A DNA stretch of 61,528 nucleotides. Source: Cytophagales bacterium. Lineage in GTDB: Bacteria > Bacteroidota > Bacteroidia > Cytophagales > VRUD01. The DNA is taken from NCBI GenBank assembly GCA_019456305.1, contig VRUD01000015.1, forward strand, positions 1-61,528, read 5' to 3'. Shown here one piece after another: positions 1 through 61,528 of this stretch; position 1 is the stretch's first letter, and each line of letters begins with the position of its first letter. The position numbers and the translations under genes were made by a program. The notes below the pieces were generated by a model. The model saw nothing but the letters and a program-made list of their open reading frames with translations, made no database searches and had not been told where the DNA came from.

Positions 1-123
1 ACTTTTACGGCAACTAAATTAAGGAAGTATCATAACATTTACATCACTTTTCTTTCTTTTTAATTTAGATTTTTAGGGTATAATTAAATGGGTGAAGGAA
101 TGTATGGCTGTATGGTCATAGTC

Positions 124-197
124 ATTGTCTATTGTCTATTGTCTATTGTCTATTGTCTATTGTCTATTGTCTATTGTCTATTGTCTATTGTCTATTG
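124..197. repeat. 7-bp tandem repeat, about 10.5 copies
   Basis: The heptamer ATTGTCT is repeated ten times without error, followed by a partial ATTG. It lies just beyond the 3' end of the recombinase gene. Perfect copies point to recent slipped-strand expansion. There are no spacers, so this is not CRISPR. No coding role is visible. Confidence 0.95.
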
Positions 198-222
198 CGG
201 CTAAAGACTGACCACTGCAAAA

Positions 223-1143
223 TCAACTCCTCGGATGAAAATCCCTGATCACCTGCCTTAGGTAATCCCTGTCCATGTGGGTATATATTTCAGTAGTAGT
301 AATGGACTCGTGACCAAGCATCTGCTGCACGGCACGCAGGTCAGCTCCGCCTTCTATCAAATGCGTTGCAAAGGAATGACGAAAGGTATGCGGGCTAATA
401 TTTTTCCTTACACCTATCCTGTTTGCCAGGTCTTTTATGACAATAAAAACCATCACCCTGGTGAGCTTTGCACCGCGGTTGTTTAAGAATACATGATCTT
501 CAAATCCCTTTTTGATCTCAATATGACATCGTATATCGTTCACGTACATATTTATAAATTTTGTTGCTTCCCTGCCGATTGGCACCAGCCTTTCTTTCTC
601 GCCTTTGCCCAGTATCTTAAGAAATCCAATATCAGAATAAATGTTGCTTAGCCGCAGCTCAATCAATTCGGTTACCCGCAGACCGGAGCTGTAGAGTGTT
701 TCCAGCATAGCCCGGTTACGCGTCCCGGTGGGTGCAGACAGGTCAATGGCGTTGAGTAGTTTTTCAATTTCAGGATAACTTAACGTGTCAGGCAGTTTTC
801 TGCCTAATTTTGGCGCTTCCACCAATGCAGTAGGGTCATCTTTGATAATATCTTCAATGAGCAGGAATTTATAAAATGCCTTTATACCTGATAATATCCT
901 CGCCTGTGTATGTGGTGTAATTCCCAATTTGTTTACCGAAACAAGAAAATTCCTGATGTGTTCAGCAGTGACCCTGACCGGAGAAATATTTATCTTTCCT
1001 TTGCCGGTAGAAGGGTTGGATATCTCCAGATAATGCTGTAATTTTACAACGTCCCGGATATAGGCGTCAATCGTATTAAGCGACAGGGAGCGTTCTAATT
1101 GGAGGTAAGTTTTAAATTGCTTGATAAGTATGTCCCAGTCCAT
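223..1143 (-). CDS. xerD: Tyrosine recombinase XerD/XerC
   Basis: This 306-residue site-specific recombinase is the usual length for XerC/D, which resolve chromosome dimers at dif in the cytoplasm. An N-terminal SAM-like core-binding domain spans about residues 5-95 and the catalytic domain about 120-300. The active-site set is visible: R156 in GLRVTEL, K180 in the GKGEKER turn, H252 and R255 in HTFRHSFATHL, H278 in LGHES, and nucleophile Y287 in IYTHM. It is monocistronic and divergent from aroQ, 77 bp away. Choosing XerD over XerC is inference. No phage or integron genes flank it, so a housekeeping role is likelier than an integrase. Confidence 0.93.
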   Translation of the reverse strand: MDWDILIKQFKTYLQLERSLSLNTIDAYIRDVVKLQHYLEISNPSTGKGKINISPVRVTAEHIRNFLVSVNKLGITPHTQARILSGIKAFYKFLLIEDIIKDDPTALVEAPKLGRKLPDTLSYPEIEKLLNAIDLSAPTGTRNRAMLETLYSSGLRVTELIELRLSNIYSDIGFLKILGKGEKERLVPIGREATKFINMYVNDIRCHIEIKKGFEDHVFLNNRGAKLTRVMVFIVIKDLANRIGVRKNISPHTFRHSFATHLIEGGADLRAVQQMLGHESITTTEIYTHMDRDYLRQVIRDFHPRS

Positions 1144-1220
1144 TTGTAATGCCTAAAATTTAAAATGCCTAAAATACACTAAATTCAAAATGTATCTTCT
1201 TAATTTCAAATAAAATTGAA

Positions 1221-1661
1221 ATGAAAATACTAATTATAAATGGACCAAATCTGAATCTTTTAGGAAAAAGAGAAAAAGACATATATGGAACCGAATCTTT
1301 TGAGCATTATTTTCAAAAATTAAAAAAAGAATTTCCTGATATTGAACTCCAACATTTCCAGTCAAACGTTGAAGGTGAGCTTATTAACAAAATACAGGAA
1401 TCCGGTTTTACATACGATGGTATTATTCTTAACGCAGGCGGTTATACCCATACCTCTGTTGCCCTAACAGACGCAGTAGCAGCCCTCAGCACACCGGTTA
1501 TAGAATTGCATATTTCAAATATATTTACCCGCGAAGAATTCCGCCATAAAAGCCTGCTGAGTAAAAATTGTAAAGGAGTTATTTGCGGTTTAGGCTTGGT
1601 GGGGTATAGATTTGCTGTGGAATACTTTTTAATAGAACACCTTATAAGAAAAAATAAATGA
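1221..1661 (+). CDS. aroQ: Type II 3-dehydroquinate dehydratase
   Basis: AroQ converts 3-dehydroquinate to 3-dehydroshikimate in the shikimate pathway, as a cytoplasmic dodecamer. The 146 residues match the family length. The opening NGPNLNLLGKRE, catalytic Y22 in the flexible lid, the NAGGYTHTSVAL substrate segment and H97 in ELHISN are all present. The start ATG follows an A-rich leader with no clear ribosome site. Other aro genes are not nearby, which is common in Bacteroidota. Confidence 0.96.
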   Translation: MKILIINGPNLNLLGKREKDIYGTESFEHYFQKLKKEFPDIELQHFQSNVEGELINKIQESGFTYDGIILNAGGYTHTSVALTDAVAALSTPVIELHISNIFTREEFRHKSLLSKNCKGVICGLGLVGYRFAVEYFLIEHLIRKNK

Positions 1662-1706
1662 GTATCCGTTTTTTTATCAAATTGTTCCAAGTACCAGTGC
1701 TTGATT

Positions 1707-1774
1707 GCATGGATGGATGCATGGATGCATGGATGCATGGATGCATGGATGCATGATTGCATGGATGCATGATT
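1707..1774. repeat. GGATGCAT octamer repeat with a distant antisense copy
   Basis: About eight tandem units of GCATGGAT, with a few GATT variants, follow aroQ. A 29-bp stretch at 1856-1884 is largely the reverse complement of this array, so the RNA could fold across a loop of roughly 80 nt. Fragments of the same words recur near 2458-2485. This is a simple-sequence repeat. A terminator-like role for aroQ is possible but unproven. Confidence 0.85.
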
Positions 1775-1998
1775 GTAAGGTAGAATAAACTATGGATGAA
1801 AAATTATTAAATAGAAACCGTAATATAAATGGAAATCAAATTATCAATAACACGTCATGCAACCATGCATCCATGCAATCATGGTCAAGTAATGTTTTTG
1901 GTACCCGCCTGCCATGTTAAAGCCGAGTGGGTGGCGGGCAGGTAAGAAAGCGGACAGTCATTTTAAAATATCACAATAAAGAAAGAAAGAAAGAAAGT

Positions 1999-2448
1999 AT
2001 GATCACAATATATACAGATGGCGCTTCAAAAGGCAATCCGGGCCCGGGGGGATATGGCGTTGTGTTAAAACATAAAGAACACAGGAAAGAATTAACAGCC
2101 GGTTACAGGAAAACCACCAATAATCGGATGGAATTGCTTGCTGTGATCGCAGGGCTTGAGGCAATTAAAAAAGAACATCAGGATGTCACTATTTATACCG
2201 ATTCAAAATATGTAGCGGATGCAGTTGAAAAAAAATGGGTCTGGAACTGGCTAAAAAAAGGATTTAAAAAGAAAAAAAATGAAGACCTTTGGAGACAATT
2301 TCTTGATGTTTATCAGAAACACAACGTAAAATTTCACTGGATAAAAGGGCATGCGGGATATGCTGAAAACGAGCGTTGTGACCGGTTGGCTGTTGAAAGT
2401 GCTGAAGGGAACAATTTATTGGTGGATGAGGGCTATGAAAATAGTTGA
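1999..2448 (+). CDS. rnhA: Ribonuclease HI
   Basis: RNase HI cuts the RNA strand of RNA-DNA hybrids. Starting at ATG 1999 gives MITIYTDGASKGNPG and 149 residues, the canonical length. The frame is open further upstream, but the extra 24 residues come from an AAAG repeat and match nothing in the family. Catalytic D7, E45, D68 and D128 are all present, as is the GHAGYAENERCD end motif. An AAAG tetranucleotide repeat at about 1978-1997 sits where the ribosome site should be and could vary translation by slippage; this is inference. Confidence 0.95.
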   Translation: MITIYTDGASKGNPGPGGYGVVLKHKEHRKELTAGYRKTTNNRMELLAVIAGLEAIKKEHQDVTIYTDSKYVADAVEKKWVWNWLKKGFKKKKNEDLWRQFLDVYQKHNVKFHWIKGHAGYAENERCDRLAVESAEGNNLLVDEGYENS

Positions 2449-2466
2449 GAGCATAAATGCATGCTG

Positions 2467-2553
2467 TCAAACAATCATGCAATCATCCCGAGAGCTAAAA
2501 CTCTTTAATTCTGAAACTACAGGAGAAAGCGCATTGTCTATTAGAAACTTCAT
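2467..2553 (-). pseudogene. Truncated DUF5615 PIN-like toxin
   Basis: Only 28 codons remain, beginning MKFLIDNALSPVVSEL, the characteristic first strand of DUF5615 (PIN-like, Mut7-C-related) toxins, which normally run to about 110-120 residues. After residue 16 the sequence becomes unrelated and stops. Its ATG overlaps the stop of the preceding DUF433 frame (GGATGA), the normal coupling for this TA family. The 3' part is lost; the truncation lies beside GCATGATT-type repeats. Confidence 0.75.
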
Positions 2554-2776
2554 CCAGCTTTCGTTAGTGGTAGTTCTTTTTCCCGTACTGTTTCAGCCGC
2601 AAAGTTTAATGCTTCTGCAATGTCCCCTTTTTCAAGGTCGGGATAGTACTCAGTATTTTTTCAGTGGTCATTCCTTGCGCAATCATAGTAATAATTGTCG
2701 CAACCGGTATCCTAAAGTTTCGAATACAGGGTTCCCCGTTCATTTGGTTCGGGTCTATTATTATTCTGTCAAACAT
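2550..2776 (-). pseudogene. Frameshifted DUF433 antitoxin
   Basis: The minus strand starts MFDRIIIDPNQMNGEPCIRN and continues RIPVATIITMIAQGMTTEKI, a clear DUF433 (VapB-like) antitoxin N-terminus. Near 2644-2652 one base appears to be missing, because the family's YYPDLEKGDIAEALNFAAE continuation is found in another frame and ends in LTKAG followed by TGA. Restoring one base gives about 75 residues, a normal length. With the truncated DUF5615 partner the module looks dead. Confidence 0.78.
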
Positions 2777-2973
2777 TTTTGTATTTTTTTGGTCTGCAAG
2801 TTAAGAATTTTTCATCAATCTCTACACACGATAATTTTTGCTGGCTATTTCCCATAACGGTAAGTATAAAGTTAGTAGGGAGTTTTGAAAACGTATGTTT
2901 CTCCCCACTGCAAAGATAAGAAATGGGCACAACTGCCCCTGCGTACTCGTCTGCCCTATTAAATTTATACAAT

Positions 2974-3285
2974 GTTGTAAGTAGTGGCGGGCTAACTCTA
3001 CTGTCTGTTTTACCTGAATTTATTACTCTCTACGGAGCGGAATGTAGATTTAGTTTTTGCGGGAAGGGGAAGCGACCGGAATTTCTCTTTGCGGAAGGGC
3101 TTGCATTTGCTTTTGGCATTTTGGGCTGGGCGGTGGCATTGAGCGAATGCCAAATGTATATGCAAGCGAAGCATGGGCTGGTACTCTGATGACCCTTTTA
3201 CTTAATCTATCGGGTCTCGTTGTGGTGCAATAGGGTCGCAATGCTCTGCAGTCGGGGTTATATGGCAATCTGCGGCAATGTGAAT
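2974..3285 (+). other. Possible non-coding dispersed element, copy A
   Basis: This stretch is richer in GC than its surroundings and carries no convincing gene. It begins GTTGTAAGTAGTGGCGGGC, and a near-identical sequence occurs in reverse orientation ending at 6471. Inside is an imperfect hairpin with 20-nt arms at 3101-3120 and 3146-3165 around a GC-rich 25-nt loop. It ends around a GGTTATATGGCAATCTGCGG motif weakly resembling the far end of copy B. The boundaries are estimates. Confidence 0.45.
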
Positions 3286-3363
3286 TTAATCTTTTTCCTA
3301 TTCAGTTATATTTTGAACCAAGGGGTAATAATTTACGTATACATTTGCTGAAAATACCTCTAG

Positions 3364-3540
3364 GCAGTAGGCTTTATCAATCAAGAAGGGGATATAGTAA
3401 TCCCTGTGGAATATGATGATGCCTTTTGGTTTCATAACGGAATAGCAAAGATAAGAAAGGGAGAAAAAGGGTTTTATATGGATAAAAATGGGAAATGGGT
3501 AAAAGACGAGAAAAAAAGAAAAAAAGATGAATACAGATAA
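3364..3540 (+). pseudogene. WG-repeat protein, C-terminal fragment
   Basis: The + frame reads GFINQEGDIVIPVEYDDAFW, then FHNGIAKIRKGEKGFYMDKN and GKWVKDE, which is one WG (KWG) repeat with its signature 'GFIN..G..VIP..YD.A..F.NG.A.'. There is no start codon, a TAG precedes the fragment, and it ends in a lysine-rich tail at TAA 3538. WG proteins normally have many such repeats, so this is a remnant of a larger gene cut off on the 5' side next to the possible element copy A. Its last bases overlap the start of the kelch gene in another frame. Confidence 0.7.
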
Positions 3541-6025
3541 GCATAAACGATTTGTTAAGCTGGCAATTTCAGTATTCCTAACTAGCATAATTGATCCTGT
3601 AGATTTCTGTAAAGCCCAACTAGGAGAATGGACTTGGATGCATGGAGACAGCACTCTTAACCAAGCCGGTGTATATGGCACCAAGGGTGTATCCAGCCCT
3701 TCTAATAAACCTGGTGCTCGTTACGGACCTTCTGCATGGACAGATCCCTCAGGCAATTTCTGGCTCTTTGGGGGTGTTATAAATGGACCAGATCCATTAA
3801 ATGACCTTTGGAAATACGATATTACCACCAATGAATGGACCTGGATGGATGGGGATAACATTTCTGCACAACCCGGTATATATGGCACTCAAGGTATTCC
3901 TTCTTCAACTAATAAGCCGGGGGCAAGAGGGTGGGGATGTTTAACATGGGTGGATTTAATAGGTAATCTTTGGTTATTTGGGGGGTACGGTTATGATGCA
4001 GTAGGAACATTAGGTTCCCTAGGTGATCTTTGGAAATTCAATCCTTCAACTAATGAATGGACCTGGATGAAAGGACCCCAACTTGCTTCCCAGCCGGGCA
4101 ACTACGGTACCCAGGGAATTCCCTCCACAACAAATACCCCCCCTGCACGAAGTGAAACTACAGCTTCGTGGGTAGATGATTTAGGTAACCTATGGCTTTT
4201 TGGGGGATATGTCTCTGGTACTGGTTATTTTAGCGATCTATGGAAATATAATCCATTAACTAATGAATGAGCTTGGATGAGCGGATATAGTATTGTTGAT
4301 CAGCCGGGTGTTTATGGCATTCAAGGTGTTCCCTCTCCTGCTAATAAACCTGGTGCAAGAATGGTTTTTGCACATTGGAAAGATCTTTCCGGCAATTTTT
4401 GGCTTTTTGGAGGGGGTGGATATGATGAATTTGGAGCTATAGGTGGCCTCAACGATCTTTGGAAGTATGATCTTACTTCAAATGTATGGACATGGATAAA
4501 TGGAAATAATTTTGTTAGCGGGTCGGGTATTTATGGTGCAAAATGCGTTGCATCAGTCTCCAATATTCCGAGAGTAAGAAATGAAACCCGAGCTTGTTGG
4601 ACAGATGCCTGTGGGAATTTTTGGCTTTTTGGTGGATTTAGATTTGTTGGGATCAATTATAATGATCTATGGCATTATAATCATTTAACCAACGAATGGT
4701 TGTGGGTAAGTGGCGATAGCATATACAATCAACCTGGCGTTTATGGTACTCAAGGGGCTTCAAGTCCTTCCAATAAACCTGGAGCCAGAAGTGGAACAGT
4801 AAGCTGGATGGATAATTCTGGGAATCTATGGTTATTTGGTGGGTATGGTTCCCCTAATTTCTACAATGACTTATGGAAATACGTTCCCGATCCGAATTGT
4901 GCCGGTGCATCGCCGTTAGTTGCAGCAGCCAGCCCCGACACCAGTATTTGTTTAGGAGATAGTGTCCAGCTTAACGCAAGTGGAGGTATTAATTACAACT
5001 GGAACCCTTCAACAGGATTAAGTGATTCAACGGTTTCTAATCCTTTAGCAAGTCCAGACACTACTACTACTTATTTTGTTACAGTTTCAACTGATATCTG
5101 CTCCGCAATGGATTCTATTACTATTAATGTCTATTCGGATCCCATAATTAGCATTTCAGGAGATACCGGCATCTGTGAAGGAGACAACACGACCTTAACG
5201 GCAAGTGGAGGCACTGCTTATCTTTGGAATACCGGGGATACAACAGCTTCTATAACAGTTAATCCAACTGATACAACAAACTATAAGGTAACTGTTTTCA
5301 ACGGGTCCTGTTTTGCAACAGATTCTATTATGGTGGCCGTTCAAACATCGTCGCTAAACATTGTAAATATTGAAATTTGCACCGGAGACAGTACATTTGC
5401 TGGTGGCAGCTACCAAACTACATCAGGAACCTATTTTGACACATTAAATGTTTCGGGTGAATGCGATAGTGTTTTGATCACTCAGCTAAACGTAAATTCA
5501 CTGCCGCAAGTTGATGCGGGAACAAATATTACTATTAATGCTGATTCATGTGTTGCATTAAGTGCTTCTGCAGGTGTAATTTATATTTGGACTCCCCCAA
5601 TAGGCCTTAGTTGTACAGATTGTCAGAATCCTCTTGGATGTCCGGGTCAAACCACTACCTATTATCTGACAATTATTGACGCTAACGGATGCATTGGTAA
5701 TGATGATGTTACAATAACTGTTACTCCCAAGCAGGTTATTCCCTGCAGTGAGAAAATCTTTGTTCCTGATATTTTTTCACCAAACCATGATGGTCAAAAC
5801 GATGTTTTACAAGTTATAGGAAAGGGCTTCAACGTAGTTATATTTATGATCTATAATCGATGGGGCGAACGAGTTTTTATAACAGAAAATAAAAGTTATG
5901 GATGGGATGGAACTTATAAAGGAGAAATGATGAGCCCTGCAGTATTTGTTTATTATTTGGAAGTAACCTGTACTGATACGGGTGAAAAATTTACTACGAA
6001 AGGAGATATTACATTGGTCCGATAA
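3527..6025 (+). pseudogene. Kelch-propeller T9SS type B surface protein with in-frame TGA
   Basis: One frame runs for 833 codons but is broken by TGA at 4268-4270. At that point neighbouring repeats encode NEWTWM with TGG, so a single G-to-A change turned Trp into stop. Upstream are a signal-like N-terminus (residues 10-30) and kelch/galactose-oxidase repeats (LWLFGGY...NDLWKY). Downstream are more kelch repeats, two or three Ig-like/PKD-like domains (about residues 465-730) and a gliding-motility-associated T9SS type B C-terminal domain (FSPNHDGQND, YNRWGERVF, WDGTYKG). The intact product would be secreted through the T9SS. It could be a real nonsense allele, a sequence error or, least likely, a readthrough. 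Confidence 0.8.
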
Positions 6026-6149
6026 TTCTAAAAAGTTGTTGAGAAAAAGTAAAATTGTTAATGATTGGCAAAGCAAGCTCTCGCAGCACATAAGAATTGA
6101 ATCTCAAATGTTTCTGAGAAAACATTAATTGAATGATTTGAGGAATATT

Positions 6150-6471
6150 ATTGCAGCAGTGTGCTTATGTGCGGCATGTGCTTGCGTGTGGAGGCTATTC
6201 CGTAAGGCGCGGGGGCAAAAAAACTAAATCGGGAAGTATCCACATCGTTGTCTACGAAGCGAAGAAGTCCTACCGTAGTCCTGTTCTGCCTTTCAGGGAG
6301 TTACGGTCTTGTCAATCGCTACTGAACTTTCAGGGTGCTGGTCAACCGTTTTATTAAAGTCCTTGTAACCTTACTTACTTTTCAGGCTGTTACCTACTTT
6401 TCCAGTCGTACTGAATTGTCCGTCTGGTTTTTATTTTACTACAAAACTTTCTGCCCGCCATTACTTACAAC
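6150..6471 (-). other. Possible non-coding dispersed element, copy B
   Basis: The 640-bp gap 6026-6665 holds no convincing gene. Read on the minus strand from 6471, it starts GTTGTAAGTAATGGCGGGC, matching the start of copy A at 18 of 19 positions. It also shares a GATTTAGTTTTT segment followed by G/C-rich sequence, and a weaker end motif near 6150-6170. Four degenerate CTTTTCAGG/CTTTCAGGG words occur at 6280-6405. The two copies face each other across the kelch gene and WG fragment. The remaining AT-rich part, 6480-6665, looks like a promoter region for the next operon. Confidence 0.4.
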
Positions 6472-6665
6472 TACCATATAGGCACAGGTTTGTTGTCGTT
6501 ATCTTGAAAAATTTGCAAGATTGAAACATTTTTTATGTTTTTATTTTCTACAGCCAAATATATTACATTTTTATAATGTTTGTTAATTAAATTAAATATT
6601 CATAACTTGTATTTTTTTGAATAAACTTTATTAATTTTGATACTTTTAATTACTCCCAAATCTAC

Positions 6666-7199
6666 ATGGAAGAAACTTTAACATACCAAAAAATTTATAC
6701 CTTTGAGGATTTGAGTTGTTTACCAGACGAAAATTATGAGATCATTAATGGAAAAAGAGTAGATATTTCACCAACAGGATTTATACATGGAAAATTTGAA
6801 TTTAACATTGCCCAGGTCTTAAAAGATCGTCTGGAGAATAAAGGATATGTTGCGGTTGGGGAAATTGGCATTGTTATTCGTAAAAAACCTTTTAGACTCA
6901 GAGCTGCTGATGTGGTATATATTAGTAAAAAAACTTCGCCACAGGAACCCGAAGGGATACTTCAAATAGCTCCTGATCTCATCATTGAGATCCTGTCTAA
7001 AGATGATACAACTGAGAAAATGAACAATAAAATCAAGGATTACCTTTCAATAGGCGTAGAAAGCATTGTAGTTGTTGACCCTGCTGCTGAATCGATATCA
7101 ATATACCATCAAAAGAAAAAAGAAATAGAATCCTACAGTTTTGATGAAGAATTTGAACTTTACCAGGGAATAAAAATTATTATGAATCAAATTTTATAA
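6666..7199 (+). CDS. Uma2 family endonuclease (DUF820)
   Basis: The product is 177 residues and has the Uma2 PD-(D/E)XK-like restriction-endonuclease fold. It shows the YEIINGKRV opening, a conserved Asp in RAADVVYIS, and PDLIIEILSKDDTTEKMNNK, where the Glu and the following Lys/Asn helix are family hallmarks. Such proteins are abundant in Cyanobacteria and some Bacteroidota, and their cellular role is unknown. Its stop is 2 bp before the M36 peptidase gene, so the two are probably cotranscribed without obvious functional logic. A possible promoter with TAATTTTG lies at 6632-6639. Confidence 0.85.
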   Translation: MEETLTYQKIYTFEDLSCLPDENYEIINGKRVDISPTGFIHGKFEFNIAQVLKDRLENKGYVAVGEIGIVIRKKPFRLRAADVVYISKKTSPQEPEGILQIAPDLIIEILSKDDTTEKMNNKIKDYLSIGVESIVVVDPAAESISIYHQKKKEIESYSFDEEFELYQGIKIIMNQIL

Positions 7200-7201
7200 C
7201 T

Positions 7202-10200
7202 ATGAAAACAAAAATTTTAACATCCGCAACTCTGTTCGTTACAGCGTTCCATGTTTATGGTTCATCCCTGATTTTTCAGGATAACGATAAATCATCAGAA
7301 GTAAGGTACATCAATGAAATCAAATGGCAGCCAGATGCTTCTTATCAAAAAACATTGAGAAATTCAGTAGCATGGCAGAACTTTCTGCAAAAAAATGGCC
7401 CGTGGCAGGTAATTTTCAACGAACAAAATGCAAAGCCGCACCGTGCTTTTGGGTCGCCAATCCAGGTTTCAGGCTCAGATGCTTCTGACAAAGCGCTGAA
7501 TTTTATCAATAACGAACTTACTGATTTTAATATCCCTTTGAATGAACTGCAATTAGTAAATGCATTTGCCAGTGATCATTTCCAATATATCAATTTTACA
7601 CAATATCACCAAGGACTACAGATATTAAACAGCCGCCTTACAATAAAGATGACCTTAGATAATAAGGTAATACTTTGGGGCGCTGATGTGTTTGACAATA
7701 TCGCTATCAATATAAATCCTTCAATAACCGCTAGCGCTGCCAAAGCAAGCGCTGAACAGGATCTGCAAGCTACTGTCAAGAGCAGCCTGGTAAAACCAGA
7801 CCTATTTATCTTACCTGTACCACAGGGTAAAAGTAATATTTTCAAATTGATTTATGAAGTAAATGTTGAAGCTGTAGATAATGACGGGCTGCCTGCCAAA
7901 TTTTATACATTAGTTGATGCACACAATGGAGAAGTACTTTATAGAGAAAATCAAGTGAAGACGGAAAAGCCCCGCCAGTTGGCGGGGCAAAGCACAGAAC
8001 ATAAAGAGCAGAGTTTAAAGCAGAACGCTATGCCCCGCCAACTGGCGGGGCCATGCGCTATGCGCTATGCGCAAACTGCAAATACGGATGTTTATCTTAC
8101 AAGTAATCTTTACGCAACAAACCCTAAGAATCCCGCTACTGTGGAACCGCTGACTTATCTTAAGATCGTTGCAGGTGCAACAAATTATTACACGGATACG
8201 GCAGGTTACGTTGGCATGCCTTTTACTTCTCCGACTTCTGCTGCGCTCAGCCTTGAAGGAAGCTGGTGTAAAGTTCAAACAAGCAATGTCGTCCCCTCCT
8301 TCACAACAACTTTAAACCCGGGGGTTAACAACCTTTCTTTTGATACCGATGCAAACATCACCGAAAGAACTGCCTATTATCATGTGAATATTATCCATGA
8401 CCAAATGAAATCATATTTCCCGGCTTTTACCGGTTTAGACTGGCAAATGGAGACAAATGTTGATTTAACTTCGAGTAGTTGTAATGCTTTCTATAGCGGA
8501 ACTTCTATAAATTTTTATGCTGCCGGAGGCGGCTGTAATTCCATAGGGCAGGTAGGTGATGTTGTTTATCACGAATATGGCCATGGCATAAACAGTTATT
8601 ATTATTCATCCTTTGGCCAATCGTTTAATAATGGAGCAATGGGTGAAGGAAATGCCGATATCTGGGGTATGAGCATTACACTAAGTCCGATATTAGGGAG
8701 TGGTTTTTATACTGCTAATACTGATGGAATCAGGAGGTATGATATTAACCCGAAAGTTTATCCCCAGGATATTGTAGGTGAAGTGCATGCTGATGGTGAA
8801 ATCATTGCAGGCGCGTGGTGGGACACCTACCTGAATTTAGGCGACATGAACCAGATGATGGCCCTTTTTTCGGAAACCTATAATGGGTTTGCTGCCACAG
8901 CCGCTAACGGCCAGGAAGGACAGGCATTTTATGATGTTTTGATCGATGCACTGCAGGCAGATGATGTGCCTGCCAATGGCGGAGACAATGATATTACCAA
9001 CGGAACTCCAAACTGTACTGCAATAGGTGGTGCATTTGCCTTGCATGGAATTAGCTTATTAAGTAATGTCATACTAACTCATAATGAAGTACTAAGCTCC
9101 ACTGCAGGCAATCCAGTCACTATTGATGCTGTAATAACCTTTGGTAATCCCTGGGCATTCAATGCGGCAAAAGTATTTTATAAAATTGACAATGATACTG
9201 CATGGAATTCATTATCTATGACAAATACTGGCGGCAATAATTATACGGTTGATATTCCTGCGCAGCCATGTGGAACGATCATAGCTTATTATTTGGCCAT
9301 TGAAGGTATCTGTGGAAATGTCGCAACGATCATACCGGGTAAGGCAGCGAACCCTGATCCTAATATCCCGTTTTTTATCCTGGTTGGATATAACGTGGTT
9401 GCCACCGAAGATTTTGATTTTGCTACAATGGGCGTATGGACAACAGGAGTTGCGGGTGATAATGCAACAACAGGACTGTGGATCATTGATATACCTGTAG
9501 GATCAACATCGTCTTCCGGCAGCCTAGTCCAAACCGATGCGCAGCATACCCCTGGTGGTCAAAATTGTGCTGTAACCGGTAATGCCCCTTCCCCAACATC
9601 AGGCATAGGTACTAATGATATTGATGGCGGACATACCACATTAGAGACGCCTGTGCTGGATCTTTCTTCTTATAATGACCCTGTTGTGACCTATTACCGC
9701 TGGTACATCAACGACCCGCCAGGAGGTGCCAATCCGGCTAATGACTGGTGGGAAGTAAGGATATCAAACGATGGGGTTAATTGGTTTAACGTAGAGGGGA
9801 CTAAAGTATCTGATGGAAGCTGGAGGCGGTTTGCTTTTAGGGTGAATGATTATATTACTCCTACATCAACTACACAAATCAGATTCATCGCTTCTGATAG
9901 CGCTAATAATACCAATTTGCCATTTAACGGTGGCAGCCTGGTAGAAGCTGCTTTAGATGATATTCAGATCTGGGAGGTAATGCCGATTAATCTGATCACT
10001 TTTTCTACAAATGCAACTTGTGGAAATTCGGATGGAACTGCTAATGTAGTTGTTAGCGGTGGTACTCCGGGTTATACTTATTCCTGGTCACCAACCGGTG
10101 GCACAAACGACACTGCTACGGGCTTAGCTGCGGGTATTTATACTGTAATAGTTACTGATGCAAACGGATGTGTTGACAGTATAAATGTGACCGTAAATAA

Positions 10201-11182
10201 TGTAGGTGCGCCAAGTTTGATTACAACTAAAACAGATATAAGCTGCAACGGATTATGTGATGGTGATGCAACAGCTAATGTTTCAGGGGGTACTTCTCCT
10301 TATACTTATTCCTGGTCACCGGCAGGCGGCACAGATTCTACGGCATCTAATCTTTGTGCAGGTATCTTTACGGTAACAGTAACTGATGACAGCAATTGTA
10401 TAGCCACCGTTAACGTTACGATTACCCAACCAGTAGCCATCAGCATTGGGCCGGAAGTTTCTACCGATCTTAGCTGTTTTGGCTCTAACGATGGAACCAT
10501 TACAATAACAGCATCCGGTGGAACTGCTACATTAAATTATTCCATAGATAGCGGAGCTACCTTCACAAATACTACCGGTAATTTTACAAGCTTGACTACA
10601 GGAACATATAATGTAATGGTTCAGGATGCAAATAATTGTACACAACCCGGTAGTACCTTAACTATTACCGAACCAACAGCTATCACTGCACCCCCAATTT
10701 CATTCACAGACGATACCAATAGCAGTGGTGTTGGTACTGCAACAATTTTTGTAAGTGGCGGTACACCTTCTTATACTTACTCATGGGCACCTTTTGGAGG
10801 CACCGACTCTATTGCGACAGGATTAACAGCCGGGATTTATACTGTTACAGTGATTGATAATAATGGATGTATACTTCTGGATACTGTTATCGTTGACAAC
10901 ATTACGGGTATAAGTCAATCAACAACTACCGGGTATAATATCAGGCTTTATCCTAACCCCACTACCGGGAAGTTTATTTTACAATTTGGGAAGTATCCCA
11001 AAAATCTGGTTATTACTGTACTTAATCTATTAGGAGAGGTGATCACTAAGATAGAAAACGAAAACCCCACCTTCTATAATAAGTTTGAAATTGATCTTTC
11101 ATCAGAAGCAAACGGGCTTTACTTTATAAAAATACAGACTGCTACCAGGATTATTACCAGGAAGATTATCCTTGATCGTTAA
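7202..11182 (+). CDS. Secreted M36 (fungalysin) metallopeptidase with SprB-like repeats and T9SS type A signal
   Basis: This 1326-residue zinc endopeptidase is predicted to be exported by Sec and then the T9SS. In order it has a signal peptide (1-20), an FTP/PepSY-type inhibitory propeptide (about 80-250), a linker with two copies of PRQLAG encoded by palindromes, the M36 catalytic domain with HEYGH (457-461) and the third zinc ligand E482 in GEGNADIWG, a beta-sandwich region, four SprB-like repeats (about 930-1230, e.g. SGGTPGYTYSWSP) and a type A sorting domain (LYPNPTTGKF...) ending in the usual basic residues. It probably digests external protein. Active-site residues look intact. Confidence 0.93.
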   Translation: MKTKILTSATLFVTAFHVYGSSLIFQDNDKSSEVRYINEIKWQPDASYQKTLRNSVAWQNFLQKNGPWQVIFNEQNAKPHRAFGSPIQVSGSDASDKALNFINNELTDFNIPLNELQLVNAFASDHFQYINFTQYHQGLQILNSRLTIKMTLDNKVILWGADVFDNIAININPSITASAAKASAEQDLQATVKSSLVKPDLFILPVPQGKSNIFKLIYEVNVEAVDNDGLPAKFYTLVDAHNGEVLYRENQVKTEKPRQLAGQSTEHKEQSLKQNAMPRQLAGPCAMRYAQTANTDVYLTSNLYATNPKNPATVEPLTYLKIVAGATNYYTDTAGYVGMPFTSPTSAALSLEGSWCKVQTSNVVPSFTTTLNPGVNNLSFDTDANITERTAYYHVNIIHDQMKSYFPAFTGLDWQMETNVDLTSSSCNAFYSGTSINFYAAGGGCNSIGQVGDVVYHEYGHGINSYYYSSFGQSFNNGAMGEGNADIWGMSITLSPILGSGFYTANTDGIRRYDINPKVYPQDIVGEVHADGEIIAGAWWDTYLNLGDMNQMMALFSETYNGFAATAANGQEGQAFYDVLIDALQADDVPANGGDNDITNGTPNCTAIGGAFALHGISLLSNVILTHNEVLSSTAGNPVTIDAVITFGNPWAFNAAKVFYKIDNDTAWNSLSMTNTGGNNYTVDIPAQPCGTIIAYYLAIEGICGNVATIIPGKAANPDPNIPFFILVGYNVVATEDFDFATMGVWTTGVAGDNATTGLWIIDIPVGSTSSSGSLVQTDAQHTPGGQNCAVTGNAPSPTSGIGTNDIDGGHTTLETPVLDLSSYNDPVVTYYRWYINDPPGGANPANDWWEVRISNDGVNWFNVEGTKVSDGSWRRFAFRVNDYITPTSTTQIRFIASDSANNTNLPFNGGSLVEAALDDIQIWEVMPINLITFSTNATCGNSDGTANVVVSGGTPGYTYSWSPTGGTNDTATGLAAGIYTVIVTDANGCVDSINVTVNNVGAPSLITTKTDISCNGLCDGDATANVSGGTSPYTYSWSPAGGTDSTASNLCAGIFTVTVTDDSNCIATVNVTITQPVAISIGPEVSTDLSCFGSNDGTITITASGGTATLNYSIDSGATFTNTTGNFTSLTTGTYNVMVQDANNCTQPGSTLTITEPTAITAPPISFTDDTNSSGVGTATIFVSGGTPSYTYSWAPFGGTDSIATGLTAGIYTVTVIDNNGCILLDTVIVDNITGISQSTTTGYNIRLYPNPTTGKFILQFGKYPKNLVITVLNLLGEVITKIENENPTFYNKFEIDLSSEANGLYFIKIQTATRIITRKIILDR
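7969..8051. repeat. Two in-frame palindromes inside the M36 gene
   Basis: Hairpins at 7969-7988 and 8032-8051 have identical arms GCCCCGCC/GGCGGGGC and loops AGTT and AACT. Both are translated in the same frame as PRQLAG. They sit in the linker between propeptide and catalytic domain, where insertion is tolerated. A further GCGCTATGCGCTATGCGC stretch follows at about 8055. These are candidate mobile or amplified palindromes within coding DNA. Confidence 0.85.
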
Positions 11183-11323
11183 CCCGTAACCAATGAATTA
11201 AAAAACTCCGCACATAAATTCCGGATAAAATTAAAAAATAAAAATAATATATCAAAAAATTTGGTCTAATAGACAAAAGTTGGTGCTTAAAAACTCCTGT
11301 AATTATTAACTATAAAAACATTA

Positions 11324-12664
11324 CTAAACCTCCAAACTCTGCGCCATCTCCTCTTCAACAAAATTAATCCCCATACCTTCTAATTCATCTAACACCGGCT
11401 CATAAATTTCTTTTACGGTAGGAATCTGAACTCCTGTTAAGGCGATTTTTCCTGTTAAGATCAATTTGGCAGCAATACCAAGCGGCAAACCAACTGTTTT
11501 TGCCATTGCTGTTTGAACAGTATCGTCACCAATCGTTACCATGGAAGATATAAGTGTTTTTTTGTTTCCATTAAGCTCATATTCAAACTGGTGCTGCATT
11601 ACGATCATATCTTTATCCTGTTGATCCATTTGCCATTTTTGTTCTAATAAATGTTGTAAAATCCTTGCCGGAGAAACATTGGATAACCCTATTTTCTTTT
11701 TGTCAAACAACCCTAACCATATTAGTTTCTTCATTTCTTCAGATCCCTCATCAATACGTAAATATTTGCACAACTTTTTTTCTACTGAAATATCGGTTGC
11801 ATAGGCTAAAAAGGTATTAAGAAGGTCTCTGTAAGTCATTTGCTCAGAATTTTCCAACGTAATGCTGTCATCTGTCAGTCCAATCTGCACCAGTAATTTC
11901 CATGCATTACAAAAGCCAGGTCTCCGTAACGTACCCCTGAATATAGTTTGAATATCCTCTAAATCATACTTATCTCTGTATCTGAGAGAATCACGGTTTG
12001 GATAAGCTTCGAAATCTCCATAATTCAACACAGAGACCTTTTCAATGCGTGAAAATATCCTGTGGGTAGGAACATATTTATACATACCATTTTTTTTATA
12101 TTTAACAGTTTGCTGACCTGCCAGCACAACATTTCTCGGGTTCCATGTAAATTTATAATGCCACGGATTATTATCAAATTCAGGGGCAATAAGTCCACCC
12201 GTAAAAGATTTAAAAAGTGTTAATACACCACCGTCTTCTTTGATCTTATCAATTACCTTTTTGGCAGACATATGATCAATTCCAGGGTCAACCCCCATTT
12301 CCATTAGTATGATATTACCATTTTTTTTAGCAACAGCATCAAGTTCCCTTATCTCTGTGGTTACATACGAAGCTGTAATCATATTTTTTCTAAATTCAAC
12401 ACAATCAGATGCTACAAGATGATGAAATCTTACAGGAAGCATGGAAATAACAATATCAGCATTTTGAATTTCATTTTTTCTTTGCACTTCATTTAATACA
12501 TCAAAAGTGATAGCCGTGCCGCACTTCTGAAGTTTTCTCTTCGCTTTTTCTATTGTTCTGCTGGCTACAGTAATCCGCCAATCAAATTCCATTGATTTGT
12601 TTAGCAGGTATTGTATCAACGTAGAAGCAGATCGACCTGCTCCGAGTATAAGAATATTTTTCAT
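11324..12664 (-). CDS. Saccharopine dehydrogenase family protein
   Basis: The 446-residue product has an N-terminal Rossmann fold (ILILGAGRSASTLIQYLL, ASRTIEKAKRKL) followed by the saccharopine-dehydrogenase C-terminal domain (MGVDPGIDHMSAKKVI, FTGGLIAPEFDNNPWHYKFT). By family, it would oxidise saccharopine to glutamate and aminoadipate semialdehyde in lysine breakdown, using NAD(P)+. Related enzymes making other opine-like compounds or carboxynorspermidine cannot be excluded. It is monocistronic and divergent from cytidine deaminase. A perfect hairpin lies in its leader at 12671-12689. Confidence 0.86.
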   Translation of the reverse strand: MKNILILGAGRSASTLIQYLLNKSMEFDWRITVASRTIEKAKRKLQKCGTAITFDVLNEVQRKNEIQNADIVISMLPVRFHHLVASDCVEFRKNMITASYVTTEIRELDAVAKKNGNIILMEMGVDPGIDHMSAKKVIDKIKEDGGVLTLFKSFTGGLIAPEFDNNPWHYKFTWNPRNVVLAGQQTVKYKKNGMYKYVPTHRIFSRIEKVSVLNYGDFEAYPNRDSLRYRDKYDLEDIQTIFRGTLRRPGFCNAWKLLVQIGLTDDSITLENSEQMTYRDLLNTFLAYATDISVEKKLCKYLRIDEGSEEMKKLIWLGLFDKKKIGLSNVSPARILQHLLEQKWQMDQQDKDMIVMQHQFEYELNGNKKTLISSMVTIGDDTVQTAMAKTVGLPLGIAAKLILTGKIALTGVQIPTVKEIYEPVLDELEGMGINFVEEEMAQSLEV

Positions 12665-12670
12665 TAGTAA

Positions 12671-12689
12671 ATCCGAATTGTATTCGGAT
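12671..12689. promoter_or_regulatory. Hairpin in the leader of the saccharopine dehydrogenase gene
   Basis: ATCCGAAT-TGT-ATTCGGAT is a perfect 8-bp stem ending 6 bp upstream of the minus-strand ATG at 12664. It could hide the ribosome-binding region or be an operator. No regulator is identifiable, and it may simply be another dispersed palindrome. Confidence 0.45.
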
Positions 12690-12803
12690 ATTTTAATAGT
12701 TGAATTTATTAAGGGACAAAATTAAATAAATACATTAGCATTCATTCGTATATTAGCATTTTTTTATTAACATTATTAGCAACAAAATATTCGTATCCAA
12801 TCA

Positions 12804-13310
12804 ATGATAAACATGGCAACAAAATTAGAATTTAAAACAGAATTAAGAGTTTTTGAAAATGGATCTGACCTGGGAAAGCAGGAATATGACCTTTTACAGG
12901 AAGCCAGGAAAGCTACCGATAGAGCTTATGCGCCTTACTCAAAGTTGAATGTTGGTGCAGCAATCTTATTGGATGATGATACGATCGTAACAGGAACGAA
13001 CCAGGAAAATGCTGCCTATCCCTCCGGGCTTTGTGCGGAAAGGGTTGCGATCTTTGCTGCCAGCGCTAATTATCCTGATAAAGTGATTAAGATGGTTGCT
13101 GTTGCTGCAAAGAAACACCCCTCTCCCGGGGGGAAATCAGAATCTGCTCAATTTTTACCTGCTGCTCCTTGCGGAGCCTGCAGGCAAGTGTTGTTAGAAT
13201 ATGAGATCAAACAAGGTACTTCGATCAAGATCATTATAGGTGGTGAGAAAGGCAAGATATACATTTCAGAATCTGTAAAAATGCTTTTGCCATTTCATTT
13301 CACCTTGTGA
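12804..13310 (+). CDS. cdd: Cytidine deaminase
   Basis: This zinc enzyme deaminates (deoxy)cytidine to (deoxy)uridine in pyrimidine salvage. The family signature is complete: AYAPYSKLNVGAA, C77-A-E79 as zinc ligand and proton shuttle, and PCGAC with C123 and C126. At 168 residues it is slightly longer than usual because a short HPSPGGKSES insert (about 105-114) is encoded by a C/G-rich imperfect palindrome near 13118-13133. ATG 12813 (MATKLEF) is an equally possible start. It overlaps the following esterase gene by four bases (GTGA), indicating translational coupling. Confidence 0.93.
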   Translation: MINMATKLEFKTELRVFENGSDLGKQEYDLLQEARKATDRAYAPYSKLNVGAAILLDDDTIVTGTNQENAAYPSGLCAERVAIFAASANYPDKVIKMVAVAAKKHPSPGGKSESAQFLPAAPCGACRQVLLEYEIKQGTSIKIIIGGEKGKIYISESVKMLLPFHFTL

Positions 13311-13954
13311 AAATGGGAGACAATTATATTTCCGTTAAAAAAACAGCAAGGTATTTTACCCTTGGAAAGCTTACTGACAAAACAGAAAACATCTGGTTTG
13401 TATGTCATGGCTACGGACAACTGGCAAATTATTTTATTCAAAACTTCCAGGTGTTGGATAACGAAAAGAATTATGTAATTGCTCCTGAAGGACTACACAG
13501 GTTTTATAAAAGTGGCATGTTGGGGAGAGTTGGAGCAACATGGATGACAAGCGAAGACCGGCTGAACGACATCAAAGATTATGTCAATTACCTCAATCAA
13601 CTCTATTTTGAATTGCTTCAGGATATCAACACAGAAAAGATAACTATAAATATTCTGGGATTCTCTCAGGGAGCTGCCACCGTTTGCCGCTGGATTGCAG
13701 ATAGAAAGATAAGGTTTGACAAGTTTATCCTCTGGGCAGGTATATTCCCTCCAGACCTTGATTTTAAAATAAACAGAGACATTTTACAAAAAGCAAAAAT
13801 TCACCTTGTCTATGGTGACCAGGATGAGTTCTTTAAGAAAGAAACACTCGACATCTATCTCTCGGAATTAAAGAAAAACAATATTACTGCTGAAATCATC
13901 AGATTTAAAGGAGGGCATGAGATTACCGATCAAGCCCTGAAGAAGATTTTTTGA
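13307..13954 (+). CDS. Alpha/beta-hydrolase, phospholipase/carboxylesterase type
   Basis: The 215-residue cytoplasmic serine hydrolase resembles the PF02230 esterase group. It has an oxyanion HGYG near the N-terminus, nucleophile S120 in GFSQG, acid D171 or D173 in VYGDQDEFF, and H204 in KGGHEI. The GTG at 13307 overlaps the cdd stop; ATG 13313 is the alternative start. The substrate is unknown. Coupling with cdd suggests coexpression only. Confidence 0.85.
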   Translation: MKMGDNYISVKKTARYFTLGKLTDKTENIWFVCHGYGQLANYFIQNFQVLDNEKNYVIAPEGLHRFYKSGMLGRVGATWMTSEDRLNDIKDYVNYLNQLYFELLQDINTEKITINILGFSQGAATVCRWIADRKIRFDKFILWAGIFPPDLDFKINRDILQKAKIHLVYGDQDEFFKKETLDIYLSELKKNNITAEIIRFKGGHEITDQALKKIF

Positions 13955-13964
13955 AAATAAAAAA

Positions 13965-14201
13965 TTATAAGTCTTTATGACTACCGTCACAATAAGGCTT
14001 ATTCCCTGAATGCTTGCAACCACACCAGGCAACTTTCTTAGCTTCTGTAATTTCTACCCTAATCGGCCTGATATCGGTCTCTGAATGGGAACCATCGCAA
14101 AAGGGTTGGTTATTGCTTCTGCCGCACTGGCACCAGGCATAACTTCCCGGTTCCATGTCCATAACATAGGGGCTTTGTTGAGCTATTTTGGGGTTTTCCA
14201 T
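13965..14201 (-). CDS. Tandem CDGSH iron-sulfur protein
   Basis: The 78-residue protein has two CDGSH zinc-finger-type motifs, CQCGRSNNQPFCDGSH and CGCKHSGNKPYCDGSH, each with the three Cys and one His that bind a 2Fe-2S cluster. Tandem single-chain versions are typical of bacteria and may be electron-transfer or redox-sensing proteins. No signal peptide is present. It is convergent with the esterase gene, 10 bp away, and upstream of the T9SS cargo gene. Confidence 0.92.
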   Translation of the reverse strand: MENPKIAQQSPYVMDMEPGSYAWCQCGRSNNQPFCDGSHSETDIRPIRVEITEAKKVAWCGCKHSGNKPYCDGSHKDL

Positions 14202-14242
14202 GATTGAAATATTTTATAAGTTAATCTGATTTACTATGATGT

Positions 14243-15841
14243 TTATTGTTTAATTATTTTTGTATATGTAATTGTATTACCATTATTTATTCGAAGATAA
14301 TAAAATCCTTCATCTAAAAATGACAGATCAATTTTCTTATCAATATAAGAGTATTGATTTTTTAAAACCATCCTCCCTGATAAGTCAAATATTGCAAAAA
14401 ATAGTTCCTCGTTATCTTTATTTATTATCAAATATTCTCTTACAGGATTAGGAAAAACAGAAATATCATAGAGGTTACTATTTTCACTTATACCTGATGG
14501 ATTCCTGGTAAACTTATAGATCGTACCATTTGCCGGGCTACCATTTGTAGTTGAATTCGCAGAATTAACTATGACAGGATTATTGGGGTCACCACTCAAA
14601 TAAATAAATTCCGGAGAAACATTATTTTTTAAACCCACAGCAGGCCCTGTTGCGCCGCCAAATGAAACAGAAGAAATTGAATTAGCTCCAATATGAATTT
14701 CAATATCATTGGTGCCTTCAAAGAGCCATAACTGTACATTGACAGAATCATCTGCGGTACAAACCGAATCGTATTCATTAAAAAATCCTGCATTTTTCCA
14801 TTCTATTTTTAAAATTTGGCTGCCGGGAGTGCCTGATAATTGATAGGAGATGGGTGAAGCAGATAAAGTGTTTTGTATTTCAGTTACCGAATTTTGCCTT
14901 GTTGATTTCTGAACAATAATTTGATCAAAGGGATTATTTAAGCTTTTTAATGCTATATTATCAATAGAAGCTATATTTGACTTAGCTGAATTATAAGATA
15001 ATACTTTAGAAAGGGCTGCTGTACAACCTGTTGGATTAGTAACTTCAATCTGGTAATATAAGCTATCACTCGGAGGAGGTGCAAGGTCTGTATAAGTACT
15101 AACGAAACTTGATATAGAGTCAATCAAAATCAAATTTGAAGGAGAAGCACCCCTCCAAATTCTAACATAATTATATGAAAATCCTTCGTAATTATCCCAT
15201 ATCAAATTTACACTTGGAGGAGGGATGCCATAATTTAATACTAAATGAATGGTTTTATGCGCAATGCTTTTTGCAGATACATTGCCGCATTGATAAATGG
15301 TAGAGATTTTGTACCTGTCAGATTTTATAAAAGGATTAGATGTAATATCAATAAATATACTCAAACTATCATTAAGTACATTTCCAACTGAGTCATAAAT
15401 ACCGGATACGCCCGATTCCTTATAAATAATGTATGATGCGGCACCGGTAATTGTTTTCTCCCAAACGATTAAATTTTTAACTGTAGCATTATCAAAAGTT
15501 ACCAAACAAATTTCAGGTACATTTTGGCTAACAATAATATTTCTATCAGTAAGGTTGGCAGAAAAGACATCAATGATGAAGTTGTTTAAAGAATCAAACA
15601 TTATCCATCCATCCCCCACATTCAATGAATTAAATAGCTGGTCAAAGTAATCAAAATTAAATCCAATCGGGATATTATATACTGGGTTATCCCAAATAAC
15701 AGTATCATTCAGTGAAGTTGAACCGGTCAGGTCTGAATAAGCTCCGCTTGTTTTACTGAAGGTATAGGATTGAGCATTACAATAAATTGAAAAGCTCAAA
15801 TAACTCAAAAAAATCAAAAATTGGATGATTGTCTTTTTCAT
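14243..15841 (-). CDS. T9SS type A cargo protein of unknown function
   Basis: The chosen ATG at 15841 gives MKKTIIQFLIFLSYLSFSIY, a good signal peptide; the longer GTG frame from 15889 would bury it. The mature part has a beta-sandwich segment (IGFNFDYFDQLF...), fibronectin-III-like segments around residues 165-290 (YKISTIYQCGNVSAKS), and a type A sorting domain at the end (ISVFPNPVREYLIINKDN, ...YTKIIKQ). Middle motifs resemble those of the SprB-repeat protein at 26168 (LIWDNYEGF, ALSKVLSYNSAKSN), so the two cargo proteins share a module. Function is otherwise unknown. Confidence 0.85.
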   Translation of the reverse strand: MKKTIIQFLIFLSYLSFSIYCNAQSYTFSKTSGAYSDLTGSTSLNDTVIWDNPVYNIPIGFNFDYFDQLFNSLNVGDGWIMFDSLNNFIIDVFSANLTDRNIIVSQNVPEICLVTFDNATVKNLIVWEKTITGAASYIIYKESGVSGIYDSVGNVLNDSLSIFIDITSNPFIKSDRYKISTIYQCGNVSAKSIAHKTIHLVLNYGIPPPSVNLIWDNYEGFSYNYVRIWRGASPSNLILIDSISSFVSTYTDLAPPPSDSLYYQIEVTNPTGCTAALSKVLSYNSAKSNIASIDNIALKSLNNPFDQIIVQKSTRQNSVTEIQNTLSASPISYQLSGTPGSQILKIEWKNAGFFNEYDSVCTADDSVNVQLWLFEGTNDIEIHIGANSISSVSFGGATGPAVGLKNNVSPEFIYLSGDPNNPVIVNSANSTTNGSPANGTIYKFTRNPSGISENSNLYDISVFPNPVREYLIINKDNEELFFAIFDLSGRMVLKNQYSYIDKKIDLSFLDEGFYYLRINNGNTITYTKIIKQ

Positions 15842-15885
15842 TTTCAATAAATTTAAACTCTTTACAAGTGTAATTAGTGGTTTGT

Positions 15886-16308
15886 TCACTCATTAGCATA
15901 TTTATCTACAAACGGAAATTCAAGGGGCAGCGTCATTTTAACCCTTTTTGGCTCCTCATTTTCTTTGCCTGGTATCCAGAGAGGCATCAATTTTATCACT
16001 CTTCTAACTTCTTCATCACAACCATAGCCTATACCCTGTAGGATTTGAATATTTGATAAACTCCCATTTTTTTCAATGATAAACGCAACAAAAACATTCC
16101 CTTTTACCTTATTCTCTAATGCCTTAGCCGGGTACTGAATATTATTTTTAATGAACTTATACATTTTTTTCATGCCCCCGGGAAAATCCGGGGGGTGCTC
16201 TACTTTGGTGTAAACAGTAGTATCCTTCCACGCCAAAACGCCAACGGGGTAAGCATGATCATTTGCACAAAATATTATTGCTATGAATAGAAACAGATTT
16301 TTAATCAT
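15886..16308 (-). CDS. Secreted TonB C-terminal domain protein
   Basis: The 140-residue product has a signal peptide (about 1-20) and then only a TonB_C domain: FPGGMKKMYKFIKNNIQYP, KGNVFVAFIIEKNGSLSNI, and VIKLMPLWIPGKENEEP. It lacks the N-terminal anchor and proline-rich arm of a true TonB. The same domain, with the PEFPGG-type lead, is the C-terminus of the gene products at 19264 and 23711. It is possibly cotranscribed with the T9SS cargo gene 44 bp downstream. Confidence 0.85.
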   Translation of the reverse strand: MIKNLFLFIAIIFCANDHAYPVGVLAWKDTTVYTKVEHPPDFPGGMKKMYKFIKNNIQYPAKALENKVKGNVFVAFIIEKNGSLSNIQILQGIGYGCDEEVRRVIKLMPLWIPGKENEEPKRVKMTLPLEFPFVDKYANE

Positions 16309-16472
16309 GATCTTTGTATATAATTAATTTTGCCTATTCTCAATCTTGTTACTCGTGGATTATATAATATACAGTTTAACACGCTATTCTAAAATATAGC
16401 CTTCTTTAGCTATAACGCAATCTATAAAATTTTAATTACTTTAACAAACAAATTGAAATCTTACTTTAATCT

Positions 16473-17537
16473 TCAATTCCCCAACACTCCTTCTTCAATG
16501 CCAAAAACTTTTGACAGCACTTTTTGTGACTTGCCGTTTGTGATAATGATCAAATGGTCATACAATTCAACTTTCACATCCCCTTCAGGATTTTTTAGCA
16601 GCTTCCTTTTATCACCCGCTTCTTTACTCAAACCAATCAGTATGCAATTATACTTTTTCTTCAATTCTAAGAAAACATCTCTATAATTATGATCTATAAA
16701 AGGATTTTTAGAAATAACCTTATACTGCTTAATATCATAATCATCGTCATCTACAGGATAGCTCATAATATCTTCGCTATAGTTAGCAACGTCCGGTTCA
16801 AAAATAAAGCTGGCAACCAGCCTGGAGGAAATCTCATTTTTTGATACAATATAGGTTACACCTGCGCCATAAAAAGTATCCTTCAGGTCTGCATTATCCA
16901 GCATTACCACAAAATTGCTGACATAGAAATGCTTTTTAAGGTTCAGGACATAAACCAATTTTTCAGTATCATTATCCAGATTGATAAAAACAGAAGAGGC
17001 ATGGTGAATATTTGCCTTTTTTAGCTGTTCTATACTACTAAAGTTTGCATACAGCACATAAACATACTTTTGCTCAAAATCTTTATGTATCAGGTCAATA
17101 TCACTTTTGTTATTTGTAACGATTGCCACTTTATTACCAACAGCAACGAGCTGATCAGCTACCACCTTTCCAAACTCATTCCATCCAATAATGACGGCAT
17201 GATTTGCAAATTTTGTGCCGTTGTATCCTAATTTTTGATTTTCCTGCATAGTCCTGAAAAAAATAGTTAACTGGCTGATAAGATAACCATATAACCCAAC
17301 GCTAACGATCACAAAAACAGACCCAATCACCCTCCCTACATGTGAAACAGGCACCTTATCCCCGTAACCCACCGTTGTTAATGTTACGATAGCGTACCAG
17401 ATCGCATCTGGAAAATTATTGATATTGGAATCTTCATACTTTATCTCAAAATGTATAAGAATTTTGCAAACAATGATGAAAAACAATAAAACAATGATTA
17501 CAGAAAACGCTATTCTGATTCCTTTGTACTTTTTCAC
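16473..17537 (-). CDS. Two-transmembrane potassium channel with RCK domains
   Basis: This 354-residue inner-membrane channel subunit has TM1 (8-30), a pore helix and filter TLTTVGYGD (52-60), TM2 (about 67-90), then a TrkA-N/RCK domain (HAVIIGWNEFGKVVADQLVA, about 113-235) and a partial TrkA-C domain (about 255-345). This is the MthK-like plan. In the RCK Rossmann motif the usual GxGxxG is replaced by GWNEFG. It lies 98 bp downstream of a Na+/H+ antiporter gene on the same strand, a sensible pair for ion homeostasis. Confidence 0.92.
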   Translation of the reverse strand: MKKYKGIRIAFSVIIVLLFFIIVCKILIHFEIKYEDSNINNFPDAIWYAIVTLTTVGYGDKVPVSHVGRVIGSVFVIVSVGLYGYLISQLTIFFRTMQENQKLGYNGTKFANHAVIIGWNEFGKVVADQLVAVGNKVAIVTNNKSDIDLIHKDFEQKYVYVLYANFSSIEQLKKANIHHASSVFINLDNDTEKLVYVLNLKKHFYVSNFVVMLDNADLKDTFYGAGVTYIVSKNEISSRLVASFIFEPDVANYSEDIMSYPVDDDDYDIKQYKVISKNPFIDHNYRDVFLELKKKYNCILIGLSKEAGDKRKLLKNPEGDVKVELYDHLIIITNGKSQKVLSKVFGIEEGVLGN

Positions 17538-17635
17538 GATTGATAAACCATAAATGTTCAGTATATGATTTCATTATAACACAGATATATTAGTCATTGT
17601 CATTTTAGTCATTTCAAATTTCAGGCATTTGTCTG

Positions 17636-18979
17636 CTACCCACTATCTACTTCCTGTTTATTCTTCCCTCCTGCTGCTGCTGCAACTTTCTGAATCGTCA
17701 GCCCCTGCACCAATATAGCAAAAACAACCACAATGAAAGTCAATGAAACTATCAGATCTTTGGTATCAAATTCTTTATCTGCCAATTGAATTACACCCAG
17801 ACTTGGTAAAGCCAAAGCAAGCGCCACTGATATACCTCCTCTTAAACCACCCCATGTTAATATTTTTATGGTACCTTTTTCAAATTTTTTACCCAGAGAC
17901 ATAATCCCTATCGGAATACTTACACCAACCAACCTTGCAAACAACACTATTGCAATAGCTAAAACTCCGGCAAATATGTATTCTCCTGTAAATTTAATTA
18001 CCAGCATTTCCAAACCTATTAATATAAAGAGAATGGCATTTAAAGATTCATCAATCAAATCCCAAAATCTATATACATAATCTCCAACTGCTTCAGACAT
18101 TTTCTCGCTTCTGCCCTTGTTTCCTAACGATATACCCAATACAACCATAGCTAAAGGACCAGACACATGCAGGAATGTTGCAACTATAGTCCCACCCATC
18201 ACAAATGAGAGGGTGACTAACACCTCCAATTGAACAAACTCATTAGGTATCCATTCAAGTGTTTTATAGCCAAAATATCCTAAAATAAGTCCGAGCACTA
18301 CTCCTCCTACCGCTTCCTGCGTGAAGAGCATTGAAATATATTTGACCCCGAAGGTATCTGGTCCATATTGCCAGGGACCAAAATGAAGATGCTCAAAACT
18401 TCCTGGTGTAGATTGTGCAATGTGCAGAATTGTAAGGAATACTACTACTCCTATTCCATCGTTGAATAAAGATTCTCCATTGATCCTCATCTGCAGGTTT
18501 TCAGAAATATTGGTTTTTTTAAGCAGTGCAAGAACTGCAATCGGGTCAGTGGGAGATATTAATGCACCGAATAACAAACAATGAATATATTTGACAGGTA
18601 AATGCACGAAATCTAAAACAAAATACATCAATGTACCGACAATAAATGTAGAGATCAACACTCCACCAAATGCTAATAACAATATTGACCATTTTTCCTC
18701 AGCAAGTTTTTTGAGGTTAATATGCAGGGCGCCTGCAAAAAGCAGAAAGGGCAGCATTATGTCGAGCATTATTACCGTAAAATCAAAATTCTTCATAATT
18801 TCTTCAGAGCCTTCCCTTAATTGTGGAAAGCCGTAGCCCGCAATGAAAACTGCCATTGAACTCAAAAGCGCCAATACCATTAACCCAATTGTAGCCTCCA
18901 ATTTCAGTATAGTGCGATTAATTGATGTAAACAATGTCGCAATGACTATGAGTAAGGTTATAATTTCATATGTATCCAT
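17636..18979 (-). CDS. Na+/H+ antiporter, CPA1 (NhaP-type)
   Basis: The 447-residue integral membrane protein has about 12 hydrophobic segments. The CPA1 hallmark SPTDPIAVLALLKK and the downstream NGESLFNDGIGVVVFL contain the conserved Asp residues of the ion site. GGLRGGISVALALALP near the C-terminus is another CPA1 motif. It lacks the long cytosolic tail of some NhaP proteins. It probably expels Na+ or K+ in exchange for protons and is likely cotranscribed with the K+ channel gene. Confidence 0.93.
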   Translation of the reverse strand: MDTYEIITLLIVIATLFTSINRTILKLEATIGLMVLALLSSMAVFIAGYGFPQLREGSEEIMKNFDFTVIMLDIMLPFLLFAGALHINLKKLAEEKWSILLLAFGGVLISTFIVGTLMYFVLDFVHLPVKYIHCLLFGALISPTDPIAVLALLKKTNISENLQMRINGESLFNDGIGVVVFLTILHIAQSTPGSFEHLHFGPWQYGPDTFGVKYISMLFTQEAVGGVVLGLILGYFGYKTLEWIPNEFVQLEVLVTLSFVMGGTIVATFLHVSGPLAMVVLGISLGNKGRSEKMSEAVGDYVYRFWDLIDESLNAILFILIGLEMLVIKFTGEYIFAGVLAIAIVLFARLVGVSIPIGIMSLGKKFEKGTIKILTWGGLRGGISVALALALPSLGVIQLADKEFDTKDLIVSLTFIVVVFAILVQGLTIQKVAAAAGGKNKQEVDSG

Positions 18980-19191
18980 AATTATATTTAAGAATTACGA
19001 ATTCGTACCTCGTCATTCGTACTTCGTATTTCAAAATGATTTAATTTGTGGTCAAAAGTATGTGTTTTTTTATTAATGACAAAAATTTTAAATATTTTTT
19101 GTATTATTTTATGTTTAAACCCTTTTTTGGGTGGAATAAATTTTGTAAGATGATATTTATATCGTTATCCTGAATTCAAACATTTTGTAAT

Positions 19192-19221
19192 AAAAAAAAG
19201 AGGCGCATCTCAATGCGCCTC
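19192..19221 (-). terminator. Rho-independent terminator of the VIT-vWA gene
   Basis: Read on the minus strand, a 9-bp GC-rich stem GAGGCGCAT/ATGCGCCTC with a 4-nt loop is followed directly by eight T residues. It lies 43 bp downstream of the stop codon at 19264. A second small palindrome, CTCAACT-TAAA-AGTTGAG, sits between them at 19232-19249. Confidence 0.85.
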
Positions 19222-19263
19222 CATGAAGGTTTCTCAACTTAAAAGTTGAGTTACAAAGTTGAG

Positions 19264-21783
19264 TTACAGGGTAAACTTCACTTGCAAGGTATATTTCACT
19301 GCCACTGCTTTCCCTCTTTGTTCACCCGGGTTCCATCGCGGCATCAGCTTAATAACCCTGAGAGCTTCCTTATCCAGCTCTTTGTTGATGCCTTTTACCA
19401 CCTTAATATCCCTGATGCTGCCGTCTATATCCACCACAAAGCTGATATAAACCGTTCCTGCAATCCCTTTTTCTTTGGCAGATTTGGGATATATGATGTT
19501 GCTTTTGATAAACTCCATCAATTTAGTCACCCCTCCCGGAAATTCAGGCATCTTTTCAACGATAAGAAATACCTTTTCTGTCTCTTCCTCTTTTAACTCC
19601 TCTGTGGCAGCTCCTATCATATCTGCTTTTGGCACTGGCTTTCCCTGAATGTTCCTGGAAGAAAATGAATTATTACTATCCTGTCTATAACTATACTTTT
19701 TCACTTTAGCTGCACCAGTTGCCCCAACTCCCCCTCTACCAACCGCATAATTTGACACGCCCTCGGGCAATGGCAAAGGCTGTTTCACGGTGGTAATTAA
19801 GCCATCTGCATTTCTTCTTTCAGAATCAATGGCTACAAACGAGGTATAGGCAGTCAGCAGGTTATATTTCAATCCTATGTTCGTAACCTCTTTGATGCGC
19901 TCATCATTCCGGCTTAATTTATTGTAGTCATCAAGCAAGGTAATACGGTGCCGGGCCCATAAGTATCGCAGCGCTGAATTGCCTTTATCCGGTTTGATCT
20001 TAGCTGCGTCTATGGTCTTTGAATACTTTTTATTTCCAGAGATACCATTCAGCGTGATCTTTCCCTTGTTATTTCCCCTCCATTTTCCAAATACAATAAC
20101 GGGTCGTTCTGCTAACAGATCGGGTATGCTGTATGGTTCAACGTCATACACGTCAAGACCGCCAAAATCAAGCTTTGCATTTGTCAGCACAGGAAATTGA
20201 ATATACTTCCTGAACTTATCAGCTTTTTCCTCTGCCTTATCCGGCTTTGTTACCACAAAATGTTCGCCCATGCCAACCCTTGCCATCCCTTCTATGATAT
20301 ACCTGTTAACGCTCGAACCTATGCCAAATGTAAAGAAATTAGCTGTGGATAAATTCTTTCGAATCAGGTCAAAAGCCTCTTTTTCTACCCTAACATAACC
20401 GTCAGTTAAGATCACAACTGTTCTTGAATATTCTTCTGTGCCTTTGAGGTTTATTGCCCGGTTAAGTGCCGGCAGCAATTCTGTGCCTCCCCCACCCCGC
20501 TGCTTTTCGATAAATTGAATAGCTTTGGTAATATTTGCTGATGTGGCAGGCAATGATTGCTCAGCCAATGTAGATGAAGTGCCTGCAAAAAGCAGCACAT
20601 TGAACTTGTCATAAGCACGTAATTTGCTTATCAGGTCCCGTAATATTTTTTTGGAAATATCAAGCGGGAAACCACGCATAGAACCGGATACATCTACTAC
20701 AAAAACGTACTCCCTGGGAGGTATCTGGTCTGTAGTCACACGTTTCGGAGGTTGAAGCATCATCAGGAAAAAATTCTCCTTGCCTTCGTACAACAGCAGT
20801 CCTGATTCTATCTGGTTACCTGCTAACCTGTAGCGAAGTATGAAATCTTTATTTCCTGCATGTTTTTCAGATTCCTTCAATGTTATAATCGAAGAAACAG
20901 CTCCGTCAAAATTGATATTGACATCATGCGATATGCATGTAACTTGCTGAACCGGCAAACCTGCATTAATATTAGTTTTAATATCAAAAGTATAATCAGG
21001 TTTGACGCCTTCTTCCAAATAAGGATTTGCAACCCAAAGATCGCTTGAAGCAGATGCCGTAGCTACCGATTGATTGGAATACCTTGGACCTACCACTGTC
21101 GGATAGACGAATTCATAGATACCATCTTCAGGTATCAATAATTCAGTGTAGGAAAGTTCAACCGTGATCGTATCACCGGGCAGGATGTTGGCAACGTTCA
21201 TCTGGAATACATTCGGACGCTGCTGCTCCAGTAAAGAAGCCGTTCTACCCTGCTGCCTGGCCTGCTCATAATCCTTGCGGGCTTTTTCCCGCTTTTCTAT
21301 CTTTGCAATAAGCGTTCTTTTTCCTACTATCATCTTCATACCGTAAACCGCTGCCCTGGTGGAAGCAGGAAAAATGTAGATCGCCTCCAGCGTTTTGGTT
21401 CCTTCATTCTTATAAACCTGTTTGATCTTTACATCAGCGATTACCCCTGCTATATTCACTTCTGCAGAGGTATGGCTGAGCGGCATCTGATCTGTTGAAG
21501 GATCATCACTTTTAATAAAAAAGTACGGAGATAAGGTTTTATCATCTCCATTTTTGGTATTCATCAGAGTCCCACTGCCCGTGGGGCTCTGATTACTCAT
21601 CAAGTGTGAGCCCAACTTGGAGTCGGACTCCCACGAGAAATACCCATTAGAATAATTTTCTCCGCATGCTGATAATGATAACAGCATTAAAAACGTTATA
21701 CATGTTACTCTGAAAGAATTTTTCAGTGTAATTCCGGTTGAATACCACCTTGTATTGAACCGGGAGTTTTGTTGTGTTTTCAT
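19264..21783 (-). CDS. VIT-vWA lipoprotein with C-terminal TonB domain
   Basis: The 839-residue protein has a lipoprotein signal with lipobox LSAC (C40), a VIT domain (about 105-235; EAIYIFPASTRAAVYGMKM), a von Willebrand A domain (about 355-530) with an intact MIDAS DVSGSMRG, a linker domain, and a TonB_C domain (about 740-839; MPEFPGGVTKLMEFIKSNII). VIT-vWA proteins are inter-alpha-trypsin-inhibitor-like and thought to mediate metal-dependent binding. The TonB_C end is unusual and suggests coupling to the cell envelope or a partner barrel. The N-terminal linker holds two palindrome-encoded segments. Confidence 0.9.
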   Translation of the reverse strand: MKTQQNSRFNTRWYSTGITLKNSFRVTCITFLMLLSLSACGENYSNGYFSWESDSKLGSHLMSNQSPTGSGTLMNTKNGDDKTLSPYFFIKSDDPSTDQMPLSHTSAEVNIAGVIADVKIKQVYKNEGTKTLEAIYIFPASTRAAVYGMKMIVGKRTLIAKIEKREKARKDYEQARQQGRTASLLEQQRPNVFQMNVANILPGDTITVELSYTELLIPEDGIYEFVYPTVVGPRYSNQSVATASASSDLWVANPYLEEGVKPDYTFDIKTNINAGLPVQQVTCISHDVNINFDGAVSSIITLKESEKHAGNKDFILRYRLAGNQIESGLLLYEGKENFFLMMLQPPKRVTTDQIPPREYVFVVDVSGSMRGFPLDISKKILRDLISKLRAYDKFNVLLFAGTSSTLAEQSLPATSANITKAIQFIEKQRGGGGTELLPALNRAINLKGTEEYSRTVVILTDGYVRVEKEAFDLIRKNLSTANFFTFGIGSSVNRYIIEGMARVGMGEHFVVTKPDKAEEKADKFRKYIQFPVLTNAKLDFGGLDVYDVEPYSIPDLLAERPVIVFGKWRGNNKGKITLNGISGNKKYSKTIDAAKIKPDKGNSALRYLWARHRITLLDDYNKLSRNDERIKEVTNIGLKYNLLTAYTSFVAIDSERRNADGLITTVKQPLPLPEGVSNYAVGRGGVGATGAAKVKKYSYRQDSNNSFSSRNIQGKPVPKADMIGAATEELKEEETEKVFLIVEKMPEFPGGVTKLMEFIKSNIIYPKSAKEKGIAGTVYISFVVDIDGSIRDIKVVKGINKELDKEALRVIKLMPRWNPGEQRGKAVAVKYTLQVKFTL
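21565..21634. repeat. Two palindromes within the VIT-vWA gene
   Basis: CAGAGTCCCAC/GTGGGGCTCTG (21565-21591, one mismatch, 5-nt loop) and a looser GTG(T)GAGCCC/GGACTCCCAC pair (21604-21634) are translated in the low-complexity linker just after the lipid anchor (SPTGSGT and ESDSKLGS). No conserved domain is interrupted. Confidence 0.65.
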
Positions 21784-21944
21784 GATTTCTAAAATTTAAT
21801 GTTAATTTTGGTTTTTACCCTGTGGAATTTGTTTGCATTCCACAGTGTTCGACTATTAGATGCGGGGAGGGAATAAATTCCACAAATATTTTTTAAAAAA
21901 ATTACAATGAAATAAAAACAAAATTCTATTTTTGCTTCATCAAA

Positions 21945-22007
21945 CCCCGCACCCAGAGTACTCGGGGTGCGGGGCAAACTAAATCATAGTCCCGACAATG
22001 TGTCGGG
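21945..22007. repeat. Intergenic palindrome pair upstream of the RelE module
   Basis: An imperfect 30-nt palindrome (21945-21974; CCCCGCACCC...GGGTGCGGGG type, with an AGAGTACTCG centre) is followed by CCCGACA-ATG-TGTCGGG (21991-22007). They lie in the gap between the VIT-vWA start and the antitoxin gene. The first contains GAGTACTC, also the core of the palindrome at 34078-34093. They could be operators for the TA module, but no direct evidence supports this. Confidence 0.6.
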
Positions 22008-22064
22008 ATGAAACTTGACACTTGCGGAAGCGTTATTGTCAATAAAATAAATAGTCCATAAATT

Positions 22065-22259
22065 ATGATAACCAAAACAAAAACGGAAGTAAAGATTCCA
22101 TTAAAAGAATGGAATGCATTGCAGGTGAATCCTTTTTTTGCGGAGATGTTTGAATTGCTTGAAGACATAAGTGATTTAGAAAAGGCAAAAACAGAAAAAG
22201 GGAAAGATGTAACGCTCACACAATATCTGAAAAACCGTGGCATACAACATAATCATTAA
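22065..22259 (+). CDS. Antitoxin of RelE/ParE-type module
   Basis: The small 64-residue protein (MITKTKTEVKIPLKEWNALQ) is located directly before a RelE-like toxin, with a 23-bp overlap. It has a short N-terminal strand region and a helical middle, and the toxin-binding tail is probably QYLKNRGIQHNH. No named antitoxin family is certain. Its role is inferred from position and size. Confidence 0.75.
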   Translation: MITKTKTEVKIPLKEWNALQVNPFFAEMFELLEDISDLEKAKTEKGKDVTLTQYLKNRGIQHNH

Positions 22260-22491
22260 ACCTGCTGCACAACACGACCTGGATAAACTGCCTGTCAAAG
22301 AAGTGGTTCGGATTGCACTACGAATTCAGACACTTGAAGATAATCCCCGCCCTTTTGGCATTCAAAAGTTATCCGTAGATGAGGGCTATAGAATACGAAG
22401 CGGAAATTACAGGATCCTTTTTGAGATAGATGATAAAGAAAAATTGATATTTATTTATCGCATCAAGCATCGTAAAGATGTTTATCGTTAA
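22237..22491 (+). CDS. RelE/ParE-family toxin
   Basis: The 84-residue protein has the RelE superfamily pattern: YNIIIKPAAQHDLDKLPVKE, then RPFGIQKLSVDEGYRIRSGN, YRILFEID and IYRIKHRKDVYR. The conserved Arg/Tyr surface (GYRIRSGNYR, RKDVYR) is intact, so it could be an mRNA interferase or gyrase poison. It starts with GTG inside the antitoxin gene, which couples translation. The pair appears functional, unlike several other TA modules in this window. Confidence 0.9.
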   Translation: MAYNIIIKPAAQHDLDKLPVKEVVRIALRIQTLEDNPRPFGIQKLSVDEGYRIRSGNYRILFEIDDKEKLIFIYRIKHRKDVYR

Positions 22492-22581
22492 TTTCGCCAC
22501 TGTGCGGAATTTGCACTCCCGCACTCATACCTACTTAGAAGGATAATTTTGTAAACAAAATTTATATTTTTGCATTATAAT

Positions 22582-22689
22582 ATGGATAAGGATTTTGTAA
22601 AAGAAAATATAGGATTGCTTAAAGATTTGCTAAAGGGACTGTTTACCCTTTTTATCTTAATTGGTTCTGTGGTGGAGCTGTACTGGTAA
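22582..22689 (+). CDS. Small membrane protein, 35 residues
   Basis: ATG 22582 opens a 35-residue frame with a charged N-terminus (MDKDFVKENIGLLKDLLKG) and one hydrophobic helix (LFTLFILIGSVVELYW). It lies 90 bp after the RelE toxin stop, in a region otherwise without genes. A TATTTTTG box at about 22565 is near the start. The rest of the gap to 22976 holds repeats only, including a tandem pair of CTGGATGCTGGTTA-like 14-mers near 22830-22857. Family unknown. Confidence 0.5.
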   Translation: MDKDFVKENIGLLKDLLKGLFTLFILIGSVVELYW

Positions 22690-22931
22690 AAAAAACTTTT
22701 TTGACGGATAAATTTGAATATAATATCATCGTAATTTGTTTTATTACAGATATTACCTAAAAATCTAAATTAAAAAAAAACAACTTAAATTGTAATCATT
22801 ATTAACATCATGCATCAAATTATCAGTTACTGGATGCTGGTTACTGGGTGCTGGTTGACCCTATTATTATTAATTTTTGCAACATATTGTCTTAATGCAG
22901 CTCTTTATTCACAATAGGACGTACTTTTCCT

Positions 22932-22953
22932 CTTTTTAATTTAGATTTTTAGG
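22932..22953. repeat. Dispersed 22-bp motif, three copies in the window
   Basis: The word CTTTTTAATTTAGATTTTTA plus GG occurs at 22932-22953, identically at 56-77, and in reverse complement at 22756-22776. The two direct copies are also preceded by an ACTTTTC-like stretch, so similarity reaches about 34 bp. The third lies 155 bp from the second in inverted orientation, in front of the sigma factor gene. Confidence 0.75.
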
Positions 22954-22976
22954 TTCAATATTAAAATATAATTCCA

Positions 22977-23603
22977 TTGCGTTTCCTCATATCAAAACAC
23001 AAAAAGCAGGATACAGACAGCGAACTGATTGAAAAATACAGGGATTCGCATGATAATTCCTATGTAGGAGCGCTTTTCCAACGTTATTCCCACCTTGTTT
23101 TTGGCGTTTGCATGAAGTACCTCAAAGATGAAGCTGCAAGCCAGGATGCTGTGATGCAGGTATTTGAAAAACTATTAACTGACCTGATCAAACATGAGGT
23201 AACCAATTTTAAAAGCTGGGTGCACAGTGTAGCTAAAAATCATTGCTTAATGCAACTACGTAAAGAGCGGATTGAATTAAGCAAAAAAGAGGAATATAAA
23301 ATAACTGAGTCAGACGATATGGAAATTACATCATATTTACATCTAAACAATGAACATCTTTTGCCGGCAGAAGACAAAGAACAACAAATAATTAATTTAC
23401 ACGCTGCTATCGGGCAATTAAGTGAGCAGCAAAAGATCTGTATTGAAATGTTTTATTTACAGGAAAAATGCTATAATGAAATAGAAGTTCTGACAGGCTA
23501 TAGTTTCAAACAAGTAAAAAGTTTTGTTCAGAACGGTAAACGTAATCTGAAGAAATGCCTGAAAGAAGAAATGCATAAAAAGCATAAAATGAAACTTCTA
23601 TGA
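22977..23603 (+). CDS. ECF-type RNA polymerase sigma factor
   Basis: The 208-residue protein has sigma region 2 (SELIEKYRDSHDNSYVGALF, DAVMQVFEKLL, FKSWVHSVAKNHCLMQLRKE) and region 4 (LSEQQKICIEMFYLQEKCYN, EIEVLTGYSFKQVKSFVQNG, RNLKKCL). The only reasonable in-frame start is TTG 22977, since TAA precedes at 22962 and the next Met is inside region 2. It is probably held inactive by the membrane protein encoded next, 107 bp downstream across a strong hairpin. Target genes are unknown. Confidence 0.88.
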   Translation: MRFLISKHKKQDTDSELIEKYRDSHDNSYVGALFQRYSHLVFGVCMKYLKDEAASQDAVMQVFEKLLTDLIKHEVTNFKSWVHSVAKNHCLMQLRKERIELSKKEEYKITESDDMEITSYLHLNNEHLLPAEDKEQQIINLHAAIGQLSEQQKICIEMFYLQEKCYNEIEVLTGYSFKQVKSFVQNGKRNLKKCLKEEMHKKHKMKLL

Positions 23604-23634
23604 TTAAGTTATTATCACAAAAGACAATGAAAAT

Positions 23635-23700
23635 GTGTTTACGTGTTCACGTTTTCTTATGTTTAAGAGCATAGACTTGAAAACGTGAACACATAAACAC
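23635..23700. promoter_or_regulatory. 22-bp inverted repeat between sigma and anti-sigma genes
   Basis: Arms 23635-23656 and 23679-23700 are complementary at 21 of 22 positions, around a 22-nt loop. The stem has no U-run, so it is not a classical terminator. It could attenuate or stabilise the message between the two genes and so set the sigma to anti-sigma ratio, or it could be another dispersed palindrome. Confidence 0.7.
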
Positions 23701-23710
23701 GATTAATATT

Positions 23711-25102
23711 ATGTCAGACAAATTAAATAAAATATTAAAGGAGGGTTTGACGCCAGACAAGCTGTTTTCTGCGACTGGTTGTCTTTCTTTAGAAACGTTG
23801 CAAAAGTATTTGGAAGACCAGCTAATAACAAACCAAATGCATGCCGTTGAGAAACATCTTCTGGGTTGCGAATTATGTTCAGATGCCCTGGATGGATTAT
23901 CAATAATGCCTGATGGTTCTAAAACTAAAAAAAATATAGCAGATATCAACAAAGAAATTCGTGCTAAAACCACTGCCGGCAAAGCAAAGATCATCTATTT
24001 TGATTTTAAGAGAATTGCAGCCGCGGCAGCTATATTAATATTATTGACAGGGACTTTTTATATTTTAGTTAACAATTATTTCCCATTTAACGAAAAAGAG
24101 CTGTTGACAGACCTGCAGGAAGAAACTGATGAAAAGCCCCCCTCCCATGGAGCTGGCTCGATGTCCACAGGACATCGCCCTCTCCCAAAAGAAGGGAAAG
24201 AAGAAGGTGGGAAAGAAAAAATGGAGGAGAACAAGCCAACCAAAAAAACTCCTGCAAAAGAGAAAAGAGATGGGAAAGTTCTTCCAGAATACTCGGGAGA
24301 GGATTTAGGAGGGGCTGTAAAGGATGATAGGCTAAGATCAGAAATGTCCCTGGCAGAAACTGCAACTATTGAAACCGCTGATGACAAAGCATTTTCAAAG
24401 ATCAAAAAAACTAAAAAGCAGGCTGGAGCAGGTAAAAATAATGAAGAATTAATTTCATTCAAAAGTAGCGCTAATGAAAATGATATTAAAAATAATGAAG
24501 GTGCCGGAGGGGAAAATAGAAATGAAATTGCTTTTGCAGAAGATCTGGCAGGAAAAGTTGAGAGAGATGGAAATAAGCAAGGCATAGCGCCTCAAGCAGA
24601 TAATAAGGACAAAGACGCAGCACAAAATGAGCCTGTTTTAGACCAGATTGCTCTTGTACGAAAAAGTGACATGAATGAGTTTAAAGCTGCACCTAAGTCG
24701 AAAGTAAAAGTGAATGAAAAAACGAGCAAAAAATCAGGACGGTCTATGGGATATAATGCTAATATGCCTGTTGAGGAAGTAGAAACCGAACAAATTTTCT
24801 TACTTGTTGAGAAACAACCTGAATTTCCGGGTGGTATAGAGAAAATGCTGGAATTTATTGCAAAAAACTTAAAATATCCCGAATCAGCAAAAGAAGCAAA
24901 CATAAAGGGAAAAGTTTTTGTTAGCTTTGTTATTGATAAGTTTGGTTTTATTAAAGACGTCAAAGTGGTGAAAAGCGTTGCCAGAGAGCTTGACGAAGAA
25001 GCTGTGAGAGTCATTAAGCTTTTGCCGCAGTGGATACCTGGCGAACGGAGAGGGAAAAAGGTTGCCGTAAAATTAGTCCATCCTATTGTATTTGAATTGT
25101 AA
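23711..25102 (+). CDS. Anti-sigma factor-like membrane protein with TonB domain
   Basis: The 463-residue protein has an N-terminal cytoplasmic zf-HC2-like motif, HLLGCELC (H-x3-C-x2-C), a single TM (about 97-118; AAAAAILILLTGTFYILV), a long charged Lys/Glu-rich periplasmic linker (about 125-350) and a TonB_C domain (about 360-463; QPEFPGGIEKMLEFIAKNLK). Gene order marks it as the anti-sigma of the upstream ECF factor. The TonB_C end could sense or contact an outer-membrane partner. The linker contains a palindrome, GATGTCC-ACA-GGACATC, at 24160-24176. Confidence 0.82.
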   Translation: MSDKLNKILKEGLTPDKLFSATGCLSLETLQKYLEDQLITNQMHAVEKHLLGCELCSDALDGLSIMPDGSKTKKNIADINKEIRAKTTAGKAKIIYFDFKRIAAAAAILILLTGTFYILVNNYFPFNEKELLTDLQEETDEKPPSHGAGSMSTGHRPLPKEGKEEGGKEKMEENKPTKKTPAKEKRDGKVLPEYSGEDLGGAVKDDRLRSEMSLAETATIETADDKAFSKIKKTKKQAGAGKNNEELISFKSSANENDIKNNEGAGGENRNEIAFAEDLAGKVERDGNKQGIAPQADNKDKDAAQNEPVLDQIALVRKSDMNEFKAAPKSKVKVNEKTSKKSGRSMGYNANMPVEEVETEQIFLLVEKQPEFPGGIEKMLEFIAKNLKYPESAKEANIKGKVFVSFVIDKFGFIKDVKVVKSVARELDEEAVRVIKLLPQWIPGERRGKKVAVKLVHPIVFEL

Positions 25103-25117
25103 AATGATTCTTAAAAA

Positions 25118-26068
25118 TTGATTCAAGAACTCTACAAAACCGCAATCGCCATCCACGGTGGAGCAGGCACCATACTTCCTGCTCAGATGACCGATGAGAA
25201 AGAGAAAGCAACTAAAAAAGCCCTTGAAGATGCTTTAAGTGCAGGTATCAAAATACTGAAAAGTGGGGGCAGCGCTATAGATGCTGCGGTAGCTGCTGTA
25301 ATAAGCATGGAAGACAACCCCTTGTTCAATGCAGGGAAAGGCTCTGTGTTTACCAATGAAGGCAAGCATGAAATGGACGCTTCCATCATGTGTGGTAAAA
25401 CCCTGGAGGCAGGGGCAGTGGCTGCAGTGAGAAATATTAAGAATCCCATATCACTGGCAAAAGTTGTGATGCAACATTCTGACCACATAATACTAAGCGG
25501 TAAAGGAGCAAAAGATTTTGCACGAAAAATGAATGTAGAATTTGAACCTGATCAATATTTCTTTACACAAAACCGCCATGAACAGTGGATGAAAATACGT
25601 GATACCGGTAATTATCAATTAGACCATAGCGCTCCTGTCAGTCCACAAAATAAATTCGGTACGGTGGGGGCTGTCGTGTCGGACCAACATGGAAACCTTG
25701 CAGCCGCTACCTCTACTGGCGGCATGACCAACAAAAGATACGGCAGAATTGGTGACAGCCCTATCATTGGTGCAGGCACGTATGCCAATAACCAAACCTG
25801 TGCTGTTTCATGCACCGGTTATGGCGAATATTTCATCCGGGCTGTTACTGCCTATGATGTTTCCTGCCTTATGGAATACAAAGGAATGTCATTAAGAGAG
25901 GCCTGTGAAACAGTGATCAATGAAAAGCTTGTAAAATTAGGCGGTGAAGGCGGATTGATAGCTGTTGATAGAAATGGTAACTTAGAGCTTTTATTTAATT
26001 CTGCAGGAATGTACCGGGCGTGGAAAAGAAATGGGAAACCAACGCAGACAGCTATTTATCAAAGTTGA
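25118..26068 (+). CDS. Isoaspartyl peptidase / L-asparaginase (Ntn hydrolase)
   Basis: The 316-residue plant-type asparaginase precursor self-cleaves before T182 in NKFGTVGAVV to give the active N-terminal threonine. Other family motifs include AIHGGAGT, GGSAIDAAVAAV, NAGKGSVFT, GGMTNKRYGRIGDSPIIGAG and GYGEYFIR. It hydrolyses beta-aspartyl dipeptides. It is the expected last step after cyanophycinase, whose gene is 9 kb away. No signal peptide, so cytoplasmic. It starts with TTG 25118, 15 bp after the anti-sigma stop; no ATG fits. Confidence 0.92.
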   Translation: MIQELYKTAIAIHGGAGTILPAQMTDEKEKATKKALEDALSAGIKILKSGGSAIDAAVAAVISMEDNPLFNAGKGSVFTNEGKHEMDASIMCGKTLEAGAVAAVRNIKNPISLAKVVMQHSDHIILSGKGAKDFARKMNVEFEPDQYFFTQNRHEQWMKIRDTGNYQLDHSAPVSPQNKFGTVGAVVSDQHGNLAAATSTGGMTNKRYGRIGDSPIIGAGTYANNQTCAVSCTGYGEYFIRAVTAYDVSCLMEYKGMSLREACETVINEKLVKLGGEGGLIAVDRNGNLELLFNSAGMYRAWKRNGKPTQTAIYQS

Positions 26069-26167
26069 TTAACTTGATGCTGATACCGGATATATATTGC
26101 TATATTATTCTATTGTCTTATTGCTCCCATTGTCAACTGATACCCCTGGGTACCCGGGAGGATCAAC

Positions 26168-29100
26168 TTAATACTCCAACAATTGCTTCAGAAGTACCCT
26201 ATCACCCACAATCAACTTCAAAATATAAACTCCGGAAGAATAACCCAGATCTTTTGCACTGAAACTATACCGGTACTTTCCGCTGATCTGTTCCTCGTCA
26301 ACTAACATCTCTATCTTTTTGCCCAGGATATTATATACCTCTAATGAGACATTGGCTTTTTCATTTAAGAAATAAGTGACCTCTGTCTGACTGGTATATG
26401 GATTTGGATAAACCTTTAATTGAATCCCGCCAAAGGCGGGAGAAGATTGTAAATTGATACCGGTCGGTATAAGCCGGTTGGATACATTTGACCGGGCAGA
26501 ATTGTAAACGAGTACCTTTTTTTGATCTGGCGTTCCTAACGCTCCGAGCGTTAGGAACGTTGGTGAACACTCTGTAGGATGCACTGCTGCAACCTGGTAA
26601 AACAGTTCTGGAGTAACCGGAGGATTAAGGTCGGTCCAGGAATGGTTGTTACTGGCAATAGCATAAATTGAATCAAGCGATGGTGAAGCTAGTGTTCCCC
26701 TGTAAATGTAATAAGTTCCAAAATTAAACCCTTCATAATGATCCCAGATAAGATTGATCACTCCGCCTAAGCCGAGGTTCATGGTCAGGTGCATGGTTTT
26801 GTGCAACTGGCTCAACGCTGATTCGTTGCCGCAGGAATCTACTGCTGTAATTTTATATCTCCAAGACCTTTGCTTAGGATCGGCTAAAATATCAAGAAAA
26901 GTGCTCACAGAATCATACGGCACGCTTGCAAGAAGGAAATAAACATTGGCTGCGGAGCCTTCTTTGTAAATGTTGTAAAAAGACGGATCCGGGTTTTTCT
27001 CCCAAACGATGAGATTCTTTCCCGTTGCACTATCAACCGTAACGATACAAATCGCTTGAGATAAGGGAAGTTTTTGGGAAATAGAGAAACTCTCAGAACC
27101 AATACAGCCATTAGAATCTGTAATTATGACATTATATGATGTATCTGTCAGGTTATTTATATCCTGGGTTGTAAGTCCATTTGACCATAGGTAGGTATAA
27201 GGCAAGGCGCCTCCTGTTACATTTATATCTATCGCCCCTCCTGAAGGGCTGCCACAGCTTGTGTTGGTTTGTAAATTCATAGTAATGACCGGCCCTCCAA
27301 GATTATTGATAATGACAGGGCTTATACTCATACATCCATTTGCATCCATAACGTTCACTGCATACACACCGGCCGCCAGGCCTGTTTCAAATGAATTAGT
27401 GCCTCCTGTAGACCAGAAGTAAGTATATGTCCCTGTTCCACCGGTAACATTTACAGAAGCAATACCGTCAGCGTTGCCGCAGGAAGCATCCACTGTGTTT
27501 ACGGTTAAGGTGATGGGGTCAGGTTCAAAAATCGTGAAGCTTGCTGTTGAAACACAACCGGACAGGTTGCCTGTAACGGTTACTTCGTAGATACCTCCGA
27601 TGAGATTTGTGAGAATTTGTGAAGCGCTGCCGTTTGACCATACATAAGAATTTCCATCCGTAGTGTCTCCTGTTGCGCTGATGCTGATCGCTCCATCTGC
27701 AGCGCCATTGCAGGTAACGTCTGTTATTGAATCGCTAATTACAGGCGCTCCCACATCACTGACCGTTGCAGTGCCATAAGCGATACAGCCATTGGTATCG
27801 GTTACTGTGATAAAATGGAGCCCTGCTGCTAATGACGAATCTGTTTCCGTAGTATCTCCGCTTGACCATACGTAATTGTAAGGAGGCGTTCCGCCTGAAA
27901 CAGTAGCAGTGGCAGTGGCAGTGGCAGTACCGCAGATTGCAGTTGTTGTAGTTATTGTTATGGTGATGGTATCAGGCTCAGAGATCGTTATCGTACCTGA
28001 TACTGTGTTTGCAACAGCATCGGTGATAATAATGCTATAGTTACCGGCACAAAGAGAAGTAGCAGTAGCAGTGACAGTAGCAGTATCAGTTTGCCCGGTG
28101 CTCCAAAAGAAATTATAGGGCGCTGTACCTCCTGATGGAGTTACGGTAGCAGCGCCTTCACAAACGCCATTACAGGAAATATCTGTGATAGTTACAGTAA
28201 TTGAGACCGGGGAAGGTTCTGAAATGGTAACGTTATCAATTGCAATACAGCTGTTTGAGTCTGTTACGGTTACTGTGTAAGTTCCTGCAAGCAGACTAAA
28301 GGCAATATCCTGTGTTGTATCTCCTGTTGACCATAGGTAAGAATAAGGCGGGCTGCCTCCTGAAACTGATAAATTCGCTGAGCCATCATTGCAACCATTG
28401 CAAGTCGCATCTATTCCCAAAATGGAAATAGTTAAAGCAGGTGGTTCAACTATTGTTATGGCGTCATATACTGTTGCCGGTAAAGTATCGGAATCCGTAA
28501 CACTTATAATGTATGTGCCCGCCGGTATTCCTGTAAGATCCTGTATGGTTGAATCATTTGACCATAAATAAAAATAAGGCGCCACTCCCCCGGTCACGGT
28601 CAGGTCTGCAGCGCCATCGCTGCCTCCATAGCAGGTTACATCTGTTCCTGTGACGGTTATTGTTAAAGGAAGTGAAATAAGGCTGATGGTAACCGTATCA
28701 TAAGCTGTACATGAATTATTATCCCAAACCATCAAAATAAGGGTTGAATCAGTACAAAGCCCGGTTTCTGTTTGATTGCCTGAAGAACCGTTCCACCAGA
28801 AATTGTATGGTGAAGCGCCACCGGAAGGATTGGCAGTGGCAGTACCATTACAGATGCCTGAATCTTGTGTGCTGCTTATGGTGGTTGTAAGTAGAGCGGG
28901 TTCAGTAAGTATTATGCTGTCTGTTACAGTGCATCCGTTGGAATCTGTTACAGTTACAGTATGAGTGTCTGCCGGCAAGTTGAAGTTAGTAGCTAACAGT
29001 GGTGTTGCTCCACCTGACCAACCATAAGTATAGGGTGATGTACCTCCTGATGGCATAACCTGGGCTGTTCCGTTAGAGCCACCAAAGCAGGAGATGTTTG

Positions 29101-29236
29101 TGCCAATAATACTATCTTCTAACAGAGGTGGCTGGGTAATCGTAAAAATCTCAATTATCTGTGCGGAACACGGATTATTACACAGATTACACAGATTTAA
29201 AAAGATTACACAGATTAAGAGTATTGTTTTTTTCAT
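26168..29236 (-). CDS. SprB-repeat T9SS type A surface protein
   Basis: The 1022-residue cell-surface protein has a signal peptide (1-25; ...NNPCSAQ), about ten SprB-like repeats of roughly 70 residues (pattern ISCxGxxDGxAxVxVSGGTxPYTYxWS...LxAGxYxVxVTDxNGC) to about residue 700, fibronectin-like segments (700-930) and a C-terminal type A sorting domain (LKVYPNPYTSQTEVTYFL, ...LLKQLLEY). SprB repeats are known from the Flavobacterium gliding adhesin. ACTGCC hexanucleotide runs near 27903-27926 and 28067-28088 give TATATAT stretches that may vary in length. It is convergent with the isoaspartyl peptidase gene. Confidence 0.92.
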   Translation of the reverse strand: MKKTILLICVIFLNLCNLCNNPCSAQIIEIFTITQPPLLEDSIIGTNISCFGGSNGTAQVMPSGGTSPYTYGWSGGATPLLATNFNLPADTHTVTVTDSNGCTVTDSIILTEPALLTTTISSTQDSGICNGTATANPSGGASPYNFWWNGSSGNQTETGLCTDSTLILMVWDNNSCTAYDTVTISLISLPLTITVTGTDVTCYGGSDGAADLTVTGGVAPYFYLWSNDSTIQDLTGIPAGTYIISVTDSDTLPATVYDAITIVEPPALTISILGIDATCNGCNDGSANLSVSGGSPPYSYLWSTGDTTQDIAFSLLAGTYTVTVTDSNSCIAIDNVTISEPSPVSITVTITDISCNGVCEGAATVTPSGGTAPYNFFWSTGQTDTATVTATATSLCAGNYSIIITDAVANTVSGTITISEPDTITITITTTTAICGTATATATATVSGGTPPYNYVWSSGDTTETDSSLAAGLHFITVTDTNGCIAYGTATVSDVGAPVISDSITDVTCNGAADGAISISATGDTTDGNSYVWSNGSASQILTNLIGGIYEVTVTGNLSGCVSTASFTIFEPDPITLTVNTVDASCGNADGIASVNVTGGTGTYTYFWSTGGTNSFETGLAAGVYAVNVMDANGCMSISPVIINNLGGPVITMNLQTNTSCGSPSGGAIDINVTGGALPYTYLWSNGLTTQDINNLTDTSYNVIITDSNGCIGSESFSISQKLPLSQAICIVTVDSATGKNLIVWEKNPDPSFYNIYKEGSAANVYFLLASVPYDSVSTFLDILADPKQRSWRYKITAVDSCGNESALSQLHKTMHLTMNLGLGGVINLIWDHYEGFNFGTYYIYRGTLASPSLDSIYAIASNNHSWTDLNPPVTPELFYQVAAVHPTECSPTFLTLGALGTPDQKKVLVYNSARSNVSNRLIPTGINLQSSPAFGGIQLKVYPNPYTSQTEVTYFLNEKANVSLEVYNILGKKIEMLVDEEQISGKYRYSFSAKDLGYSSGVYILKLIVGDRVLLKQLLEY
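26425..26559. repeat. Two palindromes inside the SprB-repeat gene
   Basis: TCCCGCC-AAA-GGCGGGA (26425-26441) encodes SPAFGG just before the sorting domain. A 29-nt palindrome (26531-26559; 13-bp arms CGTTCCTAACGCT and complement, CCG centre) encodes TFLTLGALGT. Both are in frame in linker regions between domains. Confidence 0.85.
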
Positions 29237-29272
29237 TTTTAAAATGTTTTAAACAATGATTTAGAATATTCA

Positions 29273-29362
29273 GGGCATCTCTAAAAACTACATATTTTTT
29301 AAAACACACCCCTTGCCCCTCTTGATAGAGGGGAATGTATGGTGTAGTTTTTAGAGATGCCC
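29273..29362 (+). mobile_element. 90-bp MITE, copy 1
   Basis: The ends GGGCATCTCTAAAAACTACA and its near-perfect complement form about 20-bp terminal inverted repeats. The interior is a CCCCTCTTGATAGAGGGG hairpin and an A/T run. Flanking TTCA on both sides (29269-29272 and 29363-29366) is a 4-bp target duplication. The copy at 56841-56930, in reverse orientation, matches at 89 of 90 bases. It carries no gene, so it must use a transposase in trans; none with such ends is in the window. The right-hand TTCA supplies the stop codon of the neighbouring gene. Confidence 0.92.
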
Positions 29363-29363
29363 T

Positions 29364-29684
29364 TCAGCGATTTATGCCCAATACCTCTACAGTAGAACAA
29401 AAGCTTATAATTCTTCTCTGCAATGCATTGTACTTTGAATGTGCATCTTCCTTGTTTTTCTCTAAAAGCCTGTATAATTTCATATTATATGAAACGTTAG
29501 GATCATCTTCCGATTTTCCCGGAATTCCAATACCATTAAATTTAAGTCTTGATGAATACATTAGTACTAAAAGAGCCTCTACTGTATCGTATCTTTCTTC
29601 TGACAAATCCCTTAGGCCCACTGAAACCAATTCCCATCCCGGGAGTTTTTCGTATTTCCTTATTTTTCTATTTTGTAACTTCAT
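29364..29684 (-). CDS. Hypothetical protein downstream of DUF6036 gene
   Basis: From ATG 29684 (MKLQNRKIRKYEKLPGWELV) the frame gives 106 residues, mostly helical and charged, with no signal or TM. I do not recognise the family. The TGA stop lies in the MITE target duplication, so the natural C-terminus may have been cut by that insertion. It follows the DUF6036 nucleotidyltransferase gene on the same strand, separated by a REP-like hairpin pair. Confidence 0.55.
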   Translation of the reverse strand: MKLQNRKIRKYEKLPGWELVSVGLRDLSEERYDTVEALLVLMYSSRLKFNGIGIPGKSEDDPNVSYNMKLYRLLEKNKEDAHSKYNALQRRIISFCSTVEVLGINR

Positions 29685-29728
29685 TACGAAATTTAAGTAA
29701 AAAGTAAAAAGTAAAAAGTAAAAATATT

Positions 29729-29788
29729 GTAGCACGAAATTTATTTCGTGGTAAAATTATATATCCCGCGATATAAATATCGCGCTAC
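29729..29788. repeat. Inverted pair of REP-like hairpins (BIME-like)
   Basis: On the + strand, GTAG at 29729-29732 precedes the stem CACGAAAT/ATTTCGTG (29733-29750). On the minus strand, GTAG at 29788-29785 precedes the stem CGCGATAT/ATATCGCG (29767-29784). GTAG beside a short imperfect palindrome is the pattern known for REP sequences of RAYT transposases, and two facing copies form a BIME. A RAYT gene starts its coding region 1.3 kb away on the same side. Confidence 0.75.
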
Positions 29789-29790
29789 GG

Positions 29791-30318
29791 TTAGTTTGAT
29801 ATTGCTGAACTGAATTCAATTAACTTTCTCTCTAATTCTTCCGGGTTAATTGCAGGATATTTTATAAAGCGCTCCTTTATCTGAATAAAAAAATTCATTA
29901 GCTTTTCTGTATCAACAGAATGCTTAACAAAATTCTTTGCATCTTTAATATCCTGTTCACTTCCTCTTTCTACCTTTGCCATCACCTGGCTGTACAGGTC
30001 ATAATGTTTAAAATCCACTTTCCCGATCTTTTCTATAAAGATACTTCTTTCTTTCCAGTTTGGCAACTCCGGAATAAAGTTATCGGGCGCTGCCAACTCT
30101 ATATTTATATTCAACTCCTCCTTTAAATCCCTTATCTTATTATACACTTCTGAATGATCCGGTACCGGCTTTATATCCACGTCTAATGTCATTTCCCTAT
30201 AACACAATAAAACAGCAGTTGCTCCACCTGTAAAGTATATAATGACCGGCTGGGTTAAGTTATTCCCCAACTCATCCATCAGTATTTTTATTTTTCCAAT
30301 GTCAGAATTATCCCTCAT
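29791..30318 (-). CDS. DUF6036-type nucleotidyltransferase
   Basis: Starting at the ATG giving MRDNSDIGKIKILMDELGNN the protein has 175 residues. IIYFTGGATAVLLCYREMTLDVDI contains the nucleotidyltransferase-like GG...D-x-D pattern of DUF6036/AbiEii-related proteins, often toxin or defence components. A TTG 12 bp upstream is an alternative. A 16-codon frame (MKKEIIAKLFAQNDEG) directly upstream could be the remains of a partner cut by the RAYT gene. The partner is otherwise missing. Confidence 0.75.
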   Translation of the reverse strand: MRDNSDIGKIKILMDELGNNLTQPVIIYFTGGATAVLLCYREMTLDVDIKPVPDHSEVYNKIRDLKEELNINIELAAPDNFIPELPNWKERSIFIEKIGKVDFKHYDLYSQVMAKVERGSEQDIKDAKNFVKHSVDTEKLMNFFIQIKERFIKYPAINPEELERKLIEFSSAISN

Positions 30319-30354
30319 CATTTTGAGCAAACAATTTTGCTATGATCTCTTTTT

Positions 30355-31107
30355 TCATGGTTTTATATTTCCAGGTACGTTGAGACGCCCAAATTGGGCG
30401 CCTTTACGTTCCGGATTTTTTGGGTTTTTATCGTCCGTATCCCAGTTTGCCGGATTGTTTTTTATGTATTGTCTTATTCTGTTTAATTCCCGTGAATTCC
30501 TTATGACATGATCGTTAAACAGGCGCTGCCATTGAAAATCCGGTGTCATTTTGCGGATATTAACCGTGACGGCAGATTTAATTCCGCCCATGATTGACGA
30601 AAGATTATTCCGTTGCGGTCCGAATTTGTTTTTGTACGTACGGCTGAACCCCTGTCGTATGTATTGTTCCGGTGGTAACAGGTACGGTTGCGATGGGGAT
30701 GGGGATTGTAGAGACACGGTGCACCGTGTCTCTACAATTTCACCATCCCTACCAATTGAATCACCCCTACCAATTGCACCATCAATGCCATTGGGATCGG
30801 ATTTGTTATTACCAGGATTATCAATTCGATGGATAATGACAATGATCCCGTGAAAATGATTTGGCATGATCTGAAATGCATCCAATTGGATGTTTTTTCT
30901 GATTTCAGGGGTCTTAAACCATTCGGTTTTTACCATTTCGCCTGCATTGGACAATATCATTTTTCCATTTTCTATTCTACCCAGAACACATTCACGGTTT
31001 TGCACACAACCTGTTACAAAATAAAATCCGGGGTTTGCATAATCCCACCCTTTTAAACGTGTGGATTCAATTCGGTATTTGTCTTTGAATTTTTCCATTA
31101 TCGCCAT
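30355..31107 (-). CDS. REP-associated tyrosine transposase (RAYT)
   Basis: This is a Y1/HUH single-strand transposase related to IS200/IS605 TnpA. The start at MAIMEKFKDKYRIESTRLKG gives 250 residues; two other Met codons are close. Motifs are GFYFVTGCVQNRECVLG, HUH-type MPNHFHGIIVI, and the terminal RQYIKNNPANW with the likely catalytic Tyr. RAYTs are single-copy domesticated transposases that spread REP hairpins. An insert after MPNHFHG (about residues 95-150, Ser/Pro/Gly-rich) includes a perfect REP-like palindrome read in frame. A REP-like pair lies 0.6 kb downstream. Confidence 0.9.
   Translation of the reverse strand: MAIMEKFKDKYRIESTRLKGWDYANPGFYFVTGCVQNRECVLGRIENGKMILSNAGEMVKTEWFKTPEIRKNIQLDAFQIMPNHFHGIIVIIHRIDNPGNNKSDPNGIDGAIGRGDSIGRDGEIVETRCTVSLQSPSPSQPYLLPPEQYIRQGFSRTYKNKFGPQRNNLSSIMGGIKSAVTVNIRKMTPDFQWQRLFNDHVIRNSRELNRIRQYIKNNPANWDTDDKNPKNPERKGAQFGRLNVPGNIKP
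30708..30735. repeat. REP-like palindrome inside the RAYT gene
   Basis: A perfect palindrome, GTAGAGACACGG...CCGTGTCTCTAC, extends to 34 bp (30705-30738) with flanking ATT/AAT. It is translated in frame on the minus strand (IVETRCTVSLQS) within a low-complexity insert between the HUH motif and the C-terminal part. A close relative with the same GTAGAGAC ends is at 60463-60490. Confidence 0.9.
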
Positions 31108-31143
31108 TTTCTGAAAAAAACGAATTGTCAAATAGTCAAATAA

Positions 31144-33108
31144 TCAGTCCTTAACACACCTAACACTAAAGCCGAACGCCTTATTATTGTTATCGCGGAA
31201 CACGCGCGCCTCCGCGTAATTCAAGTTCCGGATCCACGCAAGCGTACCGCTATTCTCGGTAGAACTCCACAAGATGCCGTCGTTACCGGCACCGACGAAC
31301 GAACCAGACCAGGAGTAACCACCCGGAAGGGCAGTAAACCCGCTGCTGTTGGTGGCGCCTGCGTTGGGAGTTGTCCAGTTGGTGGTGCCGGTTTGTTTGA
31401 GGTTGCCGCCTTCGTCTGTTCCAAGCCATCCGGTTGTAGTAACGTCATAAGGAAATGCGCCCGGGTTGGTGCCAACATTTTTTTCCAATAAGGTCCATTC
31501 ATAATGAGAAGGTACGTGCCAACCCGTAGGGCAAACGCCTTGTACAGGTGGTGTACACTTCACATTGTCGTCAGGTGGCGGGGCTGTTCCATTGCAGGTA
31601 AGTGAACCGTCCATCATTTCATCCCATTCGTATAAGCCGCCAAAAGGGCAAGTTGGATCATTAACCCCACTTAAATTCTGACAATATTTTTGAGTGCCGA
31701 CAGGGGCTTGTCCTCCTGATGCCACCGGAACATAAGTGCCTACATTAAGGTTTTCAGCCATCCAGCATTGTGTGCCTATTAATACCGTATTATACCAATT
31801 GCCGTCAGCATCCTGAACAGAATCGGTACCACATACAAATGCAGGATTAACAGTTACTGCCAGGCAGCTTGCAGAGCTTGTTCCGCAACTGTTGGTTGCT
31901 GTAACGCATACATCGCCAGATGTGGTGTCAAAGTCAACTGTTATGCTGTCTGTTCCCTGCCCGGATGCTATTGTTGCTCCAGGGGGCACTGTCCATGTAT
32001 AAGATGCAACTCCCGGAACTGTATCAATGGAATAGCTTACTCCTGGTTGCCCGGTATTTACATTTGTTGAACCGTTGATAGTATCTGGAGTAGCGGGTAG
32101 AGGGCAGTCCTGAATGCAACGCACACTAAAGCCGGACGGCTTATTATCGTCCTTGCGGGTCACCTGAGCGTTAATATAGTGCAGGTAGCGGATCCAGGCA
32201 ATGGTAGCGCCACTCCCGGCAGCCGTCCACCAGTAACCGTAGATACCGACATTGAAGAACGTGCCAGCCCAGGAGCCGCCACCCGGAAGGGCGGTGAAAT
32301 TGCTGCTGTTGCAGCTTCCAGTACAGGTATTCGGGGTAGTCCAATTTGTAGTTCCTGCTTGTTTAAGCATGCCGCCTGTATTTGTTCCGCGCCATCCTGT
32401 TAAACTGCAACTTGGGTCAGTGCCTGCTTCTACGGTGTTTTCCATAGTACACCACTCGGCATCGGTGGGCAGGTGCCAGCCGGTAGGGCAAACGCCCTGC
32501 ACATTACCGGAAAAAGCGGGAGTTGGTGATGTTGTGTTGCTTGCCCCATTTAAGTATTGAACCGCCTCACCCCACTCGTATAATCCACCAAGTGGGCAGG
32601 TAGTATCATTAACCCCGGCAAGATTCTGACAATATTTTTGAATAACGGCATTATTGGTTTGTCCTCCGGTTACTACCGCAACATAAGTTCCTACATTAAG
32701 ATTTTCAGCCATCCAGCATTGTGTGCCGATTAATACCGTATTATACCAATTACCATCTGCATCCTGAACGGAATCGGTTCCACAGCAAAAACCCGGAATT
32801 ATTATAAACTTTTTAATGCCGGAATAAACAGGCTGACAGGTTCCTTCAATGACCTGGGCACGGTACCAGGTGGTGGTGTCAACAATTACCTGTTCGGTAT
32901 CGGATGTTGCTCCCGGGATACTGTCCCAGGTAATTGAATCGGTGGATTGCTGCCATTGGATGCTGCCTCTGTAGCTGTTTAGGATTAAAAGAGCAGTGTC
33001 ACCGGTGCATACGGTTGTTTGAGCAGAACACAGATTAAAACACAGATTAAGAAGGATTACCACCGAGAAAACGGGGCAGGCACAGATAAAGAGCAGTGTT
33101 TTTTTCAT
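31144..33108 (-). CDS. Secreted protein with two FISUMP domains
   Basis: The 654-residue protein has a signal peptide (1-29), an Ig-like segment, then two Fibrobacter-succinogenes-major-paralogous (FISUMP) domains separated by a PKD/Ig-like domain (about 335-425). Each domain opens with CGTDSVQDADGNWYNTVLIG, continues TQCWMAENLNVGTYV and ends SGFSVRC or FGFSVRC. The opening 35 residues of the two copies are nearly identical, indicating a recent internal duplication. There is no recognisable T9SS sorting domain, so its final location is uncertain. Function of FISUMP proteins is unknown. Confidence 0.88.
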   Translation of the reverse strand: MKKTLLFICACPVFSVVILLNLCFNLCSAQTTVCTGDTALLILNSYRGSIQWQQSTDSITWDSIPGATSDTEQVIVDTTTWYRAQVIEGTCQPVYSGIKKFIIIPGFCCGTDSVQDADGNWYNTVLIGTQCWMAENLNVGTYVAVVTGGQTNNAVIQKYCQNLAGVNDTTCPLGGLYEWGEAVQYLNGASNTTSPTPAFSGNVQGVCPTGWHLPTDAEWCTMENTVEAGTDPSCSLTGWRGTNTGGMLKQAGTTNWTTPNTCTGSCNSSNFTALPGGGSWAGTFFNVGIYGYWWTAAGSGATIAWIRYLHYINAQVTRKDDNKPSGFSVRCIQDCPLPATPDTINGSTNVNTGQPGVSYSIDTVPGVASYTWTVPPGATIASGQGTDSITVDFDTTSGDVCVTATNSCGTSSASCLAVTVNPAFVCGTDSVQDADGNWYNTVLIGTQCWMAENLNVGTYVPVASGGQAPVGTQKYCQNLSGVNDPTCPFGGLYEWDEMMDGSLTCNGTAPPPDDNVKCTPPVQGVCPTGWHVPSHYEWTLLEKNVGTNPGAFPYDVTTTGWLGTDEGGNLKQTGTTNWTTPNAGATNSSGFTALPGGYSWSGSFVGAGNDGILWSSTENSGTLAWIRNLNYAEARVFRDNNNKAFGFSVRCVKD

Positions 33109-33190
33109 TATTTATAGGGTTTAAATATCTGTTTATTTATATATATCACCTCTAAAATCGATAACATTTATGAATATAGTATCTGCAGGT

Positions 33191-33421
33191 TCACAATTTT
33201 GACAATTTCGATCGGGATGGCACATGATAATTTTTATCCTTCAAGATTTTCTCAATATCTTTTTGTTCATTATCTGAAACGGAAGGAATATGATAATATC
33301 CTTCTATTTCAGTTACTTTTATTTTATTTTTTGGTAACAGATATAAAAAATCTTTAATAATCTTAAATATAGAATCTTCAACTTCTAATTCAAGTAATTT
33401 CATTTTAGCGTTTTGTTTCAT
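33191..33421 (-). CDS. Small hypothetical protein, possible antitoxin
   Basis: The 76-residue acidic/basic protein (MKQNAKMKLLELEVEDSIFK, ...PSVSDNEQKDIEKILKDKNY) has a first strand-helix resembling small antitoxins, but no family is certain. ATG 33403 is an alternative start. It lies alone between the FISUMP gene and the PIN module. No toxin frame is seen next to it. Confidence 0.5.
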   Translation of the reverse strand: MKQNAKMKLLELEVEDSIFKIIKDFLYLLPKNKIKVTEIEGYYHIPSVSDNEQKDIEKILKDKNYHVPSRSKLSKL

Positions 33422-33546
33422 GATTTATTTAAAATTTGCAGTAAAATTACACAATTTATGTAAAGGACACCGCTAAGAAATTCAAAGTAAAGTAACAACA
33501 TTATTAAATGCAAGGAAAAAGCAAAAAATTTAGAATTTTAGCGTTT

Positions 33547-33960
33547 TCATGATAGACTAATTAAATTAATTTCTTTTATTTCAACAAAATCCTTACGGTT
33601 AAATGTTGCTACTTGAGAAATCTGGTTACCTAACCCAATGCTTGCAATTTCAAAATCATGAATTTTCAAACCAACAGGTTCGTACTTTGATAATAATTCT
33701 TCAAAAATCGAAAAGCTACTTAATGTTGGGAACAAAACATTCATAGAACTCTTAATATCATTAACAACACTTAACGCATCCTTAATTTGAATAGGGAACT
33801 TACCTCGAGTTACAACAGCTAAAAATTCAGAGATATTTTTTGAAGTCGTAAATTGCTCATATTTTGTATCAAGAAGGAAATTTTGTGATTTTGTAAAAAA
33901 CTTCGAGTCCTCATCAATAGCATAAACGAAAATATTTGTATCTATAACTATTTTACTCAT
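33547..33960 (-). CDS. PIN-domain toxin (VapC-like)
   Basis: From ATG 33960 the product is 137 residues, beginning MSKIVIDTNIFVYAIDEDSK. D7, T/N following, E in SKNISEFLAVVTRG and D in KIHDFEIASIGLG supply the PIN acidic cluster, so it could be an active RNase. The upstream ATG would overlap most of the antitoxin end and is unlikely. The start overlaps the antitoxin stop by 8 bp (ATGAGTAA), classical TA coupling. Confidence 0.87.
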   Translation of the reverse strand: MSKIVIDTNIFVYAIDEDSKFFTKSQNFLLDTKYEQFTTSKNISEFLAVVTRGKFPIQIKDALSVVNDIKSSMNVLFPTLSSFSIFEELLSKYEPVGLKIHDFEIASIGLGNQISQVATFNRKDFVEIKEINLISLS

Positions 33961-34219
33961 AGGCTTTTTCTCTAATATTAATATTATCAAATTGACCTTT
34001 CAGTTTAAAAGTTTTCATAATTGGCTTTTTTGAATTTTTTGATTTTATTTTATTTGATGATAAAGGTTTATTCTTTATCCCGAGTACTCGGGATTGTTTT
34101 GTTTTCTTTTCAGGCCGCATCAATATAATTAATGCATCATAATCAGTACCTTTAGGCAATGGCTTCAAAGGTATGAGCTTGCCATTATTACATTTAGCAG
34201 ATATTGTTATAGTTTCCAT
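33953..34219 (-). CDS. Antitoxin partner of PIN toxin
   Basis: The 88-residue protein starts METITISAKCNNGKLIPLKP, resembling AF2212/DUF104-like or AbrB-like antitoxin N-termini that form a short beta-hairpin DNA-binding fold. The basic middle (KNKPLSSNKIKSKNSKKP) is variable. A perfect palindrome (34078-34093) is translated in frame within it as SRVLGI. Cotranscribed with and upstream of the toxin. Confidence 0.72.
   Translation of the reverse strand: METITISAKCNNGKLIPLKPLPKGTDYDALIILMRPEKKTKQSRVLGIKNKPLSSNKIKSKNSKKPIMKTFKLKGQFDNINIREKAYE
34078..34093. repeat. Palindrome inside the antitoxin gene
   Basis: TCCCGAGTACTCGGGA is a perfect 16-bp palindrome centred in the antitoxin reading frame. 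The GAGTACTC core also occurs in the intergenic palindrome at 21945-21974. It may be an operator for autoregulation or a dispersed palindrome. Confidence 0.85.
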
Positions 34220-34299
34220 AATAATAAGTGGTGATAATACTTTATTTTTAACTACTGTCTAGTTGTCTATGATTATATACAAGTGTTTTATTTATATTT

Positions 34300-34413
34300 T
34301 CAATGTTTGGTCAGCATAATATGAGATCCCTTTTGTCTTTTTATTATCCATCCTTTTCGCTGGAACTTTTTTACAGCATCTGTCCCGGAACAAAGTTTTA
34401 ACCTGTCACTCAT
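34300..34413 (-). pseudogene. hicA: Truncated HicA toxin
   Basis: A 37-codon frame, MSDRLKLCSGTDAVKKFQRK then GWIIKRQKGSHIMLTKH, has the HicA double-stranded-RNA-binding-like start and the catalytic GSH motif but stops just after it. Normal HicA continues about 20-30 residues with a second strand-helix unit. No continuation exists in other frames before 34220. Its ATG overlaps the hicB stop (ATGAGTGA) as expected for a coupled pair. It is likely inactive. Confidence 0.75.
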
Positions 34414-34630
34414 ACTTCAACAGCAATTCTTTTGCGGAAATATTTTTTTGCTCTTGTTGCAGGGGGGGTGTTTTTTCATTCATCACTTCCAACCATAATT
34501 CAATGGCTTCTTTGATGTTTTCTTCCGCTTCGGCAAGTGTCTTTCCCTGCGACAAACAGCCCGGTAATGCAGGAACCTCTGCTACATAATAGCCGGTTTC
34601 GTCTTTTTCTATAAGCACATCTAATTTCAT
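34406..34630 (-). CDS. hicB: HicB-family antitoxin
   Basis: The 74-residue protein has the HicB partial RNase-H-like fold: MKLDVLIEKDETGYYVAEVP followed by ALPGCLSQGKTLAEAEENIK and EAIELWLEV. No DNA-binding domain follows, as in short HicB proteins. It stands upstream of the truncated hicA remnant, so it is now effectively an orphan antitoxin. Confidence 0.9.
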   Translation of the reverse strand: MKLDVLIEKDETGYYVAEVPALPGCLSQGKTLAEAEENIKEAIELWLEVMNEKTPPLQQEQKNISAKELLLKYE

Positions 34631-34723
34631 ATTATTTTGTTTTGTGTCAAAAGTAGTGATTTAAAGTTAATTGTTAATTTTCCGAGTGTCTTATCAATTT
34701 TGTTTTTGTGAATAGTTGCAATT

Positions 34724-34933
34724 TTATAATTTGTCATAAATCGCATCGCTTTTAGCATATCCCTTCAAAAATTCCTGCATTGCGAATTGTACCCATTCTT
34801 CTTCTTCGGAATTTTTTTTAATATGCCTTTGTATTTTATCTTTTCTGAAATATTGTAAATAATGATATAATTGTTCAAGTGCCGGTTCGGGCAACATGTC
34901 AATTTCTTTTGTTATTTTTTCTTTAATGCTCAT
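34724..34933 (-). CDS. DUF2281-like antitoxin, orphan
   Basis: The 69-residue protein, MSIKEKITKEIDMLPEPALE then QLYHYLQYF, resembles DUF2281/VapB-type small antitoxins that start with a 'I..EI..LP...L..L..Y' helix pair. A Lys/Glu-rich middle and an AMQEFLKGYAKSDAIYDKL tail follow. No toxin gene lies next to it; hicB is 94 bp downstream. Family assignment is tentative. Confidence 0.6.
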   Translation of the reverse strand: MSIKEKITKEIDMLPEPALEQLYHYLQYFRKDKIQRHIKKNSEEEEWVQFAMQEFLKGYAKSDAIYDKL

Positions 34934-34981
34934 AGGGTATGTTTAAAAATAAATATAAATACCATCATTAATAGCTTTTCA

Positions 34982-35110
34982 TTATTTTTTGGATTGTGAC
35001 TTTTTTTTGTTGAAAAAATCAGAAAATCCAAACGGAAAAGCCATAGAAGTGATAATGATCAGCAGCATTATTGCTAATAAATAAATCGCAATTGTTCCAA
35101 GTGTTTCCAT
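34982..35110 (-). CDS. Small membrane protein downstream of cyanophycinase
   Basis: A 42-codon frame starts at ATG 35110, 2 bp after the cyanophycinase stop, so it is almost certainly cotranscribed and coupled. One TM helix (IAIYLLAIMLLIIITSMAF) follows a short N-terminus, and a basic tail (FFNKKKSQSKK) follows the helix. No known family comes to mind. It could be an accessory factor of cyanophycin metabolism, but this is inference from position. Confidence 0.6.
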   Translation of the reverse strand: METLGTIAIYLLAIMLLIIITSMAFPFGFSDFFNKKKSQSKK

Positions 35111-35112
35111 AA

Positions 35113-35982
35113 TTATATTTTCTCCCCAATTGTATTTACGGCAAAACTTCTCTCTTTCACATTATACACATTTCCTTTAGCCAAAACGTGTACGGTAAGG
35201 TTTTCAATAGAGATGGGCTTTCCCTGCTCTATTTCGGTGATGTTGCTATGGCGGATATCATGGCCGTCAACGATTATAACCAATCCTGATCCAATAGCTT
35301 CCATTTTAGAACCACCTGTAATTAACACACCGGTATTTTCTCCCAAACCGATCCCTATACAAGATGGATTGCTCACAACTGCCTGGGCCAGCCGGCCAAA
35401 TCTTCCTCTTTTTACAAAATGAGAATCGATTATCACATCCTGCATAAAAGCCAGACCGGTAGTGATTTTCACCTGTCCTTTTAAAAGCGCCTCTGAACTG
35501 CTTCCCTGGTAGATCATGGTGTTAGACATAGCCATAGCGCCTGCACTGGTTCCTGCGATCACAAAATTTTCATTCCTGTATCTTTGTTGTAAGATCTCAA
35601 GAAATTCTGTCCCACCCAAGATCGTGCTTAACCTCAATTGATTACCTCCTGTAAACATCACACCATCTGCTTTTGATATCCGTTCCACATATTCAGGTAT
35701 TTGTACATCTTCTCTGCTCCTGATATGCAAAACACCAACATTGCTGCAACCCAGATTACCAAATCCTTCTATGTACTTTTCACCTATTTCTTCTGGTATT
35801 GAAGATGCAGTAGTAATAATTTCAATATGGGAATCTACCCCTTTTATTTCAGTTACTATCCGGTTTAATATCTCCGGTTGGAAAAAATTCAGCGATAATT
35901 GCTGCAGTAAAACCGGTTCTTCTTCCGTGCCTTTATCCTCGCTGCCTCCTATGGCTATTAATTTACCTTTGGGATTATCCAT
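35113..35982 (-). CDS. cphB: Cyanophycinase
   Basis: The 289-residue peptidase family S51 enzyme cleaves cyanophycin (multi-L-arginyl-poly-L-aspartate) to beta-Asp-Arg dipeptides. Visible signatures are KLIAIGGSEDKG, MFTGGNQLRLS, and nucleophile S146 in IAGTSAGAMAMSN, followed by LLKGQVKITTGLAFMQDVII and DSHFVKRGRFGRLAQAV with the family's conserved His. There is no signal peptide, so it is intracellular and mobilises stored polymer. It is divergent from the synthetase gene. Confidence 0.94.
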   Translation of the reverse strand: MDNPKGKLIAIGGSEDKGTEEEPVLLQQLSLNFFQPEILNRIVTEIKGVDSHIEIITTASSIPEEIGEKYIEGFGNLGCSNVGVLHIRSREDVQIPEYVERISKADGVMFTGGNQLRLSTILGGTEFLEILQQRYRNENFVIAGTSAGAMAMSNTMIYQGSSSEALLKGQVKITTGLAFMQDVIIDSHFVKRGRFGRLAQAVVSNPSCIGIGLGENTGVLITGGSKMEAIGSGLVIIVDGHDIRHSNITEIEQGKPISIENLTVHVLAKGNVYNVKERSFAVNTIGEKI

Positions 35983-36352
35983 TTCAATGTTAAATTTTTA
36001 TTGCAAATGTAAGTAAAATTATGAAATTTGTAAATTTGGAAATATAAAGTATGGAGTGGGGAGCCTGGGACAGGGAGCAGGGAGTAATCACCATCCACTA
36101 TTCTCCTCGCTCAAATGTTGAGGTGATCTTGCGGTGTATTTAATGAACTGTATGTGTATTTTCAAATGAGCGTCTGTACACACCCCAGTTACCCCGCTGT
36201 CAGCGGGGTAACATCTCCTCTTTTTAGAGGGGATTTAAAACTTTCTTTTTAGAGACGGAATTAAAACCCTGTTTTTAGTGGGGGATTAAAACTGTAATAT
36301 ATTCCGCTATTCGTATATTTGCATCGGGATAAAATTAATTAATGGTAACGAG
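35983..36352. promoter_or_regulatory. Divergent cphB-cphA intergenic region
   Basis: This 370-bp gap contains a 25-nt palindrome, GTTACCCCGCT-GTC-AGCGGGGTAAC (36188-36212), and then three imperfect copies of a CTTTTTAGAGGGGATTAAAAC-like unit (about 36217-36293). A TATATTTG at 36314-36321, 32 bp before the cphA ATG, fits the Bacteroidota -7 box; the -33 box is not clear. The repeats could be operator sites or a decayed dispersed element. Confidence 0.55.
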
Positions 36353-38995
36353 ATGAAAATATTAGAGATCAAAGCTATGCGCGGACCGAACTATTGGTCG
36401 GTAAGGAGGCACAAGCTAATAGTAATGCGGCTTGACCTTGAGGATATGGATCACCGTCCTACCAATAAGATCAGGGGATTTTATGGGCGGCTTAAGAAAA
36501 TGCTGCCGGGTTTGTATGAACACCGGTGTTCCCCGGGTAAACCTGGCGGTTTTTTTCAAAGAGTAAAGAAGGGTACCTGGATGGGACATGTGATTGAACA
36601 TATTTCGCTTGAAATACAATCGCTTGCCGGCATGGAATGTGGATTTGGAAGGACAAGGTCAACAGGTGAGCCGGGTATCTACAACGTTGTATTTTCTTAT
36701 ATGGAAGAAAAAGTAGGACGGTATGCTGCAAAAGCTTCTGTGAGCATTGCAGAAGCGCTTACAGAAGGAACAGAATATGATCTTGAAGGTGATATCCAGG
36801 CTATGCGCGAGATACGTGAAGATGAACGATTAGGGCCCAGCACCGGTTCAATCGTCCAGGAAGCTATCAGCAGAGGTATCCCTTACATACGAATGAACAA
36901 TCAATCTTTTGTTCAATTAGGCTATGGTATTAATCAGAGACGTATCCGGGCAACGATCACAAGCCAGACCAGTGATATTGCTGTTGAAATTGCCTGTGAT
37001 AAGGAAGAAACAAAAGACCTTCTCCAAAAAGCAAATATACCAGTTGCAAAAGGCGCGATAATAACTACGCAACGGGAGCTTAAAAAAGCGGTTAAACATC
37101 TTGGCTATCCTTTGGTAACCAAGCCTGTGGACGGACACCAGGGAAAAGGAGCTACGATCAATATTACCAATTGGGATGAGGCAGTAAAAGGTTTTGTAGC
37201 TGCCGGGGATTATTCAATAAAAGTGGTCATAGAAAAATTTGTTACGGGGTTTGATTTCAGGTTATTGGTTATTAATTATAAGTTCGTAGCAGCTGCATTG
37301 CGGACTCCGGCTCACGTAGAAGGTGATGGAAAGTCGTCCATTCAACAATTGATTGATAAAGTAAATAAGGACCCGCGAAGGGGGTATGGGCATGAAAATG
37401 TACTCACAGAGATCAGGGTGGATGAGATGACAAAAAATATTTTGAATATAGCCGGGCGTAAACTCGATTCTGTTTTACCCAAAGGTGAGCAGTTTTATTT
37501 AAAAACTACTGCCAACCTCAGTACGGGTGGAACGGCAACAGATGTTAGCGATACGGTACATCCCTACAATATTTTTATGGCTGAGCGCATAGCAAGGATT
37601 ATTGGGTTGGATATTTGCGGTATTGATATTATGGCGCCTGATCTTACTATGCCCGTCAATGAAAACGGGGGGGCTATTTTAGAGGTAAACGCTGCACCGG
37701 GTTTCAGGATGCATCTTGCTCCTACCGAGGGTTTGCCGAGAAATGTTGCTGAGCCGGTGATTGATATGCTTTACCCCCAGAACAATACCGCTACCATCCC
37801 GATCATTACAGTCACAGGTACCAATGGTAAAACAACCACTGTCAGGTTGATCGCCCATATATTAAAAACGGTAGATTACAAAGTAGGGTTTACTACAACA
37901 GATGGTATTTACATACAAAACAGGATGCTTGAAGTTGGTGATTGTACCGGGCCGCGAAGCGCTGAATTTGTACTGAAAGATCCTACCGTAAATTTTGCTG
38001 TGCTGGAATGTGCAAGAGGCGGCATACTAAGAGCCGGGTTAGGTTTCCTTCGTTGCGATGCAGCCGTGGTGACCAATATTGCAGGTGCGGACCACCTGGG
38101 ATTGAAAGACATCCATACAGCAGAAGAAATGGCAAGGGTTAAATCTGTTGTACCTGAAACTGTATTTCGAAACGGATATGCAATTCTAAATGCCGATGAC
38201 GACCTGGTATTTGGTATGAAAAAAAATCTCGATTGCAAAATAGCCTTATTCAGTATGGATGAAAAAAACCCGCGCATTAAAAAACATTGTAATGATGGCG
38301 GGTTGGCAACAATTGTTGAAAACGGATACATTACGATTTGCAAAGGTAACTGGAAGATAAGAGTGGATAAAGTGGTAAATATTCCGTTGACCTTCTCGGG
38401 TAAAGCGATCTTTAATATACAAAATATACTTCCTGCTGTGCTTGCCGGTTTTGTCCGCAATATTAAAATAGAAGATATACGGGTTGCTTTGCAAACTTTT
38501 ATACCTTCTCCCGCACAAACTCCGGGGAGGATGAATTTTTTCCAGTTCAAAGAATTTGAAGTACTGGTTGATTTTGCACATAATACTGAAGGATTTAAGG
38601 CCCTTGGAAAATTTCTTGAAAAAGTAGAGACCAGCCCCAAAATAGGGATCATCGCAGGGGTTGGAGACCGCAGAGATGAAGACCTTATAGAGCTTGGAGC
38701 ATTGTCTGCACGGATGTATGATGAAATCATCATTCGCTGTGACAAAAATTTAAGAGGAAGACCGGTTCAGGAACTCATTGACTTACTTGTTGAAGGAATT
38801 CACTCACAGGATAATGACAAACCGTGGAAAGCTATTCCGAATGAGCTGGAAGCCATTGCATACGCGCTCAAAAACGCCCCAAAAGGGTCATTAAATATTA
38901 TTTGCAGCGATACGATTCCCGAAGCCCTTGACTTAGTTAAAAAACTTAAGGAAGAGGAGGATAAGTTTGTGCTTACGAAGGCGGATATTTCGTAG
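36353..38995 (+). CDS. cphA: Cyanophycin synthetase
   Basis: CphA builds cyanophycin from Asp and Arg with ATP. The 880 residues match the family (about 870-900). Domains are an N-terminal region (1-160; RGPNYWSVRRHKLIVMRLDL, GHVIEHISLEIQSLAG), ATP-grasp (about 200-475; LVTKPVDGHQGKGATINIT, ILEVNAAPGFRMHL) that adds Asp, and a Mur-ligase-like domain (about 485-880) with P-loop VTGTNGKTTT that adds Arg. Key motifs look intact. The polymer forms cytoplasmic granules. Confidence 0.95.
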   Translation: MKILEIKAMRGPNYWSVRRHKLIVMRLDLEDMDHRPTNKIRGFYGRLKKMLPGLYEHRCSPGKPGGFFQRVKKGTWMGHVIEHISLEIQSLAGMECGFGRTRSTGEPGIYNVVFSYMEEKVGRYAAKASVSIAEALTEGTEYDLEGDIQAMREIREDERLGPSTGSIVQEAISRGIPYIRMNNQSFVQLGYGINQRRIRATITSQTSDIAVEIACDKEETKDLLQKANIPVAKGAIITTQRELKKAVKHLGYPLVTKPVDGHQGKGATINITNWDEAVKGFVAAGDYSIKVVIEKFVTGFDFRLLVINYKFVAAALRTPAHVEGDGKSSIQQLIDKVNKDPRRGYGHENVLTEIRVDEMTKNILNIAGRKLDSVLPKGEQFYLKTTANLSTGGTATDVSDTVHPYNIFMAERIARIIGLDICGIDIMAPDLTMPVNENGGAILEVNAAPGFRMHLAPTEGLPRNVAEPVIDMLYPQNNTATIPIITVTGTNGKTTTVRLIAHILKTVDYKVGFTTTDGIYIQNRMLEVGDCTGPRSAEFVLKDPTVNFAVLECARGGILRAGLGFLRCDAAVVTNIAGADHLGLKDIHTAEEMARVKSVVPETVFRNGYAILNADDDLVFGMKKNLDCKIALFSMDEKNPRIKKHCNDGGLATIVENGYITICKGNWKIRVDKVVNIPLTFSGKAIFNIQNILPAVLAGFVRNIKIEDIRVALQTFIPSPAQTPGRMNFFQFKEFEVLVDFAHNTEGFKALGKFLEKVETSPKIGIIAGVGDRRDEDLIELGALSARMYDEIIIRCDKNLRGRPVQELIDLLVEGIHSQDNDKPWKAIPNELEAIAYALKNAPKGSLNIICSDTIPEALDLVKKLKEEEDKFVLTKADIS

Positions 38996-39033
38996 CTGAA
39001 TATCGCTGACGGCTTTATCGGTAATTACTAACC

Positions 39034-39246
39034 TCATCGCTTTTTCGCTTTTCCGTAAACAGTTTCCTGCGCTTGCTTGAGCGTATAATATTTTAACCTG
39101 CCTGCTTTGTGATCGGCTAATGTTTTATCAAGTTCCTGTTTTTGGGCATGGGTTAAAATAGTTTCATCGTGCGAATAAATCTTTAGCATTTTATAAACCA
39201 CTTCTAACACATTCTCTTCTGCGCTATCAATGTATTGATGAACTTT
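39034..39246 (-). pseudogene. Addiction-module antitoxin remnant
   Basis: The minus frame reads KVHQYIDSAEENVLEVVYKM then LKIYSHDETI, DKTLADHKAGRLKYYT and LKQAQETVYGKAKKR, like Bacteroidota small addiction-module antitoxins whose N-terminus is usually M-x3-LR-KVHQYID. There is no start codon before KVHQ; instead the preceding endonuclease gene ends 4 bp away. The N-terminal codons were probably lost when the endonuclease region was rearranged. No toxin follows before the cphA stop. Confidence 0.55.
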
Positions 39247-39250
39247 TTTT

Positions 39251-40273
39251 CTATTTGACAGATAGCGTTATATACACTGCGAAATGGTCGCTGTAGCCGC
39301 CTAAATATTTTTGGCCTGCGAATGTTCTGAGTGGGTAACCTTCATAAAATTCACTATTATGTTGTTTCAACCATTCCGGTGCAAAGATCGTGGCTGAATT
39401 TATTTTATAATGTATGTTTTTATTGTTTACCAAAGGAGTGGAAAGAATAATTTGGTCTAACATACTCCAATCGCCTCTATAACAATAACTTCCCTGGTTT
39501 TCTTTCTCTAATGAATACCATGGATTATACAATTCTCCTGTTTTTAAGTTTGAAAAACCTTCCTTTGCTTTTAATACTTTATAAATACTCTTATTGGAAG
39601 GTTCGTCATTAAAATCTCCCATAATTATAATTTTACTGTTATTATTTATTCCAAATATCAAATTAACCACATCTCGCACCTTTGACGCTACATATTCTCT
39701 TTTATATTCTGCTTTTACTCCACCCGAACGTGATGGCCAATGATTCAAAATAAAAATAATAGTATCCGTTTCAGCTAATACTCCTATTACCAATAAGAAA
39801 TCCCTGGTTTTATAATCAGGTTCATTGTGGAAATCAATTGTATAAGTTTTATAGGTTATTGGTTTGTAAATATCTTCTTTATAAACAAAAGCAACATCAA
39901 TTCCCCGCTTATCGGGTGAATCCTGGTGAATAATTGAATAATTATATTGCTGTAATTTCTTTGTATTGAATAAGTCCTCCACTACTTTGAGGTTTTCTAC
40001 TTCAGAGAGACCGATAATTTCAGGACCATCCCCATCACCTAACTGTGAGATAACTTCTGAAAGTTTATTGAGCTTATCGTTGTATTTTTTTAAATCCCAT
40101 TGTTTTTTACCCGAGGGCAGGAATTCATCGTCTCCCCATTGTAGCGAATCATCGAAAGTATCAAATAAATTTTCAACATTGTACGATGCAATAGTGTAAT
40201 TTTGTGCTGTAGTATTTTGCCTGCATGAGCAGGTAATTATTACAAAACTGAAAAGGATAATTTTATTTAGCAT
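39251..40273 (-). CDS. Secreted endonuclease/exonuclease/phosphatase family protein, copy 1
   Basis: The 340-residue protein has a lipoprotein-like or Sec signal (MLNKIILFSFVIITCSCRQN) and an EEP (DNase I-like) fold: ASYNVENLFDTFDD, IIGLSEVENLKVVEDL with the metal-binding Glu, HQDSPDKRGIDVAFVYK, ILNHWPSRSGG, MGDFNDEPSN and GGYSDHFAVYI with the catalytic Asp-His. It probably hydrolyses extracellular or periplasmic nucleic acid or phosphoesters. The next gene upstream is a duplicate offset by 1029 bp. Confidence 0.9.
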   Translation of the reverse strand: MLNKIILFSFVIITCSCRQNTTAQNYTIASYNVENLFDTFDDSLQWGDDEFLPSGKKQWDLKKYNDKLNKLSEVISQLGDGDGPEIIGLSEVENLKVVEDLFNTKKLQQYNYSIIHQDSPDKRGIDVAFVYKEDIYKPITYKTYTIDFHNEPDYKTRDFLLVIGVLAETDTIIFILNHWPSRSGGVKAEYKREYVASKVRDVVNLIFGINNNSKIIIMGDFNDEPSNKSIYKVLKAKEGFSNLKTGELYNPWYSLEKENQGSYCYRGDWSMLDQIILSTPLVNNKNIHYKINSATIFAPEWLKQHNSEFYEGYPLRTFAGQKYLGGYSDHFAVYITLSVK

Positions 40274-40282
40274 TGTCTATAT

Positions 40283-41443
40283 TTATTTTGATAGTATAAT
40301 ATACACCGGGAAATGATCGCTATAACCGCTTAAATATTTTTTGCCCCAAAATGTTCCGAGCGGGTAACCATCATAATATTGACTGTTATGTTGTTTTAAC
40401 CATTCCGGTGCAAAGATCGTGGCTGAATTTATTTTATAATGTATGTTTTTATTGTTTACCAAAGCAGTGGAAATAATAATTTGGTCTAACATATTCCAAT
40501 CGCCTCTATAACAATAACTTCCCTGGTTTTCTTTCTCTAATGAATACCATGGATTATACAATTCTCCTGTTTTTAAGTTTGAAAAACCTTCCTTTGCTTT
40601 TAATACTTTATAAATACTCTTATTGGAAGGTTCGTCATTAAAATCTCCCATAATTATAATTTTACTGTTATTATTTATTCCAAATATCAAATTAACCACA
40701 TCTCGCACCTTTGACGCTACATATTCTCTTTTATATTCTGCTTTTACTCCACCCGAACGTGATGGCCAATGATTCAAAATAAAAATAATAGTATCCGTTT
40801 CAGCTAATACTCCTATTACCAATAAGAAATCCCTGGTTTTATAATCAGGTTCATTGTGGAAATCAATTGTATAAGTTTTATAGGTTATTGGTTTGTAAAT
40901 ATCTTCTTTATAAACAAAAGCAACATCAATTCCCCGCTTATCGGGTGAATCCTGGTGAATAATTGAATAATTATATTGCTGTAATTTCTTTGTATTGAAT
41001 AAGTCCTCCACTACTTTGAGGTTTTCTACTTCAGAGAGACCGATAATTTCAGGACCATCCTCATCACCCAACTGTGATATCACTTCTGAAAGTTTTTCAA
41101 GCTTATCGTTGTATTTTTTTAAATTCCATTGCCTTTTGCTTAAAGGCAGAAATTCGTCATCTCCCCATTGTAGCGGATCATCGAAAGTATCAAATAAATT
41201 TTCAACATTGTATGATGCAATAGTGTAATTTTGTGCTGTAGTATTTTGCCTGGATGAGCAGGTAATTATTACAAAACTGAAAAAGATAAATAGATGGAAA
41301 ATGGAAGGTGGAAGGTGGAAGATGGAAGATGTTTGATGGAAGATGGAAGATGTCACCCCTAACGGGTGCCCACCCGGAAGGGTGGGAAGATGTAGATTTC
41401 CCTCTATTTCCTTATTACCTTTTTCCCTTTTTCCCTTTTTCAT
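40283..41443 (-). CDS. Endonuclease/exonuclease/phosphatase family protein, copy 2
   Basis: This paralogue of copy 1 has the same motifs (SEVENLK, NHWPSRSGG, MGDFNDEPSN, GYSDHFPVYI). A central 566-bp block (39466-40031 versus 40495-41060) is identical between the two genes, while both ends differ. The N-terminus is abnormal: ATG 41443 gives MKKGKREKGNKEIEGNLHLP and SSIFH repeats encoded by simple-sequence DNA before the old signal region IFFSFVIITCSSRQ. The signal peptide is therefore probably compromised, so the gene may be a nonsecreted or decaying copy. Confidence 0.85.
   Translation of the reverse strand: MKKGKREKGNKEIEGNLHLPTLPGGHPLGVTSSIFHQTSSIFHLPPSIFHLFIFFSFVIITCSSRQNTTAQNYTIASYNVENLFDTFDDPLQWGDDEFLPLSKRQWNLKKYNDKLEKLSEVISQLGDEDGPEIIGLSEVENLKVVEDLFNTKKLQQYNYSIIHQDSPDKRGIDVAFVYKEDIYKPITYKTYTIDFHNEPDYKTRDFLLVIGVLAETDTIIFILNHWPSRSGGVKAEYKREYVASKVRDVVNLIFGINNNSKIIIMGDFNDEPSNKSIYKVLKAKEGFSNLKTGELYNPWYSLEKENQGSYCYRGDWNMLDQIIISTALVNNKNIHYKINSATIFAPEWLKQHNSQYYDGYPLGTFWGKKYLSGYSDHFPVYIILSK
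41291..41395. repeat. GGAAGATG simple repeat with double hairpin at a gene 5' end
   Basis: On the + strand, GGAAGATGGAAGATG-type units are repeated about eight times, followed by two hairpins, CACCC-CTAAC-GGGTG (41354-41368) and CCCACCC-GGAA-GGGTGGG (41369-41386). All are read in frame on the minus strand as the abnormal N-terminus of copy 2. Copy 1 lacks them, so they were inserted or expanded after duplication. Confidence 0.85.
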
Positions 41444-41498
41444 AATATAATTTCTTAGTGTATCTTTGTGCCTTTGTGGCAATATTTTTTACAAATAT

Positions 41499-41840
41499 AT
41501 GAAAAAATCTGAAATAAAAATTACCATCGTATTGGATAAGGACAATGTCCCCGAATCGATAAGCTGGAAAGCTACCGATGCAGGTAATCAACCGCAGTTT
41601 GCCAAAGCGCTTAACATTGCCCTATGGGACAAACAAACTAAAAGCACCATAAAAATAGACCTGTGGACAAAAGATATGCCGGTTGACGAAATGAAAAGAT
41701 TTTATGTTGATACGATCGGGGCGATGGCTGATAGTATTGAAACAGCTACGAATGATGAAAAAATGGTGAAGGATATGAAGGAGCTTTGTGGAAAGTTAGC
41801 GAAGCGTATTTTGGAGGAGAAGAGGAAAGGTAACAACTAA
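41499..41840 (+). CDS. gldC: Gliding motility protein GldC
   Basis: The 113-residue protein matches GldC: KKSEIKITIVLDKDNVPESI, then WKATDAGNQPQFAKALNIAL and WDKQTKSTIKIDLWTKDMPV, with a C-terminal helix. GldC supports gliding in Flavobacterium and is conserved through Bacteroidota with the T9SS/gliding set, although it is not essential for secretion. ATG 41499 is preferred over the earlier in-frame ATG in the leader. A TATCTTTG box at 41461-41468 could be its -7 promoter element. Confidence 0.93.
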   Translation: MKKSEIKITIVLDKDNVPESISWKATDAGNQPQFAKALNIALWDKQTKSTIKIDLWTKDMPVDEMKRFYVDTIGAMADSIETATNDEKMVKDMKELCGKLAKRILEEKRKGNN

Positions 41841-41855
41841 TGATTTCTGTTTCAC

Positions 41856-42962
41856 TTATATTTTATTAAAAAAATCTGCATACTCATTAATAATTTTTTC
41901 TTTAGAATATAATGTACGGATCTTTTTTAAGTTGGATTGAATTTTTGTTTGCTCATTTTTATTCTTATTGATCGTTAAATATACCTTCGTTATATCATCT
42001 TTATCCATGAAATAATAAGCATCATTTCCCAGAACAGCACGGTTGAACTGATTGTTATGTGCACAAATTAAAGCACTGCAGGCCATTGCTTCTAAAAGCG
42101 ATGGATTTGTGCCACCGGTAGAATGGCCATGAAAATAAAGGTTTGAATAGAACCTAAGGTTGTTTAAAATATTCTGGTCAAAGATCGTGCCCACCCACTT
42201 TATGTTTTTATTGACAAATTTTTTCTTTAAAAAGTTTCCATATTTTGTTTTATAGTTACCGATTACCAGGAAATCGCGCTGAATTGAAGTATTAGTAGCC
42301 GCTTCCAGGATCATTTCAATATTATTATCCGGCACTAACCGGGCGATTAACATATCATATTTATACGGTTGTAATCTATATTGTTTTAATACCGACCCCT
42401 CCTTTGTTGGAACAGGTTCATCAGATCCTGCAAAAGGAGTTGCTCCATAAGGAATGTATTTAGCTTCTATATGATATTGCTTTTTCAAATAATTTTGAAT
42501 ACCCACTGAATCAGCGATATGATAATGGCTGTGATGAACAGCTAAGGATTCAGCAAATTTTAGAAACTTTCTTACTAATGGATTATACCGGACATTTTTC
42601 CACTCCAGCCCATCCATATTGGTAACAACGGTCGTGCTTTTTTTCGGCAGAAGCCACCACCATACAGCGTTGCTGGTATAGCCAAGCTGTAATATCAGGT
42701 CAAATTTTCTTTTTCTGCTATCCAGGATACAGTTAAAGTCATAGATAAATTGCCCGAATTTGCCAATTAAAAATTCCGGATCATATTTATGAATTATATT
42801 AACTTTATTCCATAATTTGTTTTGCCAGGAATGATCATGGGGGTTATATACATAGACCTGGTGGCCTTTTTCAGCCAATCCTTTTGACAGGTATTGGGCA
42901 AACTGTTCAAAGCCACCGTATTGGTTGGGGATGCCGCGGGTGCCGAGGATTGCGATTTTCAT
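41856..42962 (-). CDS. DUF1972 glycosyltransferase (rhamnosyltransferase-like)
   Basis: The 368-residue cytoplasmic glycosyltransferase has a GT-B fold. The N-terminal DUF1972 domain is diagnostic (MKIAILGTRGIPNQYGGFEQ, FAQYLSKGLAEKGHQVYVY, TNMDGLEWKNVRYN). The C-terminal half has KYIPYGA, ARLVPDNNIEMILEA, and HGHSTGGTNPSLLEAMACSA with the nucleotide-sugar-binding Glu. Similar enzymes add rhamnose or related sugars to surface polysaccharides. It is the last member of the polysaccharide locus and is convergent with gldC. Confidence 0.92.
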   Translation of the reverse strand: MKIAILGTRGIPNQYGGFEQFAQYLSKGLAEKGHQVYVYNPHDHSWQNKLWNKVNIIHKYDPEFLIGKFGQFIYDFNCILDSRKRKFDLILQLGYTSNAVWWWLLPKKSTTVVTNMDGLEWKNVRYNPLVRKFLKFAESLAVHHSHYHIADSVGIQNYLKKQYHIEAKYIPYGATPFAGSDEPVPTKEGSVLKQYRLQPYKYDMLIARLVPDNNIEMILEAATNTSIQRDFLVIGNYKTKYGNFLKKKFVNKNIKWVGTIFDQNILNNLRFYSNLYFHGHSTGGTNPSLLEAMACSALICAHNNQFNRAVLGNDAYYFMDKDDITKVYLTINKNKNEQTKIQSNLKKIRTLYSKEKIINEYADFFNKI

Positions 42963-43033
42963 TAGAAAATTTTAGCTTTAATATTTTTTTCGTACATTAG
43001 CAAATTGATTTTGAAAAAAAATAATATACAGCT

Positions 43034-43912
43034 ATGAGATTTGTTGATGTAAAAAATGATGTTGCTTTTAGAAAAATTTTTGGCAGCGAAAATAAAAAAG
43101 AAATACTTATATCATTTCTTAATGCTGTGTTAAAATTAAAAAATGAACGAAAAATAAAAAACATAGACATTTTAAACCCTTTTCAAGCGCCAAAGATAAA
43201 AGGATTTAAGGAAACAATAATTGATATAAGAGCAAAAGATCGAAGAGGAGTTTCTTTTATTATAGAAATGCAAGTAGCTGAAAAATTAGGTTTTGATAAA
43301 AGGGTTCAATTTTACATCTCCAAAGAATATTCCTCCCAAATAATAAAAGGTGATCTGTACCCGAAATTAAACCAGGTTGTTTTTATCGGTATTCTTGATT
43401 TTAATTATTTCTCAGGCAACAATTATCTTACCCAACATTTAATATTAAATACTGATACGTTAAAGCAAGAATTAAAAGACCTGGAATTTAATTTTATTGA
43501 ATTACCCAAATTTAACAAAAAAGAAAAAGAGCTTAGTGGTCTGATAGATAAATGGGTATATTTTGTAAAAAATGCAGAAAATCTTGAAATAAGACCAGAT
43601 AATATAAAAGATAAAGGACTGGAAGATGCTTATGAACTAGCAGAAATGTTTAATTGGTCTGGTGAAGAATTAAGATTATATGATTATATGTCTATGAGAA
43701 AACAAGATCACAGAGGTGAATGGGAATTGTTTGTTGAAAGAGGAATTAAAAAAGGCGTTGAAAAAGCTGAAAAAAAGGCTGAAAAAGCCGCTGGGCAAAG
43801 AGAAGTTGAAATAGTCAAAGAATTTTACAAAAATGGAGTTGCTATTAAAATAATAGCTAATTCTACAGGACTTTCTGTAGAGAAAATAAAGAGTATCCTG
43901 AAAATAAAATAA
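43034..43912 (+). CDS. Rpn family PD-(D/E)XK nuclease / putative transposase
   Basis: The 292-residue Rpn-family protein (PF12784 type) starts MRFVDVKNDVAFRKIFGSEN. The nuclease motif ETIIDIRAKDRRGVSFIIEM-Q has the Asp and Glu-x-Gln of the active site. A Lys/Glu coiled segment (GIKKGVEKAEKKAEKAAGQR) and a short HTH-like end (IANSTGLSVEKIKSILK) follow. Rpn proteins promote recombination and may act in phage defence. It lies between two glycosyltransferase genes on the opposite strand, so it probably arrived later. Confidence 0.9.
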   Translation: MRFVDVKNDVAFRKIFGSENKKEILISFLNAVLKLKNERKIKNIDILNPFQAPKIKGFKETIIDIRAKDRRGVSFIIEMQVAEKLGFDKRVQFYISKEYSSQIIKGDLYPKLNQVVFIGILDFNYFSGNNYLTQHLILNTDTLKQELKDLEFNFIELPKFNKKEKELSGLIDKWVYFVKNAENLEIRPDNIKDKGLEDAYELAEMFNWSGEELRLYDYMSMRKQDHRGEWELFVERGIKKGVEKAEKKAEKAAGQREVEIVKEFYKNGVAIKIIANSTGLSVEKIKSILKIK

Positions 43913-43914
43913 GT

Positions 43915-45036
43915 TTAAATTTTTTCTAATAGTATTTTATATTCCTTCGCAATATCATCCCATGAATATTCTTTTTTTATTGTTTGTAGTGCATTTTTTT
44001 TAATTTTCAGATATAATCCCTTATTCTTAAATAAATAATTTATTTTTTTAGATAGAGAAATTTTATCCTCACTTTTAAATAAAATTCCATTTTCATTATC
44101 TATAATTATTTCTCTGTTAACTGTTAAATCTGATACGATAGCGGGTAATCCATAACTCATCCCCATTAATAAAACAGCACTTTGGTAACTAATTTTATGG
44201 GGAATAATTAAAGCATCAGCAGTTTTGAATAACAATTCTCTCCTATTATCAGGGATATATTGTATTATTTTAATAACTCTATTTTCTGTTTTATGCAGAT
44301 CAATTATTTTTTGATAGACATTAAAATCGTCTTTCCAGGGTCTTCCCGCAATAATAAGTATTATGTTTTCATCAATATATGGTAATGCATTTAACAAGAC
44401 ATCCAAGCCCTTTACTTTTTTTATTTGTCCGAAAAAAAGAATATATTTTGATTTTTTAGATAGATTTAATGCTTTTAAGCCCTCTTGTTTAGTTATTTTC
44501 GGATTTACTAAATCTAAGTAACCCCCTTGTTTTATCATGTGAACTTTCTTCAATATTTTGGGTTTAAGTATTTTAGATAATTCGTTATAAGCAAATTGAT
44601 TATGCGCTACGATAGTATCTGAATATTTGTTATAGATTAATTTTTTAATAATTCCAACATCTTCATTGGCAAGATCAGAAATATCATGTGCTATAGAGAT
44701 AATTTTAACTTTATAAATTTTGGAAATCAAAAAAGGAATAATATCTTTTAGTGATGTTGAAAAATTATGAATAATTGCCTTTGTTACCCTTTCTTTTCTG
44801 CAAATTTTAAATGCCTTTCTATAACCTGAAATAAAGTTAAACAGCTTTTTTAGTTTACTGTGGATGTTAGTGTTGAAGAGGTAAAAGATCTTTATTTTAT
44901 CATTTTCTTCTGCATAATTTGTGAACAAATAGGTTTCAACACCTAATTCAGACATTGATTTTAAGAGGGATAAGTCATAATAATCCATTCCCGCTTTTCT
45001 ACCAACAGGGTCTATTATGGCTATTTTTATGCTCAT
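43915..45036 (-). CDS. Glycosyltransferase, GT4-like
   Basis: The 373-residue GT-B enzyme has an N-terminal acceptor domain (DYYDLSLLKSMSELGVETYL) and a C-terminal Rossmann domain with KKSKYILFFGQIKKVKGLDV, IIAGRPWKDD, and HKISYQSAVLLMGMSYGLPA where the usual EGFGLxxxEAMA is altered. It lies 1 bp from the sulfotransferase gene, clearly in the same operon. Sugar specificity is unknown. Confidence 0.9.
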   Translation of the reverse strand: MSIKIAIIDPVGRKAGMDYYDLSLLKSMSELGVETYLFTNYAEENDKIKIFYLFNTNIHSKLKKLFNFISGYRKAFKICRKERVTKAIIHNFSTSLKDIIPFLISKIYKVKIISIAHDISDLANEDVGIIKKLIYNKYSDTIVAHNQFAYNELSKILKPKILKKVHMIKQGGYLDLVNPKITKQEGLKALNLSKKSKYILFFGQIKKVKGLDVLLNALPYIDENIILIIAGRPWKDDFNVYQKIIDLHKTENRVIKIIQYIPDNRRELLFKTADALIIPHKISYQSAVLLMGMSYGLPAIVSDLTVNREIIIDNENGILFKSEDKISLSKKINYLFKNKGLYLKIKKNALQTIKKEYSWDDIAKEYKILLEKI

Positions 45037-45037
45037 T

Positions 45038-45913
45038 TCAATGGCACCAGTTCTTTAAGTTCCTGTTTAAAAGCTTTGCTAATTTATTTATATCTTCCCT
45101 GTAAAAAAATTTTAAATAAGTTTTTGTAGCATTATTTAGTTGGGCTTTTTTACCTTTGTGGAATAATAAAACTTTGGCTTGAGAGATAAGAAATTTGGGC
45201 ATAATAGATTTTAAAGCTTTTCTTAGTTTCCTGATATTATAAAAATACTGTATTATATCATTCTTCGGTATTTCAAAAACATTTTGTTTTTCTTCAAAAT
45301 TAGAGCGAAAATTCGGATTAACCCCCAGAAAAGTAAAAAGTGAAGTTAAAACCTTTTCTGTATCTTTTTTTAAATCTTCCTGAAAAAAAACTTTTACATT
45401 TTCCAGTCCGAAAGTATCAAGATACCTTTTAACCTGTTCATAATAAAATCCTAATTCTATATATTGTTGATGATATATTGGTAATTTTTCATGCCTGACT
45501 CGCTGAAAAACTATTTCTTCAAAAGTCAAATGTACCAGTCCAAGTCTGTAGTCCATAAGATAATGTGAAAATCCTCTATCTATTGGATCACGAAGGATGA
45601 TGATAATTTTTGCATTAGAAACTAATTGATGTATCTTTTGGGGCACTTTTGGATAAAAAAGGTAAGAAACACTTGCTTCACCAATTGCTTTTTCATTCTT
45701 TACATTATTAAACAAAATTTCGTATTCTTCTAATGTTTTAAAGCCTTTCTTATTATAATAATGAAATAGATTTTGTTCACTTATCTCCTCAAAAGAAAAA
45801 TAGTTAGGCTCTTTTTCCCGACTCATATAAATTTCCGGATGTTGATTTAAGTGATGGTATAAAAATGTGGTTGCAGCTTTCGGAGCTCCAACAATAAAAA
45901 AGTTAGGTAACAT
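45038..45913 (-). CDS. PAPS-dependent sulfotransferase
   Basis: The 291-residue enzyme has the 5'-phosphosulfate loop FIVGAPKAATTFLYHHLNQH and the 3'-phosphate motif IIILRDPIDRGFSHYL, as in carbohydrate sulfotransferases of the Sulfotransfer_1 group. In this locus it most likely sulfates a sugar residue of the polysaccharide. No PAPS synthesis genes are in the window. Confidence 0.9.
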   Translation of the reverse strand: MLPNFFIVGAPKAATTFLYHHLNQHPEIYMSREKEPNYFSFEEISEQNLFHYYNKKGFKTLEEYEILFNNVKNEKAIGEASVSYLFYPKVPQKIHQLVSNAKIIIILRDPIDRGFSHYLMDYRLGLVHLTFEEIVFQRVRHEKLPIYHQQYIELGFYYEQVKRYLDTFGLENVKVFFQEDLKKDTEKVLTSLFTFLGVNPNFRSNFEEKQNVFEIPKNDIIQYFYNIRKLRKALKSIMPKFLISQAKVLLFHKGKKAQLNNATKTYLKFFYREDINKLAKLLNRNLKNWCH

Positions 45914-45951
45914 AATTTTAACAGCTCACGTCTTTTAAAAAGTGGACTTTA

Positions 45952-46620
45952 TTATTTATCAGTTGAGCCAAAAATGATTATAAAGGTCAAATTAAAGAAA
46001 AAAAATCTGTTTTTAATGATCTTATAATGCTCAATACCAGCTTGAGACAAAAGTTTTTTAATATCTTTTAAAGACAAAAGAAACATATAATCACCAGCAA
46101 ACCTTTCTTTACCAATTAAATAAAGAAATTTATCAAAGTATTTTTTTGGTAAATAATGTAAGAGAGGGATTCTGGTATGAACCTCTATTGGGAAATATCT
46201 ATTAGGTGTTGTAATAAAAGCTGTTTTGGCAACTCTTTTTATTTCCTTTAAAAATAATAATTGCCTTTCTTTATCTCCTACATGTTCTATTACAGCATTT
46301 GACCAGCAAATATTAAATTGTTTATCTGAAAAAGGGAATTTCTTACCATCATACTTAACTGCTTTTACTTTCGGATATCTTACCAAAATTTTATTAGGTG
46401 TATTAACTCCTAAGGCAGTGATATTTTCAGGATAGGGATAATGCTTTTCTATAAAATTATCTGCCTCGTTCCATTCATTTTCACTAAACCCCACATCCAA
46501 TATTTTTGATTCTTTGATTGGTTTAAGTTCAGTTAAAAAAAAATCCCATTTTTTTCTACGATTATAAGTGGATATTTTATAAGCTATTGACATTGCTTTA
46601 TTTTTTCCTTTCTTGATCAT
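45952..46620 (-). CDS. SAM-dependent methyltransferase (class I)
   Basis: The 222-residue product has a Methyltransf_11-like pattern: ESKILDVGFSENEWNEADNF (altered motif I), ALGVNTPN, AVKYDGKKFPFSDKQFNICW, SNAVIEHVGDKERQLLFLKE and IKRVAKTAFITTPNRYFP. ATG 46620 overlaps the polymerase gene by 23 bp; ATG 46593 (MSIAYK) would leave a 4-bp gap and is also plausible. It is probably a sugar O- or lipid-linked glycan methyltransferase. Confidence 0.85.
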   Translation of the reverse strand: MIKKGKNKAMSIAYKISTYNRRKKWDFFLTELKPIKESKILDVGFSENEWNEADNFIEKHYPYPENITALGVNTPNKILVRYPKVKAVKYDGKKFPFSDKQFNICWSNAVIEHVGDKERQLLFLKEIKRVAKTAFITTPNRYFPIEVHTRIPLLHYLPKKYFDKFLYLIGKERFAGDYMFLLSLKDIKKLLSQAGIEHYKIIKNRFFFFNLTFIIIFGSTDK

Positions 46621-48061
46621 AGTTTTTAAATCTTTCTATATCAAATAAACTTAAAACTAATCCGCTAAATAAAAGTGGAATCCCCGCAGAAATGGGCGAA
46701 ACTGCTGAATTAGCCAAAAAAGAAGTTAAAAAGATACCGAGAATTGCTGAAAAAGTCAATAAACAGGTATAGCCCAATTTAGGATTCTTTATCTTAAACT
46801 TCCTAAATACCATAAACAGTTTAACCAATAAAAATGTAGAAAAAAGGAAATAACAGATCAATCCCCAATATCCCAACTGATATCCCAATCCGCCAATAAA
46901 ACTTTCGGTTACTTTTTCATCAAGCCCTGAGCCATATAAAAAAGCTAATTGTCCGGAAGAGCCCAATCCATTCCCAAATGGGTTTGCTGCAAGCCCACTT
47001 AACCCAGCGGCTAAGCCAGTTAGGTGCCTTATGGCATTGGGACTGTCGGGGCTAAAAAGAGCAACCTGGGCAAAAAGCACTAATAAAAGTAATGCAGAAA
47101 TGATTGCTCCGATAAACTTTGTCCGTGTTACCAATAAAACAATTATACCTAATACAACTATTAATTGTCCGCCCCTTCCAAGTGTGAGGATCAAGCCCAA
47201 TGTTAGCATCATCAAAACTAATGGTTGTATAAAAAAAAGGTTCTTACTGTTGCCCAAAATCCCTCTAATATAAAAAAGTGTTAAAACAGGAAAAGCTAGA
47301 AACCTGGAAAGTGAAGTAGCTTCTCCAATAGTACCAACCATTCTTCTATATTGATCTGATAATAGATAGGTATGCCAAATTACCGGCAATCCTTTATACT
47401 TTGCTAATATAAAATCAGACCCCTCATATTTAAGCTCTGAATAGCGAATACTTCCGATTATTTCCCATATTTCGCTATTAAATATAAATCGCTCTATGAA
47501 ACCAAATGAAACCACTAATATTGCAATTAATATCATCCATCTCAAAAGAAACTCAACATTTTTGTAAGTAAACAAACTTAACCTTCCAATGAAATAAAAA
47601 GCAACTATCATAAAGCCCTCTCTAAAAGATACAACCCTGCTAAAAAAACCGGAAGAAGAGGTGATAAAAAAAATGCCATAAACTAAAATAAATAAAAGCG
47701 CCATCAGGTCCACTAACTTCCAATTAATTTTTCTAAAATTCTTAATAAACAATATTGCTAACAGGCAAAAAACAAAAATCTCTTTAGTGGCAACAAATGC
47801 TTTTATAGTGCTGCCACTAACAAAATGTGAAAAAGGCATGCTTAGCAAGGGTTGAAAGGGTAATATGATAATTAAGGTGAGAAGAGCCCATTTTAAATGC
47901 TTAAAACCCAGGAAGGTAGCAACACATATCACAATGCTCAGGTAAAAAAAAACAAAATAGTCCTTCCCATTTATATCTAATAGAATAGCTATTGATAAAG
48001 GTAAGAGTGCTATTAAAAAGGCACCAACTATAAAAACAATATAATTTAAGTATTTTTGCAT
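46598..48061 (-). CDS. O-antigen ligase/polymerase-like membrane protein (Wzy)
   Basis: The 487-residue inner-membrane protein has about 12 TM helices and a large periplasmic loop (about 185-245; SEIWEIIGSIRYSELKYEGS) between TM groups, the plan of the Wzy_C family. LTLGRGGQLIVVLGIIVLLV contains the conserved Arg region. GNGLGSSGQLAFLYGSG is typical of the second loop. It probably polymerises lipid-linked repeat units in the periplasm. Its start is 39 bp from the oppositely directed methyltransferase start. Confidence 0.88.
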   Translation of the reverse strand: MQKYLNYIVFIVGAFLIALLPLSIAILLDINGKDYFVFFYLSIVICVATFLGFKHLKWALLTLIIILPFQPLLSMPFSHFVSGSTIKAFVATKEIFVFCLLAILFIKNFRKINWKLVDLMALLFILVYGIFFITSSSGFFSRVVSFREGFMIVAFYFIGRLSLFTYKNVEFLLRWMILIAILVVSFGFIERFIFNSEIWEIIGSIRYSELKYEGSDFILAKYKGLPVIWHTYLLSDQYRRMVGTIGEATSLSRFLAFPVLTLFYIRGILGNSKNLFFIQPLVLMMLTLGLILTLGRGGQLIVVLGIIVLLVTRTKFIGAIISALLLLVLFAQVALFSPDSPNAIRHLTGLAAGLSGLAANPFGNGLGSSGQLAFLYGSGLDEKVTESFIGGLGYQLGYWGLICYFLFSTFLLVKLFMVFRKFKIKNPKLGYTCLLTFSAILGIFLTSFLANSAVSPISAGIPLLFSGLVLSLFDIERFKNYDQERKK

Positions 48062-48099
48062 AATTCAATTTTATAAAATTGACAAAAAAATTACAAACA

Positions 48100-48975
48100 A
48101 TGATGATAATCTTACAAAAATGGTTAAAGAAAAAATTTACAGGCATTTCCTGGAAGAATAAATATATTAAATTAATTTTTCACTGTATAGATATTCCGGA
48201 TTGGATAACACGTCAGGTAAATAGTCTTGGTAATATACCTAAATATTCTATACGTGTGCGATCTAATGGCGTTCAGGGTCAATTTGGTGGCAAAATATTT
48301 GCCAATAGTGGTAAATTAATAACTCAATTGCTGAGCAAACATACAAATCTTAAACCACAAAGCAAAATATTAGAGATAGGATGTGGATGTGGCAGGATTG
48401 CATTTGGTTTAGCAAATATTCTTGAAAATGGAAATTATATTGGTATGGACGTAGATAAATTAGTTATTGCTGAATGTAAAAAAAATTCAATATTCAAAAA
48501 GAAAGATTTTGTTTTTCAACATATGGATGTACATAATTACGTCTATAATACTAAAGGTGAGATTTCTGCTGATTCGTTTCAATTTTCTTACCCGGATAAA
48601 AATGCAGATATAATTATTCTAATATCAGTATTCACGCATATGTTACCTGAAGATGTCGCCCATTACATCAATGAAATTAGCCGTATGCTTCACCCTGGCG
48701 GCTACTGTTTTTTTTCAACCTTTCTGATGGATTATGGTCATCAAGGTAGAATGTTAGACTTTCCTTATAACCATTCTTATTACAGACTTCACCAGGAAAT
48801 TAACCCCGAAAAAGCAGTTGGATATTACCAAAACTTTTTATCAGATAGTTTTACTAAAGCAGGAATATCTTTACTGAAAGACCCTATATTGGGTAGATGG
48901 AGACCTGCAACAACAAATGATTCTTCAGATGGCTTTAGCCAAGATATAATGATTTTTATAAAAGATATTTACTGA
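48100..48975 (+). CDS. SAM-dependent methyltransferase (class I)
   Basis: From ATG 48100 the product has 291 residues; the TTG at 48079 would add seven. Motif I SKILEIGCGCGRIAFGLANI is clear, followed by YIGMDVDKLVIAECKKN, ADIIILISVFTHMLPEDVAH and YINEISRMLHPGGYCFFSTF. The N-terminal 60 basic residues may bind membrane. It overlaps the next gene by one base (TGATG). It starts a short + strand operon within an otherwise minus-strand locus. Confidence 0.88.
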   Translation: MMIILQKWLKKKFTGISWKNKYIKLIFHCIDIPDWITRQVNSLGNIPKYSIRVRSNGVQGQFGGKIFANSGKLITQLLSKHTNLKPQSKILEIGCGCGRIAFGLANILENGNYIGMDVDKLVIAECKKNSIFKKKDFVFQHMDVHNYVYNTKGEISADSFQFSYPDKNADIIILISVFTHMLPEDVAHYINEISRMLHPGGYCFFSTFLMDYGHQGRMLDFPYNHSYYRLHQEINPEKAVGYYQNFLSDSFTKAGISLLKDPILGRWRPATTNDSSDGFSQDIMIFIKDIY

Positions 48976-50234
48976 TGTATAAAAAGATTGACAAGTGTAG
49001 GATTTGCGGAAATGAAAATTTGGTTTCACTCCTTCATCTAGGAGAACAGGCATTAACCGGTGTGTTTCCTAAAAACAAGGATGAAAGGATTACCTCTGGT
49101 CCTTTGGAATTGGTGAAGTGCCATTCCGAAAACCAGGATAGTACTGTATGTCATTTGGTTCAGCTTCATCATTCTTATGATAGTACTGAAATGTACGGAC
49201 TCAATTATGGCTACCGTTCAGGGCTGAATCAGTCAATGGTCCGGCATCTGAAAGACATTGTCCAATACGTGCAGTCATTTATTGCATTGAATGAAGGAGA
49301 TTTAGTCATTGATATTGGCAGCAACGACAGCACGCTTTTGCAGTTCTATCCATCCGATAAAAAACTGCATTTAACGGGTATTGATCCTACCGGTGTTAAA
49401 TTCAAAGAGTACTATCCATCGCACATCCGGCTTATACCTGAGTTTTTTTCTGCTGATATAGTGAGGAAACATCATCCCGGAGAAAAAGCAAAAGTAGTTA
49501 CATCTATTGCAATGATTTATGATCTGGAAGATCCCATATCCTTTGTTAAGCAAGTTCATGAAGTAATAGCGGACGATGGCATCTGGGTGTTCGAACAAAG
49601 TTACCTGCCTTCTATGATGGAGGCCAATGCTTACGATACGATTTGTCACGAACATATAGAGTATTATGCTTTGTCACAGATACAATGGCTAATGGATAAA
49701 GCTGGATTAAGGATTATTGATGTTGAGCTTAACGATGTAAATGGCGGCAGTTTCATAGTAGTTGTTACAAAAAATCAATCTTCATATGTTTCCAGTAAAA
49801 CTGTAGAAAAGGTCTTTAAAAGAGAAAAGCAGTTGAGATTAGACACATTAAAACCCTATGAAAATTTTGCGGAAAGAGTCTTTGCTCATAAGGATGAGTT
49901 GCGCAGGTTGTTATCCGATATTAAAAATAAGGGTGAAAAGGTTTTTGGATATGGTGCTTCGACAAAAGGGAATGTAGTACTACAGTATTGTGGACTGACA
50001 CCAAATGATATTCCTTATATTGCTGATGTAAACGAAGATAAATTTGGTGCATATACTCCATTTACACAAATCCCTATTATTTCCGAACAGGAAGCTAAAT
50101 CAATGAATCCGGATTATTTTCTCGTGCTGCCCTGGCATTTCAGAAAAGGTATACTCGAAAGAGAGAAGGCATATTTGGAATCGGGTGGCAAGTTCATTTT
50201 TCCTTTACCTGAGATTGAGATTGTTAGGCAATGA
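48975..50234 (+). CDS. C-methyltransferase with zinc-binding N-terminus
   Basis: The 419-residue enzyme has three parts: a zinc-binding N-terminal domain (CRICGNENLVSLLHLGEQAL, further Cys at about 51 and 60), a SAM domain (DLVIDIGSNDSTLLQFYPSD, YDTICHEHIEYYALSQIQWL) and a C-terminal C-methyltransferase domain (KVFGYGASTKGNVVLQYCGL, PIISEQEAKSMNPDYFLVLP). This is the TylC3/NovU-like architecture that adds a branch methyl to nucleotide-deoxyketosugars. It overlaps the gmd remnant by four bases. Confidence 0.93.
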   Translation: MYKKIDKCRICGNENLVSLLHLGEQALTGVFPKNKDERITSGPLELVKCHSENQDSTVCHLVQLHHSYDSTEMYGLNYGYRSGLNQSMVRHLKDIVQYVQSFIALNEGDLVIDIGSNDSTLLQFYPSDKKLHLTGIDPTGVKFKEYYPSHIRLIPEFFSADIVRKHHPGEKAKVVTSIAMIYDLEDPISFVKQVHEVIADDGIWVFEQSYLPSMMEANAYDTICHEHIEYYALSQIQWLMDKAGLRIIDVELNDVNGGSFIVVVTKNQSSYVSSKTVEKVFKREKQLRLDTLKPYENFAERVFAHKDELRRLLSDIKNKGEKVFGYGASTKGNVVLQYCGLTPNDIPYIADVNEDKFGAYTPFTQIPIISEQEAKSMNPDYFLVLPWHFRKGILEREKAYLESGGKFIFPLPEIEIVRQ

Positions 50235-50776
50235 AAAAAGCAGTTATTGTAGGCCATACTGGTCAGGATGGAACTTATCTATGCCAACTTCTTGAAAAGA
50301 AGGGTTACAATATTTTTGTATGTATTGGAATATTTTATAATCATGAATCTCCTTTGCGCGAGTCAAAATATGTTTCTAAAAAAATTGTTGAAACGGCCAT
50401 AGCGATAAAGAATAATGCAAAAGGCGAATTGAAGCTCGGGGATTTAGATTCACGGATTGACTGGGGTTATGCTCCTGATTATGTGGATGCTGTATTCGGC
50501 ATCATGCAATTAACAGAACCTGATGATTTTATCATTTCCAGTGGCAATACTCATAGTGTTAAGGACTTTGTGGAGGGGGTATTTCAATATCTTGGGATGG
50601 ATTGGCAAGAGCATGTTAAAATTGATTCTAACCTCATCACCAAAAAGCAGAAACGAAATCTTTTCGGCAATAATCAGAAAATAAAAGCTATAACAGGTTG
50701 GTATCCTTCCATAAGTTTTGGTGGGATGATAAAAATCTTAGTGGACAAAGAACTGAAAAAACATGCCTCAAAATAG
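50231..50776 (+). pseudogene. gmd: GDP-mannose 4,6-dehydratase with internal deletion
   Basis: Only 181 of about 320-370 expected residues remain, in one frame. The N-terminal NAD-binding strand (KKAVIVGHTGQDGTYLCQLL, EKKGYN) is joined directly to a segment equivalent to the second half (IFYNHESPLRESKYVSKKI, KLGDLDSRIDWGYAPDYVDA, QKIKAITGWYPSISFGGMIK). The missing middle includes the catalytic Thr/Glu region and YxxxK. An active dehydratase is therefore unlikely. It is an in-frame deletion, and the upstream coupling (ATGA) is preserved. Confidence 0.82.
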
Positions 50777-50799
50777 TCCTTCCCATTAAAACTCATTGT

Positions 50800-51660
50800 C
50801 TATTTTTTTATGCAGAGAAGATTTGCAAACTTTTCTTTTGAAGATATGAATCTTTCTAATAATTCAGTAATATCAAAATGCTTAACTTGTTTTTTTTGTT
50901 CATCAACACAAAATACTTTAAACCCTGTTTTGTGCAATAAATTTATATAATCCTCGGGTTCAATATCTGTTTGTTGTAAACCAATTGGCCAGAATTCAGT
51001 GATCATTTTAATTTTCTCATACTTCTTTAAAATTGAACTCATCCCCTGAATTGCTCCATATTCTGCTCCTTGAATATCCATTTTAATGAAATTGATTTCT
51101 ATATTTTTATCTTTAAAATAATCATCTAAGCGAATACTTTCAATTTCAATAGATTTGCGTCTCTCCAAAGGTTTATATATTCTATGATCTCCATAATTGT
51201 CTTCAGATAAATATAATTTAATCTTTCCTGTATAATTAGAGACAGCTTTATTAATAAGAATAACATTATGATATCCGTTAACCTTAACATTTTTAACAAG
51301 CAACTGAAAATTATCAGGATCCGGTTCAAAAGCGAAAACTACTCCCCCCTCTCCCACACATCTTGCAAAAATCAGCGTATAATATCCAATATTTGCCCCA
51401 AGATCTATCACAATATCATTTTTATTTATCTGGGTTTTTACAAACTCAGTCGTAAATGGTTCATGACTTCCTCTGATTGACAAGTTAAGGGAGTCTTTAT
51501 AATCCAAATACATTTTATGACCATGAATTTGAACAAAATCTGATTTTAACTTAGAAGTAATATATTTTTTTAAAATCCTGAAAAGATAAAATCTCCCAAG
51601 TTCGAACCTAGAAAAAATTTTATAGAAAATGTTGTACACAAATATTAATGCCCTTTTCAT
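50800..51660 (-). CDS. FkbM family methyltransferase
   Basis: The 286-residue SAM-dependent O-methyltransferase has IVIDLGANIGYYTLIFARCV, VVFAFEPDPDNFQLLVKNVK, and EINFIKMDIQGAEYGAIQGM, the FkbM signature. A short hydrophobic or amphipathic N-terminus could bind membrane. It probably methylates a glycan. It lies 59 bp downstream of the flippase gene. Confidence 0.92.
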   Translation of the reverse strand: MKRALIFVYNIFYKIFSRFELGRFYLFRILKKYITSKLKSDFVQIHGHKMYLDYKDSLNLSIRGSHEPFTTEFVKTQINKNDIVIDLGANIGYYTLIFARCVGEGGVVFAFEPDPDNFQLLVKNVKVNGYHNVILINKAVSNYTGKIKLYLSEDNYGDHRIYKPLERRKSIEIESIRLDDYFKDKNIEINFIKMDIQGAEYGAIQGMSSILKKYEKIKMITEFWPIGLQQTDIEPEDYINLLHKTGFKVFCVDEQKKQVKHFDITELLERFISSKEKFANLLCIKK

Positions 51661-51719
51661 TTAAAAAAATATTATTTAAGAATCCGCAATAAATATTCAA
51701 ACATCAGAAAACCTTATAT

Positions 51720-53060
51720 CTAAACTAAGTATCTAATTTTAAAAAAAGGAAAATAAAAAATATAAAACTTAAATTTACTCCTGATATATATTATACACAA
51801 CAAATGCAATACAATCAAACTTATAGTGGTGGCAATAGCAGCACCAACATATCCATATAATTGAATTAAGAAATAATTTAAAAATATATTTAAAATTGCA
51901 GCGGATAAAACAAAATATACTACAATATTTTGTTTATTAGTCATATACAATAATTGACCAACAGGTCCGGATATAGCATGTATAAATTGACCAAAAGCTA
52001 AAATCATTAAAGTAGCTACCCCGGCTTTGAATTCTTCACCAAATATACCCAATATAATTCCCGGAAATATAAAATACGCTGCTACAACAGGAAAGGAGCT
52101 CCAGAAAATCAGTTTTGTTGATTGCTGAGCTATTCGTTGAAGACCCTTCATATCATTTTTACCATAATATTCCGCAAACTTTGGTGCAGCTATACTGCTA
52201 ATGGCTAACAAAGTGATACTTGTAAATTTTGCAATCCTTAATGCTACGTTATAAATCCCTACCTCTGCTTCAGTTCTAAAAATTCCTAACATAATGGTAT
52301 CAATTGATCCCATTAATAATACTGATGAAGCCGCTAAGAACATTGGAAAAGATACACTCAACAATGAACGTGTTTTTATAGAATTTTCAAACTGTAAAGA
52401 ATTAAAATTTCGTTTTTTTAACCATAATATAAAGCTAATAACAGCAACTATAATAGTACTTAATAAGTAGGCAATTACCGGTAAAGTTTCGTTATGATAA
52501 TAAAAAAACAAACCTAAAAAAACAGGGGTAGCAAACAAATAAATACCTACATTTTGAAGAAATGTATATTCTCTTATTTTTTTTAGCCCTCTTAAACTTT
52601 CAGCGTTAATAAATATCAGAACTGAAGGTAAAATTGCAAAAGAGGCTATTTCAAAAGCATGCTTCAAGTTGGGTTTATGAAAAATATAGCTGGCAATATA
52701 AGCAGACCCATAATACATTATTATAGTAAGCAGCAAACTTAAAGGAATTGCCACTTTTAATGCTTTCAGATATACATCCTTTACTTTATTGTGCTCTTTT
52801 TGTGCAGTAAATTCTGCTATAAATCTTAACAATGCATTATCAAGTCCCAGTTTACCGATTACTGCAAACATTAAGATGAGCGACAAAGAGAGCGAAAATA
52901 GCCCCATTGCATCGGCACCTAATTTGCGGGTAATTAATAAAATGAAAGTATAACTAACAATAATCCCCAGTATCCTAAATATAAGGTATATTGAACTGCC
53001 GCTAAGCAATTCTTTGAGATCAACATCTTTATTTATTAGTAACTTTATCTTATGTATCAT
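51720..53060 (-). CDS. Polysaccharide flippase (Wzx-like, MOP superfamily)
   Basis: The 446-residue inner-membrane protein has about 14 hydrophobic helices. It starts IKLLINKDVDLKELLSGSSI, YLIFRILGIIVSYTFILLIT and RKLGADAMGLFSLSLSLILM, as in polysaccharide_synt proteins. AEVGIYNVALRIAKFTSITL and GEEFKAGVATLMILAFGQFI are further signatures. It would flip undecaprenyl-linked repeat units to the periplasm. Its ATG overlaps the stop of the preceding pseudogene by one base. Confidence 0.93.
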   Translation of the reverse strand: MIHKIKLLINKDVDLKELLSGSSIYLIFRILGIIVSYTFILLITRKLGADAMGLFSLSLSLILMFAVIGKLGLDNALLRFIAEFTAQKEHNKVKDVYLKALKVAIPLSLLLTIIMYYGSAYIASYIFHKPNLKHAFEIASFAILPSVLIFINAESLRGLKKIREYTFLQNVGIYLFATPVFLGLFFYYHNETLPVIAYLLSTIIVAVISFILWLKKRNFNSLQFENSIKTRSLLSVSFPMFLAASSVLLMGSIDTIMLGIFRTEAEVGIYNVALRIAKFTSITLLAISSIAAPKFAEYYGKNDMKGLQRIAQQSTKLIFWSSFPVVAAYFIFPGIILGIFGEEFKAGVATLMILAFGQFIHAISGPVGQLLYMTNKQNIVVYFVLSAAILNIFLNYFLIQLYGYVGAAIATTISLIVLHLLCIIYIRSKFKFYIFYFPFFKIRYLV

Positions 53061-53465
53061 TAATTCCTCATCAAATAAAATGACGCCATTTCTTTATTAG
53101 GATATTTTTTACACATGGGGCATTTCTCCACAAGCAGGTCATAATAATTAGTCTTCAGATAATCAAGCGCTGCAATGATCCTGTATTCTTTACAAATATG
53201 CCTGCAAGCATAATCAGCATCTTCTTTTTTGTTTTGCTTAATACCATTAATAACCATCAGGGTAGAAAAGCCACTCCCAATCTCAATGATCTTCCCTGGT
53301 TTGTAATGCCTGATCATATTATACAAATACTCCGCATCTCCTGTTCTGAATTTACTATTCTTATAATACCTGTTTTACGGATTATGTAGAGCAATATAGC
53401 GCTCAGAAAATTAAACGGACTAAATATCAAATCTGCAATCGGGCCTAAAAGATCTTTAATTTTTT
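53060..53465 (-). pseudogene. Collapsed methyltransferase gene with internal deletions
   Basis: Three pieces of one methyltransferase can be read. Near 53345-53460 one frame gives IKDLLGPIADLIFSPFNFLS plus AILLYIIRKTG, an N-terminus. Another frame then gives NSKFRTGDAEYLYNMIRHYK, PGKIIEIGSGFSTLMVINGI and ADYACRHIC, a SAM-binding core. This is joined directly to a C-terminal piece, KEYRIIAALDYLKTNYYDLL VEKCP. At least two deletions and a frame change have occurred. The last 88 codons remain open and overlap the flippase ATG. The original 5' end is not certain. Confidence 0.7.
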
Positions 53466-55912
53466 CTTTTAAATAACCGCTTAATAAAATTTTCCCCCTT
53501 ATCCATCCCATCCTCATAATACCCGTAATGGCGCCCATACCCGTACCCATAACCATAACCGTAACGATACCCATATCCATACCCTATTCCAACCGGCTTA
53601 ATATCATTAATAATAATGCTCAAATTGTTAATTCTGCCGCTGTCATACAGGTCATTGATCTTTGACAGCAGGTTTTTGTTTGTATAATTATGCCTTACGA
53701 TATAAATATTTACATCTACATATTTCATCAATACAAAATAGTCTGATACCAGCCCGATTGGCGGGGTATCCAAAACAATGTAATCATAGCGGCTTTTTAG
53801 TTGTTTCATTAGTTCATCCATGGGTGGTATTCCAAGCAGCTCGGCAGGATTGGGGGGGATGGGGCCGGAGGTAATGATATCCAGGTTTTCTACCTTGCTG
53901 GATTGGGTCATATCTGCAACAGAGCATTTGCCTATCAGATAAGTGGTCAGACCAATCTTATTATCAATATTAAAATCATCATGTATTTTGGGTTTGCGCA
54001 GGTCAGTACCGAATAATAAGATTTTTTTACCGGAAAATGCTAAAATAGAAGCAAGGTTAATGGCACAAAACGTTTTGCCTTCTTCACTGATAGATGAAAT
54101 GATAGCTATAACCTTTTTGTCCTTGCCGGCAGCGAGGTACTGAAGATTTATTCTCAAAGATCTGAATGATTCTGCTATGGCTGACTTGGGATTCTCTATT
54201 ACTATTCCTGCCCTGCCTGTAGCGCTATGCCCTACAGCGCCCAATATAGGGATTTTGGTATTGTCTTCCAGGTCTTTTTTATCTATTATCTTATCATTTA
54301 AAATATCTTTTAATATGATATATATGGTTGGGAAAATAAAGGCAGAAACCAATGCAACCGTAAAAAATAACGGTATACTGGGTGATACAGGGCCTTTTCC
54401 TGCCACCCGGGCATTATCTACAATCCTGTTGTCAGGTGTATTGGAAGCTTTGGCGATACCTGCTTCAGCTCGCTTTTCAAGCAGGTAAGTATAAATATTA
54501 TCATTCAGGTTAAATTGCCGTTGTATATTTACCAATCGCCTTTCTGTATTTGGCAGCCTATTGATACTATTTTCAATAACTGCAATTCTATCATCTATAT
54601 CGCTGACAGAGATTTTTGTGGAATTTATCAGGTTATTAATATTTTCAACCAGCGATCTTTTGGTACTTTCAATTTTCAGGCCCAACACTTTTAAGTACGG
54701 ATTTTTTTCTTTAGCGCTGTATGATAAAGCGTTTTTTTCAGCATTGAATTTTGACAGTTCGCCTATAAGATTATTCAAAAGCGGGTCATCAATGCCAACA
54801 GCCGAAGGGGCAACAATTTGATAAATATCATTGTCATTTTCAAGATAATCCAGGATGTATTCGTAGTACTTAGTCTTTAGAATAAAAATACCTCTTTGTG
54901 ATTCTAATTCTTCAAGCTTATCAAAAGCATTGGTTGCTGCATAGCTTAGATCCATTATCTTATTGGTAGCCCTGAAAAGTTCCAGCTCTTTTTCTGTTCG
55001 CTGCAGCGATTCTATTATTCCTGTTAGTTGATCATCAATAAAATTGATGGTATTAATGGCAATTTGATTTTTTTCATCCAGACCGCTCCCAATATATACT
55101 TCTGCCAATTTATTTATGAAGTCAATTTCTTTTTCAACCACAGGCCCTTCTACAGTTAGCTCAAGTATAGATGCATTCCTGTTGATAGACTCAATCGTGA
55201 TCTTATTACGGTAGTCTTCCACCACCTTATCCAGATCGTTAATTACAAAATAAAATTTATCACTTTTTTTATAATGCGCGTTGGTTACTTGTTGAGGATA
55301 GATGGTAAAAGCAAGGTTTTCACTTTTAAATGGTTGATAAAAATTAAAAGTTTTATTAATATTCACCTCTTCATCTTTTTTTCTGAATACCTTATTATCA
55401 ACCCGATCATATACGAGGATATCGTCCTGTTTGGCTTTTATTTGATATTTTCCATTAGACAGGGATTTTAAATAAAAACGGACATCAATAAGCTGGCTGC
55501 TTGTGGAATCAAGCTCAACTCTGAATGGAAAATCCTTATATCTTTGTACGGATCGTATACGGCCTTCGCTAAAATAGGAAACATCAAAATCAAGCTTTGA
55601 AATGGCGTTATTGATCATATTATAAGACCTCAAAACACCTATTTCGTTCTCCAGGTTTGTACGCCTGCTGAATAATTCCAGCTCCTCCATAAGATTTTCA
55701 GCTCCCAGCGATGTATTGGACTCATCGCGGATCAAAACTGTAGCGCTTACCTTATAGATGCGTTCCGAATACCTGATGATAATAAAAGCTGTTGATAATG
55801 CCACTAAAATTGCTATCACAAAATAGTGCCAGTGCCTGTAAAACTTGAAAAACAGCGCTTTGATATCTATGGTTTCTTCCTGTTCCTGGTATTTGTTGTT
55901 TTGGTTATCCAT
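53456..55912 (-). CDS. wzc: Wzc-like polysaccharide co-polymerase / tyrosine autokinase
   Basis: The 818-residue inner-membrane protein controls chain length and export. It has TM1 (about 30-50), a Wzz/GNVR periplasmic domain with coiled coils (about 60-510; LTGIIESLQRTEKELELFRA, LPNTERRLVNIQRQFNLNDN), TM2 (about 515-535) and a cytosolic BY-kinase: Walker A SSISEEGKTFCAINLA, Walker A' LLFGTDLRKPK and Walker B YIVLDTPPIG. It ends in a tyrosine cluster, GYGYRYGYGYGYGYGRHYGY, the autophosphorylation tail. It pairs with Wza, now separated by a TA module. Confidence 0.94.
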   Translation of the reverse strand: MDNQNNKYQEQEETIDIKALFFKFYRHWHYFVIAILVALSTAFIIIRYSERIYKVSATVLIRDESNTSLGAENLMEELELFSRRTNLENEIGVLRSYNMINNAISKLDFDVSYFSEGRIRSVQRYKDFPFRVELDSTSSQLIDVRFYLKSLSNGKYQIKAKQDDILVYDRVDNKVFRKKDEEVNINKTFNFYQPFKSENLAFTIYPQQVTNAHYKKSDKFYFVINDLDKVVEDYRNKITIESINRNASILELTVEGPVVEKEIDFINKLAEVYIGSGLDEKNQIAINTINFIDDQLTGIIESLQRTEKELELFRATNKIMDLSYAATNAFDKLEELESQRGIFILKTKYYEYILDYLENDNDIYQIVAPSAVGIDDPLLNNLIGELSKFNAEKNALSYSAKEKNPYLKVLGLKIESTKRSLVENINNLINSTKISVSDIDDRIAVIENSINRLPNTERRLVNIQRQFNLNDNIYTYLLEKRAEAGIAKASNTPDNRIVDNARVAGKGPVSPSIPLFFTVALVSAFIFPTIYIILKDILNDKIIDKKDLEDNTKIPILGAVGHSATGRAGIVIENPKSAIAESFRSLRINLQYLAAGKDKKVIAIISSISEEGKTFCAINLASILAFSGKKILLFGTDLRKPKIHDDFNIDNKIGLTTYLIGKCSVADMTQSSKVENLDIITSGPIPPNPAELLGIPPMDELMKQLKSRYDYIVLDTPPIGLVSDYFVLMKYVDVNIYIVRHNYTNKNLLSKINDLYDSGRINNLSIIINDIKPVGIGYGYGYRYGYGYGYGYGRHYGYYEDGMDKGENFIKRLFKRKN

Positions 55913-55983
55913 TCTTAATAAATTTAAAATGACTAAATATCCCGAGTGCTCTGGATGAATTTTAGCTCATTTTGGGCATTTCT

Positions 55984-56643
55984 TTAATTCAGTATGTCTT
56001 TTTTAAACTTTTTTGCTTCTTCAATGAAAAAACTTTTCCATACTTCATGTTGTATTTCTTTTATCATTTTCGGATAATCTTTTACTTCTTTAGCTTTTAA
56101 AAATTGTGTACCAAGCTGCAAAGGGCCTATGTGAAAATCAAATTTGGCTTTCGCCATTGCAATTAATTCAGTGATGGAATATCCTTTTTCAGTACAAAGA
56201 TAATAGAGGTCAATATAGTCACGGGCTTTGCTTCTTTGATAAATGGTAAAAAGCTTATTAACGGCAATATCAAGAATGCTGTCGATCTCAATCCCGTATT
56301 CACGCCTGCCTCGCTCAATACGAGGGAAAGGGAAATATGTAAATTCGATTCTTAACACTTCTTCATTAAAGTGTACGAAAAATATATTTCTATTCAGGCT
56401 TTGCTGGAAGTCTATTTTTTTAATACCTAGTTGCTTTTTTAGACCATTTAAAAAAACATTCAGTTCTGAAACATCAAATTGGTTTTCAGAAAAAAAATCA
56501 AGGTCTTCAGAATAACGGTGATTCAAATAAAATGCTGCTAATGCTGTACCTCCTGTTAAATAGAAGTTATTTTTCAGAAAGTCATTCTCCTTGATTTTTT
56601 GTAAAAACACAGTACATGTTTCACTAAGAATCTTTGTTTCCAT
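55984..56643 (-). CDS. AbiEii/AbiGii-type nucleotidyltransferase toxin
   Basis: From ATG 56643 (METKILSETCTVFLQKIKEN) the product has 219 residues. FYLTGGTALAAFYLNHRYSE-DLDFF is the GG-x-ALA...R-x-S-x-DLDFF signature of DUF1814, which transfers nucleotides to tRNA in the type IV AbiE system. KARDYIDLYYL and a family-type C-terminus follow. An earlier ATG at 56682 would overlap the partner more. The gene sits between wzc and wza. Confidence 0.88.
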   Translation of the reverse strand: METKILSETCTVFLQKIKENDFLKNNFYLTGGTALAAFYLNHRYSEDLDFFSENQFDVSELNVFLNGLKKQLGIKKIDFQQSLNRNIFFVHFNEEVLRIEFTYFPFPRIERGRREYGIEIDSILDIAVNKLFTIYQRSKARDYIDLYYLCTEKGYSITELIAMAKAKFDFHIGPLQLGTQFLKAKEVKDYPKMIKEIQHEVWKSFFIEEAKKFKKDILN

Positions 56644-56830
56644 ATAAGAGCAAAGCCATAAATTTCCGTCTGACAGGATCAAGGGAAAGCTTATCCCAAT
56701 ATTTTCTCAGTTCCTTTTCATTTATCTTTTCTTCATCCAACCCGTAGTTTATCAACTGCTCCAACTTCCAGATGGTGTATTTTTCCGAGTCTTTTTTGAG
56801 TTCCGTTAAATCTGTTGACCAATTGTACAT
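56624..56830 (-). CDS. Small partner of the AbiEii-type toxin
   Basis: The 68-residue protein, MYNWSTDLTELKKDSEKYTI then WKLEQLINYGLDEEKINEKE, is the kind of small upstream protein that accompanies DUF1814 genes in Bacteroidota, here overlapping by 20 bp. It is much shorter than AbiEi and lacks its winged helix, so it is a different antitoxin type. Its 5' side is 10 bp from the MITE copy 2. Role inferred from context. Confidence 0.7.
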   Translation of the reverse strand: MYNWSTDLTELKKDSEKYTIWKLEQLINYGLDEEKINEKELRKYWDKLSLDPVRRKFMALLLYGNKDS

Positions 56831-56840
56831 AATGATATAA

Positions 56841-56930
56841 GGGCATCTCTAAAAACTACACCATACATTCCCCTCTATCAAGAGGGGCAAGGGGTGTGTT
56901 TTAAAAAATATGTAGTTTTTAGAGACGCCC
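56841..56930 (-). mobile_element. 90-bp MITE, copy 2
   Basis: The reverse complement of this element matches copy 1 (29273-29362) at 89 of 90 positions; the only difference is the fifth base of one end. ATAA on both sides (56837-56840 and 56931-56934) is a 4-bp target duplication, differing from TTCA at copy 1, which shows independent insertions. It lies between wza and the TA pair and its hairpin interior could end transcription. Confidence 0.92.
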
Positions 56931-56990
56931 ATAATATTGAAAATAAACAAATTTACAAATATTTTATATAAATAAAAAACTCTCTTAATC

Positions 56991-57761
56991 TTAGAAAGGT
57001 CTAAAAAGATTTAATATAAGCACCAAAGTGGTTATCCCCGATAAAATCAGCGAAGCCGTTGGCACGCTCAATCTTGCTTGTTTCGTTCTCAAGGGCTCTA
57101 CATAAATCACATCACCCGGTAATAAAAAATAAAGATTCGACCTGATCATCTCCGAGTCTGTCAGATCAATATTAAACAACATTGCCCCCTGCGCAGTCTG
57201 CCTGATCAGCATCACATTGGTTCTGTTGCCAAAATCTGTTATATCTCCTGCCAAACCAAGCGCTTCAAGGATAGTAACTCCATCATTATATATGTTATAC
57301 ATCCCCGGTTTTTTCACCTCACCCAACACAGTGAGCTTAAAGTTTACTAATTTTACAATTACAGTAGCTTTACTCAAATGTTCGTCAACTTTGGCCTGTA
57401 TCAATGATGCAGCTTCTTCTATACTGTAGTCTATAACCTTGAGCGGTCCTATTATCGGCAGATAAATGTATCCTGAATCATTCACTGAATAGCCATTCAG
57501 GTATAATGCTGCCGGATTATACTGGTTAAAGGCAGTATTTGATTCAATATTAAAAAAACTGGTAGTGTTTGGGTCTAAACCTAAAATTTTAACGGATAAA
57601 ACGTCATTAGGTTGGATCTTATAGAGGTACTTTTTATGAGCAATAAGCTCACCGGGTTTGATCCTATGGCTTTTATTTTGAAGATAAACTAACTTTTTAT
57701 TTGAAGTGCACGCTGATAATAAAATAAATAAAACAGTGATATTTACAAACCATTTAATCAT
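56991..57761 (-). CDS. wza: Polysaccharide export lipoprotein (Wza/OPX)
   Basis: The 256-residue outer-membrane export protein has lipobox LLSAC (C18), a Poly_export domain (about 45-140; YKIQPNDVLSVKILG, GYIYLPIIGPLKVIDYSIEE), an SLBB domain (about 145-225; VLGEVKKPGMYNIYNDGVTI, LEALGLAGDITDFGNRTNVM) and a C-terminal helix (ASLILSGITTLVLILNLFRP). This short OPX form is common in Bacteroidota. It works with Wzc. It is the first gene of the minus-strand polysaccharide series; TAAATTTG at 57813-57820 may be its -7 box. Confidence 0.94.
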   Translation of the reverse strand: MIKWFVNITVLFILLSACTSNKKLVYLQNKSHRIKPGELIAHKKYLYKIQPNDVLSVKILGLDPNTTSFFNIESNTAFNQYNPAALYLNGYSVNDSGYIYLPIIGPLKVIDYSIEEAASLIQAKVDEHLSKATVIVKLVNFKLTVLGEVKKPGMYNIYNDGVTILEALGLAGDITDFGNRTNVMLIRQTAQGAMLFNIDLTDSEMIRSNLYFLLPGDVIYVEPLRTKQARLSVPTASLILSGITTLVLILNLFRPF

Positions 57762-57876
57762 ACCCGTCTATTAATAAAAGAAAACCATTTTTCTTTTTAT
57801 ACGTAATAAGTGCAAATTTACGATATTTTTGAAAAAGTCTCATTTTTTTATAAATATAATGATAAGTTTAATATTC

Positions 57877-57908
57877 TTTGATTAAGAAAATAAACATTTC
57901 TATATTTG
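57877..57908 (+). promoter_or_regulatory. Bacteroidota sigma-70 promoter
   Basis: TTTG at 57877-57880 and TATATTTG at 57901-57908 are separated by 20 bp, an excellent match to the Bacteroidota -33/-7 consensus. Transcription would begin near 57914, leaving a leader of about 30 nt before the ATG at 57946. Confidence 0.75.
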
Positions 57909-57945
57909 TGCTTTTAACTTAGTTGTAGTTGTTATTGGTCAGTAT

Positions 57946-58890
57946 ATGTATAGAATTATATTAATAATAACACTTATTTTTTCATTTGCATTTTTGTCTG
58001 CCCAGGACACAAGATGGGGTATTGGCTTACATGGAGGTGGAATGTTTTACGCTGGTGATTTCGCAGCTAAAACTCAGATAGGTTATGGGTTTGGATTAGC
58101 GGTTAATAAGAAACTCTCACCTGTATTTGCTATTCAGGGACATTTATTGAATGAAACGCTTAAGGCAACAACTGATTCCAGTACACTGGAAGCTAAAGTT
58201 TTTGACTATACACTCAATTTTCATCTAAATTTTACCAAAGATAGAATAGTAACCCCATATTTTTTTCTCGGCGTTGGTTTTACAAATTTTGAATCTATAA
58301 GAAAAGACTCTAGTGGTAACATTGTAGCGGCTTATGGGTATAAAAAATATGGCAACGCCCATAAAGATGAAGCTACAATCCCAAGTCCTTTTAAGTTCCG
58401 GCAAACTGAAATGGTTGTGCCTCTCGGCTTAGGTATCAATTTCAGCATCAGTGACCATATAGACTTGGGTTTAGAATTCTGTGTAAGAAATATCAATACC
58501 GATAAATTAGACATAATTGATGAAAATGGAAAAATAATCAAAGACCATGGACCTGCAGACGATCCAAACGTAGTCGGGAGTGGTTGGGGCGAAAATACAC
58601 CATTGGGTAAAATGGATAGATACGGTTATGCTTCGTTTAATCTGACCATTAATTTCGGTCCTAAGCCCGGAAAGAAACCTAAACCGGTTGAGCCAATCAT
58701 CACTGAACCGGGACCAGTAGTTGCTTCTACTTCCAATTTTCCAGCCGAGTATATTTCAGCAGATACCGACAGTGACGAAAACATTTCGGCAGATGAAATT
58801 TATGCAGTGATTGATGCTTTTTTTGAAGGTGAAACAGATTTTACGGTGGATACTATTTATGAATTAATTGATTACTTTTTTGAACAGTAA
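57946..58890 (+). CDS. Outer-membrane beta-barrel protein with EF-hand tail
   Basis: The 314-residue protein has a signal peptide (1-19; FAFLSAQ), an OmpA-like/PorT-like eight-strand barrel region (about 20-235; WGIGLHGGGMFYAGDFAAKT, MVVPLGLGINFSISDHIDLG, YGYASFNLTINFGPKPGK), a Pro-rich spacer and a C-terminal segment with a canonical EF-hand loop DTDSDENISADE followed by a second half-repeat (FTVDTIYELIDYFFEQ). The ending is dockerin-like. Calcium binding is inferred. First of a three-gene operon. Confidence 0.8.
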   Translation: MYRIILIITLIFSFAFLSAQDTRWGIGLHGGGMFYAGDFAAKTQIGYGFGLAVNKKLSPVFAIQGHLLNETLKATTDSSTLEAKVFDYTLNFHLNFTKDRIVTPYFFLGVGFTNFESIRKDSSGNIVAAYGYKKYGNAHKDEATIPSPFKFRQTEMVVPLGLGINFSISDHIDLGLEFCVRNINTDKLDIIDENGKIIKDHGPADDPNVVGSGWGENTPLGKMDRYGYASFNLTINFGPKPGKKPKPVEPIITEPGPVVASTSNFPAEYISADTDSDENISADEIYAVIDAFFEGETDFTVDTIYELIDYFFEQ

Positions 58891-58892
58891 AG

Positions 58893-59039
58893 ATGGAAAA
58901 ATTTGAAGAATATCTGAAACAATCTGATGACTATTTTCAGACGGTAGATAATTATCTTGCAACTGATATTGAAAAATTTCTAATAAAAGTAAAAGAAGTG
59001 ATTAATAATTCTGAACCAAACCATAATAACAATGAATAA
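58893..59039 (+). CDS. Small acidic protein of 48 residues
   Basis: ATG 58893, only 2 bp after the barrel stop, starts a 48-residue frame (MEKFEEYLKQSDDYFQTVDN, YLATDIEKFLIKVKEVINNS) that ends overlapping the ATG of the SPOR gene by eight bases. No TM or signal is present. The tight coupling on both sides supports a real gene. Family unknown. Confidence 0.6.
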   Translation: MEKFEEYLKQSDDYFQTVDNYLATDIEKFLIKVKEVINNSEPNHNNNE

Positions 59040-60147
59040 GAAAATTCTATACCTAGCAATAGCTATTTTAATAGCTTCACAGGCCTTCAGCCAGGATGTG
59101 AGCGTTACTACCAACATGCCCGCTTCGGCTGAACCAGGAGGTGAATTCACAGTGGAAGTAATTATCAACAAAGGTTCCACAGCAGGATTTGGAAAGCTGC
59201 AACAAGATTTACCACCGGGGTTTACAGCTACTGCCATTGATGCAAAAGGCGGAAATTTTTCATTCAGGGAACAGGCGGTGAAAATAATCTGGATGTCATT
59301 ACCCCCCGGAGCTGAATATACAGCATCCTATAAGGTTGCGGTTGCCTCTGATGTATCGGGTGACCAAACGATCGCGGGTAAATTTCAATACCTTAAAGAC
59401 AATCAACGAACAGCTATAAATATTGACCCCACCACAATTTCTATTGGGGCAGCGCCTGTCGTAGCGCTGGCAGAACCAGAACCTACAGTGGACCTGGAAG
59501 GAGAACGCAGACGTAAGGAGCAAGAAGCCAGGGCAGAAGAAGACCGGAAACGAAAAGAAAAAGAAGACAGGTTCGCGGAATTTCAAAGAAGTAATAAAAG
59601 TTCACAAGCTACTTCTACTCCACCCCCTTCTGCGTCTTATAAAAAACCAGCAGCAGCTTCCTCAAAATTTGCTTCCCCAAGCCCTTATAAGTATCTTATA
59701 CAAATCGCTGCATCCAGGCATCCTCTGCCAAATAATGACTCGCGGCTTTCAAAAGTTGATAAAAACCTCACGAGTCGAAAAGGCTCCGATGGGTGGCACA
59801 GGTATTTTGCGGGAGCTTATAAATACCTGCGTCCTGCAAAAGAACGTTTAGCAGAATTAAAAGCAAAAGGCGTAACAGATGCATGGCTGAACATCTATCA
59901 TGGAGGTATCAGTGGTTACGGAAACAGTAGTGGAATCGTTTACAAAATTCAAATTGGCGCTTACAAGTTTCCTATACCCGAAAGCAATCTCAATCTTTTA
60001 GGACTTGACGGCATCACAAGCCGAAAAGACCCCGATGGATACTATAGATATTTTGCCGGCACTTACTTAAACCGCAGAGCTGCCAAAGCACGCCTGAAAG
60101 AAGTAATGGCTAAAGGCGTGACCGATGCGTGGATAGCTAAATATTAA
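59032..60147 (+). CDS. Secreted double-SPOR protein
   Basis: The 371-residue protein has a signal peptide (1-20; ASQAFSQ), a DUF11/CARDB-like beta domain (about 22-125; VSVTTNMPASAEPGGEFTVE), a charged coiled segment (about 158-190; RRRKEQEARAEEDRKRKEKE) and two SPOR-like domains (about 220-290 and 305-371; YLIQIAASRHPLPN, YKIQIGAYKFPIPE, each with SRK...G..RYFAG.Y and AK.RL.E..AKGVTDAW). SPOR domains bind denuded glycan strands of peptidoglycan. It could anchor the barrel protein to the cell wall; this is inference. Confidence 0.86.
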   Translation: MNKKILYLAIAILIASQAFSQDVSVTTNMPASAEPGGEFTVEVIINKGSTAGFGKLQQDLPPGFTATAIDAKGGNFSFREQAVKIIWMSLPPGAEYTASYKVAVASDVSGDQTIAGKFQYLKDNQRTAINIDPTTISIGAAPVVALAEPEPTVDLEGERRRKEQEARAEEDRKRKEKEDRFAEFQRSNKSSQATSTPPPSASYKKPAAASSKFASPSPYKYLIQIAASRHPLPNNDSRLSKVDKNLTSRKGSDGWHRYFAGAYKYLRPAKERLAELKAKGVTDAWLNIYHGGISGYGNSSGIVYKIQIGAYKFPIPESNLNLLGLDGITSRKDPDGYYRYFAGTYLNRRAAKARLKEVMAKGVTDAWIAKY

Positions 60148-60284
60148 AGCGCAAAGCGCCCTATTAAATGGAAGAGATTTAACGGGGTAAACAATGAAAA
60201 TAAAAGTAAATCCAAAGACAAAGAAAATATCTACCAATTTTATTTTTTTGACACGTTCACTTCGTTCAGTGCATGCTTTTTAGA

Positions 60285-61528
60285 GTGGATTCAATAAAAA
60301 AAGCTATAAATCTTTTTCGTAATATGGGTGCGAGATACATTGTGTTTCGCACTTTTTATGAAATAAGAAAAAAAACAGGCCTGCTAAAAAGGAAATATCC
60401 TGTCTCATACAAAATACAACGGTTCATTTCACTCACAAACTGGAAAAGAAACCTGGAGCAATGTAGAGACGTTGCATACAACGTCTCTACATTGCCGGCA
60501 AATTTCTTTTTCAACTCCCGGGATGATCTATCAGGATATTCCCTTGACCAGAAAGAAATAGCTGATCTAAAATCAGAATTTCAGCATATAAAAGAAGGAA
60601 AGATCAAATTTTTTGATGCTTTTCATGTGGATTTAGCAAATTATGATTGGGTCACAAATCCTGACAGTGGTTATAAATATGTAGTGCACCAACACTGGAC
60701 AAAGATCAATGAGTTTGTCCCTGAAAATGGCGATATAAAATATGTTTGGGAAAAATCACGCTTTTGCTACCTTAACACCATTATCCGTTATGATCGCCAT
60801 TGCAAAGATGATCAGGCAAAATTTGTTTTTGAAGAAATTTTATCATGGATTGAAGCTAATCCTCTTAACTGCGGCCCTAATTATACATCAAGCCAGGAGA
60901 TTGCGATACGGGTATTGAACTGGATCTTTGCGCTTTATTATTACAAACATTCAGCGTTTTTAACCAATGAAATATTTCAAAAAGTAATAAACTCAATCTA
61001 CTGGCAAACCAGGCATGTCGAAAAAAATATTAATTTTTCCAGGATTGCCGTAAGAAACAATCACACTATTACAGAAAGCCTGCTTTTATATGTAGTTGGA
61101 TTACTCTTTCCTTTTCTCCCCAACAGTCAAAAATTTAAGAAAAAAGGCAAACGATACCTTGAGGAAGAAGGTTGCCAAATCTATCAAGACGGTTCTTACC
61201 TGCAATTTTCATTTAACTACCATAGGGTGGTCATACAACTTTACACATGGGCATTCTATCTTGCCCGTGCCAACAATGAAAAGTTCTCTGACCAGCTTCA
61301 CGATCGTCTTAAAAAATCCCTTGACCTGCTCTGCCAGCATCAGGACACTATAACAGGTATGCTCCCTAATTATGGTGCAAACGATGGCTCGTTATTTTTC
61401 AAATTGAACAGTTGCGATTACCGGGACTTCAGGCCTCAATTAAATGCTTTACATTATTACTTCACAGGAAGCATGTTGTATTCTCCCGGATTATGGGACG
61501 AAGACATTTTTTGGTATACCCAGCCCCC
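60285..61528 (+). CDS. Heparinase II/III-like polysaccharide lyase, partial
   Basis: The frame opens at GTG 60285 (or ATG 60324, MGARYIVFRTFYEIRKKTGL) and runs off the window after about 414 codons. The N-terminal alginate-lyase-like helical domain is visible (YEIRKKTGLLKRKYP; FNSRDDL; WEKSRFCYLNTIIRYDRHCK, NYTSSQEIAIRVLNWIFALY, RNNHTITESLLLYVVGLLFP). The Heparinase II/III beta domain would lie outside. No signal peptide, although relatives in polysaccharide loci are cytoplasmic or periplasmic. A REP-like palindrome is read in frame at 60463-60490. Confidence 0.85.
   Translation, partial: MDSIKKAINLFRNMGARYIVFRTFYEIRKKTGLLKRKYPVSYKIQRFISLTNWKRNLEQCRDVAYNVSTLPANFFFNSRDDLSGYSLDQKEIADLKSEFQHIKEGKIKFFDAFHVDLANYDWVTNPDSGYKYVVHQHWTKINEFVPENGDIKYVWEKSRFCYLNTIIRYDRHCKDDQAKFVFEEILSWIEANPLNCGPNYTSSQEIAIRVLNWIFALYYYKHSAFLTNEIFQKVINSIYWQTRHVEKNINFSRIAVRNNHTITESLLLYVVGLLFPFLPNSQKFKKKGKRYLEEEGCQIYQDGSYLQFSFNYHRVVIQLYTWAFYLARANNEKFSDQLHDRLKKSLDLLCQHQDTITGMLPNYGANDGSLFFKLNSCDYRDFRPQLNALHYYFTGSMLYSPGLWDEDIFWYTQP
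60463..60490. repeat. REP-like palindrome inside the heparinase-like gene
   Basis: GTAGAGACGTTG-CATA-CAACGTCTCTAC has a 12-bp perfect stem (15 bp with flanks, 60460-60493) and the same GTAGAGAC ends as the copy within the RAYT gene. It is translated in frame as CRDVAYNVSTL just after a conserved-looking N-terminal segment. Confidence 0.9.

Follow-up and report, generated by a model that had tools for sequence, protein, structure and literature searches.

In a 61,528-nucleotide stretch of DNA from a Cytophagales bacterium (the window), two facing copies of a 19-mer very probably mark the relic of an integron-like array on the minus strand, which comprises an attI-like site (6572-6471), a complete cassette (6470-2858) with an attC-like site (2987-2855), and the start of a further cassette in which a DUF433 gene is broken. 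The 19-mer, GTTGTAAGTARTGGCGGGC, lies at 2974-2992 on the plus strand (copy A) and at 6453-6471 on the minus strand (copy B), and no match was obtained in 100 shuffles, confirming the inverted pair to which a preliminary description of this DNA had drawn attention. After the initial G, 17 of 18 bases are equal, and then the agreement ends without a convincing alignment of the two regions beyond the 19-mer. Therefore, the mobile non-coding element in two copies that had been proposed for the pair was ruled out, and the copies appear instead to be the start (B, from 6470) and the attC-side tail (A) of one integron-like cassette. The sole difference between them is at position 10, where B (reading TTGTAAGTAATGGCGGGC) has an adenine and A (read outwards, TTGTAAGTAGTGGCGGGC) has a guanine, and this difference identifies B as the start and A as the tail. 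The repeats are inverted round the cassette because, within a cassette, the start pairs with the sequence flanking the attC site. A further copy of GTTGTAAGTARTGGCGGGC with up to 2 mismatches was not found in the 4.245-Mb genome of the window, and a 15-mer search with 1 mismatch gave one extra place, in contig C2. The features assigned, in which a slash marks the junction, are as follows.

2609-2776, minus strand: first part of a broken DUF433 gene (Pfam PF04255, 57.6 bits), with an ATG at 2776 and in-frame stops
From 2857, minus strand: putative start of the next cassette, TTATGGGAAATAGCC, opened by core CCGTTA (2860-2855); position 10 is A
2855-2860, minus strand: putative R' core CCGTTA, from its position in model R2, with the side taken from the orientation of arrays to the recombinase
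2855-2987, minus strand: attC-like folded site of the cassette (R2, 68.4 bits, E 4.3e-17; arms pairing at 15 of 20 positions)
2974-2992, minus strand: copy A, tail flank and R'' (AAC) with G at position 10, from the 19-mer and the start/tail comparison
6470 to 2858, minus strand: putative cassette of 3,613 bp, with 17 of 18 bases shared by start and tail and the one mismatch at position 10, as in array cassettes
3099-3167, no strand given: hairpin of the preliminary description, within the cassette near its attC end, with relatives on C109 and C21
3527-6025, plus strand: kelch gene with a CHU_C type IX secretion domain (open reading frames; Pfam Kelch_4, CHU_C)
6453-6471, minus strand: copy B, the putative start, with the G/TT junction and the first 18 cassette bases, A at position 10
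6469-6572, minus strand: block ending in the attI-like TGTGCCTATATGGTAG/TT, with a second copy at C35:3173-3276
6666-7199, plus strand: Uma2 gene (Pfam PF05685, 87.8 bits), outside the cassette and upstream of the attI-like block

For the hairpin that had been seen in copy A, at about 3099-3167, relatives are present on C109 and C21 in the window's genome, and such own-genome relatives led to the site family. The structure that matters at A lies mostly to the left of 2974, at 2855-2987. BLAST in a sample of the window's own genome (834,510 bases including the window) identified eight sites; each has two arms that pair across a loop of about 70 nt, the second arm lying immediately before GTT. 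These sites align with a 20-pair stem, 10 pairs of which are changed on both sides; none of 500 shuffles reaches any of five measures of covariation, and slid controls are far lower. A model built from the eight sites (R1) was positive in 69 of the order's 148 genomes, with 21 sites in the window's genome; over 42 stretches from elsewhere, totalling 772,928 bases, it gave 175 matches with E no greater than 0.01. The best 150 of these matches, lying in 36 stretches, were used for a second model (R2), which contains no site from the window's genome and which, across the phylum, matched sites in 154 of 296 genomes. Both models were written on the plus strand. As R1 missed two sites at locus L090 that are visible by eye, the site counts are lower bounds. 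The covariation score of the 150 foreign sites is 0.794, compared with 0.196 after shuffling and at most 0.113 in slid controls, in an alignment that was fitted to the structure. In 24 of the 36 stretches, at least two sites are present (138 in all), always on one strand, several of the stretches being neighbours in one array. Insert columns within the modelled stems are filled in at most 17 of the 150 sites, indicating that there is no conserved extrahelical base, with the limit that the sites were picked by a bulge-free model in which bulged ones may be under-represented; some sites of locus L129 fold with bulges. The site at A thus has relatives across the order and a strongly covarying stem, and the 19-mer itself stands without another copy.

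At A, the R2 score given above is followed by a runner-up of 18.2 bits elsewhere in the window. The arm at 2864-2883 pairs with the arm ending before 2974, and 6 of 2,000 shuffled arms are as good; folding energy alone is weak evidence for the site (z -1.76, 10 of 200 shuffles as good). The imperfect palindrome AAC...GTT is present at 2855-2987, and the full words RYYYAAC and GTTRRRY are absent from A. The crossover is supposed to lie between G2858 and T2857. That side was placed at 2858 because of the orientation of arrays to the recombinase, and the word at A was ruled out as the crossover side on the same ground. An Rfam search of the window at gathering scores gave no matches, and the window contains no tRNA.

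Regarding the relation between start and tail, investigations on the arrays revealed that the first 13 or so nucleotides of a cassette are the reverse complement of its own attC flank, except at position 10. At least 6 of 8 positions match in 48 of the 79 neighbouring pairs compared, against a permuted mean of 6.3 and a maximum of 14 in 2,000 permutations. The match rate is 0.01 at position 10 and 0.65 and 0.76 at the neighbouring positions. Counted over all usable sites, position 10 of the start is A in 115 of 117 distinct cases, and, at this position, the 82 tails comprise 66 with G, 9 with T, 5 with C and 2 with A; as the tail flank lies in the models, G at the tail is possibly favoured by site choice, and the start past its first base lies outside them. 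All 30 distinct well-matched pairs differ at this position (27 A/G and 3 A/T). The pairing itself would follow from integron logic, in which the start completes R' in the free circle, and the fixed position-10 mismatch seems characteristic of the present system, as seen in the arrays examined here. A start matching the first attC was found within 260 nt behind the recombinase or single-stranded DNA-binding protein (SSB) gene in 10 of 17 readable loci and was further off or not found in the others. The nine sites with a readable tail in the window's genome were compared with possible starts within 12 kb: the window's start agrees at 10 of 10 test positions, those at C22 and C21a agree at 9 of 10 (at 1,274 and 3,997 nt, both with A at position 10), and the remaining six sites have no start above 7 of 10.

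The window cassette is large relative to the array cassettes, whose median is 1,319 bp and maximum 4,496 bp. Its kelch gene, broken by an in-frame TGA at 4268-4270 (a pseudogene or a sequencing error), runs antisense to the cassette, an arrangement present in 4 of the 74 array cassettes whose ORF has at least 60 aa, and it may have entered by another route. The two repeats had also been described as GC-rich islands in AT-rich DNA. GC fractions of 0.46-0.47 at 2901-3300 and 0.45 at 6101-6400 agree with this, but the kelch gene between them also reaches 0.40-0.475, and the stretches that are clearly AT-rich lie at 6401-6800 (0.19-0.28) and at about 3301-3600 (0.33-0.35). In the next cassette, the ATG of the DUF433 gene lies 81 nt past the core. 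As a separate observation, a second hairpin family adjoins several attC-like sites (3099-3167 in the window; L055:1250-1340; L054:10583-10657; L044:15818-15898; L056:10154-10234), with a conserved TCTTTTG...CAAATGT and, as judged by eye, stems with compensating changes.

At the other end of the cassette, B was rejected as an attC site because it lacks a pairing arm (shuffled arms are as good in 1,487 of 2,000 cases) and has no model match nearby, and as a second cassette tail on the start/tail comparison at position 10. The block upstream of B is 98% identical over 104 bp to C35:3173-3276, and the identity has its edge exactly at GTT, after which the C35 copy continues with a different sequence than at B. 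This edge suggests site-specific recombination rather than decay. An attI matrix was made from twelve ends picked by eye from related loci, which have TGCG-N-N-TATA-like words in common before AG/TT; left-out ends score 5.9 to 20.2. The end of B's block scores 10.3, and 12 of 28,038 GTT places in the own-genome sample are as good, the C35 twin included. It is a candidate attI relic, less certain than the site at A, and in the window this motif stands without a recombinase. The C35 twin (L050) lies upstream of a gene resembling DNA polymerase I by eye, and a cassette-like start, TTACAGGCAAGCG, then follows; no matching tail for this cassette was found in its 20-kb stretch.

In the window's genome, C6 carries a 165-residue fragment of a tyrosine recombinase, which ends in SPLDNI and lies about 1.1 kb from an attC-like site, and an intact recombinase was not found at E 1e-40. 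Intact relatives are present at L090 and L091, from metagenome assemblies labelled Bacteroidetes bacterium and Chitinophaga pinensis; these two records, together with the CHU_C domain in the window, suggest that the genomes compared are Bacteroidota. Their nearest NCBIfam model is NF040815 (XerA / integron integrase), at 202 and 207 bits against a cut-off of 220, followed by TIGR02249, XerC and XerD, all under their cut-offs. Among the order's 148 genomes, 57 have relatives at E 1e-40, a set that may include recombinases with other tasks, and many of these recombinases have repeat arrays as neighbours. Both recombinase and sites were found in 41 genomes, the recombinase only in 16, sites only in 28 (without a recombinase at the limit used) and neither in 63 (p 9e-7). 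Examination of 27 distinct recombinase loci (L090, L091, L122-L141, L172, L179, L183, L184 and L186) revealed R1 sites in 22, and R' points away from the recombinase in all 22; the sites lie behind the recombinase gene in 21 of them and in front of it in the remaining one, in G103. The loci without R1 sites are L090, where two are visible by eye, and L124, L130, L131 and L137, where the contig or stretch ends within about 2 kb on the site side. In 12 of these 27 loci, L129 and L141 included, the recombinase has an SSB gene as its direct neighbour, two of which Pfam confirms, and SSB is a plausible partner for folded single-stranded sites.

The distance from the K to the LRH box is 63-68 residues in 32 of 32 recombinases of the order, compared with 105 in 12 of 12 canonical IntI of the phylum and 71 in the XerD of the window. 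The IntI insert of about 40 residues (the I2 / patch III region) is absent from all 32 recombinases compared, and where IntI4 of 2a3v has about 64 residues, about 22 are present. These short recombinases have extra N-terminal residues, about 85 in L091; a structure prediction of the L091 recombinase was set aside as a poor model (mean pLDDT 45.6). Phylogenetic analysis gave a tree with long branches in which the short recombinases group with IntI, separate from two Xer sequences, and are not one demonstrated clade.

Comparison of sequences thus establishes a site family with a covarying stem, arrays in one orientation beside a recombinase, a start/tail rule with a fixed mismatch, and a putative attI-like motif, and the system is common in the order. 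In the mechanism proposed, a tyrosine recombinase, whose gene adjoins one for SSB in some loci, would move circular cassettes. Within the circle, the cassette start would complete the R' side of attC, so that start and R'' flank pair, and in the integrated form this pairing would appear as an inverted repeat round the cassette. The short recombinase would presumably do the work, acting on a folded single strand with a crossover at G/TT. Several observations count against the array-relic explanation, namely the lack of an intact recombinase in the window's own genome, the antisense kelch gene, the large cassette, a start within 12 kb for only 3 of 9 own tails, the tail-less C35 cassette, the 28 sites-only genomes, the R1 miss at L090, and the R2 sites linked to IntI.

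These last sites bear on an alternative, judged unlikely, in which a canonical IntI located elsewhere would move the cassettes in trans, and the short recombinase adjoining the arrays would have some other function. Canonical IntI above cut-off is absent from the window's genome and from all 148 genomes of the order, yet 69 of these have sites; in the phylum, it is found in 84 of 296 genomes, some of which also have R2 sites. R2-like sites lie within 20 kb of canonical IntI at 4 of 11 loci looked at, one of them strong: G152 has four R2 sites of 36.8-73.8 bits with R' towards IntI, and those of G418, G399 and G211 are weaker (21.9-30.1 bits). In addition, G261 and G205 have strong sites and no relative of the short recombinase within the 20 kb taken. 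The site type is therefore not confined to the short recombinase. Activity of IntI in trans is further disfavoured by the occurrence of sites and short recombinase together in constant orientation in 22 of 27 loci, and by stems without conserved extrahelical bases, which IntI uses according to PMC3053210.

The same lack of extrahelical bases would suit the host XerC and XerD, which might act on the folded sites as they do for phage CTX, whose site is similar in this respect according to PMC4792948, with the short recombinase as a passenger. An XerD gene is present in the window and an XerC-like gene in C41, but a dedicated recombinase adjoins the arrays with an attI-like motif close behind, and this explanation has only a slim chance of being correct. 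A composite transposon carrying the kelch gene, with the 19-mers as its terminal inverted repeats, is scarcely credible, as the inverted 19-mer round a gene is limited to the pair itself in the genome, the attC-like fold goes on outside A and a different block lies outside B, and the single mismatch obeys the start/tail rule; of the composite unit that had been proposed, two ends of a kelch-holding unit and a mobile-DNA system remain.

The array relic resembles integrons in its cassette arrays with uniform sites beside a tyrosine recombinase, in the folded site between AAC and GTT, in the candidate attI-like motif, in the pairing of the cassette start with its own R'' flank (in arrays, and at 17 of 18 positions in the window pair), and in a recombinase that ends in SPLD, as IntI4 does in part. 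It differs from integrons in a recombinase without the IntI-specific insert (32 of 32) and with extra N-terminal residues, in stems without conserved extrahelical bases, in the fixed mismatch at position 10, which was counted in these arrays alone, and in the SSB gene beside the recombinase in 12 of 27 loci. As in CALIN or single attC sites, the site stands without an intact recombinase in its own genome; however, the window has one attC-like site, fewer than the two that define CALIN in PMC9024848, and it belongs to the family found here. CTX phage integration by XerCD also combines a folded stem without extrahelical bases and recombinases without the I2 domain, as described in PMC4792948, whereas here a dedicated recombinase, cassette arrays and an attI-like motif are present, and no phage as far as seen.

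According to the IntegronFinder 2.0 report, an extra domain tells IntI apart from other integrases, and the complete integron that the program itself found within Bacteroidetes is that of Salinibacter ruber (PMC9024848). Bacteroidota are listed among integron-bearing phyla in reviews (PMC8618304, PMC9668308). The extra domain has been called necessary or essential (PMC9668308; PMC8138268), is stated not to be fully conserved in its subgroup (PMC8138268), and has been linked to extrahelical bases (PMC4792948; PMC3053210). A paper on integrase evolution describes the origin of the I2 domain as a chicken-and-egg paradox (PMC4792948). In open-licence PubMed Central, preprints excluded, no account of a system such as the present one was found. 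The chances are about even that these arrays represent a second kind of integron, with a recombinase without I2, folded attC sites without extrahelical bases, an SSB of its own helping in some loci, and a choice of strand perhaps made via the position-10 mismatch. If true, this would be either the step so far missing on the path from Xer recombinases to integrons or a case in which cassette capture arose independently. With a recombinase that lacks I2 adjoining sites that lack conserved bulges, the question of how I2 originated becomes directly testable. If the arrays work, a large pool of cassettes without canonical IntI has been overlooked, and in the window a puzzling repeat would become the trace of a captured cassette.

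The window contains further repeats. An inverted, MITE-like pair at 29212-29364 and 56839-56991 is 85% identical over 156 bp, with ends GGGCATCTCTAAAAACTACA and TGTAGTTTTTAGAGATGCCC. A tandem duplication of about 1 kb with 95% identity, at 39261-40260 and 40290-41289, spans the ORFs at 39251-40273 and 40283-41482. Long near-perfect palindromes are present at 30696-30749, 60441-60513 and 23635-23700, two of which have GTAGAGACG-like arms.
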